Assembly: GCF_023502235.1 (NCBI RefSeq)
Contig: NZ_JAMFLY010000001.1
Span: 992,001 to 1,056,000 of the forward strand
Direction of reading: 5' to 3'
Source: Flagellimonas myxillae
GTDB lineage: Bacteria; Bacteroidota; Bacteroidia; Flavobacteriales; Flavobacteriaceae
DNA: 64,000 nucleotides
A program made the position numbers and the translations under genes. Below, in pieces: positions 1 through 64,000 of this stretch (the stretch's first letter is position 1; the number at the start of each line of letters is the position of its first letter). The notes beneath the pieces are model-generated. The model saw only the letters and a list, made by a program, of their open reading frames with translations, searched no databases and was not told the origin of the DNA.

Positions 1-2096
1 CCTACATACTCTGGCAGTAAATGGGCGTCTGGATAGGCTCGCTGTGAACCGATGTACTCCGTAATTTTTGCCACCTCGGGCGTATCCACAAAGGCACACT
101 GCAGTCGGGTGACATCATTTCCTTGGGTGAACAACATATCCCCTCTACCAATAAGTTGGTCCGCGCCTTGGGTGTCCAAAATAGTTCTGGAGTCAATTTT
201 TGAGGTTACCCGAAACGCAATCCGAGCGGGGAAGTTGGCCTTGATAATCCCTGTAATAACATTGACCGAAGGCCTTTGTGTTGCAATGATCAGGTGGATG
301 CCAATGGCCCTGGCCAATTGGGCCAAGCGCGCAATAGGAGCTTCTACCTCCTTGCCGGCCGTCATAATCAGGTCGGCAAACTCATCGATCACCAAAACAA
401 TATAGGGCAGGAACTTGTGTCCGTCGTTCGGATTCAGTTTTCTCGCCTTGAATTTGACGTTATATTCTTTAATGTTACGGACCATGGCTGTCTTCAACAG
501 CTCGTATCGGTTGTCCATTTCAATACAAAGCGAATTCAGGGTGTTGATTACTTTGGTATTGTCCGTGATAATGGCATCCTCAGAATCAGGGAGTTTGGCC
601 AAGAAATGCCGTTCAATTTTGTTGTATAGCGTTAGTTCCACCTTTTTAGGGTCCACCAAAACAAACTTGATTTCTGCCGGGTGCTTTTTATACAAGAGCG
701 AGGTAATCACTGCGTTCAATCCTACGGATTTACCTTGCCCGGTAGCCCCGGCCATAAGCATGTGCGGCATTTTGGCCAGATCCACGACAAAGGTTTCATT
801 GCTGATGGTCTTTCCAAAGGCAATGGGCAATTCCATCTCGGCCTTTTGAAACTTGTTGGAAGCGATTACCGAACGCATGGAGACCACAGAGGCATTTTTG
901 TTGGGCACCTCGATACCGATGGTACCCTTACCTGGAATCGGAGCAATTATCCGAATTCCTAAGGCTGCCAAGGACAGGGCTATATCGTCTTCAAGATTTT
1001 TGATCTTGGAAATCCGGACTCCTGCCTCTGGAACAATTTCGTAGAGGGTAACAGTGGGCCCGATAGTGGCCTTTATTTGGGCAATACCGATCTTATAGTT
1101 TTTGAGGGTACTTACAATTCGGTTTTTGTTTTCCTCGAGTTCTTCTTGGTTGATGGTAATGCCACTTGCGGCCCCATGGGGTTCCAAGAGGTCAATGATC
1201 GGGAATTTGTAGTTGCCCAATTCCAACTTGGGGTCGAATTCCCCAAAATCCTTCACCAATTTCTCCGCCTTGATGTCCTTCTCTTCCTTTTCCTCTTTTA
1301 CGGCCTCAACCTTTAGGTCAATTTCGGGTTCTTCTTCGGGTAGGTTAACATCCAATCCAGCTTCCGGCCTAAGAGGGGGGATGTCCTTTTTATGGGTGTA
1401 GGTATCAACGAGTACAGGTTCCTCTTCGGCACTTAATTCTATACTGTTTTCAGTGGTGTCCACAACCGGAGTAGGGGATTCCTTCTTTTTAAAATCCGAT
1501 TTCAGGCTTTCCCTTTGCTTCCTAAAATAGTTGCCGATACCTTCTGGGCTAAAGTTGAATAGCCGAACCAAAATGACCGTCAGCATAAAGAGCAAGATCA
1601 AGAAGACGCCAATTTTGCCGGTGTAATCTTGGAGAAAATCGTTCATTTCGTAGCCGATAAGACCCCCTAAAAGCGGTTGCTCCGTAGCAAAGAAACCAAG
1701 CGCACTGGAAACCCAGATGATTCCAATCAATCCCCAAATCCATTTACCCACAAGTCCTCTTCCGTTCAATCCCAAAAAGAGATAAAGCCCGGTAACGGCC
1801 AGGAGTAAAGGGAAAACAAATGAAGCCAAGCCGAAACCTTTGTACATGAAAAAGTGACTGACTGCGGCCCCAAACTTGTTCAGCAGATTGCTGGCCTGTT
1901 CATTACGGTCCCTAAATTCGGAAAGCAGGCTTTGGTCTTCCTGCCAAGTAAAATAGTAGGACATAAAGGAGAAGAACAGGGCAATACTGAACACAATAAG
2001 GAGACTGCCCAAAATAATCTTGTTTTGTTTGGACGGCTTAAGTGATACTTTTTTTGTGGCGGATTTAGGTTTGGATTTTGTCCTCTTCTTTGCCAT
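1..2096 (-). CDS. ftsK: DNA translocase FtsK (C-terminus cut by the window edge)
   Basis: Septal DNA pump that moves chromosome ends and dif sites through the closing division septum. Reading leftward from the ATG at 2096-2094 gives an open frame of 698 codons that runs off the window. The N-terminus is Lys/Arg-rich, then comes a multi-pass membrane domain (roughly residues 25-170) and an acidic, low-complexity linker (about 180-280). The motor domain shows a Walker A motif GATGQGKS near residue 450 and a Walker B motif LVIDEFAD near 565. The missing 3' end should encode the DNA-reading winged-helix gamma domain. The product is shorter-linked than E. coli FtsK, as is usual for the roughly 800-residue SpoIIIE/FtsK of Bacteroidetes. 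It is transcribed in the same direction as dgkA, 63 bases downstream of it. The identification is secure from the motor motifs. Confidence 0.95.
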   Translation of the reverse strand, partial: MAKKRTKSKPKSATKKVSLKPSKQNKIILGSLLIVFSIALFFSFMSYYFTWQEDQSLLSEFRDRNEQASNLLNKFGAAVSHFFMYKGFGLASFVFPLLLAVTGLYLFLGLNGRGLVGKWIWGLIGIIWVSSALGFFATEQPLLGGLIGYEMNDFLQDYTGKIGVFLILLFMLTVILVRLFNFSPEGIGNYFRKQRESLKSDFKKKESPTPVVDTTENSIELSAEEEPVLVDTYTHKKDIPPLRPEAGLDVNLPEEEPEIDLKVEAVKEEKEEKDIKAEKLVKDFGEFDPKLELGNYKFPIIDLLEPHGAASGITINQEELEENKNRIVSTLKNYKIGIAQIKATIGPTVTLYEIVPEAGVRISKIKNLEDDIALSLAALGIRIIAPIPGKGTIGIEVPNKNASVVSMRSVIASNKFQKAEMELPIAFGKTISNETFVVDLAKMPHMLMAGATGQGKSVGLNAVITSLLYKKHPAEIKFVLVDPKKVELTLYNKIERHFLAKLPDSEDAIITDNTKVINTLNSLCIEMDNRYELLKTAMVRNIKEYNVKFKARKLNPNDGHKFLPYIVLVIDEFADLIMTAGKEVEAPIARLAQLARAIGIHLIIATQRPSVNVITGIIKANFPARIAFRVTSKIDSRTILDTQGADQLIGRGDMLFTQGNDVTRLQCAFVDTPEVAKITEYIGSQRAYPDAHLLPEYV

Positions 2097-2159
2097 GCAA
2101 TTGATTAATAACGGGGCTAATTTACAAATTTACGTTGCTTGCGTTGGATACGGATGTCT

Positions 2160-2525
2160 TTAAACGAATTTAGGTATATAAATAATCATTCCCACGATGC
2201 AGGCAATAATGGATACTATCATAACGGCTCCTGCGGAGATATCTTTTATGAAACCGATTTTTGGATCCTCGTTGGGTTGGATATAGTCCGAAATTTTTTC
2301 TACGGCTGTGTTCATTCCTTCAATGCCCATGACCAAACCTATGGAAAGGAGCTGCGCCATCCATTCCAAATTTGAAATTTCAAAATAAAAACCGGCCGCG
2401 GTCATCAGCAGGGCGATTACAAATTGGATTTTGATGCTGGCTTCGGTCCGTAACAACAGAAATAGCCCTTTAATGGCATAACCAACACTTTTTATCCTAT
2501 TGATGAAAAAGGAATCCTTAGGCAT
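2160..2525 (-). CDS. dgkA: Diacylglycerol kinase / undecaprenol kinase family membrane protein
   Basis: Small integral-membrane lipid kinase of 121 residues, the usual DgkA size. It phosphorylates diacylglycerol or, in many Gram-positive relatives, undecaprenol. Three hydrophobic segments are visible at about residues 33-50, 56-70 and 95-118. The family's catalytic stretch EGMNTAVEK lies between the second and third. The start codon overlaps the end of tpx by 8 bases, so the two are probably co-transcribed and translationally coupled. Which lipid it uses cannot be told from sequence. Confidence 0.88.
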   Translation of the reverse strand: MPKDSFFINRIKSVGYAIKGLFLLLRTEASIKIQFVIALLMTAAGFYFEISNLEWMAQLLSIGLVMGIEGMNTAVEKISDYIQPNEDPKIGFIKDISAGAVMIVSIIACIVGMIIYIPKFV

Positions 2526-3024
2526 CCATCAAGGCTTCTAAAGCAGCTTTGTAATTGGGTTCGTTTCCGGTTTCTGGCACTTGCTCGGTATACAATACGG
2601 TTCCGGATACATCCAGAACCACCACACATCGGCTCAACAAGGATTCAAAGGCAGAATCGGCGAACGTCAGACCATAAGCTTGACCAAAAGCCCCTGTTTT
2701 ATAATCGGAAAGCATCTCCACATTTTCGATGCCCTCTGCGCCGCAAAATCTGTTCTGGGCAAAGGGAAGATCCTTGGAAATGCAGAGTACTTTGACCCCA
2801 GGCAGTTCAGCAGCTTCCTCATTGAACTGCCGGACAGATTGCGAGCATGTTCCAGTATCCACACTCGGAAATATATTCAAGATTACCTTGTTTCCCTTAT
2901 AGTCTTCCAGTGTTTTGGTGGACATATCGGATTTGGTAAGTGTAAATGAAGGTGCCTGTGTTTGTATTGCGGGAAGGTTCCCGACCGTATTGGCGGGATT
3001 CCCACCAAGTGTTATTGATGCCAT
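2518..3024 (-). CDS. tpx: Thiol peroxidase Tpx (atypical 2-Cys peroxiredoxin)
   Basis: Thioredoxin-dependent peroxidase that reduces hydrogen peroxide and alkyl hydroperoxides. I start it at the ATG at 3024 (MASITLGG), giving 168 residues, which matches the family. The peroxidatic Cys60 sits in the TGTC motif and the resolving Cys94 in RFCGAEG, the same spacing as E. coli Tpx (61/95). An open frame continues 62 codons further upstream, but that extension runs through the ahpC terminator hairpin and has no family counterpart, so I leave it out. The gene overlaps dgkA by 8 bases and follows ahpC on the same strand after a terminator, so it probably has its own promoter between 3024 and 3086. 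Confidence 0.93.
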   Translation of the reverse strand: MASITLGGNPANTVGNLPAIQTQAPSFTLTKSDMSTKTLEDYKGNKVILNIFPSVDTGTCSQSVRQFNEEAAELPGVKVLCISKDLPFAQNRFCGAEGIENVEMLSDYKTGAFGQAYGLTFADSAFESLLSRCVVVLDVSGTVLYTEQVPETGNEPNYKAALEALMDA

Positions 3025-3085
3025 ATATAAAATTTTAAGAGGGATGAAATTACTAAATAATCCAGAGCAGCCCGTAAAAAAGAAA

Positions 3086-3113
3086 GCCCATTTGAAAAAT
3101 CTTTCAAATGGGC
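3086..3113 (-). terminator. Rho-independent terminator of ahpC
   Basis: A perfect 12-bp inverted repeat: GCCCATTTGAAA (3086-3097), a 4-nt loop, and TTTCAAATGGGC (3102-3113). Read on the minus strand, the stem is followed by a T-rich run (complement of 3071-3085). It sits 59 bases past the ahpC stop and 62 bases before the tpx start, so it separates the two peroxidase genes into different transcripts. Confidence 0.85.
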
Positions 3114-3172
3114 CATTCCAAGTTATTTTTAAAGGCTTGTTCCAAGACCTCCTTTGAAGCAACCCTAGAGCC

Positions 3173-3817
3173 CTAATTGGCGTGTTTTGATAGGTATTCA
3201 GCCACCCCACTACGATCAGCGTTCATAGCTTCTTCCCCGCTGTTCCAGTTTGCAGGGCAAACCTCGCCTTTTTCCTGTACATGGGAATAGGCATCTATCA
3301 ACCTGAGGAATTCAGAAACGTTTCTGCCCAAGGGCATGTGGTTAACACTTTCGTGGAAAACAGTTCCTTCTTCATCAATAAGGTAGGTAGCCCTATAGGT
3401 AACGTTGTCACCTTCTACGGTAAAGACTTTGGTTTCCTCATCGTATTTTTCGTCGGTAATGTCCAAAATACCTAGGGTGGAAGCAAGATTTCGGTTGCTG
3501 TCTGCCAACAATGGATAGGATACGCCCTCAATTCCACCGTTTTTCTTAGGAGTGTTCAACCAAGCAAAGTGAACCTCAGCCGTATCGCATGAAGCTCCAA
3601 TGACCATGGTATTTCTGTGGTCGAATTCTTCCAGTGCCTTTTGGAAAGCGTGTAATTCCGTTGGACATACAAAGGTGAAATCCTTTGGATACCAAAACAG
3701 GATTATTTTTTTATTGGACTCTTGGGCTTTTTTTAGCACATTCAATTTGAATGTGTTCCCGGATTTGTCCATTGCATTTACCTCTAAGTTTGGAAATTTT
3801 TTACCTACGAATGTCAT
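3173..3817 (-). CDS. ahpC: 2-Cys peroxiredoxin (AhpC/Prx1 type)
   Basis: Cytosolic peroxidase of 214 residues that reduces peroxides through a disulfide-exchange cycle. The peroxidatic Cys51 lies in FTFVCPTE and the resolving Cys187 in GEVCPANW near the C-terminus, the typical 2-Cys arrangement in which the resolving cysteine comes from the partner subunit. Length fits the Prx1/AhpC group. No ahpF reductase lies beside it, so thioredoxin is the likelier electron donor (inference). It forms its own transcript, with a TAnnTTTG box 27 bases before the start and a strong terminator after the stop. A second peroxidase gene, tpx, follows directly. Confidence 0.93.
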   Translation of the reverse strand: MTFVGKKFPNLEVNAMDKSGNTFKLNVLKKAQESNKKIILFWYPKDFTFVCPTELHAFQKALEEFDHRNTMVIGASCDTAEVHFAWLNTPKKNGGIEGVSYPLLADSNRNLASTLGILDITDEKYDEETKVFTVEGDNVTYRATYLIDEEGTVFHESVNHMPLGRNVSEFLRLIDAYSHVQEKGEVCPANWNSGEEAMNADRSGVAEYLSKHAN

Positions 3818-3843
3818 TATCTATGTGTTTGTTTTTGGGTTGA

Positions 3844-3851
3844 CAAATTTA
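3844..3851 (-). promoter_or_regulatory. Candidate -7 box for ahpC (TAnnTTTG type)
   Basis: On the minus strand the sequence reads TAAATTTG, an exact match to the Bacteroidetes -7 consensus TAnnTTTG, 27 bases upstream of the ahpC start codon. A well-spaced -33 TTG partner is not clear: the nearest TTG is 12 bases upstream, closer than usual. Position and match make it the best candidate, but transcript data would be needed to confirm it. Confidence 0.45.
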
Positions 3852-4286
3852 GCTCTTGCACATCAATACTTATTCTTTTTTGAATCATAATTTGCCGACA
3901 AAAACACGTATTTCCATTTGCATAAAAAAGAAGTGAAATTATTGAGTGAACTAAAAAAAAAGGGTACGTAGAAAGATGAACTGATAATGAATCAATCGTT
4001 TTGCTGAATATTTTTTAAGCAGGTTAATGTTGAACAAAGCATAAAATAATCCCATGTTCTGTGTATGCCAAATTGCATTGAATGCCGATGGGTTTCGGCA
4101 ACCTTATCGGTTCCAAAACACTTGATTTTGCACCCTGTTTGTGAATACCCCATTATTTTCTTGTAATTTGATTCAGTGTTCTGATCATAACCAAAGGTGA
4201 ATGTTACGGTTTACGGCCAAAAGACGGTTTGCACAACTTTTTCCAAATGCACTACAGTTTAACACTAAAGAAATACAAATCTAGAT
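3852..4286. other. Non-coding divergent region between ahpC and the cytochrome lipoprotein gene
   Basis: A 435-base AT-rich gap between two divergent genes. I see no tRNA, no riboswitch-like fold and no convincing small ORF on either strand. The only structure noted is a 6-bp hairpin TGCCGA/TCGGCA at 4083-4100 with a 6-nt loop and no T-tract. The promoter of the downstream gene must lie here, but no clear TAnnTTTG box was found for it. Confidence 0.6.
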
Positions 4287-6944
4287 ATGCGTAACTATCA
4301 AAAAGGGACTACGGGTCAAAGTCTTGTTTTAGGATTATTTAAGGCTTCCCTGCTTATTTCCATTTTAAGTTTTATGGTTTCCTGTGGGGAGGAGTTTTCC
4401 GGGCCTATTACGGATCAAATCACCATGAACGATATAACCCTTCCGGAAGGTTTTGAAATAGAAAAATTATATAGCCCTGGTGAGCGTGAGCAAGGATCTT
4501 GGGTGAGCATAACCAAGGATGATAAGGGACGTTTGTATGCCTCTGACCAATACGGAACGGTTTACAGGGTTACCTTACCTACTGCAGAAAACAATGTAGA
4601 CAGCGTTGAGGTCAAAAAGATTGATATAAAAATTGGCATGGCGCAAGGTTTACTTTGGCATGAAAATATGTTGTACGCCATGGTAAACGCAAGTAGCAAA
4701 AACGACTTAAACATTGGAAGCGGTTTGTACAAAATAACCGATGCAAACAATGATGATGAGTTTGATACGGTTAAGATGCTTCGCGCATTTAAGGGTTGGG
4801 GAGAACATGGTCCACACAACATAACCTTGGCTCCAGACGGACAATCATTATATATGGTTTTAGGAAACCATACCGATATTCCTGAAGATATTGGAAGCGT
4901 TATACCCAAGAATTGGGGAGAAGATAATTTATTGCCTGTTATCAAAGACCCTAGCGGTCATGCAAATAACGTAAAAGCTCCTGGTGGTTGGGTGGTTAAA
5001 ACTGATTTTGACGGCAAGGATTGGACACTTGTAAATGTAGGACTTCGAAATACTTTCGATATTGCTTTTAATCCCGATGGAGAATTATTTGGGTTCGATT
5101 CTGATATGGAATACGATATGGGAATGCCGTGGTATAGGCCTATTAGATTCTGCCATTTAACCAGTGGGGGCGATTTTGGCTGGCGTACAGGAACAGGAAA
5201 ATTTGATGCTGAATTTCCGGACAATTTACCCAGTGTTGCAAATTTAGGACAAGGATCTCCAACAGGAGTTTTGGAAGGCGAAGGGTTGAAATTCCCAGCT
5301 TATTATCAGAATGGATTTTATCTATTTGATTGGAGCTACGGCACCATGTATTTTGCCAATTTGACACCCAAAGGAAGTAGTTATACCGCTGAAATTACCG
5401 AGTTTATTTCAGGAGTGCCTTTGCCGATGACCAATGGAATTGTAGGAAATGATGGCGCACTGTATTTCTTAACGGGAGGAAGGCGATTGGAGTCAGCTTT
5501 GTATAAAATAACCTATACCGGAAAATTAAATAATGAGGTTAAGCAGCCAACACCAAACAAATTAGGCGAAAAGGAAAGAAATCTTAGGAAGAATATTGAA
5601 AGTTATCAGACCATAAAAAGTCCTGGGCACATCGATTTTCTTGTTGAAAATTTGGATCATGAGGATAGATATATTCGATTTTCATCCAGAGTAGCTTTGG
5701 AAAATCAAGATGTGGATAAATGGAAACATAAAGTAGCTGAGGAAAAAAGGGTTTTAAGGAAAATTGCCTTAGCGATTGCCATAGCCCATCAGGGTGAGGA
5801 CAGCGATAGAGTAGTGGCGTTACAAACCTTGATGGAATTGGATTGGACAGCTTTAACGGCACTAGAAAAGATAGACTTCGTAAGGGCTTTGGAATTATTG
5901 ATGATACGAAGCAATCAAAATATTGATGCATCCTTAAAAGGGGAAATAGCTACTAAATTATTACCGGTTCACTTAAAAGAATCGGAATATCTCAATAGGC
6001 AAATAACAAAATTGTTGAGTTATCTCGATGCATCTGAAATTTTGGAGGCTACAATTTATAAAATGGAGCATGATACCATTACCGCCAATCTAAAATCAAA
6101 TTATTTATCTGGTGATGTTACCCAAAGAAGTGATCAGTATGGCAAGGATGTGGAAAACATGCTCAAAAATATGCCCAATCAGCAAAATATCAGCTATGCC
6201 AAAAGTCTGAGCGAGGTTAAATCTGGTTGGACAAAGGAATTACGGGAACGCTATTTTAGATGGTACAACAGAGCATTAAAAAAGTCTGGAGGTAAACAAT
6301 ATGCAAATTTTATAAAAGCCATTCAGCGCAAAGCCTTGGTAAATGTTCCAGATGGGGAAAGGGCCTATTTTGAGTCCTTGGCAAGTGAATCCATGAACCA
6401 ACAAGCAGCGTTGATGAAAAATGTTAGAATGCCAGAAGGTCCAGGAAAAAACTATACCGTAGCACAGGTTGAAAAAGCATTTACGGAAAATAAAAAGGAC
6501 GCAGACTTTGCCAATGGAGAAAACTTTTATAGGGCATCATTATGCGTTTCATGCCATAGCATAAAAGGTGTTGGAGGCAATTCAGGGCCTGAATTGACAC
6601 GAATAGGAACCCGCTTTACAATTAAAGACATGGCAGAGGCCATTGTGAATCCTTCAAAAACGGTTTCAGACAGATATCGAAACACTATTTATCACTTAAA
6701 AAATGGCAATACCGTTATAGGAAGGCTAGTAGAAGAAAGAGACGACGATATTATCGTAAGTATAAATCCATTCTCTCCCGATATTACAAGTACCATAAAA
6801 AGAACGGATATCGTTAAAGTTGAAGAATCTATACAATCTGCAATGCCCGCGGGTTTAATAAATAGATTAAACGAGAAAGAACTAAGTGATCTAATTGCCT
6901 TTTTGATAGCAGGCGGGGACGAGAACAATAAAATTTACGACTAG
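4287..6944 (+). CDS. Lipoprotein: sugar-dehydrogenase-like propeller, helical middle and c-type cytochrome
   Basis: An 885-residue envelope protein. The N-terminus is a lipoprotein signal with lipobox ending at Cys33 (FMVSC). Residues about 50-410 resemble PQQ-dependent sugar dehydrogenase / NHL-type beta-propellers (blocks such as WGEHGPHNI, NTFDIAFNPDG and GGDFGWRTG). Residues about 430-720 are helical, perhaps HEAT-like. The C-terminus carries one heme c attachment site CVSCH (Cys753, Cys756, His757), followed by a conserved tail, as in the PVC-type heme-binding family. A role in periplasmic oxidation of a sugar or alcohol with electron transfer to heme is inferred; the substrate is unknown. 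It is monocistronic and converges on nhaC. Confidence 0.82.
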   Translation: MRNYQKGTTGQSLVLGLFKASLLISILSFMVSCGEEFSGPITDQITMNDITLPEGFEIEKLYSPGEREQGSWVSITKDDKGRLYASDQYGTVYRVTLPTAENNVDSVEVKKIDIKIGMAQGLLWHENMLYAMVNASSKNDLNIGSGLYKITDANNDDEFDTVKMLRAFKGWGEHGPHNITLAPDGQSLYMVLGNHTDIPEDIGSVIPKNWGEDNLLPVIKDPSGHANNVKAPGGWVVKTDFDGKDWTLVNVGLRNTFDIAFNPDGELFGFDSDMEYDMGMPWYRPIRFCHLTSGGDFGWRTGTGKFDAEFPDNLPSVANLGQGSPTGVLEGEGLKFPAYYQNGFYLFDWSYGTMYFANLTPKGSSYTAEITEFISGVPLPMTNGIVGNDGALYFLTGGRRLESALYKITYTGKLNNEVKQPTPNKLGEKERNLRKNIESYQTIKSPGHIDFLVENLDHEDRYIRFSSRVALENQDVDKWKHKVAEEKRVLRKIALAIAIAHQGEDSDRVVALQTLMELDWTALTALEKIDFVRALELLMIRSNQNIDASLKGEIATKLLPVHLKESEYLNRQITKLLSYLDASEILEATIYKMEHDTITANLKSNYLSGDVTQRSDQYGKDVENMLKNMPNQQNISYAKSLSEVKSGWTKELRERYFRWYNRALKKSGGKQYANFIKAIQRKALVNVPDGERAYFESLASESMNQQAALMKNVRMPEGPGKNYTVAQVEKAFTENKKDADFANGENFYRASLCVSCHSIKGVGGNSGPELTRIGTRFTIKDMAEAIVNPSKTVSDRYRNTIYHLKNGNTVIGRLVEERDDDIIVSINPFSPDITSTIKRTDIVKVEESIQSAMPAGLINRLNEKELSDLIAFLIAGGDENNKIYD

Positions 6945-6993
6945 CTTTCGGAATCAAATAAAATGATCAAAACACTTTTGCTTATAATGCGTT

Positions 6994-8475
6994 TTATTTC
7001 GTGCTAAGTTGCTTGATTTTTATTTTGAAGGCCGCAAAGAGCAATGTCATAAAAGGGCTTAGCCAATTGAAAATGGCGAAGACAAAATAATCCACTACGG
7101 GTACGCCCAATACACCGCTGTGGTAAGCACCACAGGTGTTCCAAGGCACAAGTACTGAAGTTACCGTACCGGAATCCTCCAAGGTCCTACTGAGGTTTTC
7201 AGGTGCAAGTCCACGCTCCTCATAAGCTTTGGAGAACATTTTACCAGGAACCACTAACGCTAGATACTGGTCAGAAGCCGTAACGTTCAGGGCCAAACAG
7301 CTACCAACGGTGCTGGCAAATAGACCAAAAGTGGTCTTGGCCATACTGAGCAATGACTTTGTGATTCGCTGTAGCGCACCAATCCCGTCCATAATGCCAC
7401 CAAAAACCATGGCGCACACAATCAGCCAGATGGTACCCAACATGCCTGCCATACCCCCAGATGAGAAAAGGTCGTTTAGTGCAGGGTCCGAGGTTTCAAT
7501 AGCAGTATCCACGGTGATCGCATTTAAAATTCCTTTGTATCCTGACTCAAAACTTAGGCTTGTCCCACCTCCAATGGTGGTGACCAAATCGGGTTGGAAA
7601 ATCAATGCGAAAAGCCCACCTAGGAGAGTTCCAATTAAAAGAGCCAAAAGCGGTGGCGCTTTTTTTACGATTAAAAATATCACTACCAAAGGGACCAAAA
7701 ACAACCACCCATTGATATTAAAGGTGGCGGCTACATTTTTAAGGATGGCGTCCGTATCTGCAACTCCAGAAGTATCTATGGTAAATCCGAGAATAATAAA
7801 AACCACCAAGGTTATCGAAATGGTTGGAATCGTAGTCCAACCCATATATCGAATATGGGAAAACAAATCCCCTCCTGCCATGGCAGGGGCGAGGTTTGTT
7901 GTGTCACTCAAGGGAGACATTTTGTCTCCAAAATATGCGCCGGAAAGTACGGCTCCTGCAGTCATTCCCAAAGAAATTCCAAGAGCTTCCCCGATACCGA
8001 TCAAGGCAATTCCCACGGTTGCAGCCGTGGTCCAACTACTTCCTGTTGCAATGGAAATAATGGCACAAATAATAACACATGCTGCCAAAAATATGGTGGG
8101 ATTCAAAATTTGAAGTCCATAGTAAATCATGGCGGGAATAATGCCGCTGATCAGCCAAGTTCCGGACAAAGCCCCCACCAAAAGTAAGATGAGCAAGGCA
8201 CCTGTTGTAGATCGAACATTTTCGGCTACCTCAGCCAGCATTTGCTTGTACGAAACATTATTGAAGAATCCAACAATGGCCGCGACAGCCCCTCCTAAAA
8301 GTAGGATGAATTGGTTGGAGCCACTCAGCGCATCATCGCCAAACACATAAACGTTATAGGCCAACATGGCCACCAAGGCGAAAACCGGGATTAGGGCTTC
8401 CCAAATATTGAGTTCTTTGTTTTCTACGATGTTTTCTGCTTCTCTATACTTGGGTTTTTGGGCTTTTTCCGCCAT
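6994..8475 (-). CDS. nhaC: Na+/H+ antiporter NhaC family
   Basis: Inner-membrane transporter of 493 residues that exchanges sodium for protons, or in some relatives organic acids. About a dozen hydrophobic segments span the protein. Family blocks are visible: ATGSSWTTAATVGIAL, GAYFGDKMSPLSDTTNLAP and a C-terminal VPWNTCGAYHSGVLGV. Sodium antiport is a sensible need for a marine bacterium. It lies 73 bases downstream of the PLP enzyme gene on the same strand, so co-transcription is possible but unproven. The exact substrate is not decidable from sequence because NhaC includes malate/lactate exchangers. Confidence 0.88.
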   Translation of the reverse strand: MAEKAQKPKYREAENIVENKELNIWEALIPVFALVAMLAYNVYVFGDDALSGSNQFILLLGGAVAAIVGFFNNVSYKQMLAEVAENVRSTTGALLILLLVGALSGTWLISGIIPAMIYYGLQILNPTIFLAACVIICAIISIATGSSWTTAATVGIALIGIGEALGISLGMTAGAVLSGAYFGDKMSPLSDTTNLAPAMAGGDLFSHIRYMGWTTIPTISITLVVFIILGFTIDTSGVADTDAILKNVAATFNINGWLFLVPLVVIFLIVKKAPPLLALLIGTLLGGLFALIFQPDLVTTIGGGTSLSFESGYKGILNAITVDTAIETSDPALNDLFSSGGMAGMLGTIWLIVCAMVFGGIMDGIGALQRITKSLLSMAKTTFGLFASTVGSCLALNVTASDQYLALVVPGKMFSKAYEERGLAPENLSRTLEDSGTVTSVLVPWNTCGAYHSGVLGVPVVDYFVFAIFNWLSPFMTLLFAAFKIKIKQLSTK

Positions 8476-8548
8476 GTAGTCTGGTTTTGTTAACGAGTAA
8501 TATTACGACATTGCATCCTGTTCTGCAAACAATGTGGGCAAGGGGCTT

Positions 8549-9769
8549 TTATACCAGTACTTTGCCTGTTTGCAAAATTCCAAGGCGTTCCATACACGAA
8601 CGCATGGCCATATAAGTTTTGTGAATATCGTTGTCCAAACCAATGGAGAAGCGTATCAATCCCTGAGACAATCCCAGTGCTTCCTGCTCGTCCAGCGGTA
8701 TCTCTGACGAAGTGGAGGTTCCGGGTGCACTGAAAAGTGTCTTGTAGAATCCGAGGCTAACCGCCAAGTACCCAAGTTTTTCACGCTGCATCAACTCCAT
8801 CAAGGCGTTGGCCATGTCCAGGGAGCCAACATCCAAAGTGAGCAAACCGCCATAACCAAATTCCGGATTGTATTGGGAGGTCATCACCTGATGTCCCGAA
8901 TGGGATTCAAGACCGGGATAAACAACGGTAAAACCATCGTTTTCAAATTGATGCGCTAGGTATTCGGCATTTTCGCTATGCTTTTTGATACGGATATGTA
9001 GCGTACGCATATTTTTAAGGATGGATGCTGCACGGAGACTATCGAGCGTTGAACCCAACAACATACCGGCGCCATCGTTTACATCCTTTAGACTTAGACA
9101 AAATTCCTTGGATGCACATACAGCTCCAGCTACACAGTCACTGCTGCCGTTGATGAATTTGGTAAGGCTGTGCACCACAATATCCGCTCCTAGTTTGGCC
9201 GCACTGATGGATAGTGGGGAAAAGGTGTTGTCCACCACGAGAGGGATCTCAAATTGTTTGGATAGTTTGGATAAGGCTGCAACATCGGCTACCTCAAGCA
9301 ATGGATTGCTGATCGCTTCACAATACACCATCTTTGTTTTTGGGGTGATGGAGTTTTCCACGACATCCAATTTGGTAATATCCACGAAGGAGGCGGAGAT
9401 ATTGAATTTTCTCAAGAAATTTTTCAATAGGGCATAGGTTCCCCCGTAAATGGTTCGGCTACAAACAATGTGGTCACCTGCATCACATAATTGGAGTATG
9501 ACTGCACTAATCGCTCCCATTCCACTGGCATAGACGTTGGCTGACTCGGTACCTTCCAATTGGGCCATGGCTTCCCCCAAATAGAGATTGGAAGGGGAGG
9601 AGTGCCTACTGTACAAGTAGCAACCTTCGGTATTGCCCTCGAAGGTATCGAACATGGTTTTGGCCGACAAAAAGGTATAGGTGGATGAATCTGAAATAGA
9701 GGGATTAACACCTCCAAACTCTCCAAAATACTGTAAATCTTGGATTTGATCTGAAGCTTTATATTTCAT
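8549..9769 (-). CDS. Cys/Met-metabolism PLP enzyme (methionine gamma-lyase / cystathionine gamma-synthase family)
   Basis: A 406-residue fold-type I PLP enzyme. The cofactor lysine is Lys204 in HSLTKFINGSSD; the phosphate-anchoring YSRHSSPS block (near residue 55) and the ASGMGAIS loop (residue 81 on) are present. The family includes methionine gamma-lyase, cystathionine gamma-synthase and gamma-lyase, and these are hard to separate by eye. The divergent Lrp/AsnC regulator and the palindrome between them suggest that amino acids control the gene, which would fit a catabolic gamma-lyase (inference). Confidence 0.82.
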   Translation of the reverse strand: MKYKASDQIQDLQYFGEFGGVNPSISDSSTYTFLSAKTMFDTFEGNTEGCYLYSRHSSPSNLYLGEAMAQLEGTESANVYASGMGAISAVILQLCDAGDHIVCSRTIYGGTYALLKNFLRKFNISASFVDITKLDVVENSITPKTKMVYCEAISNPLLEVADVAALSKLSKQFEIPLVVDNTFSPLSISAAKLGADIVVHSLTKFINGSSDCVAGAVCASKEFCLSLKDVNDGAGMLLGSTLDSLRAASILKNMRTLHIRIKKHSENAEYLAHQFENDGFTVVYPGLESHSGHQVMTSQYNPEFGYGGLLTLDVGSLDMANALMELMQREKLGYLAVSLGFYKTLFSAPGTSTSSEIPLDEQEALGLSQGLIRFSIGLDNDIHKTYMAMRSCMERLGILQTGKVLV

Positions 9770-9859
9770 TAGGTAAGTTTTGCAGTAAAATTACCCTAAA
9801 CAAGAAAAAATGTCAATAATTATTTAGATTAATGGAACTTAGCTCTATATATAGCTATT

Positions 9860-9880
9860 ATTTAGAATATTATTCTAAAT
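9860..9880. promoter_or_regulatory. Palindromic operator candidate between the PLP enzyme gene and the Lrp gene
   Basis: The 19-base core TTTAGAATATTATTCTAAA (9861-9879) is a perfect dyad around one base, extended by an A/T pair on each side. It lies in the 150-base divergent gap, 39 bases before the lrp start. AT-rich palindromes of this type are typical Lrp/AsnC sites, so autoregulation plus control of the divergent gene is the natural reading. Confidence 0.6.
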
Positions 9881-9919
9881 TTATCGTTTAATTAATTGAA
9901 AACATGAAAAATTGTCGGT

Positions 9920-10378
9920 ATGGAATTGGATGACCTTGATAAAAGACTAGTTAATCTACTGCAACAGGATTGTAAAAAAACCACCAAGCAGTATGCGGAC
10001 AGCTTAGGGTTGTCCAAAACTGCGGTATACGAGCGTATTCGAAGATTGGAGCGAAATGGCGTCATCACCGATTATGTGGCTCTCGTTGACAAAGAGAAAA
10101 CACATCGAAATTTTACTGTCCTCTGCCATATACGCTTGGCGCAGCACATCAAGGAAAATGTACTCCGTTTTGAGCGGGAGATTCTAAAATTGGAGGAGGT
10201 TTCCGAATGTTTCCATGTGAGTGGGGACTACGATTATATCTTAAAGGTCCATGTGGCAAATATGGCCAAATACCGGGAATTTATGGTTGCCAAACTTACT
10301 GCAATCAATAACATCGGGAGTACGCAAAGTTCCTTTGTTATCAACGAAGTCAAGCATAGCACGGCAATTTCTATTTAG
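9920..10378 (+). CDS. Lrp/AsnC family transcriptional regulator
   Basis: A 152-residue regulator with an N-terminal helix-turn-helix (about residues 5-50, including SKTAVYERIRRLERNGVITDY) and a C-terminal RAM/AsnC ligand-binding domain (about 65-145, with the VSGDYDYILKV block). Such proteins form dimers and octamers and respond to amino acids. It is divergent from the PLP enzyme gene with a perfect palindrome between them, so it likely controls that gene and itself. The effector cannot be predicted from sequence, though methionine or a related amino acid is suggested by the neighbour. Confidence 0.93.
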   Translation: MELDDLDKRLVNLLQQDCKKTTKQYADSLGLSKTAVYERIRRLERNGVITDYVALVDKEKTHRNFTVLCHIRLAQHIKENVLRFEREILKLEEVSECFHVSGDYDYILKVHVANMAKYREFMVAKLTAINNIGSTQSSFVINEVKHSTAISI

Positions 10379-10487
10379 CAAAGTTTAACGTAAATCGATG
10401 TTAAATAGGATTCCGGATTCGTGGGATATTCCTAATTTTTTGGTCAAATCAAGAAACGAACCACAATCAAAAAACATCTTTTTACTC

Positions 10488-10877
10488 ATGAATTCGCGTA
10501 CACGGGTTTTACTCACGGTGCTCTCCACGGTCATTGGAGGGTTATCCCTTATACTTTATACAACAATATCACATAACATTTTATTTAAAGGCTTAAGTTT
10601 TTGTACATCTACTATTCAAGAATTGTTTTTTGGAAGTACGGCATTTTTTCTTTCTGCGGTAATCGCTGGATTTATTTCGACTTTAATTGTCGTCAAGGAT
10701 AATTTTTTGCCATTGTTTTTAATTTCACTTTTCATTATTGGAGAGTTCCTTGTTCTTACATCCAGCGGGCACTGGCATGGGCCAGTTTGGTTTGAAACCG
10801 GACTATATCTTTCCCATATTGGTGGTCTTTGGATTGGGTGCTATGGCGCCGTCAAGTTTCCTTTGGCCCCGATGTAA
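10488..10877 (+). CDS. Small integral membrane protein of unknown function
   Basis: I do not recognise a family. From the ATG at 10488 the product has 129 residues with four hydrophobic segments (about residues 6-25, 41-65, 70-90 and 105-125) and almost no soluble part. An in-frame ATG at 10398 would add 30 polar residues without family support, so I prefer the internal start, which puts a membrane helix at the N-terminus. It follows lrp by 109 bases and converges with the aldo/keto reductase gene, whose end is only 5 bases away. Confidence 0.6.
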   Translation: MNSRTRVLLTVLSTVIGGLSLILYTTISHNILFKGLSFCTSTIQELFFGSTAFFLSAVIAGFISTLIVVKDNFLPLFLISLFIIGEFLVLTSSGHWHGPVWFETGLYLSHIGGLWIGCYGAVKFPLAPM

Positions 10878-10882
10878 TTCCG

Positions 10883-11812
10883 CTATAACGTTTTAAGATA
10901 GGCTGCCATTTTGTTCCTTGCGGTCTTGTCTGGGATTTTTCCCAGTCCAGCTCCCATATTGTCCAACATGTGGTGCGGTTTGGACGTTCCGGGGATAACG
11001 CAGCTAACCTCTGGGTTGGATAATATGAACTTCAGAAAATACTGCCCCCAACTATTGATATCCCACTCCTTGGCCCAAGGTGGAAGTAGTTTGCCTTTGA
11101 CCAATCTAAACAAAGAACCACCCCCATAAGGTTGGTTGATCAAAGTGGCCACCTTATGTTTTTTGGCAGTTTCAAACAGGGATTTTTCAGCATGCCTAGA
11201 CCGGATGGAATAATTAAACTGTACAAAATCAGGCTGTTCGGATGCCATAATGTGCTCCAAGGATGCATGGGCGGAATCTACATAATGGGTGATGCCCCAA
11301 TAGCGTATTTTTCCTTGTTCTTTCCATTCTTTCAAGGTTTTCACATGGGTTTTCCAGTCCACCAGATTGTGGATCTGCATCAAATCCATTTGCTTTCTTC
11401 CCATTTTGGAAAGGGAGGAATCCATTTGGCGTATGCCCGCTTGTTTAACTGATGTCCACACTTTAGTTGCGTAGAATAACCGGTTGTGAAAAGTCAATTC
11501 CCGGGTCAGGTCGCCCACCACCCTTTCCGAGCTACCGTACATCGGTGATGAGTCAATAACCGTTCCGCCCAAGCTGTGCAATGTGGATAAAACTTGGGAA
11601 AGCACCTTGTGTTTTTCGGGAGAACTTCCCACATCGAAGGTTTGCCAAGTACCCAATCCCACAATGGGTAACGCCTCACCTGTTTTGGGAATGGGTCGTG
11701 TATGGATTTTCTTTTCAGATTCCAACATCCCGAACATTGGGTCTAGTGAGAGCCCTAAACCTGCCAACAAAGACAACTTCAAGGTGTCCCTTCTGTTATA
11801 CATGTTTTTCAT
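10883..11812 (-). CDS. Aldo/keto reductase with a twin-arginine signal
   Basis: A 309-residue NAD(P)H-dependent oxidoreductase of the AKR superfamily. The N-terminus (NRRDTLKLSLLAGLG) is a twin-arginine signal, so the folded, cofactor-loaded enzyme is probably exported to the periplasm. The body shows the AKR catalytic set: Asp and Tyr in DSSPMYG, Lys in YATKVW and His in MQIHN, plus a C-terminal CVIPGTSK cofactor-binding block. The substrate is unknown. Its start overlaps the upstream transporter gene by 17 bases (a second ATG, MYNRRD, lies three codons in), so the two form one unit. Confidence 0.85.
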   Translation of the reverse strand: MKNMYNRRDTLKLSLLAGLGLSLDPMFGMLESEKKIHTRPIPKTGEALPIVGLGTWQTFDVGSSPEKHKVLSQVLSTLHSLGGTVIDSSPMYGSSERVVGDLTRELTFHNRLFYATKVWTSVKQAGIRQMDSSLSKMGRKQMDLMQIHNLVDWKTHVKTLKEWKEQGKIRYWGITHYVDSAHASLEHIMASEQPDFVQFNYSIRSRHAEKSLFETAKKHKVATLINQPYGGGSLFRLVKGKLLPPWAKEWDINSWGQYFLKFILSNPEVSCVIPGTSKPHHMLDNMGAGLGKIPDKTARNKMAAYLKTL

Positions 11813-13118
11813 ACATCTTGTCTTTTAAAGTTAATGCATTCTCTTTTTCCAATTGTGATTTCCCTAATCGAAAGCCAACCAGTCCCCATAAAATGGACAG
11901 GGGCACCGTCATAAAAGCGATAAATCCCAGACTCCATCCAATGGCGCTTACACCGGCAAAAATCCATCCGACCAAGGCATCCCCACCGCGATAAACCGCT
12001 GTGTCTATAAAATTCTTGGCCTTGTATTTTTCTTCAAAACCAGTCACGGTAAATAGGATTTCGCGCCCGGGCCGTAAGAGCATAAAATTTCCGGAACGAT
12101 GCAAAACCATTAAAACTACGATAATGGGAAGGGTGGCATTTTGCCCTAAAAAAAATAAACCAATGGCCATCAAAAGCGGAATGGAAGTCAACACCAAAGG
12201 GAGCCCAATTTTTTGAATAAGCTTGGCGGTTAGGAAAAACTGCCCGAAAATGGCAATGGCATTGATTGTGAAATCCAGTTTGGAGAAGTAATCGATACGG
12301 TCTGCACTCTCGGGCAGTTCCTGTTCCACAATATGGGCCTGCTCAAAATATAATACGGTGGAGATGGAGGTGTAAAGGAGCACAAAACCCACAATGCCCA
12401 AAAGGTAAGGGGACCGGACCACCTGCCGAATCCCTCCAAATAGTTTCTTAAGCGTTACTGTTTTTGCGTCATCTTTATAATCGGAAACCTTTTCGGGTCG
12501 ATGCTTTAGAATGAAATGAATGCAACAAAGTGCCATCAGTAGAAAAAATGCAGCCAGGAGTAGCAAAAGCCCGATAGAAAAATACCTGCCCACTACATTG
12601 GCAATCACGGGCCCTACAAGTGCTCCCAAGCTCCCACCAGCAGCAATTATCCCAAAGTATTTTTTGGAGGCCAAACTGCCAAATAGGTCCGCCATAAAAC
12701 TCCAGAAGAGGGAAACCACGAATAGGTTAAATACGCTCAACCAAATAAAAAAAGTGGCCGCAATACCTTTGGATGGACCTTGGATGGTGAACAGGAGATA
12801 AAAAATCAAAATATTGGAGATGCAGAAACCATAGGCGTACAACAATATTTTGTCCACGGAATACCTACTTGCCAAAAAACCAAAAATGGGAACCACGGCC
12901 AGCATTGCCACAAAAGTTCCCGTAAAAAGCCACTGCATATTTACTGCCCCGTTTAGGATGCCCATCTCGTCCCTCAGTGGACGTAAAATAAAATAGCTAC
13001 AAAGCAGACAGAAAAAATAAAGAGCAGACCATGCCACCAGTCGGGGAGTCTTGTCCTTGGATTGTGTTGGCGTAAACCCGAAAAAATTCTTGATGCCCAT
13101 GGAAACCAAGATGGACAT
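11796..13118 (-). CDS. MFS-type transporter resembling ADP/ATP translocases
   Basis: A 440-residue membrane protein with about twelve hydrophobic segments. The N-terminal helix block SYFILRPLRDEMG and the internal FWSFMADLFGS and LLRPGREILFTVT blocks are, from memory, characteristic of bacterial MFS proteins related to nucleotide (NTT/Tlc-type) carriers. Transport of nucleotides by free-living bacteria is not established, so the substrate stays open. The next in-frame ATG, six codons in (MGIKNFFG), is an alternative start. It overlaps the exported aldo/keto reductase gene by 17 bases, suggesting a shared pathway or simply a shared promoter. Confidence 0.75.
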   Translation of the reverse strand: MSILVSMGIKNFFGFTPTQSKDKTPRLVAWSALYFFCLLCSYFILRPLRDEMGILNGAVNMQWLFTGTFVAMLAVVPIFGFLASRYSVDKILLYAYGFCISNILIFYLLFTIQGPSKGIAATFFIWLSVFNLFVVSLFWSFMADLFGSLASKKYFGIIAAGGSLGALVGPVIANVVGRYFSIGLLLLLAAFFLLMALCCIHFILKHRPEKVSDYKDDAKTVTLKKLFGGIRQVVRSPYLLGIVGFVLLYTSISTVLYFEQAHIVEQELPESADRIDYFSKLDFTINAIAIFGQFFLTAKLIQKIGLPLVLTSIPLLMAIGLFFLGQNATLPIIVVLMVLHRSGNFMLLRPGREILFTVTGFEEKYKAKNFIDTAVYRGGDALVGWIFAGVSAIGWSLGFIAFMTVPLSILWGLVGFRLGKSQLEKENALTLKDKMYEKHV

Positions 13119-13173
13119 AGTAAACCAGCTGCACTGTGTTATTGATGAATAGCTCTGACGAATTTATAAATCG

Positions 13174-14223
13174 CTAAGCCGAGAGGTTAGCTTTTTGGAA
13201 GCCAGTAGGAGTGGTGCCAGTATTTTTTTTGAAGGCAGCGTTAAAGGAAGAAAGCGTGTTAAAGCCACAATCGTAGGCAATACTTGCGATTTTGGTATTT
13301 TGGTATTCGGGATTGATCAAGTACTGTTTTACAGCCTCTATTCGAAAAGTGTTCAAAAAATCCGGAAAGCTTTGTCCTAAGACTTGGTTGACCACATAGG
13401 ACACCAAATACGGGGGTAACTTGGCAGCCGAGGCGACTTGGGCCATAGTGCAATTGGGGTTCAAATACAATTTTTGGGACAGCATAAGATTTTTCAATTT
13501 TAAGGCTGTTTGTTCCAACGCTGCTTGTGATAGCCTAATATTCTGATGGCTATCAATTGTGCGCGTTTTTAACAAGGATGGATTCTTAAAGAGCAAGAAG
13601 GCCAAAAAGTAAATCAAGGGAAGATATACCATTGGCCCCAACATATAGGGTGTTATACCCAAAATGTAGTTGGTAAAATACAGTAGTTGAAGGACAGCTG
13701 TTCCCAAAACCAGTGCAATCAGCCATATCTTGGCGATTTTCTTCAATTTAACACGGATGCTCCTTTGTCGAAAGAATCGAATCAGGACCGTTAGACCTGC
13801 TGCGCTATAAGCCAGTTGATGGAACAATAGCACATGATAGCCACCTGCATACCAAAATCCTTCTTCGGAAAGGTTGTTCATGGATAGGCATAAAAGAAGT
13901 CCTGGGACAAAATGTAAAAGATTCCATTTGGACCATTTTCTTCGGGATAAAAAGTACCATACATATAGCAACAGGGCAGGCCCGGATAAAGCATGGGCGG
14001 CAAATCCTAGATTGATCAACCAAACCGGTGTAACATCCATATACACCCAAAGAATGGATTTTGTAAGTCTTATGGTTATGGCTAAAAAGAACAGAAATAA
14101 TAGCAGGTTCCTAAAATCCCGTTTACGTTCCAACAAACTGTGGATAGACATAAAAAGACTTTGGACCGCCCCGACCCCGGCGGCAAACAGCTCTATTTCG
14201 GTTTGTAATTTGAAGGTTCGCAT
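13174..14223 (-). CDS. Membrane-anchored AraC-family transcriptional regulator
   Basis: A 349-residue protein with about seven hydrophobic helices in residues 10-215 and a C-terminal AraC-type DNA-binding domain (about 245-345), including the second helix-turn-helix block IASIAYDCGFNTLSSFNAAFKKNTGTTPTGF in segments. This architecture is common in Flavobacteriia, where the membrane part is thought to sense an envelope or lipid signal. The target is unknown. It is divergent from lpd across 177 bases and lies 55 bases upstream of the MFS carrier on the same strand. Confidence 0.87.
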   Translation of the reverse strand: MRTFKLQTEIELFAAGVGAVQSLFMSIHSLLERKRDFRNLLLFLFFLAITIRLTKSILWVYMDVTPVWLINLGFAAHALSGPALLLYVWYFLSRRKWSKWNLLHFVPGLLLCLSMNNLSEEGFWYAGGYHVLLFHQLAYSAAGLTVLIRFFRQRSIRVKLKKIAKIWLIALVLGTAVLQLLYFTNYILGITPYMLGPMVYLPLIYFLAFLLFKNPSLLKTRTIDSHQNIRLSQAALEQTALKLKNLMLSQKLYLNPNCTMAQVASAAKLPPYLVSYVVNQVLGQSFPDFLNTFRIEAVKQYLINPEYQNTKIASIAYDCGFNTLSSFNAAFKKNTGTTPTGFQKANLSA

Positions 14224-14333
14224 AGGTGCAAAAGCAATTGAAATTAATCAAATTTCACGGTGCTGGAGTGGGCTTTAACATAAGATTGTTAGAATCCCTA
14301 ACCTAGATAAATCAAATCCCAAAAAGAGAAGGT

Positions 14334-14359
14334 GTTTCTAAGAAACATCGTTATTTTTG
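14334..14359 (+). promoter_or_regulatory. lpd promoter box with an overlapping palindrome
   Basis: A TAnnTTTG box, TATTTTTG, lies at 14352-14359, 41 bases before the lpd start. Five bases upstream is a perfect 13-bp palindrome GTTTCTAAGAAAC (14334-14346), in the spacer where a repressor or activator would contact RNA polymerase. The half-site CTAAGAAAC occurs again just before the start codon (14386-14394). No -33 TTG is well placed. Confidence 0.4.
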
Positions 14360-14400
14360 TACCCAATATCAAAACGAAACAAAATCCCTAAGAAACTGAT

Positions 14401-15807
14401 ATGAATCAATATGATGTGGCCGTAATTGGCTCTGGACCTGGAGGCTATGTAGCGGCAATTCGCTGTGCACAATTAGGAATGAAAACCGCAATCATAGAAA
14501 AGTACAGCACTTTGGGTGGTACTTGTTTAAATGTGGGATGTATTCCGTCCAAGGCCATGTTGGATTCCTCACACCACTATGAGGACGCCGTAAAGCATTT
14601 TGAGGAGCATGGTATCGAGATTCCTGGAGAAGTCAAGGTAAACCTCCAAAAAATGATTGGAAGAAAGCAATCTGTTGTGGATCAGACCACAAAGGGCATC
14701 CAATTTTTGATGGACAAAAACAAGATTGATGTCTATCAGGGGGTAGGGAGTTTTAAGGACGCAACACATATCAATATTGATGCTGCAGACGGCAAGACAG
14801 AGACCATTGAGGCCAAACATACCATTATTGCCACTGGTTCAAAACCATCTACCTTACCTTTTATCACTTTGGATAAAGAACGAATCATCACATCTACAGA
14901 AGCCTTGGAACTGAAGGAGGTGCCCAAGCATATGATCGTAATTGGGGGAGGTGTTATCGGTTTGGAATTGGGACAGGTGTACAAGCGTCTTGGGTCTGAA
15001 GTTAGCGTGGTGGAGTTCATGGATCGGATCATTCCTGGGATGGACGGCGGACTTTCCAAGGAATTGATGAAATCCCTGAAAAAACAAAAGATGAAATTCC
15101 ATCTTTCCCATAAAGTGAAGTCAGTGGAGCGCAAGGGAGATGAGGTAATTGTGAAAGCCGATGACAAAAAAGGCAATGAGGTTGAGTTCAAAGGGGATTA
15201 CTGCCTTGTTTCAGTGGGAAGAAGACCTTATACAGATGGATTAAATGCAGAGGCTGCGGGAGTAAAGTTGGACGAAAGGGGAAGAGTGGAGGTGAACGAA
15301 CACTTGCAGACCAGTGCATCGAATATCTACGCCATAGGCGACGTGGTTCGCGGAGCCATGTTGGCCCATAAGGCCGAAGAAGAAGGTACCATGGTAGCGG
15401 AGATTTTGGCCGGTCAGAAGCCGCATATCAATTACAACCTAATTCCCGGAGTGGTATATACTTGGCCGGAGGTTGCAGCAGTTGGGAAGACCGAAGAAGA
15501 ACTAAAGGAAGCCGGGATTGAATTCAAAACTGGACAGTTTCCAATGCGTGCATTGGGAAGGGCCAGGGCCAGTATGGATATCGATGGTTTTGTAAAAATC
15601 CTAGCGGACAAGAACACCGATGAGGTGTTGGGAGTACACATGATCGGGGCTCGCTGTGCGGACTTGATCACGGAAGGGGTTACTGCCATGGAGTTCAGGG
15701 CTTCCGCCGAAGACATCGCACGGATGAGCCATGCGCATCCGACCTATGCCGAAGCGGTAAAAGAAGCTGCCTTGGCTGCCACGGAAGATAGGCCAATCCA
15801 TATTTAG
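14401..15807 (+). CDS. lpdA: Dihydrolipoyl dehydrogenase (E3)
   Basis: FAD flavoprotein of 468 residues that reoxidises dihydrolipoamide in the pyruvate, 2-oxoglutarate and branched-chain 2-oxoacid dehydrogenase complexes, producing NADH. The FAD-binding GSGPGGYVAA motif starts at residue 10, the redox-active disulfide Cys42/Cys47 is in GGTCLNVGCIPSK, the NAD-binding GGGVIGLE motif is near residue 183, and the catalytic His-Glu pair is in HAHPTYAEA near the C-terminus. No E1 or E2 genes are adjacent, so it is an orphan E3 that may serve several complexes. It converges on the acyltransferase gene with 9 bases between. Confidence 0.96.
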   Translation: MNQYDVAVIGSGPGGYVAAIRCAQLGMKTAIIEKYSTLGGTCLNVGCIPSKAMLDSSHHYEDAVKHFEEHGIEIPGEVKVNLQKMIGRKQSVVDQTTKGIQFLMDKNKIDVYQGVGSFKDATHINIDAADGKTETIEAKHTIIATGSKPSTLPFITLDKERIITSTEALELKEVPKHMIVIGGGVIGLELGQVYKRLGSEVSVVEFMDRIIPGMDGGLSKELMKSLKKQKMKFHLSHKVKSVERKGDEVIVKADDKKGNEVEFKGDYCLVSVGRRPYTDGLNAEAAGVKLDERGRVEVNEHLQTSASNIYAIGDVVRGAMLAHKAEEEGTMVAEILAGQKPHINYNLIPGVVYTWPEVAAVGKTEEELKEAGIEFKTGQFPMRALGRARASMDIDGFVKILADKNTDEVLGVHMIGARCADLITEGVTAMEFRASAEDIARMSHAHPTYAEAVKEAALAATEDRPIHI

Positions 15808-15816
15808 AAATCGAAA

Positions 15817-17010
15817 TTATTTGACCGTTCGAAGTACACGGTTCAAAAATAGTTTCACCTTTAGGGAAACATCTTTGACGGCAGGTTTTGCGAATTGATA
15901 AAGCTCGCCACCCTTGATTTTTAGCTGTGCAATTCCGTTGGATAATTGCGCCTTGATTTCAATCTCGTGTTTGTTGTACAACAGTGCCAAATAGGTACAC
16001 ATAACCATAAATGCCAAGGCTCCGGCAATTACCACCGAAGGTGAAAGACTGTATTTAAAGAATCGATAGAGACCCATTCCCGTGAAGCTTCCATAGAGAA
16101 TGATAAAGTGGATCACATAAATGGAAAGGGTACTCGCCCCAATCTTTAAAACCGTGGTGTTGGTCAAGAACTTTCGGATGATCATGAACACGGCAAAAAC
16201 CACAAACACATCGCCCAATCGAATAAAGAGATAATTGTTGGACTGGATCAGGCTGAACAATTCAATTCCCGTTACCTGATGAAGGGACACAAACCCTAGG
16301 GAGGAATAGTAAATCAGGGATAGACCGACCAAGGTAGCGATAGCAATGGCGGTCGGGTACAAATATTTAAGGTCCCTGAACTTGGTGAATAGGACGGATA
16401 GGAATCCTCCAACTGTGGCATATCCCAACCAGGGAATTATGGTGAACACCGAACCGTTCGCCTTGGTGAAATAATTGGCGATCATTTCTGGCAAAAAGCC
16501 AAAGGACCATTGTTTGTATACAGGTTCAAACAAGAATAGCCCCAAGGTTATACCGAGCAATACGACAGGAAATACCCAGCTGCCCCTCTTTGCAGAAAAG
16601 AGGTACACCCCGACTACAGCCAAAATGGAAAGCCCAATACAATGTAGCACATCCACCAAATAAAAAGAGCCGTAAATATGTCCGCTTAAAAGACCAACAA
16701 AATTGGTGCGCAACAAATAGCCTATGAGCAGAAGTTGTAATCCTCGGCGGATTCCTTTTTTCACCCTTGGATTATCAAACCCTTTTTGCGGAACCCTAAT
16801 CAATAAATAGGTAAAAATAAATCCCGATACCGTAAAGAAAACGGGAGCGGTGATGCCCCTAAAATAAAGCCAGGTTTTGAAAACCATGTTTTCCTTATCC
16901 CTAAAAATGGGATCCAACAGCCCATCAATGAAATGCCCTTGGAGCATCATTAAAATGGCCCAGGCCCTCATGGCGTCGATAAAGAACAATCTTGCGGACT
17001 TGGCTTTCAT
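15817..17010 (-). CDS. HGSNAT/DUF1624-type membrane acyltransferase-like protein
   Basis: A polytopic membrane protein with about ten helices. From the ATG at 17010 it has 397 residues and begins KSARLFFIDAMRAWAILMMLQGHFIDG, the typical opening of the heparan-alpha-glucosaminide N-acetyltransferase-like (DUF1624) family, in which an Arg and His of the first helix are conserved. An open frame extends 27 codons further upstream with no family support. The family moves acetyl or acyl groups across the membrane onto glycans; the acceptor here is unknown. It is divergent from the FMN reductase gene. Confidence 0.78.
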   Translation of the reverse strand: MKAKSARLFFIDAMRAWAILMMLQGHFIDGLLDPIFRDKENMVFKTWLYFRGITAPVFFTVSGFIFTYLLIRVPQKGFDNPRVKKGIRRGLQLLLIGYLLRTNFVGLLSGHIYGSFYLVDVLHCIGLSILAVVGVYLFSAKRGSWVFPVVLLGITLGLFLFEPVYKQWSFGFLPEMIANYFTKANGSVFTIIPWLGYATVGGFLSVLFTKFRDLKYLYPTAIAIATLVGLSLIYYSSLGFVSLHQVTGIELFSLIQSNNYLFIRLGDVFVVFAVFMIIRKFLTNTTVLKIGASTLSIYVIHFIILYGSFTGMGLYRFFKYSLSPSVVIAGALAFMVMCTYLALLYNKHEIEIKAQLSNGIAQLKIKGGELYQFAKPAVKDVSLKVKLFLNRVLRTVK

Positions 17011-17140
17011 CTGGTGTACAATTACCCTATATACTTGCCTAACAGCAAGTTTGGACGTTTTGCGGGTCAAAATTAGACAAAATACTCGCATGGAATGGCG
17101 TTTTAGGGTATTTTAGCGAAACAATCATAGATTTTCCCGT

Positions 17141-17674
17141 ATGGCTGCGATTTTAGCATTTGCAGGAAGCAATTCTTCCACTTCCGTTAACTTTAAATTG
17201 GTGCAGTACACCACTGCATTAATTGATGGACATGACATCCAGTTGTTGGACATGACCCGTTATCCCTTCCCTATGTTCAGCGAGGATGAGGAAAAAGAAA
17301 AAGGATATTCAAATTCTTTGGTGGAGTTGAAGAACGATATTGCAAAAGCCCAAGGTTTGGTTCTTTCCGTCAACGAGCACAATGGGAATCCTTCAGCCTA
17401 CTTTAAGAATGTATTGGACTGGTTGTCCCGAGTGGACCGGAATTTCTTGGAAAACACAAAGGTCCTGCTTATGTCAACCTCACCAGGAAGACGTGGGGGG
17501 ATTGGTGCCTTGGGGGTAGTGGAGGCCATGTTGCCGAGATTTGGCGCTGAGGTTGTGGCAACTTTTTCCTTGCCCTCCTTCAATCATAGTTTTGACGACA
17601 ATGGCGTAATGGAGGCGGAGTTTGGGAAAGCCCTTCAAGCTGCATTGACCCAATTTTTGGAATCACTTAAGTAA
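17141..17674 (+). CDS. NADPH-dependent FMN reductase family flavoprotein
   Basis: A 177-residue flavodoxin-fold protein. The FMN phosphate-binding loop GSNSSTSVN lies at residues 9-17 and the NEHNGNPSAYFKNVLDW block (about 78-94) is the family's dimer and flavin contact. Such enzymes reduce quinones, azo compounds, chromate or free flavin with NAD(P)H; the physiological substrate is open. It precedes pabB by only 6 bases in the same reading frame, so both are probably on one mRNA with tilS and dsbD. Confidence 0.87.
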   Translation: MAAILAFAGSNSSTSVNFKLVQYTTALIDGHDIQLLDMTRYPFPMFSEDEEKEKGYSNSLVELKNDIAKAQGLVLSVNEHNGNPSAYFKNVLDWLSRVDRNFLENTKVLLMSTSPGRRGGIGALGVVEAMLPRFGAEVVATFSLPSFNHSFDDNGVMEAEFGKALQAALTQFLESLK

Positions 17675-17680
17675 ATCCTA

Positions 17681-18982
17681 TTGCGAGAGCAACGTTCGTT
17701 TCCCGTAGTTTCCTCCAAAAAATTCAAAAATGCCCTTTTGGAATGGTCCAGGCATTTTGAAAACGTGGCTTGGTTGGATAGTAATAATCATTCAGATTCC
17801 TTTGGAAAATTCGATGCAATTCTTGCTATTAACGGACAGAACGATAAGTCTGAAATTCCCATAAAAACCATCGATAAAACAGCTGATTTTATCGACAAAA
17901 GACAAGATTGGTTGTTTGGGTACATTTCGTACGACTTTAAGAACCAATTGGAAAACCTGTATTCCCATAACCATGATGGACTGGAATTCCCGGAGATCCA
18001 TTTTTTTCAGCCCAGCAAAATCATCCTGCTAAGAGATGGGGAATTACAATTTTTGTACATGCCGTCAGTTTCGGATGACATCCCCCTAGATTTTGAGGCA
18101 CTCCAAAAATTGTCCGGAGAAAGATCCCCGGCGGAGAGGGATCAACAATCGGTTCGAATAAAATTGCGCATACACAAGGATGCTTATTTTGAAAAAGCCA
18201 ACCGTTTTTTACACCATATACAACGAGGAGATATTTACGAGGCCAATTTCTGTCAGGAATTTTATGCAGAGGACACGACAATTGACCCTTGGGAGACCTA
18301 TAAAAATCTCAATCGAATTTCCACCCCGCCTTTTGCCTCTTTTTTAAGGTTGGAGGACAAGTATCTTTTATGCGCATCCCCGGAACGTTATTTATGCAAA
18401 CGAGGGAGGAGGGTGGTCTCGCAACCCATCAAGGGGACGGCCCCGAGGGGAGAAAACGCCATGGAAGATATCCATCTGATGCAGACTTTGGAATTGGACA
18501 TAAAGGAGCGGACGGAGAATATTATGATTACGGATTTGGTTCGGAACGACCTGTCCAAAAGTGCCCTTAAGGGAAGTGTGGAAGTCAAGGAATTGTGCAA
18601 GGTGTATCCCTTTAAGCAGGTGCATCAGATGATTTCCACCATTGTGTCTGAAGTGCCGGAAAACTTTAGTCCCATACAATTGATCAAGGATACCTTTCCT
18701 ATGGGTAGCATGACGGGAGCTCCCAAGGTTTCGGCCATGAAAATCATTGAGGAACAAGAAGAGACCAAACGTGGGTTGTACAGTGGAGCGGTCGGTTATT
18801 TTGATCCAGAGGGCAACTTTGATTTCAACGTTGTAATCAGAAGTATCCTGTACAATGCAACCAAAAAGTACGTGTCCTTCTCCGTGGGAAGTGCCATTAC
18901 CTCCAAATCGGACCCAGAACGGGAATACCAAGAATGTCTGCTCAAGGCCAAGGCCATGCGGAGCGTTTTGGAAGGAAGCTAA
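17681..18982 (+). CDS. pabB: Aminodeoxychorismate synthase component I (PabB)
   Basis: Chorismate-using enzyme of 433 residues that makes 4-amino-4-deoxychorismate for folate synthesis. The motif PIKGTAPRG has the lysine that distinguishes PabB from anthranilate synthase (which has alanine there); the blocks RGDIYEANFCQ, TDLVRNDLSKS, GSMTGAPKVSA and the C-terminal GSAITSKSDPEREY complete the chorismate-binding domain. The start must be TTG at 17681: the in-frame stop of the upstream gene lies only two codons earlier and the first in-frame ATG falls more than 120 residues in. The glutamine amidotransferase partner PabA is not in the window. Confidence 0.92.
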   Translation: MREQRSFPVVSSKKFKNALLEWSRHFENVAWLDSNNHSDSFGKFDAILAINGQNDKSEIPIKTIDKTADFIDKRQDWLFGYISYDFKNQLENLYSHNHDGLEFPEIHFFQPSKIILLRDGELQFLYMPSVSDDIPLDFEALQKLSGERSPAERDQQSVRIKLRIHKDAYFEKANRFLHHIQRGDIYEANFCQEFYAEDTTIDPWETYKNLNRISTPPFASFLRLEDKYLLCASPERYLCKRGRRVVSQPIKGTAPRGENAMEDIHLMQTLELDIKERTENIMITDLVRNDLSKSALKGSVEVKELCKVYPFKQVHQMISTIVSEVPENFSPIQLIKDTFPMGSMTGAPKVSAMKIIEEQEETKRGLYSGAVGYFDPEGNFDFNVVIRSILYNATKKYVSFSVGSAITSKSDPEREYQECLLKAKAMRSVLEGS

Positions 18983-19004
18983 GGTTTATTGCTACTTTTG
19001 CCAG

Positions 19005-20312
19005 ATGCTATCGGAATTTGAGGCACATATCAAAAATCATTTCCCATTTCTTCAGGGAAGACCTATCCTCATCGCTTGCAGTGGCGGTTTGGATAGTGTG
19101 GTGTTGACCCATTTGGCCCATAAGTTAGGGTGGGACATTACCTTGGCCCATTGCAATTTTAATCTGCGGGGAAAGGAAAGTGATGGGGATGAGGCCTTTG
19201 TCCGCGATTTGGCCAAACAACTTGGTGTGGGCGTCGAGGTAAAATCTTTTGAAACCTCAAGTTATGTGGAAACGCATCGGGGCTCCGTTCAAATGGGGGC
19301 ACGAAGATTACGGTATGATTGGTTCAAAAGTTTGCTGGAAACTGGATCTTATGACTATGTGCTTACCGCGCATCATGCAGACGATAGCCTCGAGACTTTT
19401 TTGATCAACCTCTCCAGGGGTACGGGAGTGGACGGACTATCCGGAATCCCGGCCCAAAATGGCAAGATTGTAAGGCCCCTGCTTCCATTTTCCCGAAGGG
19501 AACTTCAGGATTTTGCAGCAACCCAAAATGTGGAGTGGCGGGAAGATAGCAGCAATCAAGAAACCAAATACCTCCGAAATAAAATTCGACATCAATTGGC
19601 CCCAGAGCTTAAGGGGTTACATCCGTCTTTTTTGGAGAATTTTAAAAGCACCCAAGAACACCTTCGGAATAGCAAAAATTTGTTGGGAATTTATACGGAC
19701 CAGTTAAAAGCGCGCTTGTTCGAGGAAACGGATGGCCTGATACGGGTGAATACAAATCAACTGCTTCAATTGAAACCCCTGGAACCACATCTCTATGAAC
19801 TCTTCAAGGAATTTGGATTTAGGGAATGGGATGACGTCAAAGGGTTATTGACAGCACCTAGCGGCAAGGAAGTACATTCCACCACACACCGGATGCTAAA
19901 GGACAGGGAGGATTTGATACTGGCAGAAAAGCATGAAAAGTCCAATCAAAACTTTTTGGTTTCTGCAAAGGAAACAGCTATAAAAACACCCATAAGACTT
20001 CAGTTTGAGGAAGTTAAGATAATGGGCCAAACGTCCAAACAAACCATTTTTGTTGATAAGGAAAAGTTAAACTATCCGTTATTATTAAGGAATTGGGAAA
20101 AAGGCGACTATTTTTATCCCTTTGGAATGCAAGGCAAAAAAAAGCTGTCCAAATTCTTTAAAGATGAGAAAATGGATGTCTTTTCCAAGGAAAAACAGTG
20201 GTTGCTGTGTTCCGGTGATGCTGTTGTATGGGTAGTGGGGCAAAGAATGGATGACCGGTTTAAGGTAGAACCTTCGACCCAAACGATATTAAAAATTACG
20301 CTGCTTTTATGA
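19005..20312 (+). CDS. tilS: tRNA(Ile)-lysidine synthetase
   Basis: ATP-dependent enzyme that puts lysine on C34 of tRNA-Ile(CAU), changing its codon reading from AUG to AUA; essential in most bacteria. From the ATG at 19005 the product is 435 residues and begins near the PP-loop motif SGGLDSV (about residues 26-32). The blocks HCNFNLRGKESDGDE and LTAHHADDSLETFLINL follow, then the C-terminal TilS domains. Upstream in-frame sequence overlaps pabB and is not used. The stop overlaps the dsbD start as ATGA, so translation is coupled. Confidence 0.94.
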   Translation: MLSEFEAHIKNHFPFLQGRPILIACSGGLDSVVLTHLAHKLGWDITLAHCNFNLRGKESDGDEAFVRDLAKQLGVGVEVKSFETSSYVETHRGSVQMGARRLRYDWFKSLLETGSYDYVLTAHHADDSLETFLINLSRGTGVDGLSGIPAQNGKIVRPLLPFSRRELQDFAATQNVEWREDSSNQETKYLRNKIRHQLAPELKGLHPSFLENFKSTQEHLRNSKNLLGIYTDQLKARLFEETDGLIRVNTNQLLQLKPLEPHLYELFKEFGFREWDDVKGLLTAPSGKEVHSTTHRMLKDREDLILAEKHEKSNQNFLVSAKETAIKTPIRLQFEEVKIMGQTSKQTIFVDKEKLNYPLLLRNWEKGDYFYPFGMQGKKKLSKFFKDEKMDVFSKEKQWLLCSGDAVVWVVGQRMDDRFKVEPSTQTILKITLLL

Positions 20313-22288
20313 GAAAGTTGTTGTTACTGCTGACTTTTATCTCGTTCAGTTTTGGGCTCCAGGCACAAACGGACAAAGAACCAGCCATTTGGTCACATGA
20401 GGTCAACAAGATTTCAGATACGGAATACGAACTCGTTTTTGAGGGGATAATCATGGAAGGTTGGCATGTGTACTCCCAATACACGGCCGAAGGGGGCTCT
20501 CTGCCCAGTGAGTTTACATTTGAAGGGGCCGGCGAGGATTATGAGTTGGTTGGCAAAACCCTCGAAAGTGAAACCATTAAGGAATACAGTGATATTTTTG
20601 AAGTAGAGGAGACCTTCTTTAAAAAGGAGGCCATTTTCACCCAAAGGATAAAACTCCTCAATCCGGAGGTTCGGCAAATTTCCGTTAACTTATTTTATCA
20701 GATTTGTAAAGAGGTCTGCATCCCCATGGATGCTTGGTTCCAGGTTTCCTTGGATGGACAGGCTTTTTTGGGCTCATCGAGAAATGTCGATGAAGCGAGT
20801 TTGGCCATGAGCCAATCCTTAAAACTGGATCTGAAGAACAAAGAACTGCTTCAGCAAGGTGGTCTTACCGAGGCCAAGCAGAAATCAGGGCTTTGGATGA
20901 TTTTTGGTCTGGGATTTCTGGGTGGGTTGATAGCCTTATTGACCCCCTGCGTATTTCCGATGATTCCCTTAACGGTCTCATTCTTTACCAAACAGTCGCA
21001 GCAAAAATCCAAGGGCATAACCAATGCCATGCTCTACGGTTTCTTTATCGTACTGATTTATTTTTTACTGAGTCTTCCTTTTCATTTGTTCGACTCCATA
21101 GACTCTCAAATTCTACAGAACATTGCTACCAATATTTGGCTCAATGTGTTCTTTTTTGCCATTTTCATCTTTTTTGCCTTTTCCTTTTTCGGATATTACG
21201 AGTTGACCTTACCTAGCTCTTGGGCCAATAAGATGGATGCAGCATCTTCCAAGGTTGGGGGAGGGCTGGGTGTCTTTTTTATGGCCCTGACCCTAGCGAT
21301 TGTTTCCTTTTCGTGTACCGGACCTATTTTAGGCGGTTTATTGGGGGGAACAACCTTGACACAAGGGGATATGGCTAACAATTTGTCGGCGGGAATGGTA
21401 GGCTTTGGCTTGGCTTTGGCCCTTCCGTTTGGGTTGTTTGCGTTGTTTCCAACATGGTTGAATTCCCTACCAAAATCTGGTGGATGGATGACCACCGTAA
21501 AAGTAGTCTTGGGCTTTTTGGAACTGGCCCTTGCGTTCAAATTCCTGTCCAATGCCGATTTGGTGGGCTACTGGGGCATACTAAAGCGTGAGATATTCTT
21601 GGGAATCTGGATTTTGATTTTTGTCCTGACTGCACTATACTTATTTGGAGCTTTCCGTTTTCCACACGATGGACCCAAGCAAAAATTATCAATGGGAAGA
21701 AAATTTGTGGGAGTGATCAGTGCTGCCTTTTCGGTGTATTTGATTTTGGGTGTATTGAATATTGGAAATTTGAAACTGTTAAGCGGATTTATTCCCCCGG
21801 ACTTTTACACCCTTGCAAAAAAGGAGACAGATTGCCCCTTGGGCTTGGATTGCTTTAAGGATTTTGATGAGGGATTGGCGTACGCCCAAGAAGTGAACAA
21901 ACCTATATTGCTGGACTTTACCGGATGGAATTGTGCCAACTGCAGGAAAATGGAAGAATATGTTTGGAGCGACCCTAGTATTTATCCAGTCATCAAAAAC
22001 GAATATGTCCTGATTTCCCTTTATACGGATGACCGCAAAGAGCTTCCTGAAGCTGAGCAATTTGATTTTAAGTACGATAGCGGACAAACAAAGACAATTT
22101 CCACGGTAGGATTAAAATGGGGAACTTTCCAGACCATTAATTTCAACGAAATCTCGCAACCCTACTATGTGCTGCTATCACCCAACTTAGAGATTTTGAA
22201 CGAGGCGATGAATTATGCAGATGTGGAGGAATATGGACTATGGCTCAAATCGGGTCTAGCTACCTATCAATTATCCATGATTAAATAG
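20309..22288 (+). CDS. dsbD: Thiol:disulfide interchange protein DsbD family
   Basis: A 659-residue inner-membrane reductant conduit that carries electrons from cytosolic thioredoxin to periplasmic proteins such as cytochrome c maturation factors. After a signal peptide ending near residue 20 come an N-terminal DsbD-alpha-like domain with CKEVC (about residues 135-139), an eight-helix membrane domain with paired cysteines in LTPCVFPM and FSCTGPILGG, and a C-terminal thioredoxin-like domain with NCANC (about 546-550). All three redox pairs are present, so it should be active. It overlaps tilS by 4 bases. Confidence 0.92.
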   Translation: MRKLLLLLTFISFSFGLQAQTDKEPAIWSHEVNKISDTEYELVFEGIIMEGWHVYSQYTAEGGSLPSEFTFEGAGEDYELVGKTLESETIKEYSDIFEVEETFFKKEAIFTQRIKLLNPEVRQISVNLFYQICKEVCIPMDAWFQVSLDGQAFLGSSRNVDEASLAMSQSLKLDLKNKELLQQGGLTEAKQKSGLWMIFGLGFLGGLIALLTPCVFPMIPLTVSFFTKQSQQKSKGITNAMLYGFFIVLIYFLLSLPFHLFDSIDSQILQNIATNIWLNVFFFAIFIFFAFSFFGYYELTLPSSWANKMDAASSKVGGGLGVFFMALTLAIVSFSCTGPILGGLLGGTTLTQGDMANNLSAGMVGFGLALALPFGLFALFPTWLNSLPKSGGWMTTVKVVLGFLELALAFKFLSNADLVGYWGILKREIFLGIWILIFVLTALYLFGAFRFPHDGPKQKLSMGRKFVGVISAAFSVYLILGVLNIGNLKLLSGFIPPDFYTLAKKETDCPLGLDCFKDFDEGLAYAQEVNKPILLDFTGWNCANCRKMEEYVWSDPSIYPVIKNEYVLISLYTDDRKELPEAEQFDFKYDSGQTKTISTVGLKWGTFQTINFNEISQPYYVLLSPNLEILNEAMNYADVEEYGLWLKSGLATYQLSMIK

Positions 22289-22365
22289 TTATCACTCACT
22301 TTTGGTTTTAGGCTTTTTGCAAAATAGTGTACCTTAGAGTAACTATTCAATTAACCAAAACCCCC

Positions 22366-24759
22366 GTGAAGAAGCTAAAAAAAATACTTTTAGTACTGGC
22401 TAGCCTTGTTTTAATACTAGTAGTCGGTGCCCTTCTGTTTGTGCAAAGTCTTAAGCCTGATTACGATGGCACAAAAACTTTGTCAGGCATATCCAATGAC
22501 GTCAAAGTTTATTTTGATGACTATGGCATTCCACACATTTATGCTGATAATGAAAAGGATGCCATTAAGGCCTTGGGGTATGTTCATGCACAGGATCGAC
22601 TCTGGCAAATGGAACTGTTGCGCCGGGTAGCCAAAGGTCGACTTTCAGAAGTTTTCGGACCTGATTTAGTGGAGACTGACAAGTTTTTTCTTTCCCTTGG
22701 GATAGACGACAATTCCCTGCAAACAGTCTCTGAAATGGACATGGAGAGTGAAACGGTAGCCCTTGCAACTGCATATTTGGAAGGCGTGAATCAGTTTATA
22801 GCGGAGGGACCTACACCAATAGAATTTTATCTCACCGGATTAAAAAAGGAATCGTTCCATCTGAACGATATTTTGGATGCCATGGGGTATATGGCCTTTA
22901 GTTTTGCCATGGCCCATAAAACCGACCCTTTATTAACGGACATCAAAAATAATCTTGGAGAAAAGTACATTCAAGACATGGCCGTGTATTCCGACACCTC
23001 CACGGTTTGGATCAAGAACTACAGAAATGCCAAAACGGATAGTTTGGATGTCAATATCACGGCAGGAGTTTTCAAGGCTTTGGAAAAGTTGCCAGTTCCT
23101 CAATTTGAAGGGAGCAACAGTTGGGTAATTGCACCCGCAAAGACGAAGTCCGGAAAAGTAATCTTGGCCAACGACCCCCATATTTCGTATGCGCAACCTT
23201 CTGTTTGGTACGAAGCCCACATTAGTACCCCCACCTATGAAAAGTATGGCTATCACATGGCCGGGGTTCCGTTCCCCATGTTGGCGCACGATCGAAACTT
23301 GGCGTATGGCTTAACGATGTTCGAGAATGACGATATCGATTTTTACCAAGAACAAACGAATCCAGCAGATAGTACGGAGTACAAAACAGAAAACGGATGG
23401 GAAAAGTATGAATATGTCAACAAGGAAATCGAGGTAAAGGACGCTGACCCCGTTTCCTTTACCATTAAGAAGACCAGGCATGGGCCAGTGGTAAATAAGG
23501 TTGTGAAGGATATTGAGGGGGATACACCGATTGCAATGTCCTGGATTTATACCCAAAAGAAGAACGAGGTCATGGATGCTGTATACGAAATGAGCCATGC
23601 CGCTAATTTGGAGCAGTTTAAGGGGGCTTTGCCCAAAATTCATGCTCCTGGATTGAATGTGATGTATGGGGATGCTGAAGGTAATGTTGGTTGGTGGGCC
23701 ACTGCACTGCTATACCAGATGCCAGATAGCGTATCTACCAAAATGATCATGGATGGGGCTTCCGGGAAAGACGAACCCATTCGCTATTTGGATTTTTCCG
23801 AAAATCCCTCGGCCATAAACCCGCCGTGGAATTATGTGTATTCCGCCAACAACCAACCAGATTCCATCGCTGGAATGCTGTATCCGGGATATTACTTGCC
23901 AGAGAACAGGGCGATGCGAATAGTGCAGTTGTTGGAAAGTAGGGATGGTTGGGACCGGGAGTCCACCTCAGAGATGATGTTGGATGCCACCTCATTGGTT
24001 AACCCCGCCTTGGTAACCGAATTGATCAAACTTTTGGACGTCACCCACTTAAATGAAGAGCAATTGGTGCAGGTGGATGCACTACGAAACTGGGATGGAA
24101 CATATACGCTGGATGGTACCAATCCAACCCTTTACCATCGATGTGAATACTACGTGGTTAAAAACACTTTCCTTGACGAATTAGGTGAGGAAAAATTCAA
24201 ACAATTCTTGGGTACTCATGTGTTTAAACGTCAGATTGCTTTTGGGGCCCAAATGAAGACTGGGGCATGGTGGGACAACATCCATACAAAAGATAGGGTG
24301 GAGACACGGGATGAAATTGTTCTTAAATCCTTTGCCGAAGCTTGGCAATCCTTGATTGACGATTTTGGTCCCGATGCCTCTCAGTGGACCTGGGACAAAG
24401 TGCATACTTTGGAACATCCGCATCCTATTGGGCAGGTGGAATCGCTAAGGAGCTTTTTCAATGTTGGACCCTTTCCGGTCAACGGGACAAGAGAGGTGAT
24501 CAATAACATGACCTTTACGTATGATGGTTCGGGTTATCATAAAGTTAACGTGGGACCATCAACCCGAAGGGTGATAGACTTTTCAGATATTGAAAATAGT
24601 ATCAGTATACTTCCCACTGGGCAATCGGGAAATCCTTTCAGCGAACATTATAAGGACCAAGCCGAACTGTTTGTGGAGGGCAAATTCCGAAAAATGATGA
24701 TGAACAAGGAAGAAATCCAAAGTGGATCGTCATCAGTTCTCATTTTTGAACCCCAATGA
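22366..24759 (+). CDS. Penicillin acylase family (Ntn) amidase
   Basis: A roughly 797-residue envelope protein with one N-terminal membrane or signal helix (KKILLVLASLVLILVVGALLF in two parts). The family matures by autocleavage in front of a nucleophilic serine, here the Ser of GSNSW (about residue 248), giving alpha and beta chains. The preceding chain shows GYVHAQDRLWQMELLRR, another family block. Relatives cleave beta-lactam side chains, N-acyl-homoserine lactones or acyl amino acids; the substrate here is unknown. No ATG is available at the start; I choose GTG at 22366 directly before the Lys-rich signal over GTG at 22327. Confidence 0.88.
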   Translation: MKKLKKILLVLASLVLILVVGALLFVQSLKPDYDGTKTLSGISNDVKVYFDDYGIPHIYADNEKDAIKALGYVHAQDRLWQMELLRRVAKGRLSEVFGPDLVETDKFFLSLGIDDNSLQTVSEMDMESETVALATAYLEGVNQFIAEGPTPIEFYLTGLKKESFHLNDILDAMGYMAFSFAMAHKTDPLLTDIKNNLGEKYIQDMAVYSDTSTVWIKNYRNAKTDSLDVNITAGVFKALEKLPVPQFEGSNSWVIAPAKTKSGKVILANDPHISYAQPSVWYEAHISTPTYEKYGYHMAGVPFPMLAHDRNLAYGLTMFENDDIDFYQEQTNPADSTEYKTENGWEKYEYVNKEIEVKDADPVSFTIKKTRHGPVVNKVVKDIEGDTPIAMSWIYTQKKNEVMDAVYEMSHAANLEQFKGALPKIHAPGLNVMYGDAEGNVGWWATALLYQMPDSVSTKMIMDGASGKDEPIRYLDFSENPSAINPPWNYVYSANNQPDSIAGMLYPGYYLPENRAMRIVQLLESRDGWDRESTSEMMLDATSLVNPALVTELIKLLDVTHLNEEQLVQVDALRNWDGTYTLDGTNPTLYHRCEYYVVKNTFLDELGEEKFKQFLGTHVFKRQIAFGAQMKTGAWWDNIHTKDRVETRDEIVLKSFAEAWQSLIDDFGPDASQWTWDKVHTLEHPHPIGQVESLRSFFNVGPFPVNGTREVINNMTFTYDGSGYHKVNVGPSTRRVIDFSDIENSISILPTGQSGNPFSEHYKDQAELFVEGKFRKMMMNKEEIQSGSSSVLIFEPQ

Positions 24760-24833
24760 TTCAGATTCATTAGAAATTCTTTGTTAAAAGTCGTTAAAAC
24801 ACAAACAAAATATTTGTGATTTAACCATGTTCC

Positions 24834-24843
24834 TGAATATTCA
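24834..24843. promoter_or_regulatory. Small dyad in the gap before the TonB-receptor operon
   Basis: In the 186-base gap before the exported-protein gene a perfect 10-bp palindrome TGAATATTCA occurs at 24834-24843, and a second inverted repeat CACAAA/TTTGTG with a 7-base spacer lies just upstream (about 24799-24817). Both could be operator sites for the operon that follows, but such short AT-rich dyads also arise by chance. Confidence 0.25.
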
Positions 24844-24945
24844 TGAATTTTTAACAAAAATTTAAAATTTATCACATTAAATGGTAAATTGGGTCAAGCT
24901 AATTCAAATAAAACAACATACCGCAATCATCAATCAAACAGCACG

Positions 24946-25695
24946 ATGCTTTATTTCTTTCGGAACCCGTTAAGGGTATTGGTGGCTCTTGGATGCATTA
25001 TATCTACTCATGCCCAAGATTCCCAAGAAGTTGACTACTACAACCATTTTGACCAGCAGATAGGCCTGGAAAACACGGGTCTGTACCAGGGGATAATCCA
25101 TACGGACAAGTATAGGACCATTAATGAATACACCCAATATTATAAGAGCAGGGACTTTTTAAACGGCAGTGTTTGTTACGATGGCGAGTGTTACCACGAA
25201 TTGGAATTAAAGTACGATGTCTTCGAGGACGAAGTACTTCTAAGACTGATCAGCAATGCCGGGGGAGGAACCTTGCAACTTTTTAAGGAAAAATTGGTTT
25301 CCTTTACTATAGATGGTGTAGACTTTATAAAACTGGACAATGAGCAGGCCCCGGGAATCAACGCATATGGCTTTTATGCAATAGCCTATCAAGGTCCACG
25401 CTTTACCCTTTACACGAAATACACCAAGAAAAGTTTTGACCGTAAGGACCGTAGTTCGCTCTACTATGAGTTTTTGGACGGACCAAGCGAACATGTACTG
25501 TTTTTTCAAGGGAAATACCATATTGTAAACACCAAAAAGGACAACATTTTGGTGTTCCCCCATTTAAAGAAGGACATAGATAAATTCTACAACCTGGCGA
25601 AAAGGCTTAGGAAATCAGACCCAGACGGTTTCCAGATAAGTCTAATGAAACGATTGGAAATTCTGTTGTCCCAACCTAAAAACACTTCCAAGTGA
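24946..25695 (+). CDS. Exported protein of unknown function, first gene of the receptor operon
   Basis: I do not recognise a family. From the ATG at 24946 there are 249 residues with a signal sequence (RNPLRVLVALGCIISTHAQ) and a mature part rich in Tyr, Asp and Lys, with two close cysteines (CYDGECYH near residues 71-77) that could form a disulfide. Upstream in-frame sequence from a TTG at 24889 adds a polar leader without signal character, so I use the later start. The stop overlaps the receptor start as TGATG, making co-translation with the TonB-dependent receptor likely. A periplasmic role in that uptake system is an inference from position. Confidence 0.7.
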   Translation: MLYFFRNPLRVLVALGCIISTHAQDSQEVDYYNHFDQQIGLENTGLYQGIIHTDKYRTINEYTQYYKSRDFLNGSVCYDGECYHELELKYDVFEDEVLLRLISNAGGGTLQLFKEKLVSFTIDGVDFIKLDNEQAPGINAYGFYAIAYQGPRFTLYTKYTKKSFDRKDRSSLYYEFLDGPSEHVLFFQGKYHIVNTKKDNILVFPHLKKDIDKFYNLAKRLRKSDPDGFQISLMKRLEILLSQPKNTSK

Positions 25696-28469
25696 TGAAG
25701 AAAATTTTGATTTCGTTCATGCTTATTTTAGGCATGCAACATGCTTTGGCACAAGATGAGATCCCAAGAATTTCCATATCCTTTACCAATGTTGATGTAA
25801 TCGATGCGCTTAGTTCTATTGAGAGCAAAACCGATTACAGATTTTACTATTTGGAAGCTTGGCTTAAAGACATTAAGGTGACCGGTAGTTATCAGGATAT
25901 GCAGGTAAGTCTAATTTTGGACGACCTCTTCAAGAACACCGTGCTCAATTTTTACATTGCAGAGGACAATAAGATATTCTTGCTTCAAAATAACCAGATC
26001 TACGAATCCCTGCCAGAAGATTTCTTTGGAAAGAAGGATGAAATAGAGGATGATGGTCCCAGTTATGACGACATCCAAGATTTGGGCCCCTTATTTGTCA
26101 ATACTGAGGATTCCGGGGTGTCCAGGGGAATGCAGGTCATCAAGATTGGAAAGGAAAATCGCAATAACAGGCAAAGAACATTTACCTTAAGTGGAAAAGT
26201 GACCAATGCGCGAACGGGGCAGCCGATTCCCGATTTGGCCATTATCGTGGAGGGCAACGACGAAGGAACCTCTACAAATGCGAGCGGGAACTTCAGTTTG
26301 CAACTGCCAGTGGGGGAGAACATCATTAGAACGCAAGGTCTGGGTATCCAAGATTCCCGAACCAAGATCATACTTTACAACAACGGAGTTTTCAATTTTG
26401 AGCTTAACGAAAGTGTTGAGGCCTTGGATGAGGTAGTGGTCCAAGGGAATTTGGATAGGAACGTAGAGACCGCCCTGACCGGGGTAACCCTGATCGAGGT
26501 GGAGAAAATTAAAAACATTCCCCTGGTCTTGGGCGAACGGGACATCCTAAAAGCGGCCGTTACCCTACCGGGTATTACCACAGCAGGTGAAGGAGCAGCC
26601 GGTTACAATGTTCGTGGTGGAAGAACGGATCAAAACCTGATTTTATTGGATAATGGGGTCATTTACAACCCCTCCCACTTTTTTGGAATCTTTTCGGCGA
26701 TCAACCCGTTTACAACAGGTTCGGCTGAAATTTACAAGGGAAATATCCCGGCTGAATTTGGGGGAAGGCTATCCTCTGTGTTCGATATTGAGACCAAAGA
26801 CGGGAATACCCAGAAATTTTCCGGGGAGGCTTCCATAGGACCTGTAACGAGTAATATTGTTTTGGAAACTCCTGTGGTGAAGGATAAATCAGCCCTTTTG
26901 GTGGGCGGTAGAGCCACCTATTCCGATTGGATCTTAAAGGCTTTGGACGACGAACAGTTGAACAACAGTACGGCTTCCTTTTTTGATGTGGTTGCCAAAT
27001 ACAACCATACTATAGACGATAAAAACGAAATCAAGGCCACAGGTTATTTTAGCCGGGATGAGTTCAGCATCACTTCGGATTCCATTTTTGACTATAGCAA
27101 CCGTTTGGTTTCCCTAAGTTGGGATCACAAATTCAGTGAAAAAACAACGGGTAGCCTAAATATATCCAACAGTGAATACAAGTTTGGAATCGAGTTCGAC
27201 GGAACCTCGAACGACGATTTCGACTTGGGCTACAAAAACAACGAGACGGAGGTAAAGCTAAAGATGAAGTATCTCCATAGCGACAAGCATAAGTTCGATT
27301 TTGGGTTGTCCAGCAAGCTTTATGTGGTAGACCCAGGAGATATTGTGCCATTGGGTCCTGATTCGGAGGTAACCTCCCTTGTAATTCCCCAAGAAAAGGG
27401 ACTGGAATCGGCGATATTTGCTTCGGACAGTTATGAGGTCAATGATAAATTGTTGATAGACCTTGGCCTCCGCTATTCGTTTTATGCCGCCTTGGGAGCT
27501 TCCTCACAACGAATCTACCAGGACAACGCGCCTAGGAACAATGGTACTTTCGTGGAAACCCAGGATTTTGACAATAATGAGGTGATTGAAACCTTCGGGG
27601 GCCCAGAGGCAAGAATATCGGCACGGTACTTTCTTAGTCCGGACTTTTCTATCAAGGCCAGTGTCAACAACGCCTTTCAATACATCCATACCCTGTCCAG
27701 CAATACCACGGTTTCCCCAACGGATACATGGAAACTCTCGGATTTGAACATCAAGCCCCAAGAGGCCTATCAAGGTTCCCTGGGATTGTACAAGAATTTC
27801 GAAGGGAATATGTACGAACTCAGCTTGGAAGGGTACTATAAAAAGCAAACCAATCTTTTGGACTATAAAGTAGGTGCCCAGCTACTACTGAACGAAGCCA
27901 TTGAGACCGAAGTTATCCAGGGGGATGGAAAGGCCTATGGGGTGGAGTTCCTGCTTAAGAAGAATGATGGTAAACTAAATGGGTGGATTGGATATACCTA
28001 TTCCAGGTCCTTTGTAAAATTGGATAGTGAATTTGGTGAGGAAAGGGTGAACAACGGGGAGTTCTTCCCGTCCAATTTTGATAAACCGCATGATATTAGT
28101 GTGGTGGCCAACTACAAGTTTACCAAAAGGTTTAGCGCCTCGGCCAATTTTGTTTACCAAACGGGAAGACCTGTAACGTTTCCTATTGGAAGTTTTGCCT
28201 TTAACAATTCGGAATTTGTGTTTTATAGTGATCGTAACAAATTCCGGATTCCGGATTACTACCGACTCGATTTGAGTTTTAATATGGAAGGCAATCACAA
28301 AATCAAAAAATTTGCCCATAGTTTTTGGAGTTTCTCCATCTATAATGTCTTGGGAAGGAACAATCCATATTCCGTGTTTTTTGTAACCGAGGATGGGGAA
28401 ATCAATGCTTATCAAAGCTCTATTTTCTCTATTCCAGTGCCAACAATTACGTATAATTTCAAATTCTAA
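25695..28469 (+). CDS. TonB-dependent receptor with STN and CarboxypepD_reg-like N-terminal domains
   Basis: A 924-residue outer-membrane receptor. After a signal peptide ending near residue 20 come an STN-like domain (about 30-95; SISFTNVDVIDALSSIESKT), an acidic linker, a carboxypeptidase-regulatory-like beta-sandwich (about 165-250; SGKVTNARTGQPIPDL), the plug (about 260-370; YNVRGGRTDQNLILLDNG) and a 22-strand-type barrel ending in an aromatic residue (TYNFKF). STN domains usually contact an anti-sigma factor, yet no sigma/anti-sigma pair is adjacent. The ATG at 25695 overlaps the upstream stop by one base. The substrate is unknown; no SusD is present, so this is not a standard glycan locus. 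Confidence 0.92.
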   Translation: MKKILISFMLILGMQHALAQDEIPRISISFTNVDVIDALSSIESKTDYRFYYLEAWLKDIKVTGSYQDMQVSLILDDLFKNTVLNFYIAEDNKIFLLQNNQIYESLPEDFFGKKDEIEDDGPSYDDIQDLGPLFVNTEDSGVSRGMQVIKIGKENRNNRQRTFTLSGKVTNARTGQPIPDLAIIVEGNDEGTSTNASGNFSLQLPVGENIIRTQGLGIQDSRTKIILYNNGVFNFELNESVEALDEVVVQGNLDRNVETALTGVTLIEVEKIKNIPLVLGERDILKAAVTLPGITTAGEGAAGYNVRGGRTDQNLILLDNGVIYNPSHFFGIFSAINPFTTGSAEIYKGNIPAEFGGRLSSVFDIETKDGNTQKFSGEASIGPVTSNIVLETPVVKDKSALLVGGRATYSDWILKALDDEQLNNSTASFFDVVAKYNHTIDDKNEIKATGYFSRDEFSITSDSIFDYSNRLVSLSWDHKFSEKTTGSLNISNSEYKFGIEFDGTSNDDFDLGYKNNETEVKLKMKYLHSDKHKFDFGLSSKLYVVDPGDIVPLGPDSEVTSLVIPQEKGLESAIFASDSYEVNDKLLIDLGLRYSFYAALGASSQRIYQDNAPRNNGTFVETQDFDNNEVIETFGGPEARISARYFLSPDFSIKASVNNAFQYIHTLSSNTTVSPTDTWKLSDLNIKPQEAYQGSLGLYKNFEGNMYELSLEGYYKKQTNLLDYKVGAQLLLNEAIETEVIQGDGKAYGVEFLLKKNDGKLNGWIGYTYSRSFVKLDSEFGEERVNNGEFFPSNFDKPHDISVVANYKFTKRFSASANFVYQTGRPVTFPIGSFAFNNSEFVFYSDRNKFRIPDYYRLDLSFNMEGNHKIKKFAHSFWSFSIYNVLGRNNPYSVFFVTEDGEINAYQSSIFSIPVPTITYNFKF

Positions 28470-28471
28470 CA

Positions 28472-29668
28472 ATGCTAGTTGCTCCAAGGGACTTGGGAAC
28501 ACTGTTTGCTTTTGGCGTGATGTTGACTTCATCATGTGTGGAGCCTTTTGAAGTAGATTCAGGAGAATTTTTGAGTGCCCTGGTAGTTGATGCAACCATT
28601 ACTGATGAGATGGGCAGGCAGTCCGTATATCTTTCGTATACCTACAATTTTGAGGAAGAGCCCGAAGGTGCAACAGGTGCATTGGTTAAGGTTGTGGAAA
28701 ATGGAACCAATGAGATACTTTTTACAGAATCGGCACCTGGAGTATTTAGGTCACAGCAAGAATTTGCTGCACTGCCCGGGAACAGTTATAAACTTGAAAT
28801 CGTTACTGGGGATGGATCATCCTATAGTTCGCAAAGCAACGAACTACCCCAGCCTGTGGAATTGGACAGCGTTTATGCAGCTCGAATAACAAGCAATTTG
28901 GGTGAAGAAGGCATCGCAATTTTTGTAGATAGTTTCGACGCCACCGGGAATGCCCAGAATTTTAGATACGAATACCAAGAAACTTATAAAATCATCGCTC
29001 CGGAATGGAATGATTTTGATTTGTTGAGTACAGGGGTTGATTGCGGGGTGGACGTTATTCCCAAAACCACGCAAAACCGTATTTGTTTTGCGACCAATTA
29101 TTCCAACGAAATTATTTTGACAACCACCGCAGACCTTAATGAAAGTAGGGTGCAAAGGTTTATGGTGCGATTTATGGACGATAACAACTATATCATTTCG
29201 CATCGCTATAGCATCGAGGTGACACAGTACACCCAGTCCAATGATGCCGCATCTTACTATAGTTCGTTGGACCAAATTTCAAGTTCTGAAAGTATTTTTT
29301 CAGAAAGTCAACCCGGTTTTTTGGTGGGCAATGTTGTTGCGGATGGAGACCCGAACGAAAAAGTGTTGGGCTACTTTGAGGTTAGTTCGGTTTCCAAGAA
29401 GCGTATTTTCTTTGACTATGAAGATTTTTATCCAGGAGCGGATTTACCAGATTATGTTAACCCCTGCCTGGCAATTGCGCCTAAGTTAATAAGTCAAGGT
29501 GGAGCTCGTTGCGTGTTGAGTGCCATGGTCGAAGCGAATCAGGTGAGTTACTTGAATGTAAATGACGACCCACCATTTGAAGAAGGGCCATATTTGGTGG
29601 TCCCGCGCGAATGTGGGGATTGTACGGTTTTAGGCAGTAACACAGCCCCCGAATTTTGGACAGAATGA
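28472..29668 (+). CDS. DUF4249 lipoprotein, copy 1
   Basis: A 398-residue surface or periplasmic lipoprotein; lipobox cysteine at residue 22 (LTSSC). It is followed by the family opening VEPFEVDSGEFLSALVV and an N-terminal beta-sandwich-like half. The C-terminus carries cysteine signatures shared with the next two genes, ending CGDCTVLG-x5-PEFW. DUF4249 proteins commonly sit beside TonB-dependent receptors in Bacteroidetes and may bind the ligand at the surface, as SusD does for glycans; this is inference. It begins 2 bases after the receptor stop and is the most divergent of the three copies. Confidence 0.88.
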   Translation: MLVAPRDLGTLFAFGVMLTSSCVEPFEVDSGEFLSALVVDATITDEMGRQSVYLSYTYNFEEEPEGATGALVKVVENGTNEILFTESAPGVFRSQQEFAALPGNSYKLEIVTGDGSSYSSQSNELPQPVELDSVYAARITSNLGEEGIAIFVDSFDATGNAQNFRYEYQETYKIIAPEWNDFDLLSTGVDCGVDVIPKTTQNRICFATNYSNEIILTTTADLNESRVQRFMVRFMDDNNYIISHRYSIEVTQYTQSNDAASYYSSLDQISSSESIFSESQPGFLVGNVVADGDPNEKVLGYFEVSSVSKKRIFFDYEDFYPGADLPDYVNPCLAIAPKLISQGGARCVLSAMVEANQVSYLNVNDDPPFEEGPYLVVPRECGDCTVLGSNTAPEFWTE

Positions 29669-30894
29669 TTAATATGAAAATAATAACCCACAGGATTGGA
29701 GTTTTTGTGCTGACAGCCACCTGGCTGTTGGCATCCAGCTGTATTGAACCCATTGATGTGGTTTTTGAGGATTTTGAAAGCGCCATAGTAGTGGAAGCGA
29801 CCATAACGGATAAAATGGAGGTCCAGCGCGTTTTTTTGACCCGTACTTTTGAATTTGAGGATGAGGGCCCTCTCGCTGAGCGCAACGCGAATGTTACCGT
29901 GACCGGAGGAGGAAACACTTTTGTTTTTACAGAAAGTTCCCCAGGGGTATATCTTTCGCAGTTACCCTTCGCAGCCCAACCCAGTACACCCTATCAGTTG
30001 TCTGTCCAGACCCAGGATGGTAGATCGTATAGTTCTTCCGAAATGACACTGACCCGTGCCACCCAAATAGACGATGTTCGGGTGGAGCGAATCACAAACG
30101 ATTTTGGAGTGGAGGGTATTGCCGTATTGGTCGATAGTTTTGATCCCAGTGGAAGCTCAGTGAACTATCGCTATCAATATGAAGAGACCTATAAGGTCAT
30201 TGCCCCGTTTTGGAACCCTACCGGATTGGAAAAGGTTCCCGCGGCCGAAGCTGAGGTGCTTTGCGAAGTGCGATTGATTCCGGATACCGTTTCCGAACAG
30301 ATTTGTTTTACCACTGAGTATTCCAATGCCATCATTCAGACCAATACCAGCGATTTAAATGAAGACAGGGTAAGCAATTTTATGGTTCGTTTCATTCCGC
30401 GGGATAAACACATCATATCACACAGATACAGTATTTTGGTACGCCAATTTGTACAATCGAATTCAGCATATAATTTTTACGAAACCTTGAACGAGTTTTC
30501 CGGTAACGATAGTTTCTTTTCCCAGACCCAACCCGGTTTTTTGGAAGGGAATATTGGCTCAGATACCAATGCGGAGGAAAAAGTTCTGGGCTATTTTGAT
30601 GTGGCCTCTGTACAGGAACAACGCATATTTTTCAATTATGATGACTTATTTCCAGGAGAGGACTTGCCTCCCTATGTGGATCCCTGCTCACCCGCTGCAC
30701 CTATTTTGGTGACACCGGGATTGCCCCCAAGATGTGTTTTGAGCACTATGGTGGAGGAGAATTTGGTAAGATATGTGGGGAATAACGACAGCCCGGATCA
30801 GAATGAAGGCCCTTACTTAATTGTACCTAGGGTTTGTGGCGATTGCACAGAGATTGGTAATGCCACAGCACCCGAATTTTGGATTGAGGAATAG
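29665..30894 (+). CDS. DUF4249 lipoprotein, copy 2
   Basis: A 409-residue paralogue of its neighbours, with lipobox cysteine at residue 26 (LLASSC) and the same opening IEPIDVVFEDFESAIVV. I choose the ATG at 29665 because it overlaps the previous stop as ATGA; a TTG three codons earlier and an ATG three codons later are alternatives. Long blocks match copy 3, for example SILVRQFVQSN, FSQTQPGFLEGN and CGDCTEIG-x5-PEFW, so copies 2 and 3 look like the more recent duplication. Function as for copy 1 is inferred only from the operon. Confidence 0.88.
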   Translation: MINMKIITHRIGVFVLTATWLLASSCIEPIDVVFEDFESAIVVEATITDKMEVQRVFLTRTFEFEDEGPLAERNANVTVTGGGNTFVFTESSPGVYLSQLPFAAQPSTPYQLSVQTQDGRSYSSSEMTLTRATQIDDVRVERITNDFGVEGIAVLVDSFDPSGSSVNYRYQYEETYKVIAPFWNPTGLEKVPAAEAEVLCEVRLIPDTVSEQICFTTEYSNAIIQTNTSDLNEDRVSNFMVRFIPRDKHIISHRYSILVRQFVQSNSAYNFYETLNEFSGNDSFFSQTQPGFLEGNIGSDTNAEEKVLGYFDVASVQEQRIFFNYDDLFPGEDLPPYVDPCSPAAPILVTPGLPPRCVLSTMVEENLVRYVGNNDSPDQNEGPYLIVPRVCGDCTEIGNATAPEFWIEE

Positions 30895-30897
30895 TAT

Positions 30898-32100
30898 ATG
30901 AAACAGAATTTAATTCAAATAAAATATAGATTGTTCGTGGCCTTTATTGTGGTCAACCTTATGGGGTGTATTGAGCCGTTTGAAGGGGAATTTGTGGATT
31001 TTGAGAGCGCCTTGGTGATTGAAGCGACCATTACGAACGAAGTTAAAAACCAACAAGTGATACTTTCACGTACATATGAGTTTGATGCAGATGGCCCCAT
31101 TGCCGAATCGGGTGCCACGGTTAGGCTGTCGGCCGGAGGTAACACTTTTGATTTCCAACACACAGGAAATGGGGTATACCTATCTGACCAGGTCTTTGCT
31201 GCCCAATCCGGAGTGGACTATCAATTGGACATTACCACTAGGGACGGAAGGGGTTACAGTTCGAATATTGTCCAAATGTCGGCAGTAACCTCACTGGACG
31301 AAGTAAGGGCAGAAAGGATTACCAGCGATTTTGGGGAAGATGGCATGGGCATTTTTGTGGATAGTTTCGACCCCTCGGGAAGTTCTAAAAATTACCGGTA
31401 CGAATATGTGGAGACCTATAGGGTAATAGCGCCCACTTGGACTCCGACATCGCTGGCTGGGGACCCGGAAGGGGGTTGTAACGTCATAAAAGTTCCCAAT
31501 ACCACCGATGAGCAGGTGTGCTATCCCACGGATTTTTCCAATGCCATAGTGCTCACATCCACCGAAGACTTGGATGAAGACCGGGTTAACAATTTTATGG
31601 TTCGATTTATTCCAAGGAATAACTATATCATTTCCCATAGATATAGCATTTTGGTCAGGCAGTTTGTGCAGTCCAATGAGGCCTTTACCTTTTTTGAGAC
31701 TCTAAATGAACTCTCGGGCTCTGAAAGTTTATTTTCCCAGACGCAACCAGGATTCTTGGAGGGGAATGTTTTTTCCAAGGAAAGTGAGGAAGAACGCGTA
31801 CTTGGATTTTTTGATGTAGCCTCGGTCGATGAGAAACGCCTCTTTTTCAACTATGATGATTTTTATCCCGGGGAGCGACTCCCACCTTATGTTGTGGATT
31901 GTAATCCGAGCGCCCCGCCCATAGTTTCTATGGGTGGTACATGCGTTTTACGCCCCATAATTGAAAGTGGCCTGGGTGTTTACGTAGCTGATAATACACC
32001 ACCTGGAGCCGGAGAGGGACCTTATTTTATAGCAACTCGGGTCTGTGGGGATTGTAAAGAACTGGGAACCTCGGAGTTACCCGAATTTTGGATTGAATAA
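30898..32100 (+). CDS. DUF4249 lipoprotein, copy 3
   Basis: A 400-residue paralogue with lipobox cysteine at residue 24 (NLMGC) and opening IEPFEGEFVDFESALVI. It shares with copy 2 the blocks VDSFDPSGSS, NNFMVRFIPR, SILVRQFVQSN and FSQTQPGFLEGN, and ends CGDCKELG-x5-PEFW. Six cysteines besides the lipid-anchored one recur at matching places in all three copies, suggesting conserved disulfides. It starts 3 bases after copy 2 and is followed 3 bases later by the MG2-like gene, so the block is one transcription unit. Confidence 0.88.
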   Translation: MKQNLIQIKYRLFVAFIVVNLMGCIEPFEGEFVDFESALVIEATITNEVKNQQVILSRTYEFDADGPIAESGATVRLSAGGNTFDFQHTGNGVYLSDQVFAAQSGVDYQLDITTRDGRGYSSNIVQMSAVTSLDEVRAERITSDFGEDGMGIFVDSFDPSGSSKNYRYEYVETYRVIAPTWTPTSLAGDPEGGCNVIKVPNTTDEQVCYPTDFSNAIVLTSTEDLDEDRVNNFMVRFIPRNNYIISHRYSILVRQFVQSNEAFTFFETLNELSGSESLFSQTQPGFLEGNVFSKESEEERVLGFFDVASVDEKRLFFNYDDFYPGERLPPYVVDCNPSAPPIVSMGGTCVLRPIIESGLGVYVADNTPPGAGEGPYFIATRVCGDCKELGTSELPEFWIE

Positions 32101-32103
32101 CAT

Positions 32104-33888
32104 ATGATTATGAAATATAGTATCATCACATTATTGATAAGCCTGCTAACCCTATCAGGATTTGGGCAGACTTCCAGTGCGGTTGGTCAAGGCACCGGCC
32201 TCTTGAACACGGTGCCGCAGGAAAAGGTTTTTGTCCATACAAATCAGTCCCTTGTTTTTTCTGGGGAGTATCTGATGTACAAGATATTTTGTTTGGACAG
32301 CCAACAGAGAAAGTTAACCCATATTAGCAAAATTGGATATGTTTCTTTGGTGGATAAAAATGGAAAAGCAGTGTTCACCCATAAAGTGAGATTGGAGAAC
32401 GGAGCAGGTTATGGCGACTTTTTCGTTCCCACTTCAATTTCCACTGGGAGTTACAAACTTTTGGGATATTCCCAATGGATGGAGAATTTTGGGACACAGG
32501 CTTTTTTCCAATCGAACATCCATATCATCAATCCGTACCAACCCATACCTGAGGCACACCTAGCCCAGATTCCTGATTCCCTTCAACAGCCTGAGGCTGC
32601 TATATCAAACCCTAGTTCAGGGGTGAATGGCAATACAAATACCCGTCAAGATGGTCTGGTTCAGATTAAATTGGACAAAACGGAGTTGGGTGTACGCCAA
32701 CCCTTGAGCTTGGAGATAATAACTGGGGATGATGCCGAAAAAAACGGAAACTATGTATTATCCGTTAGGAAAGTTGACCATGTTTCGGAACCGGAGAAAA
32801 TGAGCACTTCGGAATTTATGAAGCGCTATATGAACCATGGTGGGACTCCAGTGAAAAATGGTTCAGCAAGTTTGGAGTTGCCGGAAATTAGAGGGGAAGT
32901 GATCTCGGGAACCGTTACCCACAAGGCCACGGGACAGCCGGCAAAGGATGTTAGGGTGTCACTTTCCTTACCAGGAAATGACTACTTGTTCAAGGTTGCA
33001 CGTTCCAATGCACAAGGTGCGTTTAGGTTCCTTTTTAATCGGGAATATGATAATGTATCCGCGGCTCTTCAGGTCCTTTCCGATAACTGGGAAGATTATG
33101 ATATTGTGATGGATGAGGCTGCAACGGAATTTTCGAATGTAGAGGTAACGGAATTTATTGTTCCGGAAGGAATGCAAGATTTTATACTTCAAAAAAGCAT
33201 ACAAAACCAGATAGAAAATGGGTACAGGGAAGTAAAGTCGGATGCGTTGATTCCTGCCGAGCATCAACTTCCCTACTATCGCAAATTCTCAGTCAACTAT
33301 AATTTGGACGATTACACCCGTTTTAACAGTATTCAGGAAACCATCGTTGAGGTCGTTGACCAAATGTCGGTTAGAAAATTGGAGAACGGTGACCGTGTGT
33401 TTGAGATCAGACCAGAGGAAGGATTTACAGATCTTGGGTTGCTGCCTATGGTTTTTGTGGATGGACTGTTCATAAAAAAGCATGAGGATTTTATGGATTT
33501 TAGTGCCAAGAAAATAAAGAGCATCCATTTTTCCAGGAACAAGGTAATTTTGGGCCCACAGATTTTTCAGGGAGTCCTAAATTTCAAGACCGTTGATGGG
33601 AATTTTTACAATGAGTTCTACACACCCCATATTGTAAATCTTGATTTGTTTAAGCCCCAACCACAAAAAGAGCACTTTAACCAAACCTATAATTCCAACA
33701 ATTTACAGGAACGCGTCCCCGATTTTAGAAATCAGTTATTATGGGAACCCAACTTGGATTTATCATCGGGTTCCAAGGAGATTGTTTTGTACACTTCAGA
33801 TGTAACGGGAGAGTACGAGTTGATCCTGGAGGGCTTTTCGTCAATTGGGAACCCGGTATCCGTCAAACGGCGCTTCTTGGTTAAGTAG
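32104..33888 (+). CDS. MG2-like exported protein with a carboxypeptidase-regulatory-like segment
   Basis: A 594-residue exported protein. A signal sequence (ITLLISLLTLSGFGQ) is followed by a region resembling macroglobulin MG2 domains (about residues 35-130; PQEKVFVHTNQSLVFSGEYLMYK), and a second segment GEVISGTVTHKATGQPAKDVRVSLSLPG (about 262-290, in parts) looks like a CarboxypepD_reg-like beta-sandwich. Proteins of this build recur downstream of TonB-receptor/DUF4249 pairs in Flavobacteriia; the role is not known, but binding or presenting a macromolecule at the surface is plausible. A second ATG lies two codons in. It closes the operon that began at 24946. Confidence 0.75.
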   Translation: MIMKYSIITLLISLLTLSGFGQTSSAVGQGTGLLNTVPQEKVFVHTNQSLVFSGEYLMYKIFCLDSQQRKLTHISKIGYVSLVDKNGKAVFTHKVRLENGAGYGDFFVPTSISTGSYKLLGYSQWMENFGTQAFFQSNIHIINPYQPIPEAHLAQIPDSLQQPEAAISNPSSGVNGNTNTRQDGLVQIKLDKTELGVRQPLSLEIITGDDAEKNGNYVLSVRKVDHVSEPEKMSTSEFMKRYMNHGGTPVKNGSASLELPEIRGEVISGTVTHKATGQPAKDVRVSLSLPGNDYLFKVARSNAQGAFRFLFNREYDNVSAALQVLSDNWEDYDIVMDEAATEFSNVEVTEFIVPEGMQDFILQKSIQNQIENGYREVKSDALIPAEHQLPYYRKFSVNYNLDDYTRFNSIQETIVEVVDQMSVRKLENGDRVFEIRPEEGFTDLGLLPMVFVDGLFIKKHEDFMDFSAKKIKSIHFSRNKVILGPQIFQGVLNFKTVDGNFYNEFYTPHIVNLDLFKPQPQKEHFNQTYNSNNLQERVPDFRNQLLWEPNLDLSSGSKEIVLYTSDVTGEYELILEGFSSIGNPVSVKRRFLVK

Positions 33889-33939
33889 TTTCAGATTACA
33901 TTGTCGGCATAGTGAAACCAACTATTCAAAAGGTGAATT

Positions 33940-35475
33940 ATGCTAATAAAAATTTATGGCAGCGCAGTGTTTGGCGTCGATGCCCAAACCATCATTGTAG
34001 AAGTTAATGTAGATAAAGGTGTAGGATACCATTTGGTAGGGCTTCCAGATAATGCAATCAAAGAAAGTAACTATCGTATCGCCGCAGCACTACAGAACAA
34101 TGGATATCGTATCCCCGGTAAGAAAATAACCGTTAACATGGCCCCGGCAGATCTGAGAAAAGAAGGGTCTGCCTATGATCTCACCTTGGCCCTGGGAATC
34201 CTTGCGGCTTCCCATCAAATTAAATCAGAGGACATAGAAAAGTATCTTATTATGGGTGAACTCTCCTTGGATGGAGCTGTTAAGCCCATAAAGGGGGCAC
34301 TCCCTATAGCCATAAAAGCAATGGAAGAAGGTTTTAAAGGTTTTATCCTTCCTTCGGAAAATGCAAAGGAAGCCGCGGTAGTGGACGACTTGGAAATTTA
34401 TGGGGTGGAATCCATCAGGGAGGTAATCGATTTCTTTGATTTAGGGAAACCTTTGCAACGAACCATTTTGGATACTAAAAAGGAATTCCATGCGCAACAG
34501 GATTTTCCCGAGTTTGACTTCGCCGATGTAAAGGGGCAAGAGAGTATCAAACGCTGTATGGAGATTGCCGCAGCAGGAGGCCATAATATCATTTTAGTTG
34601 GCCCACCAGGTTCCGGAAAAACCATGTTGGCCAAGCGTTTACCTTCCATATTACCACCAATGACGCTTCAGGAAGCCTTGGAAACCACGAAAATTCACAG
34701 TGTTGTTGGAAAAGTAAAGAATATGGGGCTCATGAGTCAACGGCCATTTCGCAATCCACACCATACAATAAGTAGTGCCGCGTTGGTTGGGGGAGGTAGT
34801 TACCCACAGCCCGGAGAAATTTCCTTGTCACATAATGGAGTACTGTTCTTGGACGAACTTCCCGAATTTGAAAGACGGGTTCTCGAAGTTATGCGACAAC
34901 CCATGGAAGATCGCGAAGTAACCATTGCCAGAGCCAAATTTACGGTGACGTATCCCAGCAGTTTTATGTTGGTGGCCAGTATGAATCCCAGCCCTGGAGG
35001 CTACTTTAACGACCCGGACGCCCCCGTAACTTCTTCGCCCATGGAAATGCAGCGATATCTTGGAAAGATTTCGGGCCCGTTGTTGGATCGTATAGACATA
35101 CACATAGAGGTTGCGCCTGTACCTTTCGAGAAACTTTCAGATGACCGCAGGGGGGAGGGGAGTTCAGATATTAGGAAAAGGGTTATTGCGGCAAGAAATC
35201 TCCAAACGCTAAGATTTCAAGCTTTAGGAGCGATTCATTACAATGCGCAAATGGGAACCCAACAGATTCGGCAATTCTGCGTTTTAGATGCCGGGACCAA
35301 AGAACTCCTGAAGAATGCGATGGAGCGACTCAACCTGTCCGCTAGAGCTTATGACAGGATACTTAAAGTGGCAAGAACTATTGCTGATTTGGAAGGCACC
35401 AACGAAATTGCAGGGCAACACATATCGGAGGCCATTCAATACCGAAGCCTGGACCGCGAGGGTTGGCTGGGATAA
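33940..35475 (+). CDS. YifB/ComM-type Mg-chelatase-like AAA+ ATPase
   Basis: A 511-residue AAA+ protein of the YifB/ComM group; ComM is a helicase that promotes branch migration during natural transformation in Vibrio and Haemophilus. The N-terminal ChlI-like domain (residues about 20-145) precedes Walker A GPPGSGKTML (about 226-235) and Walker B LFLDELPEF (about 304-312), with a C-terminal Mg-chelatase domain ending SEAIQYRSLDR. Most bacteria, transformable or not, carry it. Its 3' end overlaps the convergent GNAT gene by 40 bases. Confidence 0.9.
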   Translation: MLIKIYGSAVFGVDAQTIIVEVNVDKGVGYHLVGLPDNAIKESNYRIAAALQNNGYRIPGKKITVNMAPADLRKEGSAYDLTLALGILAASHQIKSEDIEKYLIMGELSLDGAVKPIKGALPIAIKAMEEGFKGFILPSENAKEAAVVDDLEIYGVESIREVIDFFDLGKPLQRTILDTKKEFHAQQDFPEFDFADVKGQESIKRCMEIAAAGGHNIILVGPPGSGKTMLAKRLPSILPPMTLQEALETTKIHSVVGKVKNMGLMSQRPFRNPHHTISSAALVGGGSYPQPGEISLSHNGVLFLDELPEFERRVLEVMRQPMEDREVTIARAKFTVTYPSSFMLVASMNPSPGGYFNDPDAPVTSSPMEMQRYLGKISGPLLDRIDIHIEVAPVPFEKLSDDRRGEGSSDIRKRVIAARNLQTLRFQALGAIHYNAQMGTQQIRQFCVLDAGTKELLKNAMERLNLSARAYDRILKVARTIADLEGTNEIAGQHISEAIQYRSLDREGWLG

Positions 35476-36122
35476 GGGATGTAATTATATTGTTTCAATT
35501 TGAAGGTTCGGTGAAACTTCTTTAAAAAAATTATGGACCCATAGAGTTTTAAAGGCCTGGCCCCTAATTTACGTTTGAATTTTATTGATGACTTGTTTAA
35601 GTAGTCTGTTACACTGTAAATATTTTGGATTCCTTCTTCACGAAGCATTTTGTATACTTGAAACCTTAGATAAGGCGCTAGATTTTTTCCTCTAAACGAT
35701 TGAAACGTGTACATGTTCAAAAGATAGGCTTCGTTCCGTTTTAACTCAAATTCCTTTTTACGGAAAAAGAAGTCGTTGTATTCAACACAGGTGAATGCGG
35801 CAAATTCATTTTTGGACTTTAACCCGATTACTTTAGATCCATTATCAAAACTTTGAATGAGCTTGTCGTAATTGATAAATGTAAGATTCCTTAGAATTTG
35901 TAGGTCATCCCTAGACATAGGAACAACTTCGTGCGTATTTTCGTCATCACGAACTTTGGGTTCATCAATTTCATTGGCTCCCTCTTGTTCCCAATAGAAT
36001 AGCATAAAATCCAGACCAATCTTGGAGAGAAAACTTCTTAAGGTAAAGAGAAAAAGGCCATGTTTTATGCGAATAAAGAGTAATTGGAACTTGTAAAATT
36101 TTCCATCTTCCTTGTTGCTCAT
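35436..36122 (-). CDS. GNAT-like acetyltransferase family protein
   Basis: A 228-residue protein; the part from about residue 65 to 215 resembles the GNAT fold, with RNEAYLLNMYTFQSFRGKNLA near residues 128-148 corresponding to the acetyl-CoA-binding region (the usual RxxGxG/A is here FRGKNLA). The N-terminal 60 residues are not recognisable. The start overlaps the stop of the BKACE gene as ATGA, so the two are translated together. The C-terminal 13 codons lie inside the 3' end of yifB on the other strand. The acceptor is unknown. Confidence 0.65.
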   Translation of the reverse strand: MSNKEDGKFYKFQLLFIRIKHGLFLFTLRSFLSKIGLDFMLFYWEQEGANEIDEPKVRDDENTHEVVPMSRDDLQILRNLTFINYDKLIQSFDNGSKVIGLKSKNEFAAFTCVEYNDFFFRKKEFELKRNEAYLLNMYTFQSFRGKNLAPYLRFQVYKMLREEGIQNIYSVTDYLNKSSIKFKRKLGARPLKLYGSIIFLKKFHRTFKLKQYNYIPYPSQPSRSRLRY

Positions 36123-36997
36123 GATGCCTGCTTTTTTATCCGACCGTATCTTCCGTTTTCGGTTTGGAGATTCATTTTTTCCCTAAATTCCAATGGGGAC
36201 ATTACCGTCCTTTCATTGGCCTCCGCAATTGTATGAATTCTTTTGATCAGGGCCTCGTTGGAAGCCAATTTGGTCCTATTTGCATCGTACCAGATATTGT
36301 CCTCTATTCCTACACGTACACCACCACCCATGGCTATTCCGATGGAATTCATTTTCAGCTGTGCATTCCCAATTCCGGCAAGACTCCAAATAGACTGATC
36401 AGGTAGATCATTTATCATGATACCTGCATTTAGCAGATTAGCTTGCGCGCATGCGATATTTCCCAATATCAAGTTGAAATAATAAGGTGGCTCCAACAAT
36501 CCCTTTTTCTCCAAATATTTGGCATAATTGATCATTCCAATATCAAAGGCCTCCAGTTCAGGAACAATCCCCCTGTCCAACATTTCCTTTGCCAAATCTT
36601 GGATCATTTGAGGTGAATTGGAACTTGCTGTCGCATTAAAATTTAAGGAACTTAAGGTTAAGCTGCCCATGTCGGGTTTTAGGGCGCCTTCCAGAAACAA
36701 GGGTTCTGCCCGTTTCTCGAACTCGGAATAATTACGCCCGCTAAGAGAAACGCAAATGACCAAATCGGGAACGTGTTTTCGTATTCCTTCAATAATTTGA
36801 CCATATAATTCTTTTTTGTACGTGGGGTCTCCGGAGTCCGCTTCCCTCGCGTGCAGATGAGCCATAGTGATTCCAATCTCGGAAACACGGTGAACATCTT
36901 CAATAATTTCGGAAACATCAATTGGAACATGCGGGGTCAATTTCTTAGTTGGAATCATCCCCGTTGGTGTAAAGTTGATTACAAGTTTTTCGGCCAT
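36119..36997 (-). CDS. 3-keto-5-aminohexanoate cleavage enzyme family (BKACE/DUF849)
   Basis: A 292-residue TIM-barrel enzyme of the beta-keto acid cleavage family, which condenses a beta-keto acid with acetyl-CoA to give acetoacetate and a new CoA ester. The zinc-binding HLHAR motif is at residues 47-51, and the later block NSIGIAMGGGVRVGIEDNIWY (split across 225-245) with a C-terminal MSPLEFRE complete the family pattern. The family covers many substrates (carnitine-derived, lysine-derived and others), and none of the lysine-fermentation genes are present, so the substrate is open. It is the first gene of a pair with a GNAT enzyme, coupled by ATGA. Confidence 0.87.
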   Translation of the reverse strand: MAEKLVINFTPTGMIPTKKLTPHVPIDVSEIIEDVHRVSEIGITMAHLHAREADSGDPTYKKELYGQIIEGIRKHVPDLVICVSLSGRNYSEFEKRAEPLFLEGALKPDMGSLTLSSLNFNATASSNSPQMIQDLAKEMLDRGIVPELEAFDIGMINYAKYLEKKGLLEPPYYFNLILGNIACAQANLLNAGIMINDLPDQSIWSLAGIGNAQLKMNSIGIAMGGGVRVGIEDNIWYDANRTKLASNEALIKRIHTIAEANERTVMSPLEFREKMNLQTENGRYGRIKKQAS

Positions 36998-37061
36998 TTT
37001 TATGGATTTAGGTTGATTATGGTGCCAAAAGCAGGCGTAAGCTAGTCCCGATAATAATTTG

Positions 37062-37093
37062 GGCCTATTTTATCGGTTAGGCCACCTTTTTTT
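37062..37093 (+). terminator. Hairpin with T-tract upstream of the small frameshifted gene
   Basis: GGCCTA (37062-37067) can pair with TAGGCC (37078-37083) across a 10-base loop, followed three bases later by seven T residues (37087-37093). It looks like an intrinsic terminator for rightward transcription, yet no rightward gene lies upstream; it may stop antisense transcripts from the BKACE promoter region or act in the leader of the small gene. The stem is short. Confidence 0.3.
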
Positions 37094-37101
37094 AAGTTGG
37101 A

Positions 37102-37270
37102 ATGCACAAAGTAGGCACGGGGTACCTAAATCAAAATGGCGTATGGTCTGTCAAATACAGAAAAAATGGACAAACGGTATAATATGACCAATTTGAATGA
37201 GGAAAATAGACTCAAAGTAAGTGTTGGCCACTTAATGCAACGTAATGGAAAATGGGAGGGCGTATTTTAG
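37102..37270 (+). pseudogene. Possible small gene broken by a frameshift, with an internally duplicated motif
   Basis: Two short frames adjoin. The first, ATG at 37102 to TAA at 37180-37182, encodes 26 residues beginning HKVGTGYLNQNGVWSVKY. The second, in the next frame from about 37178 to TAG at 37268-37270, ends LKVSVGHLMQRNGKWEGVF. Both share KV-x2-G-(Y/H)-L-x-Q-NG-x-W, which argues that they are halves of one protein of about 57 residues split by an indel near 37180. A standalone second frame from ATG at 37136 (44 residues) is possible but its first part reads unlike protein. No family is recognised. Confidence 0.4.
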
Positions 37271-37710
37271 ATAACCTTGATATTAGCCTTCAATCCATCG
37301 ATGATTCCAAGAATGTTTTGCACCGTGTCTTCCAGATAATATTTAACGGCCAGATGCGGAATCCTGATTGTGGTAAAACCATTTTTAAAGGAATGCATGG
37401 CCTCTTCTAGGTCACTAATGGCCTGCTCATGGGTTATCGTATTATAATCCTTATCAATTTCAATATTGAGTTTCACCCGGGAGATGGCAAGATCCACAGA
37501 TTTTTTACCATCCCACCATTCCAACATGGGGTGGGCACCAGCCTCTTTTAAGGCATAAAAAAGATGGATGGCCTCAACTGGTGTATTGTTGTTTAATATG
37601 ATTTTCTTTATAAGTCGGGAATGTCTTTCGCAGAGGGCTAAGCCCAAGGATTCGGTCGAATCCGCATATTGGTCACGGCCAATTTTTTTACCACAGTCTT
37701 TACAGATCAT
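37267..37710 (-). CDS. Hypothetical protein: zinc-ribbon plus a nuclease-like IEID motif
   Basis: A 147-residue protein not assigned to a named family. The N-terminus has a zinc-binding pattern Cys3-x2-Cys6 and Cys27-x2-His30. The C-terminal half contains SVDLAIS (Asp73), LNIEID (Glu84, Asp86) and a later His94, an order that recalls DUF559/Vsr-like PD-(D/E)xK enzymes, in which an Asp is followed by IE-x-D-G and His. The glycine is replaced by lysine here. A nuclease-related function is only a suggestion. It ends convergently with the small frameshifted gene, overlapping by 4 bases. Confidence 0.6.
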   Translation of the reverse strand: MICKDCGKKIGRDQYADSTESLGLALCERHSRLIKKIILNNNTPVEAIHLFYALKEAGAHPMLEWWDGKKSVDLAISRVKLNIEIDKDYNTITHEQAISDLEEAMHSFKNGFTTIRIPHLAVKYYLEDTVQNILGIIDGLKANIKVI

Positions 37711-37755
37711 GAGTATTGGTTAAGTTTAGGTCAATTCTTTGATTTGGGACTATTA

Positions 37756-37763
37756 TAACTTTG
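37756..37763 (+). promoter_or_regulatory. Candidate -7 box for the NRAMP-pxp operon
   Basis: TAACTTTG is an exact TAnnTTTG match, 130 bases before the NRAMP-like start. No TTG lies at the preferred distance upstream (one is 14 bases away), so this is a weak prediction. A transcript from here would carry the direct repeats at 37812-37842 in its leader. Confidence 0.3.
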
Positions 37764-37811
37764 GTATTTTCATATTCGTATAATTTATCGACGTATAACA
37801 TCCCATTTTTA

Positions 37812-37842
37812 GATGAAATGCATTTTTTTGGATGAAATGCAT
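37812..37842 (+). repeat. Direct repeat of a 12-mer upstream of the NRAMP-pxp operon
   Basis: GATGAAATGCAT occurs twice, at 37812-37823 and 37831-37842, with a period of 19 bases, and each copy contains the palindrome ATGCAT. Two direct sites on about the same helix face, 50-80 bases before a start codon, suggest an operator for the downstream transporter and 5-oxoprolinase genes. Confidence 0.5.
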
Positions 37843-37892
37843 CATTTTGGTCAAATCATCTAACTTTAAAAACCCTAAATACACTTCGTTTT

Positions 37893-39089
37893 ATGTTTAA
37901 GAAAATTGGACCAGGAATCCTTGTAGCAGCTGCGTTTGTAGGCCCAGGAACGATAACGGTTTGCACCTTGGCAGGTGTTCACTTTGGTTACAGCTTACTA
38001 TGGGCTGTCCTCATTTCCATAATTGCTACCATTGTGCTTCAAGAAATGTCTGGCAGGATTGGGGTACTCACCCAAAAAGGCCTTATGGATGTCGTAAAGG
38101 AAGAGATAGGAGTCAAATGGATCAGAAATTTGGTCATCAGCTTGGTATTGTTGGCCATCCTAATTGGCAATGCCGCTTATGAAGGTGGAAATATAAGTGG
38201 TGCCACATTGGGTCTTGGAGGACTATTGGGGGATGGGGTGTTGTCCAGATTCTACCCACTAATAGTAGGGATAATTGCCTTTGTTTTATTATGGTTTAGC
38301 GGATATAAAACCTTGGAAAAGGTATTTGTGGGATTGGTGGGACTCATGGGCGTTTGCTTTTTGATAGCCGCCATTTTAACCAAACCCAATTTGGCAGATA
38401 TCACCAAAAACATGTTTGTACCCAATATGCCTGAAGGTGGTTTACTTACCATAATCGCATTGGTGGGAACCACTGTGGTGCCCTACAACTTGTTTCTTCA
38501 TGCGTCCTTGGTCAAAGAGAAATGGAAATCTGAAGGAGAATTGTCCACCGTTAAATGGGACACGATAATTTCAATTGGTTTGGGCGGATTGGTTTCTATG
38601 GCCATTCTAATTACGGCAGCTTCCGCACCCTTGAAAGAGGTATCGGATGTAATGGATTTGGCAGTTGGGCTCGAACCACTTTTTGGAAAAAGTGCAGTCT
38701 TCTTTATTGCTTGCGGACTTTTAGCTGCTGGGGTAACCTCGGCCATTACGGCACCATTGGCGGCCGCTTTTGTTGCAAGCAGTAGCTTGGGATGGGAAGG
38801 CGGAATGTCTAACATAAGATTCAAAGCGGTTTGGATGGTTATTTTGTTTTTGGGCGTACTTTTTCAGTCGTTCGGTATAGAACCCATACGAGTGATTCAA
38901 TTGGCCCAAGTTGCGAACGGAATGGTTTTGCCGATTATGGCCATACTTTTATTGTGGATTGTCAATAAAAGTTCTGTAATGGGCGCACATCGGAATACAC
39001 TTTTTCAAAATGTAATGGGGTTTGCCATTGTGGCCTTTTCCATCTTTTTGGGGGTTAAGAGTATAGCAAAAGAATTGGGATTTTTCTAA
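37893..39089 (+). CDS. NRAMP-fold transporter lacking the canonical metal-site residues
   Basis: A 398-residue membrane protein with about eleven helices and clear NRAMP (LeuT-fold) similarity. The first helix reads VGPGT (residues 16-20) where metal-transporting NRAMPs have DPGN, and the sixth reads VPYNLFLHASLV (196-207) where they have MPHNLFLHSS. Asp, Asn and Met, the three side chains that bind Mn or Fe, are all replaced. It lies directly before pxpA with no gap, as the NRAMP-family gene ycsG does near ycsF in Bacillus subtilis. I infer a carrier for 5-oxoproline or another small metabolite rather than a metal ion. Confidence 0.85.
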   Translation: MFKKIGPGILVAAAFVGPGTITVCTLAGVHFGYSLLWAVLISIIATIVLQEMSGRIGVLTQKGLMDVVKEEIGVKWIRNLVISLVLLAILIGNAAYEGGNISGATLGLGGLLGDGVLSRFYPLIVGIIAFVLLWFSGYKTLEKVFVGLVGLMGVCFLIAAILTKPNLADITKNMFVPNMPEGGLLTIIALVGTTVVPYNLFLHASLVKEKWKSEGELSTVKWDTIISIGLGGLVSMAILITAASAPLKEVSDVMDLAVGLEPLFGKSAVFFIACGLLAAGVTSAITAPLAAAFVASSSLGWEGGMSNIRFKAVWMVILFLGVLFQSFGIEPIRVIQLAQVANGMVLPIMAILLLWIVNKSSVMGAHRNTLFQNVMGFAIVAFSIFLGVKSIAKELGFF

Positions 39090-39833
39090 ATGGAAAGTTG
39101 GGAGATAGATATTAATTGTGATGTAGGGGAGGGTGTTGGCAATGAAGCTTTGCTTTTCCCAATTATAAGTTCTTGCAATGTAGCTTGTGGCGGGCATGCT
39201 GGTGATGCAGAGAGCATGATTCAAGTTGTCCGGTTGGCCAAGGAATACAAAGTAAAAGTCGGTGCGCATCCTTCCTACCCGGATAAGATCAATTTTGGTA
39301 GGGTTGTGATGTCCATTTCCGAACCTGCATTAAAACAAAGCATTCTTGAGCAGTTGCAAGGTTTTTCAACGGTACTCAAATCCGAAGGTGTAACCTTGCA
39401 CCATATTAAGGCCCATGGTGCCCTTTATAATGAATCGGCGAAAAATGAAAAGGTGGCACGTTTGTACTTGGAAACTCTTAGGGTGTTCGGAGCAGAGGTT
39501 CCTTTGTATGTGCCGTACGGGTCCGTGATGGCCAGTATGGCCATGGAAGCAGGTTTTGATGTGCATTTTGAAGCTTTTGGAGATCGCAACTACAACACCG
39601 ATTTAAGCTTGGTCTCTAGAAAACAACCTAATGCGCTGATTCAGGACCCAGTCGCTGTGCTGAATCATGTGCTGCCTATCATAAAAACCGGGAAAATTGT
39701 GACATTATCTGGGCAAAAAACAGATATAGAGGCGCAAACGATTTGCATTCATGGGGATACCCCTTCGGCATTTCAAATATTAATGTATCTTTCAGAAGAA
39801 TTCCCCAAGCATAGGGTAGCAATACGAAAGTGA
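39090..39833 (+). CDS. pxpA: 5-oxoprolinase subunit A (LamB/YcsF family)
   Basis: A 247-residue TIM-barrel-like protein, subunit A of the ATP-dependent 5-oxoprolinase that opens 5-oxoproline (pyroglutamate) to glutamate. The family opening IDINCDVGEG (residues 6-15), the CNVACGGHAGD block (28-39) and GAHPSYPD (58-65) are all present. It begins right after the NRAMP-like stop and overlaps pxpB by 4 bases (GTGA), so the three subunits and the transporter are expressed together. Confidence 0.93.
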   Translation: MESWEIDINCDVGEGVGNEALLFPIISSCNVACGGHAGDAESMIQVVRLAKEYKVKVGAHPSYPDKINFGRVVMSISEPALKQSILEQLQGFSTVLKSEGVTLHHIKAHGALYNESAKNEKVARLYLETLRVFGAEVPLYVPYGSVMASMAMEAGFDVHFEAFGDRNYNTDLSLVSRKQPNALIQDPVAVLNHVLPIIKTGKIVTLSGQKTDIEAQTICIHGDTPSAFQILMYLSEEFPKHRVAIRK

Positions 39834-40564
39834 AAAACCACCCCATCAGTATTAAACCATTTGGACAGCGGGCAATCCTTGTCGAGTGGCCAAATGAAGT
39901 CAGCGAATCCATTTTGGGGGAAATCCTGGAATTTGTCGAATGTTTTAAAAGCATGGAAATGCACGGCTGGGAAATGTCCATTGCGTATAATTCATTGACC
40001 ATGGTCAACACCTTGGAAGATGTCGATTTTGAATCCATCAATAAGCAGATTTTGGATTGCCATGGGAGACCAAAAGGAACAACCGCAAAAAGGGAGCGAT
40101 TTTTATGGAAAATCCCAGTTTGCTATGATCTGGAATTTGGAATTGATTTGGAAGAAGTTGCCAATACCTTGGGACTGTCGCAAGAACAACTGATAGCACA
40201 TCATACTTCGCACGAGTACACAGTTTATGGAATAGGGTTTCTCCCTGGGTTTATGTATCTAGGTGGATTGCCAGGACAATTGGAAATTCCCAGGAGAAAG
40301 GAACCTCGATTGCATGTAGCTAAAGGTTCCGTGGGCCTAGCTGGCAAGCAGACAGGCATTTATCCGCAGGATTCCCCGGGAGGATGGAATATCATTGGAA
40401 GCTGTCCTACCCCTGTTTTTAACCCCAATGCTGATGAACCCTGCTTTGTGAAAGTAGGGGATAGAATCCAGTTTAAGCAAATATCCAAGGGGGAATACGA
40501 CTTGCATAAAATTGAGGCCGAAGTAGGCATTTACAAACCCGAAAAATTTAAGTTGGATGCTTAA
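39830..40564 (+). CDS. pxpB: 5-oxoprolinase subunit B (KipI family)
   Basis: A 244-residue protein of the KipI/AHS1 family and subunit B of 5-oxoprolinase. Family motifs include VYGIGFLPGFMYLGGLP (split near residues 132-148), PRRKEPRLHVAKGSVGLAG and a C-terminal GGWNIIGSCP. The start is GTG at 39830, fixed by the GTGA overlap with pxpA. The KipI name refers to a Bacillus sporulation-kinase inhibitor, which is not relevant to this non-sporulating organism. It overlaps pxpC by 8 bases. Confidence 0.92.
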   Translation: MKNHPISIKPFGQRAILVEWPNEVSESILGEILEFVECFKSMEMHGWEMSIAYNSLTMVNTLEDVDFESINKQILDCHGRPKGTTAKRERFLWKIPVCYDLEFGIDLEEVANTLGLSQEQLIAHHTSHEYTVYGIGFLPGFMYLGGLPGQLEIPRRKEPRLHVAKGSVGLAGKQTGIYPQDSPGGWNIIGSCPTPVFNPNADEPCFVKVGDRIQFKQISKGEYDLHKIEAEVGIYKPEKFKLDA

Positions 40565-41396
40565 AGTGCTGAAATCAGGTTTTTTTATGACTCTTCAGGA
40601 TATGGGTCGATTTGGCTACCGCGATAGGGGAGTTCCTGTATCTGGTACCATGGATTTTGAGGCCGCAAATAAAGCCAATCAACTCTTGGAAAATGAATCT
40701 GACTCTGCGGTACTGGAAATCACCATGACCGGCCCCACCTTGTTATTTGAGGACCCAAGCTATATCTGCCTTTCAGGTGCTTTTTTATCCCCGACCCTGA
40801 ATAATGAGCCAATCGAAAATTATGAAGTGGTCCAAGTGGCAAAGGGGGATATTTTATCCTACGGCAGGTTGGAAAAGGGTTTTAGAACCTATTTGGCAAT
40901 AAAAGGCGGTTTTAAGGCGCCAAAGATTTTAGGAAGTAGGTCACAATACCATCCCGTTACCCCAACAAAGTGTTTAAAGGATGGTAGTGCCGTCGAATAT
41001 GATGAAACCCTGGCTTTTGAGCCTGCAATTTCCGGCTTAAAAGTGGAGGATAAGTTGGGCAAGGATGTTCTTGAGGTTTATAAGGGACCTGAGTTTTCCA
41101 TCTTGTCTGATGCCCAATTGGGGGCCTTGTTTGGACGATCGTTTTCCATTTCTGAAAAAAATAATCGAATGGCCTATCAGTTGACAGAATTGATACAAGG
41201 CCACAAACATTCCATGCTTACATCTGGAACCATGCCCGGCACCGTACAGTTTACACCCGCAGGTCGGTTGATCATTTTAATGAAGGATGGCCAGACTACA
41301 GGAGGCTATCCCAGAATATTGCAACTTTCGGTGGAGTCCATAGGACTTCTGGCCCAAAAAAAGTTTGGTGATTCCATTTCGTTTAAGTTGGTGTGA
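40557..41396 (+). CDS. pxpC: 5-oxoprolinase subunit C (KipA / biotin-dependent carboxyltransferase-like)
   Basis: A 279-residue protein of the KipA/AHS2 family, subunit C of 5-oxoprolinase; it is often annotated as a biotin-dependent carboxyltransferase because it is related to urea amidolyase domains. The blocks LQDMGRFGYRDRGVPVSG (residues 13-30), IKGGF and GTVQFTPAGRLIILMKDGQTTGGYPRI (in parts) fit. It closes the transporter-pxpABC operon; no terminator was found before the ilv leader region 50 bases on. Confidence 0.92.
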   Translation: MLKVLKSGFFMTLQDMGRFGYRDRGVPVSGTMDFEAANKANQLLENESDSAVLEITMTGPTLLFEDPSYICLSGAFLSPTLNNEPIENYEVVQVAKGDILSYGRLEKGFRTYLAIKGGFKAPKILGSRSQYHPVTPTKCLKDGSAVEYDETLAFEPAISGLKVEDKLGKDVLEVYKGPEFSILSDAQLGALFGRSFSISEKNNRMAYQLTELIQGHKHSMLTSGTMPGTVQFTPAGRLIILMKDGQTTGGYPRILQLSVESIGLLAQKKFGDSISFKLV

Positions 41397-41447
41397 AAAT
41401 TTTCCATCACGTTGGATTTTTAATTTATTTTTTTGTACTCTTGAATT

Positions 41448-41504
41448 GTGAAAACAAAAAACCTGATCAATAGCGTCGTCATTATTATTCCAGCAATGGA
41501 GTGA
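41448..41504 (+). CDS. ilv leader peptide (attenuator)
   Basis: A GTG-initiated ORF of 18 residues, MKTKNLINSVVIIIPAME, followed by TGA at 41502-41504. Seven of 18 residues are Leu, Ile or Val, with a run VVIII in the middle (GTC GTC ATT ATT ATT), the products of the downstream operon. It is followed 23 bases later by an intrinsic terminator, and the stop codon overlaps a segment able to disrupt that terminator. The in-frame codon further upstream is a stop, so GTG (or ATT) must be the start. The arrangement is that of classical amino-acid attenuators. Confidence 0.85.
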   Translation: MKTKNLINSVVIIIPAME

Positions 41505-41540
41505 TACAGATTTGTTATTGATTCAAAAAAAGCCTGTATC
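41503..41540 (+). promoter_or_regulatory. Antiterminator pairing of the ilv attenuator
   Basis: GATACAG at 41503-41509 begins within the leader peptide stop codon and is perfectly complementary to CTGTATC at 41534-41540, the loop-side half of the left terminator arm. If the ribosome stalls at the Ile/Val codons, this 7-bp pairing can form and prevent the terminator. If it reaches the stop codon, it covers 41503-41509 and the terminator forms. GATACAG is a second copy of the right terminator arm's start. Confidence 0.7.
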
Positions 41541-41564
41541 CACAAAAGATACAGGCTTTTTTTT
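41528..41564 (+). terminator. Attenuator terminator upstream of ilvD
   Basis: A perfect 13-bp stem AAAAGCCTGTATC (41528-41540) / GATACAGGCTTTT (41548-41560) with a 7-base loop, followed by a run of eight T residues (41557-41564). It lies 191 bases before the ilvD start and can only act on transcripts of the ilv operon or readthrough from pxpC. Confidence 0.88.
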
Positions 41565-41755
41565 ATGTGCTTGAAAAGAAATGAATATGGGATTTTAAAT
41601 CAAGTTAAATATCTGATTATCATTAAGATAAGGGTGTATTGATTTAAATGGATTTAGAGCCCTCAAAACTGTTAAAAATATAGGGTATTTGAAACATCTA
41701 TCTTTGGATAATGGAGTAAATTCAATAGAATTTTAGAATTGAAAGAAAGTCATTA

Positions 41756-43435
41756 ATGGAATTGAACAAACATAGTAAGAACGTCACCCAAAACCCTTCG
41801 CAACCAGCATCGCAGGCCATGTTATATGCCACTGGATTAAGGGAAGAGGACATGAAAAAGGCGCAAATAGCCATTGGAAGTACCGGCTACGATGGCAACC
41901 CTTGCAATATGCACTTGAATGAAATTGCGCAGGAAATCAAAAAGCATGTCAACGAAGTGGGGCAAGTGGGACTGACATTCGGAACTATTGGGGTATCCGA
42001 TGGTATTTCCATGGGAACACCGGGCATGAAATATTCGTTGGCTTCCAGGGATATAATTGCAGATTCCATGGAGACTGTGATGAACGGTATGTCCTATGAT
42101 GCATTGATTGGGGTTGTTGGATGTGATAAAAATATGCCTGGGGCCATTATTGCAATGCTAAGGCTTAACCGACCATCCATAATGGTTTATGGTGGTAGTG
42201 TTGCTTCAGGAAACTACAAAGGAAAAAAGCTGAATATAGTATCCGCGTTTGAAGCCTTGGGGCAGAAAATTGCCGGAGAAATCGATGAGGCAGAATACAA
42301 GGAAATCATCAAGAGGGCAATCCCCGGGGCAGGTGCCTGTGGAGGCATGTATACAGCAAATACCATGGCCTCATCCATAGAATGTATGGGGATGTCCTTA
42401 CCTTATAATTCATCCATACCAGCCGTCAATCCCAACAAACTTTCCGAGGCCGAACGTACGGCCCAAGCCATCAAAAATCTTTTGGAGCTCGATTTAAAAC
42501 CAAAAGACATCGTTACAAAAAAATCCATTGAAAATGCAATCACTTTGGTCAATGCCCTCGGGGGTTCTACTAATGCCGTATTGCATTATTTGGCCATTGC
42601 CTATGCGGCAGATATAGATTTCACCTTGGAGGATTTTCAACGGATAAGTGATAGAACGCCGCTCATCGGAGATCTAAAACCTTCCGGAAAATACCTCATG
42701 GAGGATGTTCATGGTATTGGAGGAACCCCAAAAATCATGAAGTACTTGTTGGAACAAGGCTTTTTACACGGGGACTGTATGACCGTAACTGGTAAGACTT
42801 TGGCGGAAAATCTTGAAGATGTTGAGGCCATGGAATTTGAGGAGCAAGACTTGTTGTACAGCGTTGACAAGGCTTTGAAATCTTCTGGTAATTTACAGAT
42901 ACTAAAAGGAAATTTGGCAGAAGATGGTGCAGTGGCAAAAATATCGGGCAAAGAAGGCTTAAAGTTTGAAGGAAAAGCTGTGGTATATGATAGTGAACCT
43001 GAAGCCAATGAAGGCATATCTAGAGGCGAAGTGGAAAAAGGGAATGTAGTGGTTATTCGCTATGTAGGTCCAAAAGGAGGACCAGGGATGCCCGAAATGC
43101 TAAAACCCACATCTATGATTATGGGAGCCGGTTTAGGAAAATCGGTTGCATTGATTACGGATGGTCGTTTTTCTGGAGGAACCCACGGATTTGTGGTTGG
43201 TCACGTAACCCCAGAAGCTCAAGAAGGAGGGGCGATTGCCCTTGTGAAGACCGGTGATCTAATTACCATCAGCGCTTTGGACAATTCCATTACCTTAAAC
43301 ATTTCAGATGAGGAAATGGAAAGAAGAAGGGCCAAATGGCAAGCTCCACCCTTAAAATTTACCAAAGGAATATTGTACAAGTACGCAAGATCTGTTGCAT
43401 CGGCTTCAGAAGGATGCGTAACCGATAAATACTAA
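41756..43435 (+). CDS. ilvD: Dihydroxy-acid dehydratase
   Basis: Iron-sulfur enzyme of 559 residues that dehydrates 2,3-dihydroxy acids to the 2-keto precursors of valine and isoleucine. Three cluster cysteines are visible in [14 protein letters not shown] and [12 protein letters not shown], with the C-terminal [15 protein letters not shown] block. It is the first gene behind the attenuator. The ATG at 41756 gives the usual family length. ilvB follows after 53 bases that contain a small hairpin. Confidence 0.96.
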
Positions 43436-43446
43436 ACCATTTTGTC

Positions 43447-43466
43447 ATTCCCATTTCGATGGGAAT
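43447..43466. repeat. REP-like hairpin between ilvD and ilvB
   Basis: ATTCCCAT, loop TTCG, ATGGGAAT: a perfect 8-bp stem closed by a stable UUCG tetraloop, in the wider context GTCATTCCCATTTCGATGG. It has no T-tract, so it is not a terminator. The context is like the 'GTCATTCC...GGAATC' palindromes scattered through many bacterial genomes, and it may stabilise the mRNA between the two genes. Confidence 0.5.
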
Positions 43467-43488
43467 CTCATCAATTAAAGTTGAGATT

Positions 43489-45222
43489 ATGAGTACAGAG
43501 ACACTAAAGAAAGAAAAAAACAAAACGGCCAAGAGCATTCGAATAAGCGGTGCGGAGGCTATTATACATTGTCTTTTGGCGGAAGGGGTAGACCTCATTT
43601 ATGGATATCCTGGAGGAGCCATCATGCCCGTGTATGACGAGCTATATAAGTTTCAGGATAAACTGACCCATATTCTCACCAGACACGAGCAAGGTGCAAC
43701 TCATGCTGCCCAGGGATATGCAAGGGTCAGCGGAAAGGTGGGGGTGGCCATGGCCACTTCAGGTCCTGGGGCTACCAATTTGGTAACAGGTTTGGCGGAT
43801 GCCCAGATTGACTCAACCCCGATGGTGTGCATTACTGGACAGGTTCCAAGACATTTGTTGGGCTCAGATGCGTTTCAGGAAACCGATATTGTGGGTATTT
43901 CGACCCCGGTGACTAAATGGAATTACCAAGTGACCAAAGCCAGTGAGATTCCTGAGATTATGGCCAAGGCTTTTTACATAGCTCGGTCCGGTAGGCCAGG
44001 TCCAGTGTTGGTGGATATCACCAAAAACGCGCAATTTGATGAGCTGGATTTTGTGTATGAAAAATGCACAGGGGTCCGCAGTTACAAACCGGTACACAAA
44101 CCGGATATAAAAGCTATTGAGGCTGCTGCCGAGATAATCAACAGGGCAAAAAAGCCGTACATCGTATTTGGACAAGGGGTTATTTTAGGCCACGCCGAGG
44201 AAGAATTAAAAGCATTGGTAGAAAAAGCTGGTATTCCCGCAGCTTGGACTGTACTGGGACTTTCTGCAATGGACACCGACCATCCGCTGAATGTGGGTAT
44301 GGTGGGTATGCATGGAAATTATGGACCCAATGTCCTGACCAATGAATGCGATGTGCTCATTGCTATCGGCATGCGATTTGATGACCGGGTAACCGGAAAT
44401 TTGGATACCTACGCAAAACAGGCCAAAGTCATCCATTTTGAGATTGACCCAGCTGAAATCAACAAGAATGTAAATGCAGACATAGCCGTCTTGGGCGATG
44501 CAAAGCAAACATTGGGGTTGTTATTACCATTGGTCAACAAAAATGAACATAAGGACTGGCTGGCAGAATTTGATAAAAAGTATCAAATAGAATACGATAC
44601 AGTCATTAAAAAAGATATTGAGCCAACCAAGGAGGGGCTTACCATGGGTGAGGTGATTGAGCAAATCAACAAAGCTTCTGGACATAAGGCCGTGGTGGTT
44701 ACCGATGTGGGACAACATCAAATGATCGCTTGCAGATATGCCAAGTTCAAACAATCCAAGAGCAATGTTACCTCTGGAGGATTGGGAACCATGGGGTTTG
44801 CCCTGCCAGCAGCCATAGGTGCCAAAATGGGTGCCATGGAACGTGAGGTGGTGGCTATTATTGGTGATGGAGGGTACCAAATGACCATTCAGGAACTTGG
44901 GGTAATCTTCCAACATAACGTACCGGTAAAAATAGTGGTGCTCAACAACGATCATTTGGGTATGGTGCGCCAGTGGCAGGAGCTTTTCTTCGAAAGTAGA
45001 TATGCGTCCACAGTGATGACCAACCCTGACTTTGTCAAAATAGCGGAAGGCTACCATATCAAATCAAGAAGAGTTACGGAACGCAGTGACCTACAGGATG
45101 CTGTTGAGGAAATGATTGCTTCCAAAGACCCATATTTCTTGGAAGTTAGGGTGGAGAAAGAGGACAATGTGTTTCCAATGATTCCATCCGGAGCCTCGGT
45201 ATCTGATATTCGATTGAAGTAA
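43489..45222 (+). CDS. ilvB: Acetolactate synthase large subunit
   Basis: Thiamin-diphosphate and FAD enzyme that makes acetolactate or acetohydroxybutyrate, the first common step to valine, leucine and isoleucine. From the ATG at 43489 it has 577 residues; an ATG ten codons earlier lies in the hairpin region and is less likely. The catalytic Glu is in HEQGATHAAQGYAR, and the ThDP-binding GDGGYQMTIQEL block lies near the C-terminus. The regulatory subunit ilvN follows but is separated by a methyltransferase gene. Confidence 0.96.
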   Translation: MSTETLKKEKNKTAKSIRISGAEAIIHCLLAEGVDLIYGYPGGAIMPVYDELYKFQDKLTHILTRHEQGATHAAQGYARVSGKVGVAMATSGPGATNLVTGLADAQIDSTPMVCITGQVPRHLLGSDAFQETDIVGISTPVTKWNYQVTKASEIPEIMAKAFYIARSGRPGPVLVDITKNAQFDELDFVYEKCTGVRSYKPVHKPDIKAIEAAAEIINRAKKPYIVFGQGVILGHAEEELKALVEKAGIPAAWTVLGLSAMDTDHPLNVGMVGMHGNYGPNVLTNECDVLIAIGMRFDDRVTGNLDTYAKQAKVIHFEIDPAEINKNVNADIAVLGDAKQTLGLLLPLVNKNEHKDWLAEFDKKYQIEYDTVIKKDIEPTKEGLTMGEVIEQINKASGHKAVVVTDVGQHQMIACRYAKFKQSKSNVTSGGLGTMGFALPAAIGAKMGAMEREVVAIIGDGGYQMTIQELGVIFQHNVPVKIVVLNNDHLGMVRQWQELFFESRYASTVMTNPDFVKIAEGYHIKSRRVTERSDLQDAVEEMIASKDPYFLEVRVEKEDNVFPMIPSGASVSDIRLK

Positions 45223-45223
45223 G

Positions 45224-45805
45224 ATGGACCAAGCAAATATCTTGGATACGCCAAACGTATATCCCAGCTTATTGAGCAAATCCGATGAAATTGGGTTCAC
45301 CATGCCATCTGATTTGTATATAGGTTCCTTGTTGAAAACTTTGGTGGCCTCCAAACCTTCGGGGAGTTTCCTGGAGTTGGGGACTGGAATGGGGTTGTCT
45401 TTGGCGTGGATACTGGAAGGAATGGATACGGCTTCCAAGTTGGTCAGTATAGACAACGATATGGATCTCATCAATATTGCTAAGGGTTTTTTCAGAGATG
45501 ACAGTCGCCTCCAATTGATATGTGCAGATGGCGAAGATTGGATTGCCCAAAACCAAGATGAAAGGTTCGATTTGGTGTTTGCCGATGCATGGCCTGGGAA
45601 GTACAGTTATCTAGAAGAAACTTTGGAGCTGATTAAAGTAGGAGGATTTTATATTATTGATGATATGGAAGAACAGCCCAATTGGCCGGAAGGACATTCG
45701 GAACAGGTATCGTCACTGGTTAATAAATTAGAAACAAGACAAGATTATACAATTACTAAAATGGACTGGTCAACGGGAGTCATCGTTGCGGTTAAAACAA
45801 AATAA
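45224..45805 (+). CDS. Class I SAM-dependent methyltransferase (O-methyltransferase-like)
   Basis: A 193-residue Rossmann-fold methyltransferase. Motif I FLELGTGMGLS lies at about residues 48-58, followed by VSIDND (the ribose-binding acidic end) and LVFADAWPGKY and GGFYIIDDM blocks that recall small-molecule O-methyltransferases. It is inserted between ilvB and ilvN with one base before and two bases after it, so it is certainly expressed with them. No role in branched-chain amino acid synthesis is known for such an enzyme; the target is open. Confidence 0.85.
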   Translation: MDQANILDTPNVYPSLLSKSDEIGFTMPSDLYIGSLLKTLVASKPSGSFLELGTGMGLSLAWILEGMDTASKLVSIDNDMDLINIAKGFFRDDSRLQLICADGEDWIAQNQDERFDLVFADAWPGKYSYLEETLELIKVGGFYIIDDMEEQPNWPEGHSEQVSSLVNKLETRQDYTITKMDWSTGVIVAVKTK

Positions 45806-45807
45806 GC

Positions 45808-46335
45808 ATGGAAAAACAATGGTATACCATTTCGGTTTATTCGGAAAATAACGTGGGGCTATTGAATAGAATATCGGGAATATTCTTAAAGAGACACATT
45901 AATATTGAGAGTCTAAATGTCTCTAAATCAGAAATAGAGCATGTGTCAAAATTTACCATCGTAATTCACTCGACCGAGGATTGGGCCAGAAAAATTGTAG
46001 GGCAAATTGAAAAGCAAATCGAAGTTATTAAAGCCTTTTACCATACGGATGACGAAACCATCTATCAGGAATCAGCGCTTTTTAAAATAGCTTCCCATTT
46101 GTTGTTCGATGAAAGGCAGATCCAAAATATCATCAAAGAGAGTAATTCACAGATCGTAACGGTGGCACGTGACTTTTTTGTCTTGGCAAAAACTGGAAGG
46201 AGACATGAAATAGATGAAATGCACGATGCTCTGGAGCCCTATGGCATAATGCAATTTGTCCGTACTGGTAGAATTGCCGTGACCAAGGCAACCATGCCCA
46301 TTACCGAAATCTTGGAAGAATTTCATAATCAATAA
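45808..46335 (+). CDS. ilvN: Acetolactate synthase small (regulatory) subunit
   Basis: A 175-residue ACT-domain protein that activates the large subunit and gives it valine feedback inhibition. The ACT domain spans about residues 5-75, opening [19 protein letters not shown], with the family block [19 protein letters not shown] in the C-terminal half. It lies two bases after the methyltransferase gene and 25 bases before ilvC. Confidence 0.94.
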
Positions 46336-46360
46336 AATAGCACTAAATAAAAAACCAAAA

Positions 46361-47836
46361 ATGACAAATTATTTTAATACACTGTCGCTACGGGATCAGT
46401 TAACACAATTAGGAAAATGTAGGTTTATGGAAGCCGGTGAATTTGCCGATGGAGTAACCGCATTGAAAGGTAAGAAGATTGTGATTGTGGGCTGTGGAGC
46501 GCAAGGACTTAACCAAGGTCTCAATATGAGGGATTCCGGATTGGACATCTCCTATGCATTGCGGGAAGCGGCCATCAAAGAACAAAGACAGTCTTTCAAA
46601 AATGCCAAGGAAAACAATTTTACTGTAGGCACCTATGAGGAACTGATTCCATCCGCCGACTTGGTGATCAACCTTACCCCGGACAAACAGCACACCAACG
46701 TGGTTAGTGCCGTTATGCCTCTGATGAAACAAGGTGCCACGCTTTCTTATTCCCACGGGTTCAATATTGTAGAAGAAGGTATGCAGGTTAGGGAGGATTT
46801 GACTGTGATCATGGTGGCTCCTAAAAGTCCAGGTTCGGAAGTACGTGAGGAATACAAAAGAGGTTTCGGGGTACCGACCTTGATTGCCGTTCACCCAGAA
46901 AACGACCCTGAGGGTAAAGGATTGGAGCAGGCCAAGGCGTATGCAGCGGGAACAGGTGGACACAGAGCGGGAGTTTTGGAATCTTCTTTTGTTGCCGAAG
47001 TAAAATCGGATTTGATGGGAGAGCAAACCATTCTGTGCGGTTTGTTGCAAACTGGTTCCATCCTGTCTTTCAATAAAATGTTGGAAAAAGGAGTGGACGC
47101 CGGTTACGCGTCCAAATTGATTCAATTTGGTTGGGAAACCATTACCGAAGGATTGAAACATGGTGGCGTTACCAACATGATGGATCGTTTGTCCAATCCT
47201 GCCAAGATTAAGGCGTACGATTTGGCCGAGGAGCTTAAGGATATTATGCGTCCCTTGTTCCAAAAACACCAAGATGATATTATGAGCGGACATTTCTCCA
47301 AAACCATGATGGAAGATTGGGCCAATGGGGATAAAAACCTATTGACTTGGAGAGCCGCTACTGGAGAAACCGCATTTGAAAAGACTCCTGCCGGAGATTT
47401 TGAGATTTCCGAGCAAGAATACTATGACAATGGTGTGTTGATGGTCGCTTTTGTAAAATCAGGGGTAGAGTTGGCCTATGAAACCATGACTGAATCTGGA
47501 ATTATTGGAGAGTCTGCTTATTACGAATCCTTGCATGAGACGCCATTGATTGCGAACACCATTGCCAGAAAGAAATTGTTTGAAATGAACCGAGTGATTT
47601 CTGATACGGCCGAATACGGATGTTATCTGTTTGATCATGCCTGTAAGCCTCTTTTGGAGGATTTCATGAAGGGCATCGACACCGATGTTATTGGAACCCA
47701 TTATGGAAAAGGGAAGGACAATGGTGTTGACAATGTGAAGCTGATTGCCGTGAACAAGGCTTTGCGCGAGCACCCTGTAGAGATTGTAGGGACAAGATTG
47801 CGTGAATCCATGACCGCCATGAAGCCAATCGTTTAA
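46361..47836 (+). CDS. ilvC: Ketol-acid reductoisomerase, class II
   Basis: NADPH- and Mg-dependent enzyme that isomerises and reduces acetolactate to dihydroxy-isovalerate. At 491 residues it is the long (class II) form with a duplicated knotted C-terminal domain, as in enteric bacteria and plants, not the 330-residue class I. The nucleotide-binding [17 protein letters not shown] motif is near residues 46-62. A long antisense frame on the other strand is a shadow. Confidence 0.96.
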
Positions 47837-47879
47837 TGGAATACTCCACTATGGAGTAATGTAATAAGGGTGTTTTTCT

Positions 47880-49178
47880 ATGAAAAGCAGCACAAGGACA
47901 AATAGAACAAAGGGGGCGCAGGATGTGCCCCCTTACTTTCCTCAGCTAGAAGATATTCAGCGGGCTGCCAAGGTTATTGAGCCGGTTGCCGGAGAAACCC
48001 CATTGCAACCAAGTATCCGACTATCCAAACAACTTGGGGCCAACATCCTGCTAAAACGGGAGGATTTGCAACGGGTGCGCAGCTATAAAATTAGGGGTGC
48101 CTTTAATAAAATCAGTGCGCTGACCAAACAAGAGTTGGACAATGGTGTGGTTTGTGCCAGCGCGGGAAACCATGCCCAAGGCGTGGCCTTTGCATGTCAT
48201 CATTTGGGAGTACGGGGCACTATTTTTATGCCAGTAGTGACCCCAAAACAGAAGATTGACCAAACCAAAATGTTTGGAGGGGATTGGGTCGAAGTTGTTT
48301 TGGAAGGAGATACCTTTGATGACTCCTACAAGGCCTCCAGGGAATTTTGCGAGATGGAAAAGAAGGTTTTTGTCCACCCGTTTGATGACCCCAAAACCAT
48401 TGAGGGGCAGGCTACCATTGGTTTGGAACTCCTTAAACAAACCCAAGAACCCATAGATTATGTTTTTGTGGCCGTGGGCGGAGGAGGATTGGCTTCTGGT
48501 TTGTGTGCCGTGTTTAAGCAGCTTTCCTCGCAGACCAAGATTATTGGGATTGAGCCCGAAGGCGCACCCTCCATGCGAAAATCCATAGAAAAAGGAGCGC
48601 TTGTTGAACTCTCTAACATTGACAAGTTTATAGACGGAGCCGCTGTGCAGAAGGTTGGTGCATATACCTTTCCAATTTGCCGAGATCATTTATACAAAAT
48701 GGAAACTGTCCCTGAGGGCAAGGTCTGCCAGTCCATTCTGGAACTGTACAACCGCGACGCCATTGTGGTGGAGCCTGCCGGGGCCTTGACCATAGCTGCC
48801 TTGGAAAATTTCAGGGATGAAATAACAGGTAAAAATGTGGTCTGTGTGATCAGTGGCAGTAACAACGACATAACCCGTACTGCAGAAATAAAAGAAAGGG
48901 CATTGCTCTATGGAAACCTAAAGCATTATTTCATTGTTCGGTTCCCGCAACGCCCAGGCGCACTAAAGGAATTTGTGGCGGATATTTTAGGACCAACGGA
49001 CGACATCACACATTTTGAGTATTCCAAAAAATCCAGCCGCGAAAATGCACCTGCAGTGGTGGGGATTGAGCTGAAATCCCCAGAAGACCTTGATCCATTG
49101 ATAGCACGAATGAAGGCCAATAACTTCTTTGGGGACTATCTAAACGATAAACCTGACCTTTTCCAATATTTGGTATAG
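47880..49178 (+). CDS. ilvA: Threonine dehydratase, biosynthetic
   Basis: PLP enzyme of 432 residues that deaminates threonine to 2-oxobutyrate for isoleucine. The PLP lysine lies in RVRSYKIRGAFNK (about residue 63), the GGGGLASGLC phosphate-binding loop at about 201-210, and a C-terminal ACT-like regulatory domain (about 340-430; HYFIVRFPQRPGALKEF) allows feedback control by isoleucine. It closes the ilv operon and converges on the sugar transporter gene with 9 bases between. Confidence 0.94.
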   Translation: MKSSTRTNRTKGAQDVPPYFPQLEDIQRAAKVIEPVAGETPLQPSIRLSKQLGANILLKREDLQRVRSYKIRGAFNKISALTKQELDNGVVCASAGNHAQGVAFACHHLGVRGTIFMPVVTPKQKIDQTKMFGGDWVEVVLEGDTFDDSYKASREFCEMEKKVFVHPFDDPKTIEGQATIGLELLKQTQEPIDYVFVAVGGGGLASGLCAVFKQLSSQTKIIGIEPEGAPSMRKSIEKGALVELSNIDKFIDGAAVQKVGAYTFPICRDHLYKMETVPEGKVCQSILELYNRDAIVVEPAGALTIAALENFRDEITGKNVVCVISGSNNDITRTAEIKERALLYGNLKHYFIVRFPQRPGALKEFVADILGPTDDITHFEYSKKSSRENAPAVVGIELKSPEDLDPLIARMKANNFFGDYLNDKPDLFQYLV

Positions 49179-49187
49179 CTTACCAAA

Positions 49188-50486
49188 TTATGCTTCCGCT
49201 TTGTTGAAGTGCTTGTTGATAACCGCTCCGTAACCGACGAGCAGGGCAAAGGCGACCGCCACGCAGATATAAGATATGTTCACGCTAGCCAAATCCACGA
49301 TAAGGCCTTGAATAGGATTCATTATGCCAATGGCAATAATGGCCATGATCAGTCCAGAAGCTCCCACCTTGGCTTCTTCCTCCGAAAGTCCTTCGAGACC
49401 AAGACCGTAAATCGTTGGAAAAAGGAGTCCGGCACACCCACACATTACCACAAGCATATACCCCCCAAAATTACCGGGGAACACAACGGCAATTGTCGTG
49501 GCAATCGTCGCTATGAACGCCAAAATGGCCAATAGATTGGCAGGTTTGATGACCTTCATAAGCCCGGTGCAAACAAATCGCATTATGGCAAAAACGATGA
49601 CCCCGTAAAACAAAATGTCACCCGCATCACCAGTACCGATTAAACTTCCATCATCCAACTTGTAATTTTCCTTTAGATAGGGAATAGTAAAGGCAAAGGT
49701 TCCGAATTGGGCGCACATGGCGGCGAAAAGGGCGGCAACCGATAGTATGTACCTCTTCTTTTTAAGGATTCGTCTATAAATGGCAAAAAAGTCCTCCTGG
49801 GATTCATTTTCACTTGCTTGAAAACGCGGCATTTTGTTCAGCATGAAAACAACAAAAAAGATGGCGGCGATAATGGCAATATATATGTAGGGTTTTGCTA
49901 GAATGGCCAGCTCCTGGGTTTGCAAATTAGCCAATTCCTGTGTGCCCATGCTAGCCTTTTCTGCATCATCCGCTAGGTTTTTCAGAATGAAGTTGGTCGC
50001 AATAAAAGTTCCTGTCAATTGGCCAATAGGGTTGAAGGACTGTGCCAAATTAAGACGTCGAACTGAGGTTGCTTCGTCCCCCATAGCGATGATATAGGGA
50101 TTGGCCGCTGTCTCCAAAAATGAAAGCCCGGCGGCCAACGTGAACAATGCGGTTAAAAAGAACCAATATTGCTGCTTGATACTTGCCGGGAAAAAGAGGA
50201 ACGACCCTGCTGCAAACAGAAAAATGCCCACCAATAAGGTGGTTTTATAGCTTGTTTTTTTGACCAGCAAGGCCGCCGGTATGGCCCATACGAAGTAGGA
50301 CCCATAGAATGCGGACTGTACCAACGAAGCCTGAAAAGTGGACATATCCGTAAAAATGTCCTTAAAAGCAGCAATTAGGGGTTCGGTCATGTTATTGGGA
50401 ACTCCCCAGGCAAAAAATAATACGGTGACTAAGATAAAGGGCAGGATGGGGGTGTTGGACAAAATGCCCGATGCTTGTTTTTGCAT
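49188..50486 (-). CDS. FHS/FucP-type sugar:proton symporter
   Basis: A 432-residue major facilitator of the fucose/glucose-galactose (FHS) family with about twelve helices. Conserved blocks include FFAWGVPNNMTEPLI in helix 1 and FLETAANPYI with LNLAQSFNPIGQLTG in the middle. The sugar is unknown; homologues carry fucose, glucose, galactose or N-acetylglucosamine. It is divergent from a GapN-like dehydrogenase gene across a 349-base region with several dyads, so shared control is plausible. Confidence 0.88.
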   Translation of the reverse strand: MQKQASGILSNTPILPFILVTVLFFAWGVPNNMTEPLIAAFKDIFTDMSTFQASLVQSAFYGSYFVWAIPAALLVKKTSYKTTLLVGIFLFAAGSFLFFPASIKQQYWFFLTALFTLAAGLSFLETAANPYIIAMGDEATSVRRLNLAQSFNPIGQLTGTFIATNFILKNLADDAEKASMGTQELANLQTQELAILAKPYIYIAIIAAIFFVVFMLNKMPRFQASENESQEDFFAIYRRILKKKRYILSVAALFAAMCAQFGTFAFTIPYLKENYKLDDGSLIGTGDAGDILFYGVIVFAIMRFVCTGLMKVIKPANLLAILAFIATIATTIAVVFPGNFGGYMLVVMCGCAGLLFPTIYGLGLEGLSEEEAKVGASGLIMAIIAIGIMNPIQGLIVDLASVNISYICVAVAFALLVGYGAVINKHFNKAEA

Positions 50487-50728
50487 AAGAGGTTTTTTTG
50501 GTTGGTTGGTTTGATTGATTTGGATGAAAAAATAATAAAAATAAACGATGGGGCGAAGCTTCCGGAAAAAGAAAAACAGTTTAGGAGTGTGGCATTAAAT
50601 TTCCATATCGGAAATAAAATGCAAAAGTGTCATTATTGGGAATTCATTGTAAGCTTTGAGATGCAATATTTATGTTTTTTGGAACCTTTCTTACAACAAT
50701 ATGTGCTTTGTTTTTGATAATTGTGTCT

Positions 50729-50744
50729 ACGTAAACGTTTTCGT
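50729..50744. promoter_or_regulatory. LacI-like operator candidate between the sugar transporter and gapN
   Basis: ACGTAAACGTTTTCGT is near-palindromic (7 of 8 base pairs symmetric) around a central AAACGTTT, the core seen at many LacI/GalR-family operators. It lies about 90 bases before gapN and about 245 bases before the divergent transporter start. The rest of this gap (50487-50835) holds no gene that I can support. Confidence 0.4.
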
Positions 50745-50761
50745 TGTTATCCCTTTGTAAA

Positions 50762-50818
50762 CTAGGCGTTTTCCTAGCAATTTTGTTATAGATTTGTTGT
50801 TTGTTTCGCTAACGAAAC
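50762..50818. promoter_or_regulatory. gapN promoter region: -7 box flanked by two inverted repeats
   Basis: A TAnnTTTG box (TAGATTTG, 50789-50796) lies 40 bases before gapN. Upstream of it is CTAGG-x6-CCTAG (50762-50777), and downstream, between box and start, is a perfect 6-bp inverted repeat GTTTCGCTAACGAAAC (50803-50818). A repressor bound to the downstream repeat would block transcript initiation. No ideal -33 TTG was found. Confidence 0.4.
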
Positions 50819-50835
50819 TAACTTAAATCGAAGTC

Positions 50836-52425
50836 ATGGCATCAAAAAAAGCAATACCAGAAGCACTACAGATAACATCGGAAATACATCAAAAAACATA
50901 TTTGGTAAATGGGGAACTCCGCGAATGGAAGGGTGAAAACTCCCAGGTGATTTCCACCATCTCGTCTACCGATGAATACGCCCACACAATTTTGGGGAGC
51001 ATCCCGGATATGGGGGAGAAAGAAGCCATAGAAGCATTGGATGCTGCCTTGGGTGCTTACAATCAAGGTCAGGGCATTTGGCCAACCATGAAGGTAAAGG
51101 ACCGGATTGAATGTATGGAAACCTTCGTGAAAAAAATGGAGGAAAAACGAGAGGAAGTGGTAAAGCTGTTGATGTGGGAAATTGGCAAGTCCATGCCGGA
51201 CTCCTACAAGGAATTTGACCGGACGGTGGAGTATATTTATGACACTATAGAGGATTACAAACAGCTGGATAGGAACTCGGCCAAGTTTTCCAAACACGAT
51301 GGGGTCTACGCGCATATTCGCCGAGGGCCTTTGGGCGTGGTGTTGTGTTTGGGACCCTACAACTATCCGTTGAATGAAACTTTCGCGCTATTGATTCCCG
51401 CCATTATTATGGGGAATACCACCATATTTAAACCGGCCAAGCATGGGGTGCTACTGATAACCCCGTTGTTGGAGGCATTTCAGAGCAGTTTTCCGAAAGG
51501 GGTGGTGAACATTCTTTTTGGAAGGGGCAGGGCAGTAGCGGCACCTATCATGAAAACAGGCAAGGTCGATGTCCTGGCTTTGATCGGCAATAGTAAATCG
51601 GCCAATGCACTCCAGGATCAACACCCAAAAAGTAACCGATTGCGATTGGTATTGGGTCTGGAAGCCAAAAACCCTGCGATTATCCTACCGGATGCCGATT
51701 TGGATTTAACCATAAACGAATGCATTGCCGGGACACTTTCCTTTAACGGACAGCGTTGTACCGCCTTGAAAGTGGTGTATGTACATGAGGATGTAAAGGA
51801 CCAATTTTTAAAACGATTCTCGGAGAAAGTGGACGCTTTAAAATTTGGTAACCCATGGGATGAGGGGGCTAAGTTGACCCCGCTTCCGGAACCAGGTAAA
51901 CCGGATTACATTCAAGAGTTGTTGGATGATGCCAAAGCCAAAGGAGCCAAAGTAAAGAACAAAAAGGGAGGGAAGCGTTCCGATAATTATATCTGGCCCG
52001 CGGTACTTTATCCAGTGACCAAGGATATGCGGGTGTATGAAGAAGAACAGTTTGGCCCAATAATTCCGGTGGTATCCTTTATGGATATTGAAGAGCCCTT
52101 GAACGATATGGCAGAGTCCAACTACGGGCAGCAGGTAAGTTTATTTGGGAAAGATGTATATACGCTCTCTCCGCTTATTGACACTTTAGCCAATTTGGTA
52201 TGTCGCGTAAACTTGAATAGTTCCTGCCAACGAGGCCCGGATGTGTATCCCTTTACCGGAAGAAAAGATTCGGCCCAATCGACCTTAAGCGTTCATGATG
52301 CCCTAAGATCTTTCTCTGTGCGGACTTTCGTGGCCTTTAAGGACAATGAGTTGAACAACGAGACTATTGAGCAATTGTTGGAAGCGAAGGTCAGCAATTT
52401 CTTGAGTACGGATTATATTCTTTAG
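50836..52425 (+). CDS. gapN: Non-phosphorylating NADP-dependent glyceraldehyde-3-phosphate dehydrogenase (GapN-like ALDH)
   Basis: Aldehyde-dehydrogenase-superfamily enzyme of 529 residues that would oxidise glyceraldehyde-3-phosphate to 3-phosphoglycerate, giving NADPH without ATP. The catalytic Cys308 lies in [10 protein letters not shown] and the general-base Glu276 in LGLEAKNPA; the length and the QRCTALK block fit GapN. Another ALDH substrate cannot be excluded. It is divergent from the FHS sugar transporter. Its stop codon TAG lies inside the first unit of a 7-bp repeat array. Confidence 0.85.
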
Positions 52426-52491
52426 ACATTAGACATTAGACATTAGATGTGAGATGCCTGATGTCAGATGTTGGATGTTGGATGTTTGGAT
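52422..52491. repeat. Degenerate heptanucleotide array after gapN
   Basis: Ten 7-bp units run without a gap: TTAGACA three times, then TTAGATG, TGAGATG, CCTGATG, TCAGATG, TTGGATG twice and a last TTTGGAT. The gapN stop codon is the TAG of the first unit. The rest of the gap to the ICMT-like gene has no clear repeat. Confidence 0.8.
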
Positions 52492-52562
52492 TGGACTTGA
52501 TGGGTAAAAGGTAAATGGTATGCGGGGTTGATTTTGATTTTTGAGTTTGAACTCGAGTTTAA

Positions 52563-53315
52563 TCACCTGTTTTCTTCATCCAAAACCGTGGTGTTTCTTT
52601 TTAGATAGGTCAGAACCAAGAAACATAGGCCTGATACCACAAACGTAAAAAGAAAGAAGTAGTTAAAAACATATTTTTGGTTCGTCAATTCTCCGATAAT
52701 ATCAAAAAGAGAAAATATGAGGAACAAGGCGAAAAAGCCATTTTTCTCTTGTTTCAATACTTTTTTCCAACTAAATGGCATCACAGGTTTTTGATATGCC
52801 CTGAAATCTGGAACAAAGGCCGGTACTTTTCTTGCCCAATACAGATAGGCAGTTCCAAACTTCTTTCTTAAAAATTGCTCTTCTGCAAACATGATGCGTT
52901 CGTAGTACACCCAAAAAAAGAAGCAAAATGCCACCACAAACCAAAAGTTTCCTGTAAGAAGGGCTGGACCCAACCACATAAAAAAGTTTCCTAGGTATAA
53001 GGGGTGCCGGATCAAGGAGTAAAGCCCGGAGGTATTCAACCTATCGGCAATTTGACCCTTAACGTTTCTGCCGGACGTGTTCTTGGCGGAGTAACCGATG
53101 GTGTATACTCGTATGAAAAGACCAAAGAGTCCGACCAAAAGGCAACAAATCTCGTAGTAAAACTCATAAACTGTGCCCCTAAGGAAGAATGTTTCGGGGT
53201 AGATTTCAGAATACAAATAGAGGGTCATCCCTACCAACAAAATTAGTAGCGGTAAAAAACCCCTGCGCTGAAACAACCAAATCCCCTGTTTTTCAAATTC
53301 CTCTTGTAATGCCAT
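52563..53315 (-). CDS. Isoprenylcysteine carboxyl methyltransferase-like membrane protein
   Basis: A 250-residue membrane protein with about six helices. The block YSLIRHPLYLGNFFMW matches the RHPxYxGN signature of the ICMT/PEMT methyltransferase family, and EEQFLRKKFGTAYLYW a later family block. Bacterial members are of unknown substrate; some modify lipids or isoprenoid-linked compounds. The ATG at 53315 follows a T-rich stretch; a 31-codon upstream extension has no support. The gene is flanked on both sides by heptad repeats. Confidence 0.78.
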   Translation of the reverse strand: MALQEEFEKQGIWLFQRRGFLPLLILLVGMTLYLYSEIYPETFFLRGTVYEFYYEICCLLVGLFGLFIRVYTIGYSAKNTSGRNVKGQIADRLNTSGLYSLIRHPLYLGNFFMWLGPALLTGNFWFVVAFCFFFWVYYERIMFAEEQFLRKKFGTAYLYWARKVPAFVPDFRAYQKPVMPFSWKKVLKQEKNGFFALFLIFSLFDIIGELTNQKYVFNYFFLFTFVVSGLCFLVLTYLKRNTTVLDEENR

Positions 53316-53444
53316 TTTTTTCTTTTGACCCAAGTTGGTGTGGATGTAAACTTTCACCCATTTATGTTTGTCAAAGTAAGGTGGCCCTTGATTAAGAAGT
53401 ACTGTCAATTGACAGATGCCCCTTTTGAATTGACGGATAGGTTG

Positions 53445-53645
53445 TTAGACTTGAGATATGAGATTTAAGATTTAAGATGTCAGATTTAGGATGCAAGATG
53501 AGGGATATTAGATGCCGCGTCGTCGATGTTTAGATTTTTTGGATTGTTAGATGCTAGATGTTGGATGCCGCGTACTAGATGGTTGGATTATTGGATTGTT
53601 TGATAATTAGTCTTGAATCTTGATTCTTGTTTCATTGTTCTTGGC
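53445..53645. repeat. Heptanucleotide repeat region between the ICMT-like gene and leuB
   Basis: Units of 7 bp with consensus near TTAGATG run from 53445 to about 53610 (for example TTAGACT, TGAGATA, TAAGATG, TAGGATG, CTAGATG, TTGGATG), including two similar 21-mers around GATGCCGCGT. From 53611 to 53645 they change to TCTTGAA, TCTTGAT, TCTTGTT, TCATTGT, TCTTGGC. No ORF on either strand is credible here. Confidence 0.7.
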
Positions 53646-53658
53646 GTCTATTATAACA

Positions 53659-53682
53659 CTTGAACTTGAACTTGAACTTGAG
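53659..53682. repeat. CTTGAA hexamer repeat
   Basis: Four tandem copies of a hexamer: CTTGAA three times and CTTGAG once, next to the heptad arrays. The change of period from 7 to 6 suggests simple-sequence expansion and decay rather than a protein-binding array. Confidence 0.7.
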
Positions 53683-53720
53683 TTTTAAGTTTGAGCTTCT
53701 CGTCTATTTTCAAAATAAAA

Positions 53721-53745
53721 AAGCCCCAGGGAATCCCCAGGGCTT
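53721..53745 (-). terminator. Terminator of the leuCDAB operon
   Basis: On the minus strand the sequence AAGCCCTGGGGATTCCCTGGGGCTT folds into an 11-bp stem with two G-T wobbles and a 3-base loop, followed by TTTTATTTTG. It lies 22 bases past the leuB stop, the expected end of the leucine operon. Confidence 0.82.
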
Positions 53746-53766
53746 AAAATAGTAGAAGAATTTTAT

Positions 53767-54822
53767 CTAAATATTGGCAGCCAACCAATCTCCAACTTCA
53801 CTGGTTTTGTAGGCTTTTCCCCCATCGGCCAAGTCTTCGGTGACCACACCTTCGGCCAACGATTTGTTCACAACATCCCGAATGGCCTGAGCCTCCTCTG
53901 CAAGATTCATGTCCTCAAACATCATGGCTGCAGAAAGTACGGTGGCCAATGGATTGGCAATGTCTTTACCTGCTGCTTGCGGATATGATCCATGGATAGG
54001 CTCGTAAAGGGATACTTCACTTCCTACGGATGAAGAAGGCATTAATCCCATTGAACCTGATATAACTGAAGCTTCGTCGGTTAGAATATCTCCAAATAGG
54101 TTGGCGGTAATGATTACGTCGTAGCCTTTGGGCCATTGAATTAATCGCATGGCAACAGCGTCCACAAATTCATAGGAAACTTCGACATCCGGATATTCCT
54201 TTTCCAATGCCTGAACGGTTTCCCTCCAAAGTCTTGAGGCCTCCAGGACGTTGGCCTTATCCACACAGCAAAGTTTCTTGCCTCGTTTTAACGCCATTTC
54301 AAATCCTTTGCGCGCCAATCGCTCCACTTCAAAGCGCTGGTAGGTCATGGTGTCAAAAGCAGTATCGCCATTGTCTTTTCTTCCGCGTTCGCCAAAATAG
54401 ACACCTCCGGTCAATTCCCTGAGGATAATGAGGTCAGTCCCCTCAATACGGTCTCTTTTTAATGGAGATTTATCAATAAGGGATGGGAAGGTAAAAGTCG
54501 GCCTCACGTTGGCAAACAGTCCCAATTTTTGACGCATTTTTAGCAATCCTTGCTCTGGGCGAACCTTGGCCGATGGGTCATTGTCGAATCTCGGATGACC
54601 GATGGCACCAAAAAGTACAGCATCAGCGTTGGCGCAGACATCGTGGGTTTTATCGGGATAGGGTTCACCTACGGCGTCAATCGCCGCTGCTCCGGTCAAT
54701 GCTGGGGTCCAGCTAATTTCATGGTTGAATTTTTTCGCAATTGCATCGGATACTTTTACAGCTTGGTCAATCACTTCGGGACCTATTCCATCTCCGGCTA
54801 AAAGGGCAATATTCAGTTTCAT
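53767..54822 (-). CDS. leuB: 3-isopropylmalate dehydrogenase
   Basis: NAD-dependent oxidative decarboxylase of 351 residues, third step of leucine synthesis. The opening LNIALLAGDGIGPEV, the substrate-binding RELTGGVYFG (about 137-146) and the metal-binding block around GDILTDEASVISGSMGLMPSS (in parts, near 240-262) are intact. It is the last gene of leuC-leuD-leuA-leuB. The upstream gap contains heptad repeats. Confidence 0.95.
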   Translation of the reverse strand: MKLNIALLAGDGIGPEVIDQAVKVSDAIAKKFNHEISWTPALTGAAAIDAVGEPYPDKTHDVCANADAVLFGAIGHPRFDNDPSAKVRPEQGLLKMRQKLGLFANVRPTFTFPSLIDKSPLKRDRIEGTDLIILRELTGGVYFGERGRKDNGDTAFDTMTYQRFEVERLARKGFEMALKRGKKLCCVDKANVLEASRLWRETVQALEKEYPDVEVSYEFVDAVAMRLIQWPKGYDVIITANLFGDILTDEASVISGSMGLMPSSSVGSEVSLYEPIHGSYPQAAGKDIANPLATVLSAAMMFEDMNLAEEAQAIRDVVNKSLAEGVVTEDLADGGKAYKTSEVGDWLAANI

Positions 54823-54840
54823 ATATTGATTCTTGGTTTT

Positions 54841-54916
54841 CAGCTAACAGCTAAAAGCTAGCAGTTATTGGTTACTCAAATATTTTTGTCTTGATTCCTG
54901 CATCTCTTGGTCTTGA
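54841..54916. repeat. Heptad repeats between leuA and leuB
   Basis: Five 7-bp units CAGCTAA, CAGCTAA, AAGCTAG, CAGTTAT and TGGTTAC (54841-54875) are followed by TCTTGAT, TCCTGCA, TCTCTTG and GTCTTGA (54889-54916). Read on the coding strand the second set becomes AATCAAG-like heptads. They fill the whole gap between the two genes. Confidence 0.65.
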
Positions 54917-54921
54917 CTCTA

Positions 54922-56439
54922 TTAAAAGAGATTTAGCATTTTTTCCGTGGCCTTGATGGCGGATACTGTTTGGTCCGAATCCAAACCACGGGTGGTAAAA
55001 TCCTTTTCCTCCGTTTGCCAGGTGATTATGGTCTCGCAAAGCGCATCGGAATTACTTCCCGGAGGTATACGAACCATATAATCCACTAATTTGGGAAGTT
55101 CTACCTTTTCTTTTTGATAAACTTTTTTCAAAGCATTGATAAAAGCGTCAAATTGCCCATCCCCTTGTGCGTTTTCTTCATAGGTCTTGCCGTCAATCTC
55201 AATGGCTAGGGTAGTGGAGGGTTTTAAACCTTTGGAGTGGGTCAGTACGTACGACTTAACAAACACACGTTGTTGGAGATGTCCTGAGTCCAAAACATCG
55301 GAAATGATGTAGGGAAGATCATCCTTGGTCACCCTTTCTTTTTTATCCCCCAGTTCAATGATGCGTTCAGTGACCTTTTTCAACTCTTCGTCATTCAAGG
55401 TCAGTCCCAATTCTTGCAGGTTCTTCTGAATATTGGCTTTACCGGAGGTTTTGCCAAGGGCATATTTGCGTTTTCTTCCAAATCGCTCTGGCAATAAATC
55501 ATTAAAGTATAAGTTCTTTTTACTATCTCCATCTGCATGTATACCAGCAGTTTGAGTAAATACATTGTCACCAACGATTGGTTTGTTATCTGGAATGCCA
55601 AAACCGGTAAATGTACTCACCAACTTGCTCACTTGGTATAAGGAGGATTCTTTGACACCGATAGAAATCTCCGGCATAAAATCGTTGATTACGGCCACTA
55701 CGCTGGCCAAGGGGGCATTGCCTGCTCGTTCTCCCATTCCATTTACGGTAAGATGAAGTCCGTGGCAACCTGCTTTTAAGGCCTCCATAACGTTGGCGAC
55801 GCTAAGGTCATAATCATTATGTCCATGAAAATCGAAGTGGGAATCCGGGTATTTATTGACGATTTGACTTAAAAAATCAAAGGCTTCCTGGTGCGTTAAC
55901 ACCCCTAAGGTGTCCGGAAGCAAGATTCTCTTTACGGGTTGTGTCACCAAAAAATCCAAATACTGGAACACATATTCTGGAGAATTGCGCATGCCATTGC
56001 TCCAATCTTCTAGATAAACATTGGTGGTAATACCTAGGGATTCGGCTTTGGCAATAACCTCCTCAATATCCTTAAAATGCTGTTCGGGTGTTTTCTTAAG
56101 TTGATGGGTGAGGTGGTTTAAAGAACCTTTGGTAAGCAAGTTCTGTACTTTGGCACCCGTTTGCACCATCCAATCGAGCGAAACGCCTTTATCTACGAAA
56201 GTCAGGACTTCAACGCGCGACAAATGCCCTTCAGATTCGGCCCATTCGGTGATGTTTTTAACGGCATCGAATTCCCCGTCCGAAACCCTAGCGGAAGCAA
56301 CCTCAATGCGGTCCACTTGCAATTCTTCCAATAAAAGCTTGGCAAGCGTCAGCTTCTCCGAAGAGGAAAAGGATACCCCGGAGGTCTGCTCACCATCCCG
56401 AAGGGTGGTGTCCATAATTTCAACGGTCCTTTGGGCCAT
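54922..56439 (-). CDS. leuA: Alpha-isopropylmalate/citramalate synthase family enzyme, probable LeuA
   Basis: A 505-residue enzyme with an N-terminal HMGL-like TIM barrel (DTTLRDGEQTSG at residues 10-21, metal-binding HGHNDYD near 203-209) and a C-terminal LeuA regulatory domain. From its operon position it should condense acetyl-CoA with 2-oxoisovalerate to open leucine synthesis. The block SFSSSEKLTLAKLLLEELQVD resembles the LeuA2/CimA branch, so citramalate synthase is the alternative; ilvA in the window makes a citramalate route to isoleucine less needed. An open frame extends ten codons upstream of the ATG at 56439. Confidence 0.85.
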   Translation of the reverse strand: MAQRTVEIMDTTLRDGEQTSGVSFSSSEKLTLAKLLLEELQVDRIEVASARVSDGEFDAVKNITEWAESEGHLSRVEVLTFVDKGVSLDWMVQTGAKVQNLLTKGSLNHLTHQLKKTPEQHFKDIEEVIAKAESLGITTNVYLEDWSNGMRNSPEYVFQYLDFLVTQPVKRILLPDTLGVLTHQEAFDFLSQIVNKYPDSHFDFHGHNDYDLSVANVMEALKAGCHGLHLTVNGMGERAGNAPLASVVAVINDFMPEISIGVKESSLYQVSKLVSTFTGFGIPDNKPIVGDNVFTQTAGIHADGDSKKNLYFNDLLPERFGRKRKYALGKTSGKANIQKNLQELGLTLNDEELKKVTERIIELGDKKERVTKDDLPYIISDVLDSGHLQQRVFVKSYVLTHSKGLKPSTTLAIEIDGKTYEENAQGDGQFDAFINALKKVYQKEKVELPKLVDYMVRIPPGSNSDALCETIITWQTEEKDFTTRGLDSDQTVSAIKATEKMLNLF

Positions 56440-56469
56440 AGGTACCTTTCTTATTATAGTTTGAAACAA

Positions 56470-56508
56470 ATTTCACAGAAGGACGCCAATTTCACGAATT
56501 AAAAGAAT
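56470..56508. repeat. Short direct repeat between leuD and leuA
   Basis: The motif AATTTCACA/G occurs twice within the small gap (about 56467 and 56489), separated by about 21 bases, in a stretch reading ACAGAAGGACGCCAATTTCA. It may be a relic of the same repeat expansions seen in the neighbouring gaps. No protein-binding role is suggested. Confidence 0.35.
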
Positions 56509-57105
56509 TTAAAGTGGTGTATTTTGAGCGAATTTCTCAATGTTGCTTTTGATGTTCAACAAATAGTCAATATCATCAAACCCGTTCGAAAGGTTTCCTT
56601 TTTTGTAGTCGTTGATGGCAAAGTTCTCCTGTTCCCCAGATTCCACTAGCGTAATGGTCTGCTTCGGTAAATTTACCTCCAATTGGGTATTGGGGTCAGC
56701 CTCAATGGCCTTGAAGATTTTGTCCAAAAACTCTGGGCTCACCTGCACGGGAAGCACCCCAATATTAAGGCAGTTGTTTCGGAAAATATCCGCGAAGAAA
56801 CTGGAGACCACACAGCGGAAACCATAGTCGTAGACCGCCCAGGCCGCATGTTCCCGCGAAGAACCGGAACCGAAGTTTTTACCGCCCACCAAGATTTTTC
56901 CACTGTAGATGGGGTTGTTCAGGACAAATTGTTCTTTTGGGGTATTGTCCGGGTTGTACCTCCAATCCCTAAAAAGATTGTCTCCAAACCCTTTTCGTTC
57001 CGTGGCTTTTAGGAACCTTGCTGGTATAATTTGGTCCGTGTCCACATTCTCTATGGGAAGCGGGACGGCTGAACTTGTTAGTATGTCGAATTTATCGTAT
57101 GCCAT
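56509..57105 (-). CDS. leuD: 3-isopropylmalate dehydratase small subunit
   Basis: A 198-residue swivelling domain that completes the isopropylmalate isomerase with LeuC. The substrate-binding loop [16 protein letters not shown] is near residues 75-90, and the opening [19 protein letters not shown] is typical. It follows leuC after 43 bases that contain a TCGATGA/TCAATGG-type heptad stretch. Confidence 0.95.
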
Positions 57106-57148
57106 TATTTTTCAATTTTCGATGACCAATAATCAATGGTCGAATGGG

Positions 57149-58558
57149 TTATGCTTCTTGTAGTTCCAATAATTCCCTAGGGTCGGTTACCTTACCCGTA
57201 ACTGCAGCTGCGGCCGCAACCAATGGACTTGCCAATAGGGTGCGAGCACCAGGACCTTGTCTTCCTTCAAAGTTCCGGTTGGAGGTACTCACAGCATATT
57301 TCCCTGCTGGAATCTTATCGTCGTTCATCGCCAAACAGGCTGAACATCCGGGTTCGCGCAACTCGAATCCGGCATCTTGCAAAATTTCCAAAATACCTTC
57401 TTCCTTAATGGCTTCTTCCACCTTGTGGGAACCAGGAACCAACCAAGCCGTTACATTGTCGGCTTTTCTTCTTCCTTTTATGATGGAGGCAAATGCCCTA
57501 AAATCCTCAATTCTTCCGTTGGTACAGCTACCAAGGAAAACAAAATCGATGGGTTTTCCAATCATGGAGTCACCTTCATTGAATTCCATATAGGCCAAGG
57601 ATTTTTTATAGGTGGCGGCACCGCCTTCCACGGCTTCCGCCAAAGGAATATCGTTTTGGATTCCCATGCCCATCCCTGGATTGGTACCATAGGTAATCAT
57701 GGGCTCTATTTCTGCAGCACTAAAGGTAAGTTCCTTGTCAAAGCTTGCATCATCATCCGTATACAGTGTTTCCCAATACGTCATTGCCTTGTTCCAATCG
57801 GCACCTTTCGGAGCAAATTCCCTTCCTTGTACATAGTCAAAAGTCTGCTGGTCTGGAGCTATCATACCTCCACGGGCACCCATTTCTATACTCAGGTTAC
57901 ACACAGTCATCCTTCCTTCCATGGACATATTTTGGAACACATCCCCGGCATACTCCACAAAATAACCCGTTGCGCCGGAGGTGGTCAACTTGGAAATGAT
58001 GAACAAAGCCACATCTTTTGGGGTAACGGCCTTGCTCAATTCCCCATTAATGTTGATCCGCATGCTCTTTGGCTTGGGCTGCATAATACATTGGGTGGAA
58101 AGTACCATTTCTACCTCGCTGGTTCCAATACCAAAAGCAATGGCTCCAAAAGCACCGTGAGTAGAAGTGTGGGAATCCCCGCAAACAATGGTAGCTCCAG
58201 GAACTGTGATTCCGTTCTCCGGCCCGATTACGTGTACAATCCCATTTTTCTCATGCCCAAGGCCCCAATAAGGAATATTATGTGCCTTGGAATTCTCTTC
58301 CAACGCTTTTAATTGGTTGGCCGATAATTCATCCTTTACCGGTAAATGTTGGTTAATGGTTGGCGTGTTATGGTCCGCTGTGGCAAATGTGCGTTCTGGA
58401 TAAAGCACGTTTATACCTCGGTTCTTTAATCCTAGAAAGGCTACTGGACTGGTTACTTCATGCACCAAATGCCTATCAATGAACAATACATCGGGACCAT
58501 TTTCAATGCGTTGTACGACATGCGAGTCCCATACTTTGTCAAATAGTGTTTTACCCAT
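57149..58558 (-). CDS. leuC: 3-isopropylmalate dehydratase large subunit
   Basis: Aconitase-family [4Fe-4S] enzyme of 469 residues that isomerises 2- to 3-isopropylmalate. Cluster cysteines lie in GSCTNGR and in GCSACLAMN; the His-rich opening [13 protein letters not shown] is present. The ATG at 58558 ([10 protein letters not shown]) matches the family; a TTG four codons upstream is possible but less likely. It is the first gene of the leucine operon; its upstream region holds three CAAGCTT sites but no leader peptide. Confidence 0.95.
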
Positions 58559-58577
58559 CGTAAACTTCAATAATTTT

Positions 58578-58648
58578 AAGCTTGTAAATTTAAAATATGA
58601 AATACAAAAGCTTGATTTTTACTTCGGAAAATTACGATGTTCAAGCTT
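58578..58648. promoter_or_regulatory. Three CAAGCTT sites upstream of leuC
   Basis: The 7-mer CAAGCTT, each with the palindromic core AAGCTT, occurs at 58578-58583, 58608-58613 and 58643-58648 (core coordinates), 30 and 35 bases apart. The wider gap 58559-58970 between divergent genes contains no supported gene, so these could be operator sites for leuCDAB. Chance occurrence cannot be excluded. Confidence 0.35.
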
Positions 58649-58970
58649 AGTTTTGGGCAAACAATCCAAAGGATTAAGGATGAGTTTTGTTTTGAAACAA
58701 AAACCAGTTCGAATGTTGATCTAGGCCTAATAAAAATCCGAATATTCCTGCAAAACACAAAAGGTAAAGGGGGTTCCCGACCTTGCGTTACCTTTAATTG
58801 CCCATGTAAAAACTGCTATGGATTGGCAATGAGTGAATTAGGGTAAACATCTGAAATTTAACACGTTTGCACGTATTTTAACAAAGCTGTAACGCTATAG
58901 GAGCGATGAGCTTTCTACTTTAGGGACTCAACCTAAAAAGTTTATTCATTAACACATCAAAGACGAACAA

Positions 58971-60083
58971 ATGAAAAAAAGTTACACGGCCATTTCGGCC
59001 TTATTTCTCGTTGCTGCATTTTGTATTTCCACGAGTAGCTATGCACAGCTTACCTTTCTTCCACGTGGTAGCCAGATGGCCAAGGTGTCACAGCGAATCG
59101 GGACTACAGATGTTTCCGTTGTTTATTCCAGACCCAGTGTCAACGACCGGGAAATTTGGGGTGCCTTGGTACCCTACGGTATGAACAATTTGGGTTTTGG
59201 CACTGCTTCCGAGTCACCTTGGAGGGCCGGAGCCAATGAAAATACCATATTCAAGACTACCCACGATCTCACCATTGGCGGCAAAACCTTGGCTGCTGGT
59301 AAATATGGTCTGCACATGATTGTCAATGAGGACAACACCTCCACCATTATCTTTTCCAAAAACCATGGAGCATGGGGAAGTTATTTTTACGAGCCTTCGG
59401 AAGATGCCCTTCGCGTGGACGTGGAAACCAAAGAAGTTGCACACGTGGAACAGCTTACCTTCAACTTTAACGAGGTGGATGCGACATCTGCCGTTGTAGC
59501 ATTGAGTTGGGCAAAAAAGCAGATTCCGTTTAAAGTAGAGGTCAAGGTCACCGACAATGTACTGGCTAGAATCCGACAAGAATTACAGACTTCACCTGGA
59601 TTTACAAGGCAATCCTGGGAGCAAGCTGCGAATTATGCCCAAAATAATGGAGGAGATCTTGACGAAGCCCTAGGTTGGGTGGATGCCGCCATTGCAGGAC
59701 AGTTCTTTAGCCAAAAGACCTTTAACAATCTGAGCATCAAATCACAGATTTTAACCAAGCAAGGCAAAACAGGCGAGGCCAAAGCTTTGATGGATGAAGC
59801 GCTGCCTTTGGGCACCGTGTTCCAAGTTCATGGCTATGGAAGACAGCTTATCGGGCAAGGTAAGACCGCCGAAGCACTTGAGGTATTCAAATGGAATGCT
59901 AAAAATCACAAAGGCACATGGCCAGTGCACTACGGACTGGCAAGAGGTTATTCTGCTTTAGGAGATAATAAATCCACAGTGAAGCATTTGAAAATGGCTT
60001 TGGAAAATGCACCCGCCCAAGTAAACAGGGATAGGGTACAGGCCAATTTGGACAAAGCAGAAAAAGGAGAGGGAATCAACTAG
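58971..60083 (+). CDS. DUF2911 protein with C-terminal TPR-like repeats
   Basis: A 370-residue exported protein. A signal sequence ends at about residue 25 (SSYAQL). Residues about 30-185 form the DUF2911 domain (VSQRIGTTDVSVVYSRPSVNDREIWG in parts; WRAGANENT), a Bacteroidetes-specific fold of unknown function, and the C-terminal part contains TPR-like helical pairs (GKTGEAKALMDEALPLG, GKTAEALEVFKWNAK, GDNKSTVKHLKMALENAP). The gene is monocistronic and ends at a strong terminator shared with recG. Confidence 0.88.
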   Translation: MKKSYTAISALFLVAAFCISTSSYAQLTFLPRGSQMAKVSQRIGTTDVSVVYSRPSVNDREIWGALVPYGMNNLGFGTASESPWRAGANENTIFKTTHDLTIGGKTLAAGKYGLHMIVNEDNTSTIIFSKNHGAWGSYFYEPSEDALRVDVETKEVAHVEQLTFNFNEVDATSAVVALSWAKKQIPFKVEVKVTDNVLARIRQELQTSPGFTRQSWEQAANYAQNNGGDLDEALGWVDAAIAGQFFSQKTFNNLSIKSQILTKQGKTGEAKALMDEALPLGTVFQVHGYGRQLIGQGKTAEALEVFKWNAKNHKGTWPVHYGLARGYSALGDNKSTVKHLKMALENAPAQVNRDRVQANLDKAEKGEGIN

Positions 60084-60112
60084 ACCTGTTTTATATATTG
60101 GAGTTAAATTGG

Positions 60113-60136
60113 AATGCCCGGCGAAAGTCGGGCATT
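60113..60136. terminator. Bidirectional terminator between the DUF2911 gene and recG
   Basis: AATGCCCGGC (60113-60122), GAAA tetraloop, GTCGGGCATT (60127-60136): a 10-bp stem with one G-T pair and a GNRA loop. Flanking AGTTAAAT and ATTTAACT can extend or compete with it. It lies 29 bases past the DUF2911 stop and touches the recG stop, serving the convergent pair. Confidence 0.78.
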
Positions 60137-62241
60137 TAACTTATATATTCCCACAGGTCGTTTCCTTTTGACATAACGGAATAAGCTGTCCGGATGGGCA
60201 GATTTTCCGGTTTTTCAAGACCTGGGTCATTTTTTAAGAGTTGGATAGCGTGGAACCTTGCCGTCTGAAGCACCTGATTGTCTTTTACAATATCCGCGAT
60301 CTTTAAATTCAGAAGTCCACTTTGTTGGGTACCCATCAAATCTCCTGGCCCTCGAAGTTTTAGGTCGACCTCCGCGATTTCAAACCCATCATTGGTTCTG
60401 GTCATGGTATGCAATCTGGTTTTTGCATCTTCGGAAAGCTTATTGCCGGTCATAAGAATACAGTAACTCTGCTCCGCACCCCTACCTACGCGACCACGCA
60501 ATTGATGCAACTGGGAAAGCCCAAATCGTTCAGCACTTTCAATGATCATTACTGAGGCATTGGGAACGTTGACCCCCACCTCGATTACCGTAGTGGCCAC
60601 CATTATGTGGGTCTCTCCGCGAACAAAGCGGTCCATTTCATAATCCTTATCTGCAGGTTTCATTTTTCCGTGGACGATGGAAATTTGATATTCAGGAAGG
60701 GGAAAATCCCGGGCGATGCTTTCATATCCATCCATTAGATCCTTATAATCCAATGCCTCGGATTCCTTTATCAGCGGATAAACAATATATACCTGCCTCC
60801 CTTTTTTGATTTCATCTTTGATGAACTGAAATACTTTGAGCCGATTGCCATCGAACCGATGGACCGTTTTAACGGGCTTTCTGCCCGGAGGTAACTCGTC
60901 TATCACCGACACATCCAAATCTCCATAAAGACTCATGGCCAAGGTACGCGGAATTGGGGTAGCGGTCATGACCAATACATGGGGTGGAATTTCATTTTTA
61001 TGCCAAAGCTTGGAGCGTTGGGCCACTCCAAATCTATGCTGTTCATCTATTATGGCCAGACCCAGGTTCTTGAACTGAACTTTGTCCTCCAAAACGGCAT
61101 GGGTACCTACCAAAATTTTAAGATTCCCATTTTCTAGCTGATTATGCAATAAAGTACGTTCCGATTTTTTGGTGGAGCCGGTCAGTAACGCAATGCGTAT
61201 ATCCATTTTCCCCAGCAATTCCTTAAGTCCATTATAATGTTGATTGGCCAAGATTTCGGTTGGGGCCATCAAACAGGCTTGATAGCCATTGTCAATGGCC
61301 AAAAGTGCAGTCATTAAGGCAACTATGGTTTTACCAGAACCGACATCACCCTGGAGCAAACGGTTCATTTGGGCTTTACTGCCCAAATCGTTGCGAATTT
61401 CCTTAATGACCTTTTTTTGGGCGTTGGTCAATTCAAATGGAAGATGATTGCTAAAAAACGAATTGAAGTTATCCCCGACCTGATCAAAGGGCAATCCTTT
61501 TATTTTATGCTTCCTGATTATCTTTTTGGAAATCAATCTGAGCTGAACGAAAAACAACTCTTCAAACTTGAGTCGAAATTGGGCCTTGGCCAACAAATCT
61601 TGACTTTTTGGAAAATGAATGTTCAGTAGAGCATCACTTTTAGAAATCAGCCGTAAATCATCTAGCAGCGTAGGGGAGAGTGATTCTTGAAACATGCCTT
61701 TGGAATCCAACAATAGTTGCTGCACCATTTTACTGACCACGCGATTGGTTATCCCTTTTGCACTGAGTTTTTCGGTGGATGGATAAATAGGTTGCATGGC
61801 AATTTTAAGACCGCGCTGGTGCTCGGTCAACAATTCCATTTCGGGGTGTGGCATGGAAAAAGTACTGCCATACCGATTGGTACGCCCAAAAACCACGTAG
61901 GTCTCATTGAGTTTTAGATTTTCCCGAATCCACTTATGGCCCCGGAACCACACCAGCTCCATTTCGCCAGTATCATCCATAAAACGGGCCACTAACCGCT
62001 TACCCCTTTTTTGCTCCACGGTTTTTATATGGACGATCTTCCCTATTACCTGAACATCGGCACCGCTGGATTGTAATTGGGCGATTTTGTAGTACTGGGT
62101 TCTGTCCAGGTACCGGTTGGGAAACAAATGCAGTAAATCCTTATAAGTTTCAATGCCTAGCTCCGTTCTCAATGTTTCAGCCCTGTTGGGGCCAACACCT
62201 TTGAGATATGGTATTGGAGTTTGGAGAAAATTGGGATTCAT
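60136..62241 (-). CDS. recG: ATP-dependent DNA helicase RecG
   Basis: A 701-residue helicase that remodels stalled forks and branched DNA. The N-terminal wedge domain opens IPYLKGVGPNRAETLR (residues 9-24); Walker A GDVGSGKTIVA and the DEQH box (in IIDEQHRFGVAQR) define the motor; the C-terminal RGRVGRG is the arginine-finger motif. An open frame continues 56 codons upstream of the ATG at 62241 but overlaps the divergent M1 peptidase gene, so I exclude it. Confidence 0.95.
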   Translation of the reverse strand: MNPNFLQTPIPYLKGVGPNRAETLRTELGIETYKDLLHLFPNRYLDRTQYYKIAQLQSSGADVQVIGKIVHIKTVEQKRGKRLVARFMDDTGEMELVWFRGHKWIRENLKLNETYVVFGRTNRYGSTFSMPHPEMELLTEHQRGLKIAMQPIYPSTEKLSAKGITNRVVSKMVQQLLLDSKGMFQESLSPTLLDDLRLISKSDALLNIHFPKSQDLLAKAQFRLKFEELFFVQLRLISKKIIRKHKIKGLPFDQVGDNFNSFFSNHLPFELTNAQKKVIKEIRNDLGSKAQMNRLLQGDVGSGKTIVALMTALLAIDNGYQACLMAPTEILANQHYNGLKELLGKMDIRIALLTGSTKKSERTLLHNQLENGNLKILVGTHAVLEDKVQFKNLGLAIIDEQHRFGVAQRSKLWHKNEIPPHVLVMTATPIPRTLAMSLYGDLDVSVIDELPPGRKPVKTVHRFDGNRLKVFQFIKDEIKKGRQVYIVYPLIKESEALDYKDLMDGYESIARDFPLPEYQISIVHGKMKPADKDYEMDRFVRGETHIMVATTVIEVGVNVPNASVMIIESAERFGLSQLHQLRGRVGRGAEQSYCILMTGNKLSEDAKTRLHTMTRTNDGFEIAEVDLKLRGPGDLMGTQQSGLLNLKIADIVKDNQVLQTARFHAIQLLKNDPGLEKPENLPIRTAYSVMSKGNDLWEYIS

Positions 62242-62287
62242 CAAACTAAAATATGTATTTTGGAAAGACTTTTGTGATACCCTTGCT

Positions 62288-64000
62288 ATGAAGTCCACAG
62301 TTGTCCTTGTTTTTTTCTTTTTAGCTTTTTCCTGCCTGGGGGTAATGGGGCAATCCGGGATTGATTTCACAAGCTTGAGTGTGGAGATAATCCCCGTTCC
62401 TGAACGCAATGAAATCCATGGCCAAGGGGTTTACACTTTTGACGTTCAGAAAAATGTGGATTCTGTTATTTTGGATGCCAAAAAAATGACCTTTTCCAAA
62501 TTTACTTTGAATGGAAAAGGAATACCCTATAATAATTCCGGGAGCAAGGTGTCTTTTAAGGCACCCAAGAAGATGGGCGAATATAATCTAAGCTTTCATT
62601 ATGTGGCCAATCCAGGTCAGACGGTCTACTTTTTGGGCTGGAAGGACAGTTTGGACGGAAACGAACAAATTTGGACACAAGGGCAAGGGAAATACACCAG
62701 TCATTGGCTACCCAGTTTCGATGACATGACTGAAAAGGTGGAGTTTGACCTCAATTTTGTTTTTGATAAGGATTATGAGGTCATAGCCAACGGCAAATTG
62801 GTTCAGAAATCAATTTTGTCCAATGGTCAAGCACATTGGTCCTTTGATATGCAAAATCCCATGAGCAGTTATTTGATTGGTTTTGCCATAGGAAAGTTCA
62901 AGAAAGACGGATTTTATTCGAATTCCAATGTCCTAAACGAAAACTACTATCACTACAAAGACAGTCTCAAAGCAGAACCCACATATCGCTATTCAAAACA
63001 GATTTTCGACTTCTTGGAAGAGGAAATTGGAGTACCCTATCCCTGGCAAAATTACAAACAGATTCCGGTGCAGGACTTTCTGTATGCAGGCATGGAAAAT
63101 ACGGGAGCCACCATCTTTTCCAACACTTTTGTGGTAGATTCCATTGCTTTTGTAGACAGGAATTATGTAAATGTCAATGCCCATGAAATGGCTCATCAGT
63201 GGTTTGGGAATTTGGTTACCGAGCAAAGTGGGAAACACCATTGGTTGCACGAGGGCTTCGCCACCTACTACGCCTATCTGGCGGAAAAAGAAATTTTTGG
63301 AGAAGATTATTTTTATTGGCGCCTACTGGAAACGGCTAAAGCACTGGATAATTTTTCTGGGGATGGCAATGGTGAGGCGTTGACCAACGCAAGTGCAGGC
63401 AGCCTTACCTTTTATGAAAAGGGGGCATGGGCCTTGGTCATGTTACGGAATAGAGTGGGGGATGAAGCTTTTAAGGATGGAATCAAAAACTACCTGAACA
63501 AATTTGCATACCAAAATGTGACCATACCCGATTTTATGTGGGAAATGGAGAAGGTTTCGGGGATGAAGCTTTCAGGTTTTGAGGAGCAATGGTTGCAGGA
63601 ATCCGAATTCCCGTTTGAAGTGGTTAAAGGCTATTTAAGAGCAAAGAGTCCAAGCATCAAAACGTATTTTGAAATTAAGGATTTGATTGCAAAAGAGACT
63701 GTAGGAGTCCAGCAAGCTATTGAAAGTAAATGGGATACCTTATTATCCGAACGCTTGAAGCAGCAATTAATTCTTGATTATGGGGATAAATTATCCGCTG
63801 CTTTTTTGGGGAAATTGTTAAATGAAGAAAAGCTAAAAGTGCGACAAGCGGCGGCGCTTTCCATGAAGAGAATACCCGAAGAAATACAAAGCGATTTTGA
63901 ATCCTTGTTAGCGGACAAGAGTTACAAGACCATTGAAGCCGCATTATTTAGATTATGGACCGATTTCCCAGAAAATCAGAAAAAATATCTGGACCAAACC
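62288..64000 (+). CDS. M1 family aminopeptidase (C-terminus cut by the window edge)
   Basis: An exported zinc aminopeptidase; 571 codons are seen before the window ends. After a signal sequence (VVLVFFFLAFSCLGVMGQ) comes the N-terminal beta domain, then the substrate-anchoring motif GMENTGA (GAMEN-like) and the zinc site HEMAH-x18-E with His299, Glu300, His303 and Glu322 exactly spaced. It should trim N-terminal residues from peptides in the periplasm or outside the cell. It is divergent from recG with 46 bases between the starts. Confidence 0.93.
   Translation, partial: MKSTVVLVFFFLAFSCLGVMGQSGIDFTSLSVEIIPVPERNEIHGQGVYTFDVQKNVDSVILDAKKMTFSKFTLNGKGIPYNNSGSKVSFKAPKKMGEYNLSFHYVANPGQTVYFLGWKDSLDGNEQIWTQGQGKYTSHWLPSFDDMTEKVEFDLNFVFDKDYEVIANGKLVQKSILSNGQAHWSFDMQNPMSSYLIGFAIGKFKKDGFYSNSNVLNENYYHYKDSLKAEPTYRYSKQIFDFLEEEIGVPYPWQNYKQIPVQDFLYAGMENTGATIFSNTFVVDSIAFVDRNYVNVNAHEMAHQWFGNLVTEQSGKHHWLHEGFATYYAYLAEKEIFGEDYFYWRLLETAKALDNFSGDGNGEALTNASAGSLTFYEKGAWALVMLRNRVGDEAFKDGIKNYLNKFAYQNVTIPDFMWEMEKVSGMKLSGFEEQWLQESEFPFEVVKGYLRAKSPSIKTYFEIKDLIAKETVGVQQAIESKWDTLLSERLKQQLILDYGDKLSAAFLGKLLNEEKLKVRQAAALSMKRIPEEIQSDFESLLADKSYKTIEAALFRLWTDFPENQKKYLDQT

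Follow-up and report, generated by a model that had tools for sequence, protein, structure and literature searches.

A putative ribosome-mediated transcription attenuator upstream of the ilvD operon in Flagellimonas myxillae and its relatives

What governs the entry of RNA polymerase into the ilvD-ilvB-MT-ilvN-ilvC-ilvA operon of Flagellimonas myxillae? The question is raised by a short ORF and a T-tailed hairpin that stand in front of ilvD in the window, i.e., the whole 64,000-nt stretch of DNA analysed here. An earlier note on this DNA had described them as a translational attenuator controlled in the manner of enteric ilv leaders. Their anatomy is instead that of transcription attenuation set by the position of a ribosome, and, judging from sequence comparisons, we consider it highly probable that the element is a ribosome-mediated transcription attenuator of this operon. 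Pfam confirmed the downstream gene order proposed in the note: ilvD (41756-43435, forward strand; PF00920, PF24877) is the first structural gene, followed on the same strand by ilvB, a methyltransferase-like ORF, ilvN, ilvC, and ilvA (43459-49178). The methyltransferase-like ORF (45224-45805, 193 residues, PF01596/PF13578) lies between ilvB and ilvN.

The leader peptide ORF (41448-41504, forward strand) starts with GTG, stops at TGA (41502-41504) and encodes MKTKNLINSVVIIIPAME, which confirmed the reported 18 codons, VVIII run, and seven Leu, Ile, or Val residues. Its control codons are Val10, Val11, Ile12, Ile13, and Ile14 (41475-41489, forward strand). The reported intrinsic terminator with eight T's was likewise found, as a perfect inverted repeat (41525-41540/41548-41563) with a loop of 7 nt, a 9-bp core bounded by G:C pairs (16 bp if A:U pairs are counted), and a tract of eight T's at 41557-41564. 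A simple terminator consensus scan did not include this terminator among its calls, probably, as we guess, because the A:U pairs lengthen the stem into the T tract.

Two further parts were absent from the earlier note. One is a 1:2 (pause or anti-antiterminator) hairpin at 41465-41523 on the forward strand, supported by the minimum free energy fold and by covariation in the alignment of genus members (alignment A1). The other is segment 2, the antiterminator strand GATACAG (41503-41509, forward strand), a second copy of the terminator 3' arm that shares bases with the leader stop codon. Segment 3, GCCTGTATC (41532-41540, forward strand), is the terminator 5' arm and can pair with either segment 2 or segment 4; the latter, GATACAGGC with the T tract (41548-41564, forward strand), forms the intrinsic terminator with it. 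Because GATACAG can pair with 41534-41540 of the terminator 5' arm in place of the 3' arm, three pairings compete in the region, as in a textbook attenuator: 1:2 (41465-41523), 2:3 (41503-41509 and 41534-41540), and 3:4, which is the terminator. Folded from the start codon onwards, the first 128 nt gave two hairpins at -44.3 kcal/mol, compared with -19.7 ± 3.1 kcal/mol in 200 shuffles (z -7.9), and the 7-mer GATACAG arose in 12 of 20,000 shuffles of 41501-41524. A detector that asked for a short ORF rich in Ile, Leu, and Val, a T-tailed hairpin, and a second copy of the hairpin 3' arm near the stop was run over both strands of the 64-kb window and fired at the attenuator only (two ORFs, one hairpin). 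The features by which attenuators are recognised are found together in the sequence: a codon run for the operon products, a terminator between the leader and the first gene, an antiterminator sharing a terminator strand, and a 1:2 hairpin overlapping the control codons.

A structured leader ahead of an amino acid operon is also what a metabolite-binding riboswitch or a T-box would present, the ORF then being there by chance. We regard this as very unlikely, since the window yielded no Rfam match at gathering score over its 64 kb and the leader ORF is conserved. Among the Rfam leader, T-box, and riboswitch families, none scored above its curated cut-off; the best at 41380-41780 was Thr_leader (RF00506), which has a terminator-type hairpin in common with the element but scored 33.5 bits against a cut-off of 55, and did so on both strands, so that the element is not a member. 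A T-box or a known riboswitch was rejected on these scores below the cut-off.

Conservation was assessed in a genus set of 36 genomes, including the window's own, 35 of which have ilvD. The attenuator was present in 28 of these 35 members and absent upstream of ilvD in seven (L008, L009, L012, L014, L031, L113, and L115); for L031 just 277 nt of upstream sequence was at hand, yet this spans the usual place of the terminator. By eye, L008 and L009 appear to carry a decayed attenuator remnant. In the 28 aligned leaders (A1), the frame was open to the same stop in every case. One of them (L023) has an additional in-frame Ile codon and, because of its length, was excluded from the substitution counts and the position table. 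In the remaining 27 leaders, control position 10 was Val in 16, Glu in ten, and Ala in one; Val11, Ile12, and Ile13 were kept in 27, 23, and 25, respectively; and position 14 was Ile in 20, Val in six, and Leu in one. Leu occurred at position 6 in 13 of 27 leaders. Since Leu is not conserved and position 6 lies outside the control run, Val and Ile are the likely signals, and the leader would be expected to sense them more than Leu. Among pairwise single-base codon differences, frame 0, which was without stops, had the highest synonymous share (713/2043, vs 573/2386 and 315/2153 in the other two frames). This is modest coding evidence, because RNA pairing constrains the same bases too.

The pairings were tested on A1 against shuffled controls, whose significance is overstated because the 28 genus sequences are related to one another. 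In the terminator, 99.3% of cells were paired; both-side changes occurred in 17 cells, compared with 5.6 ± 1.6 in shuffles, but they came from two pairs only, the same as in shuffles. The 1:2 hairpin was paired in 89.0% of cells and had both-side changes in 35 cells, compared with 10.5 ± 3.8 (0/500 shuffles as high), distributed over eight pairs, compared with 5.5 ± 1.4 (30/500 shuffles as high). For the antiterminator, 96.1% of cells were paired, and its first seven pairs, with G:U allowed, were possible in 28/28. Covariation of the 2:3 pairing in A1 was not above the shuffle control, because the two strands are nearly invariant; when the partner strand was shifted as a control, the pairing fell to 21-53%. 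The energy of the duplex between the upstream strand and the terminator 5' arm was better than in mononucleotide shuffles (p ≤ 0.05) in just 8 of the 28 genus loci and 16 of 33 other loci, so energy alone would not prove an antiterminator.

The leading edge of a ribosome is taken as +15 from the P site. With this footprint, a ribosome stalled with the last codon of the Ile/Leu/Val run in its A site would have its edge 3 nt before segment 2 in 28/28 leaders; in locating the last control codon, the last three codons, where some leaders have Leu or Ile, were omitted by construction. By coordinate arithmetic with the same footprint, a ribosome at the stop codon would have its P site at 41499 and its edge at about 41514, covering segment 2.

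These positions suggest how the proposed attenuator would work. RNA polymerase starting from a putative promoter, P1, would give a transcript that begins at or beside the leader start codon. With an ample supply of charged Ile- and Val-tRNA, a ribosome would read the leader to its TGA, which sits on segment 2; by masking segment 2 there, it would let the 3:4 terminator form, and transcription would halt before ilvD. Under a shortage of Ile or Val, the ribosome would stall on Val10-Ile14 with its leading edge about 3 nt short of segment 2, and the free segment 2 would pair with segment 3, preventing the terminator and allowing the polymerase to enter the operon. Without a ribosome, the 1:2 hairpin would sequester segment 2, making termination the default. 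The parts, their conservation, and the covariation of the 1:2 hairpin and the terminator can be read from the sequence itself, while from them we infer the promoter, the leaderless start, the stalling, the masking, and the readthrough.

The -7-like box of P1, TACTCTTG, lies at 41436-41443 on the forward strand, with a predicted +1 at 41448, and departs from the consensus TAnnTTTG at the fifth position. The looser pattern TAnnnTTG stood exactly 4 nt 5' of the leader start codon in every genus member with the attenuator except L018 (27/28), and the exact TAnnTTTG at this place in 0/28. In the available text on Flavobacterium psychrophilum, the TAnnTTTG box spans -12 to -5, and leaderless mRNAs made up 5.5% of those examined (PMC9723704). 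By this placement, +1 would fall on the leader start codon, and the transcript is predicted to begin there, i.e., to be leaderless. For background, the exact box occurred 4-8 nt before the first ATG in none of 50 window ORFs of at least 150 aa, many of which are non-genes or not operon-first; only the strict TAnnTTTG was counted here. In loci outside the genus, the box mostly lay farther from the leader or was not found, with 16-22 nt in Flavobacterium and 5 nt in two loci (L043, L059) as examples. The top-scoring ORF was not the true leader for L010 and L023 in this box-distance scan and for L023 in the energy test above; A1 holds the true leaders. If the leader does start at or near the 5' end of the transcript, ribosomes would need to load there without any upstream RNA. 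To our knowledge, Shine-Dalgarno sequences are absent in the Bacteroidota species studied.

Is such an element found outside the genus? We examined 120 ilvD loci obtained from three genome searches (30 + 80 + 10); the 80 were the best 80 of at least 596, which makes the set of 120 uneven as a sample. A locus detector for a short Ile/Leu/Val-rich ORF followed by a T-tailed hairpin was positive upstream of ilvD in 61/120 loci, compared with 4/120 reverse strands, and a stricter form that adds the 3'-arm repeat near the stop was positive in 26/120, compared with 0/120 reverse strands. Of the 61 positives, 28 came from the genus and 33 from the 85 loci outside it, the remaining 52 of which were negative. 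Some of the 61 are weak and may be chance matches (e.g., L034, L065, L083, L094, and L119). Positives from outside the genus included Flavobacterium, Dokdonia, Lutibacter, Aquimarina, Winogradskyella, Gaetbulibacter, Saprospiraceae bins, and an Ignavibacteriae bin; their leader sequences were often different, and the Ile/Val runs were kept. The earlier note had staked its proposal on conservation of the leader codons upstream of ilvD in relatives, and the proposal stood this check, with an Ile/Leu/Val-rich ORF and hairpin in 28 of the 35 genus loci and 33 of the 85 others, a few of the 33 being weak. A chance ORF was rejected on the grounds of the conserved frame and codons and the reverse-strand control.

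A covariance model built from the genus (R1) found matches at E ≤ 0.01 in 133 of the 249 family genomes, of which 40, the window's own included, had a match at E < 1e-6. The 40 were counted by hand, and the 93 of 133 genomes without a match below 1e-6 were set aside; matches with E from 1e-6 to 0.01 were not taken as support, and several of these hit a single place on both strands. At the 11 best places outside the genus, ilvD lay downstream in 11/11, within about 300 nt in ten and about 1 kb away in one (L161), and each had an ORF with at least five Ile, Leu, or Val among its last 20 residues.

Two side observations concern single loci. Four of the 120 (L037, L057, L066, and L070, from Lutibacter, Aquimarina, an Ignavibacteriae bin, and Gaetbulibacter, respectively) carry tandem units of leader ORF and terminator before ilvD; the 3'-arm repeat was found in the first unit only, and only in L037, L057, and L066. 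Upstream of ilvD in a Polaribacter bin (L032), a T-tailed hairpin follows a short ORF, MNKQVLNIISTVKTR, that is poor in Ile/Val codons; by eye, this looks like a decaying attenuator.

The hairpin could instead be only the terminator of the upstream pxpABC operon, with the ORF present by chance and ilvD driven solely by a second promoter-like site, P2. The position of the pxpC end, at 41396, about 130 nt 5' of the hairpin, would suit such a role. P2 consists of GTTAAAA (41671-41677) and TATCTTTG (41699-41706) on the forward strand, with a predicted +1 at 41711, and its GTTAAAA and TAnnTTTG were present in 35/35 genus members, including the seven without the attenuator, which speaks for this reading. 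However, the conserved frame, control codons, and 1:2 hairpin and the low rate on reverse strands (4/120) speak against it, and the attenuator also occurs in other genera and in a locus without a pxpC match (L028), showing that it is not merely the pxpABC terminator. We therefore consider this explanation unlikely. The chief doubt about the attenuator as sole setter of ilvD expression nevertheless comes from P2: because this site is conserved 3' of the terminator, control by the attenuator may be partial. P2 may bypass the attenuator and probably gives an unattenuated basal level of ilvD.

Between the attenuator and P2, a pattern match revealed a conserved block, TGAATAT...TTAA...CTGA (41582-41616, forward strand). 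The pattern, which was composed after the sequences had been inspected, matched 31 of the 35 members of the genus, where shuffles predict 0.2, and 8 of the 85 other loci, where they predict 0.4; the block is perhaps a regulator site.

Leader peptides may also have targets elsewhere, as the peTrpL leader peptide of Sinorhizobium meliloti can act in trans according to the available part of PMC7298713. Against an element acting chiefly in trans through its leader transcript or peptide, with attenuation secondary, stand its location upstream of ilvD and leader codons that match the products of that operon, and we give such an arrangement very little credence.

Similar leaders were found at two other amino acid operons in a survey of 15 genus genomes, one of which had no hisG match and two no main trpE match. 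Leaders with three or four consecutive His codons and a hairpin preceded hisG at 14/14 loci (L122-L135), that of the window's own genome being MRNRNTHHHFYTCPQAR, and Trp leaders with WWW and a hairpin preceded the main trpE at all 13 loci obtained (L136-L148). The exact box lay 5 nt 5' of the trp leaders in 13/13 and 7-8 nt 5' of the his leaders in 11/14, so that both are predicted to be nearly leaderless. Whether the ilv, trp, and his attenuators in the genus share one design, with the leader starting at or within about 4 nt of the predicted 5' end, and some relatives (4/120) carry serial units before ilvD, is in our judgement an evenly balanced matter.

The leader of the E. coli ilvGMEDA operon (ilvL) combines a short Val/Ile-rich leader, a pause hairpin, an antiterminator, and a terminator ahead of an ilv operon. 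The element described here has the short Val/Ile-rich leader, pause hairpin, antiterminator, terminator, and ilv genes in common with enteric ilv leaders, a likeness of features. It differs from them in the predicted leaderless start, the lack of conserved Leu, and the conserved promoter-like site 3' of the terminator. Control as in enteric ilv leaders, the earlier proposal, is largely supported by the anatomy and its conservation. Leu is a less likely signal, with Leu6 present in 13/27, and P2 suggests that the control may be partial.

In the available text on the Corynebacterium ilvB-II motif or ilvBNC attenuator, a BCAA-rich uORF of usually 15-17 codons with an AUG or GUG start is described, and leaderless initiation is discussed for the C. 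glutamicum ilvBNC leader (PMC10272879, PMC11857589). That system, as presented there, also has a BCAA-rich uORF, a terminator, and an antiterminator; it belongs to another phylum and begins with ilvB, compared with ilvD here, the two being likened by features. In Flavobacteriaceae, strong indications of leader-peptide attenuation were reported from transcript and structure data for amino acid operons of F. psychrophilum, for which the available text names pheA and hisG elements (PMC9723704, 2021); family and proposed mechanism are common to both studies, whereas the operon here is that of ilvD, and a word search of the main text of that paper did not find 'ilv'. Short ORFs reminiscent of leader peptides were noted in B. 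thetaiotaomicron (PMC7366714, in part). We found no description of an ilvD attenuator in Bacteroidota among the open-licence papers listed, as judged by title or the start of the abstract; no Bacteroidota ilv case was added by the available parts of PMC8632094, PMC4833913, and PMC8305728 or by a word search of PMC13323073. Leader-peptide attenuation has thus already been suggested for flavobacterial amino acid operons in the accessible part of PMC9723704, and the ilvD case would add a member. The predicted leaderless start and downstream promoter appear to be variations on a known kind of attenuator.

This type of switch is well known, and the bacterial group in which it appears here has hardly been studied for such switches. 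Classical attenuation requires a ribosome close behind RNA polymerase. We know of little direct evidence for transcription-translation coupling in Bacteroidota, and no title on it was among the matches listed. If the shared design of the ilv, trp, and his attenuators and the serial units considered above are real, ribosomes in Bacteroidota would follow RNA polymerase at a distance short enough for classical attenuation to work, and some members would sharpen the response by serial attenuators. The ilv, his, and trp signatures in Flavobacteriaceae could serve as native reporters with which to ask about transcription-translation coupling in Bacteroidota. The ilvD attenuator contributes a structure with three defined states, a named set of control codons, and a covariance model.

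The structural genes gave a further minor observation. IlvD of the window and its three close relatives (window 41756-43435; L002-L005) were 96-98% alike among themselves, 67-69% like those of 25 other genus loci, and 80-82% like those of the Algibacter/Polaribacter loci L032-L034 and L042. For the first 300 residues of IlvB, the same group was 84-92% like the 25 genus loci and about 75-76% like L032-L034 and L042. These similarities suggest that ilvD was exchanged on its own at this site, with the leader before it and the ilvB after it being native.
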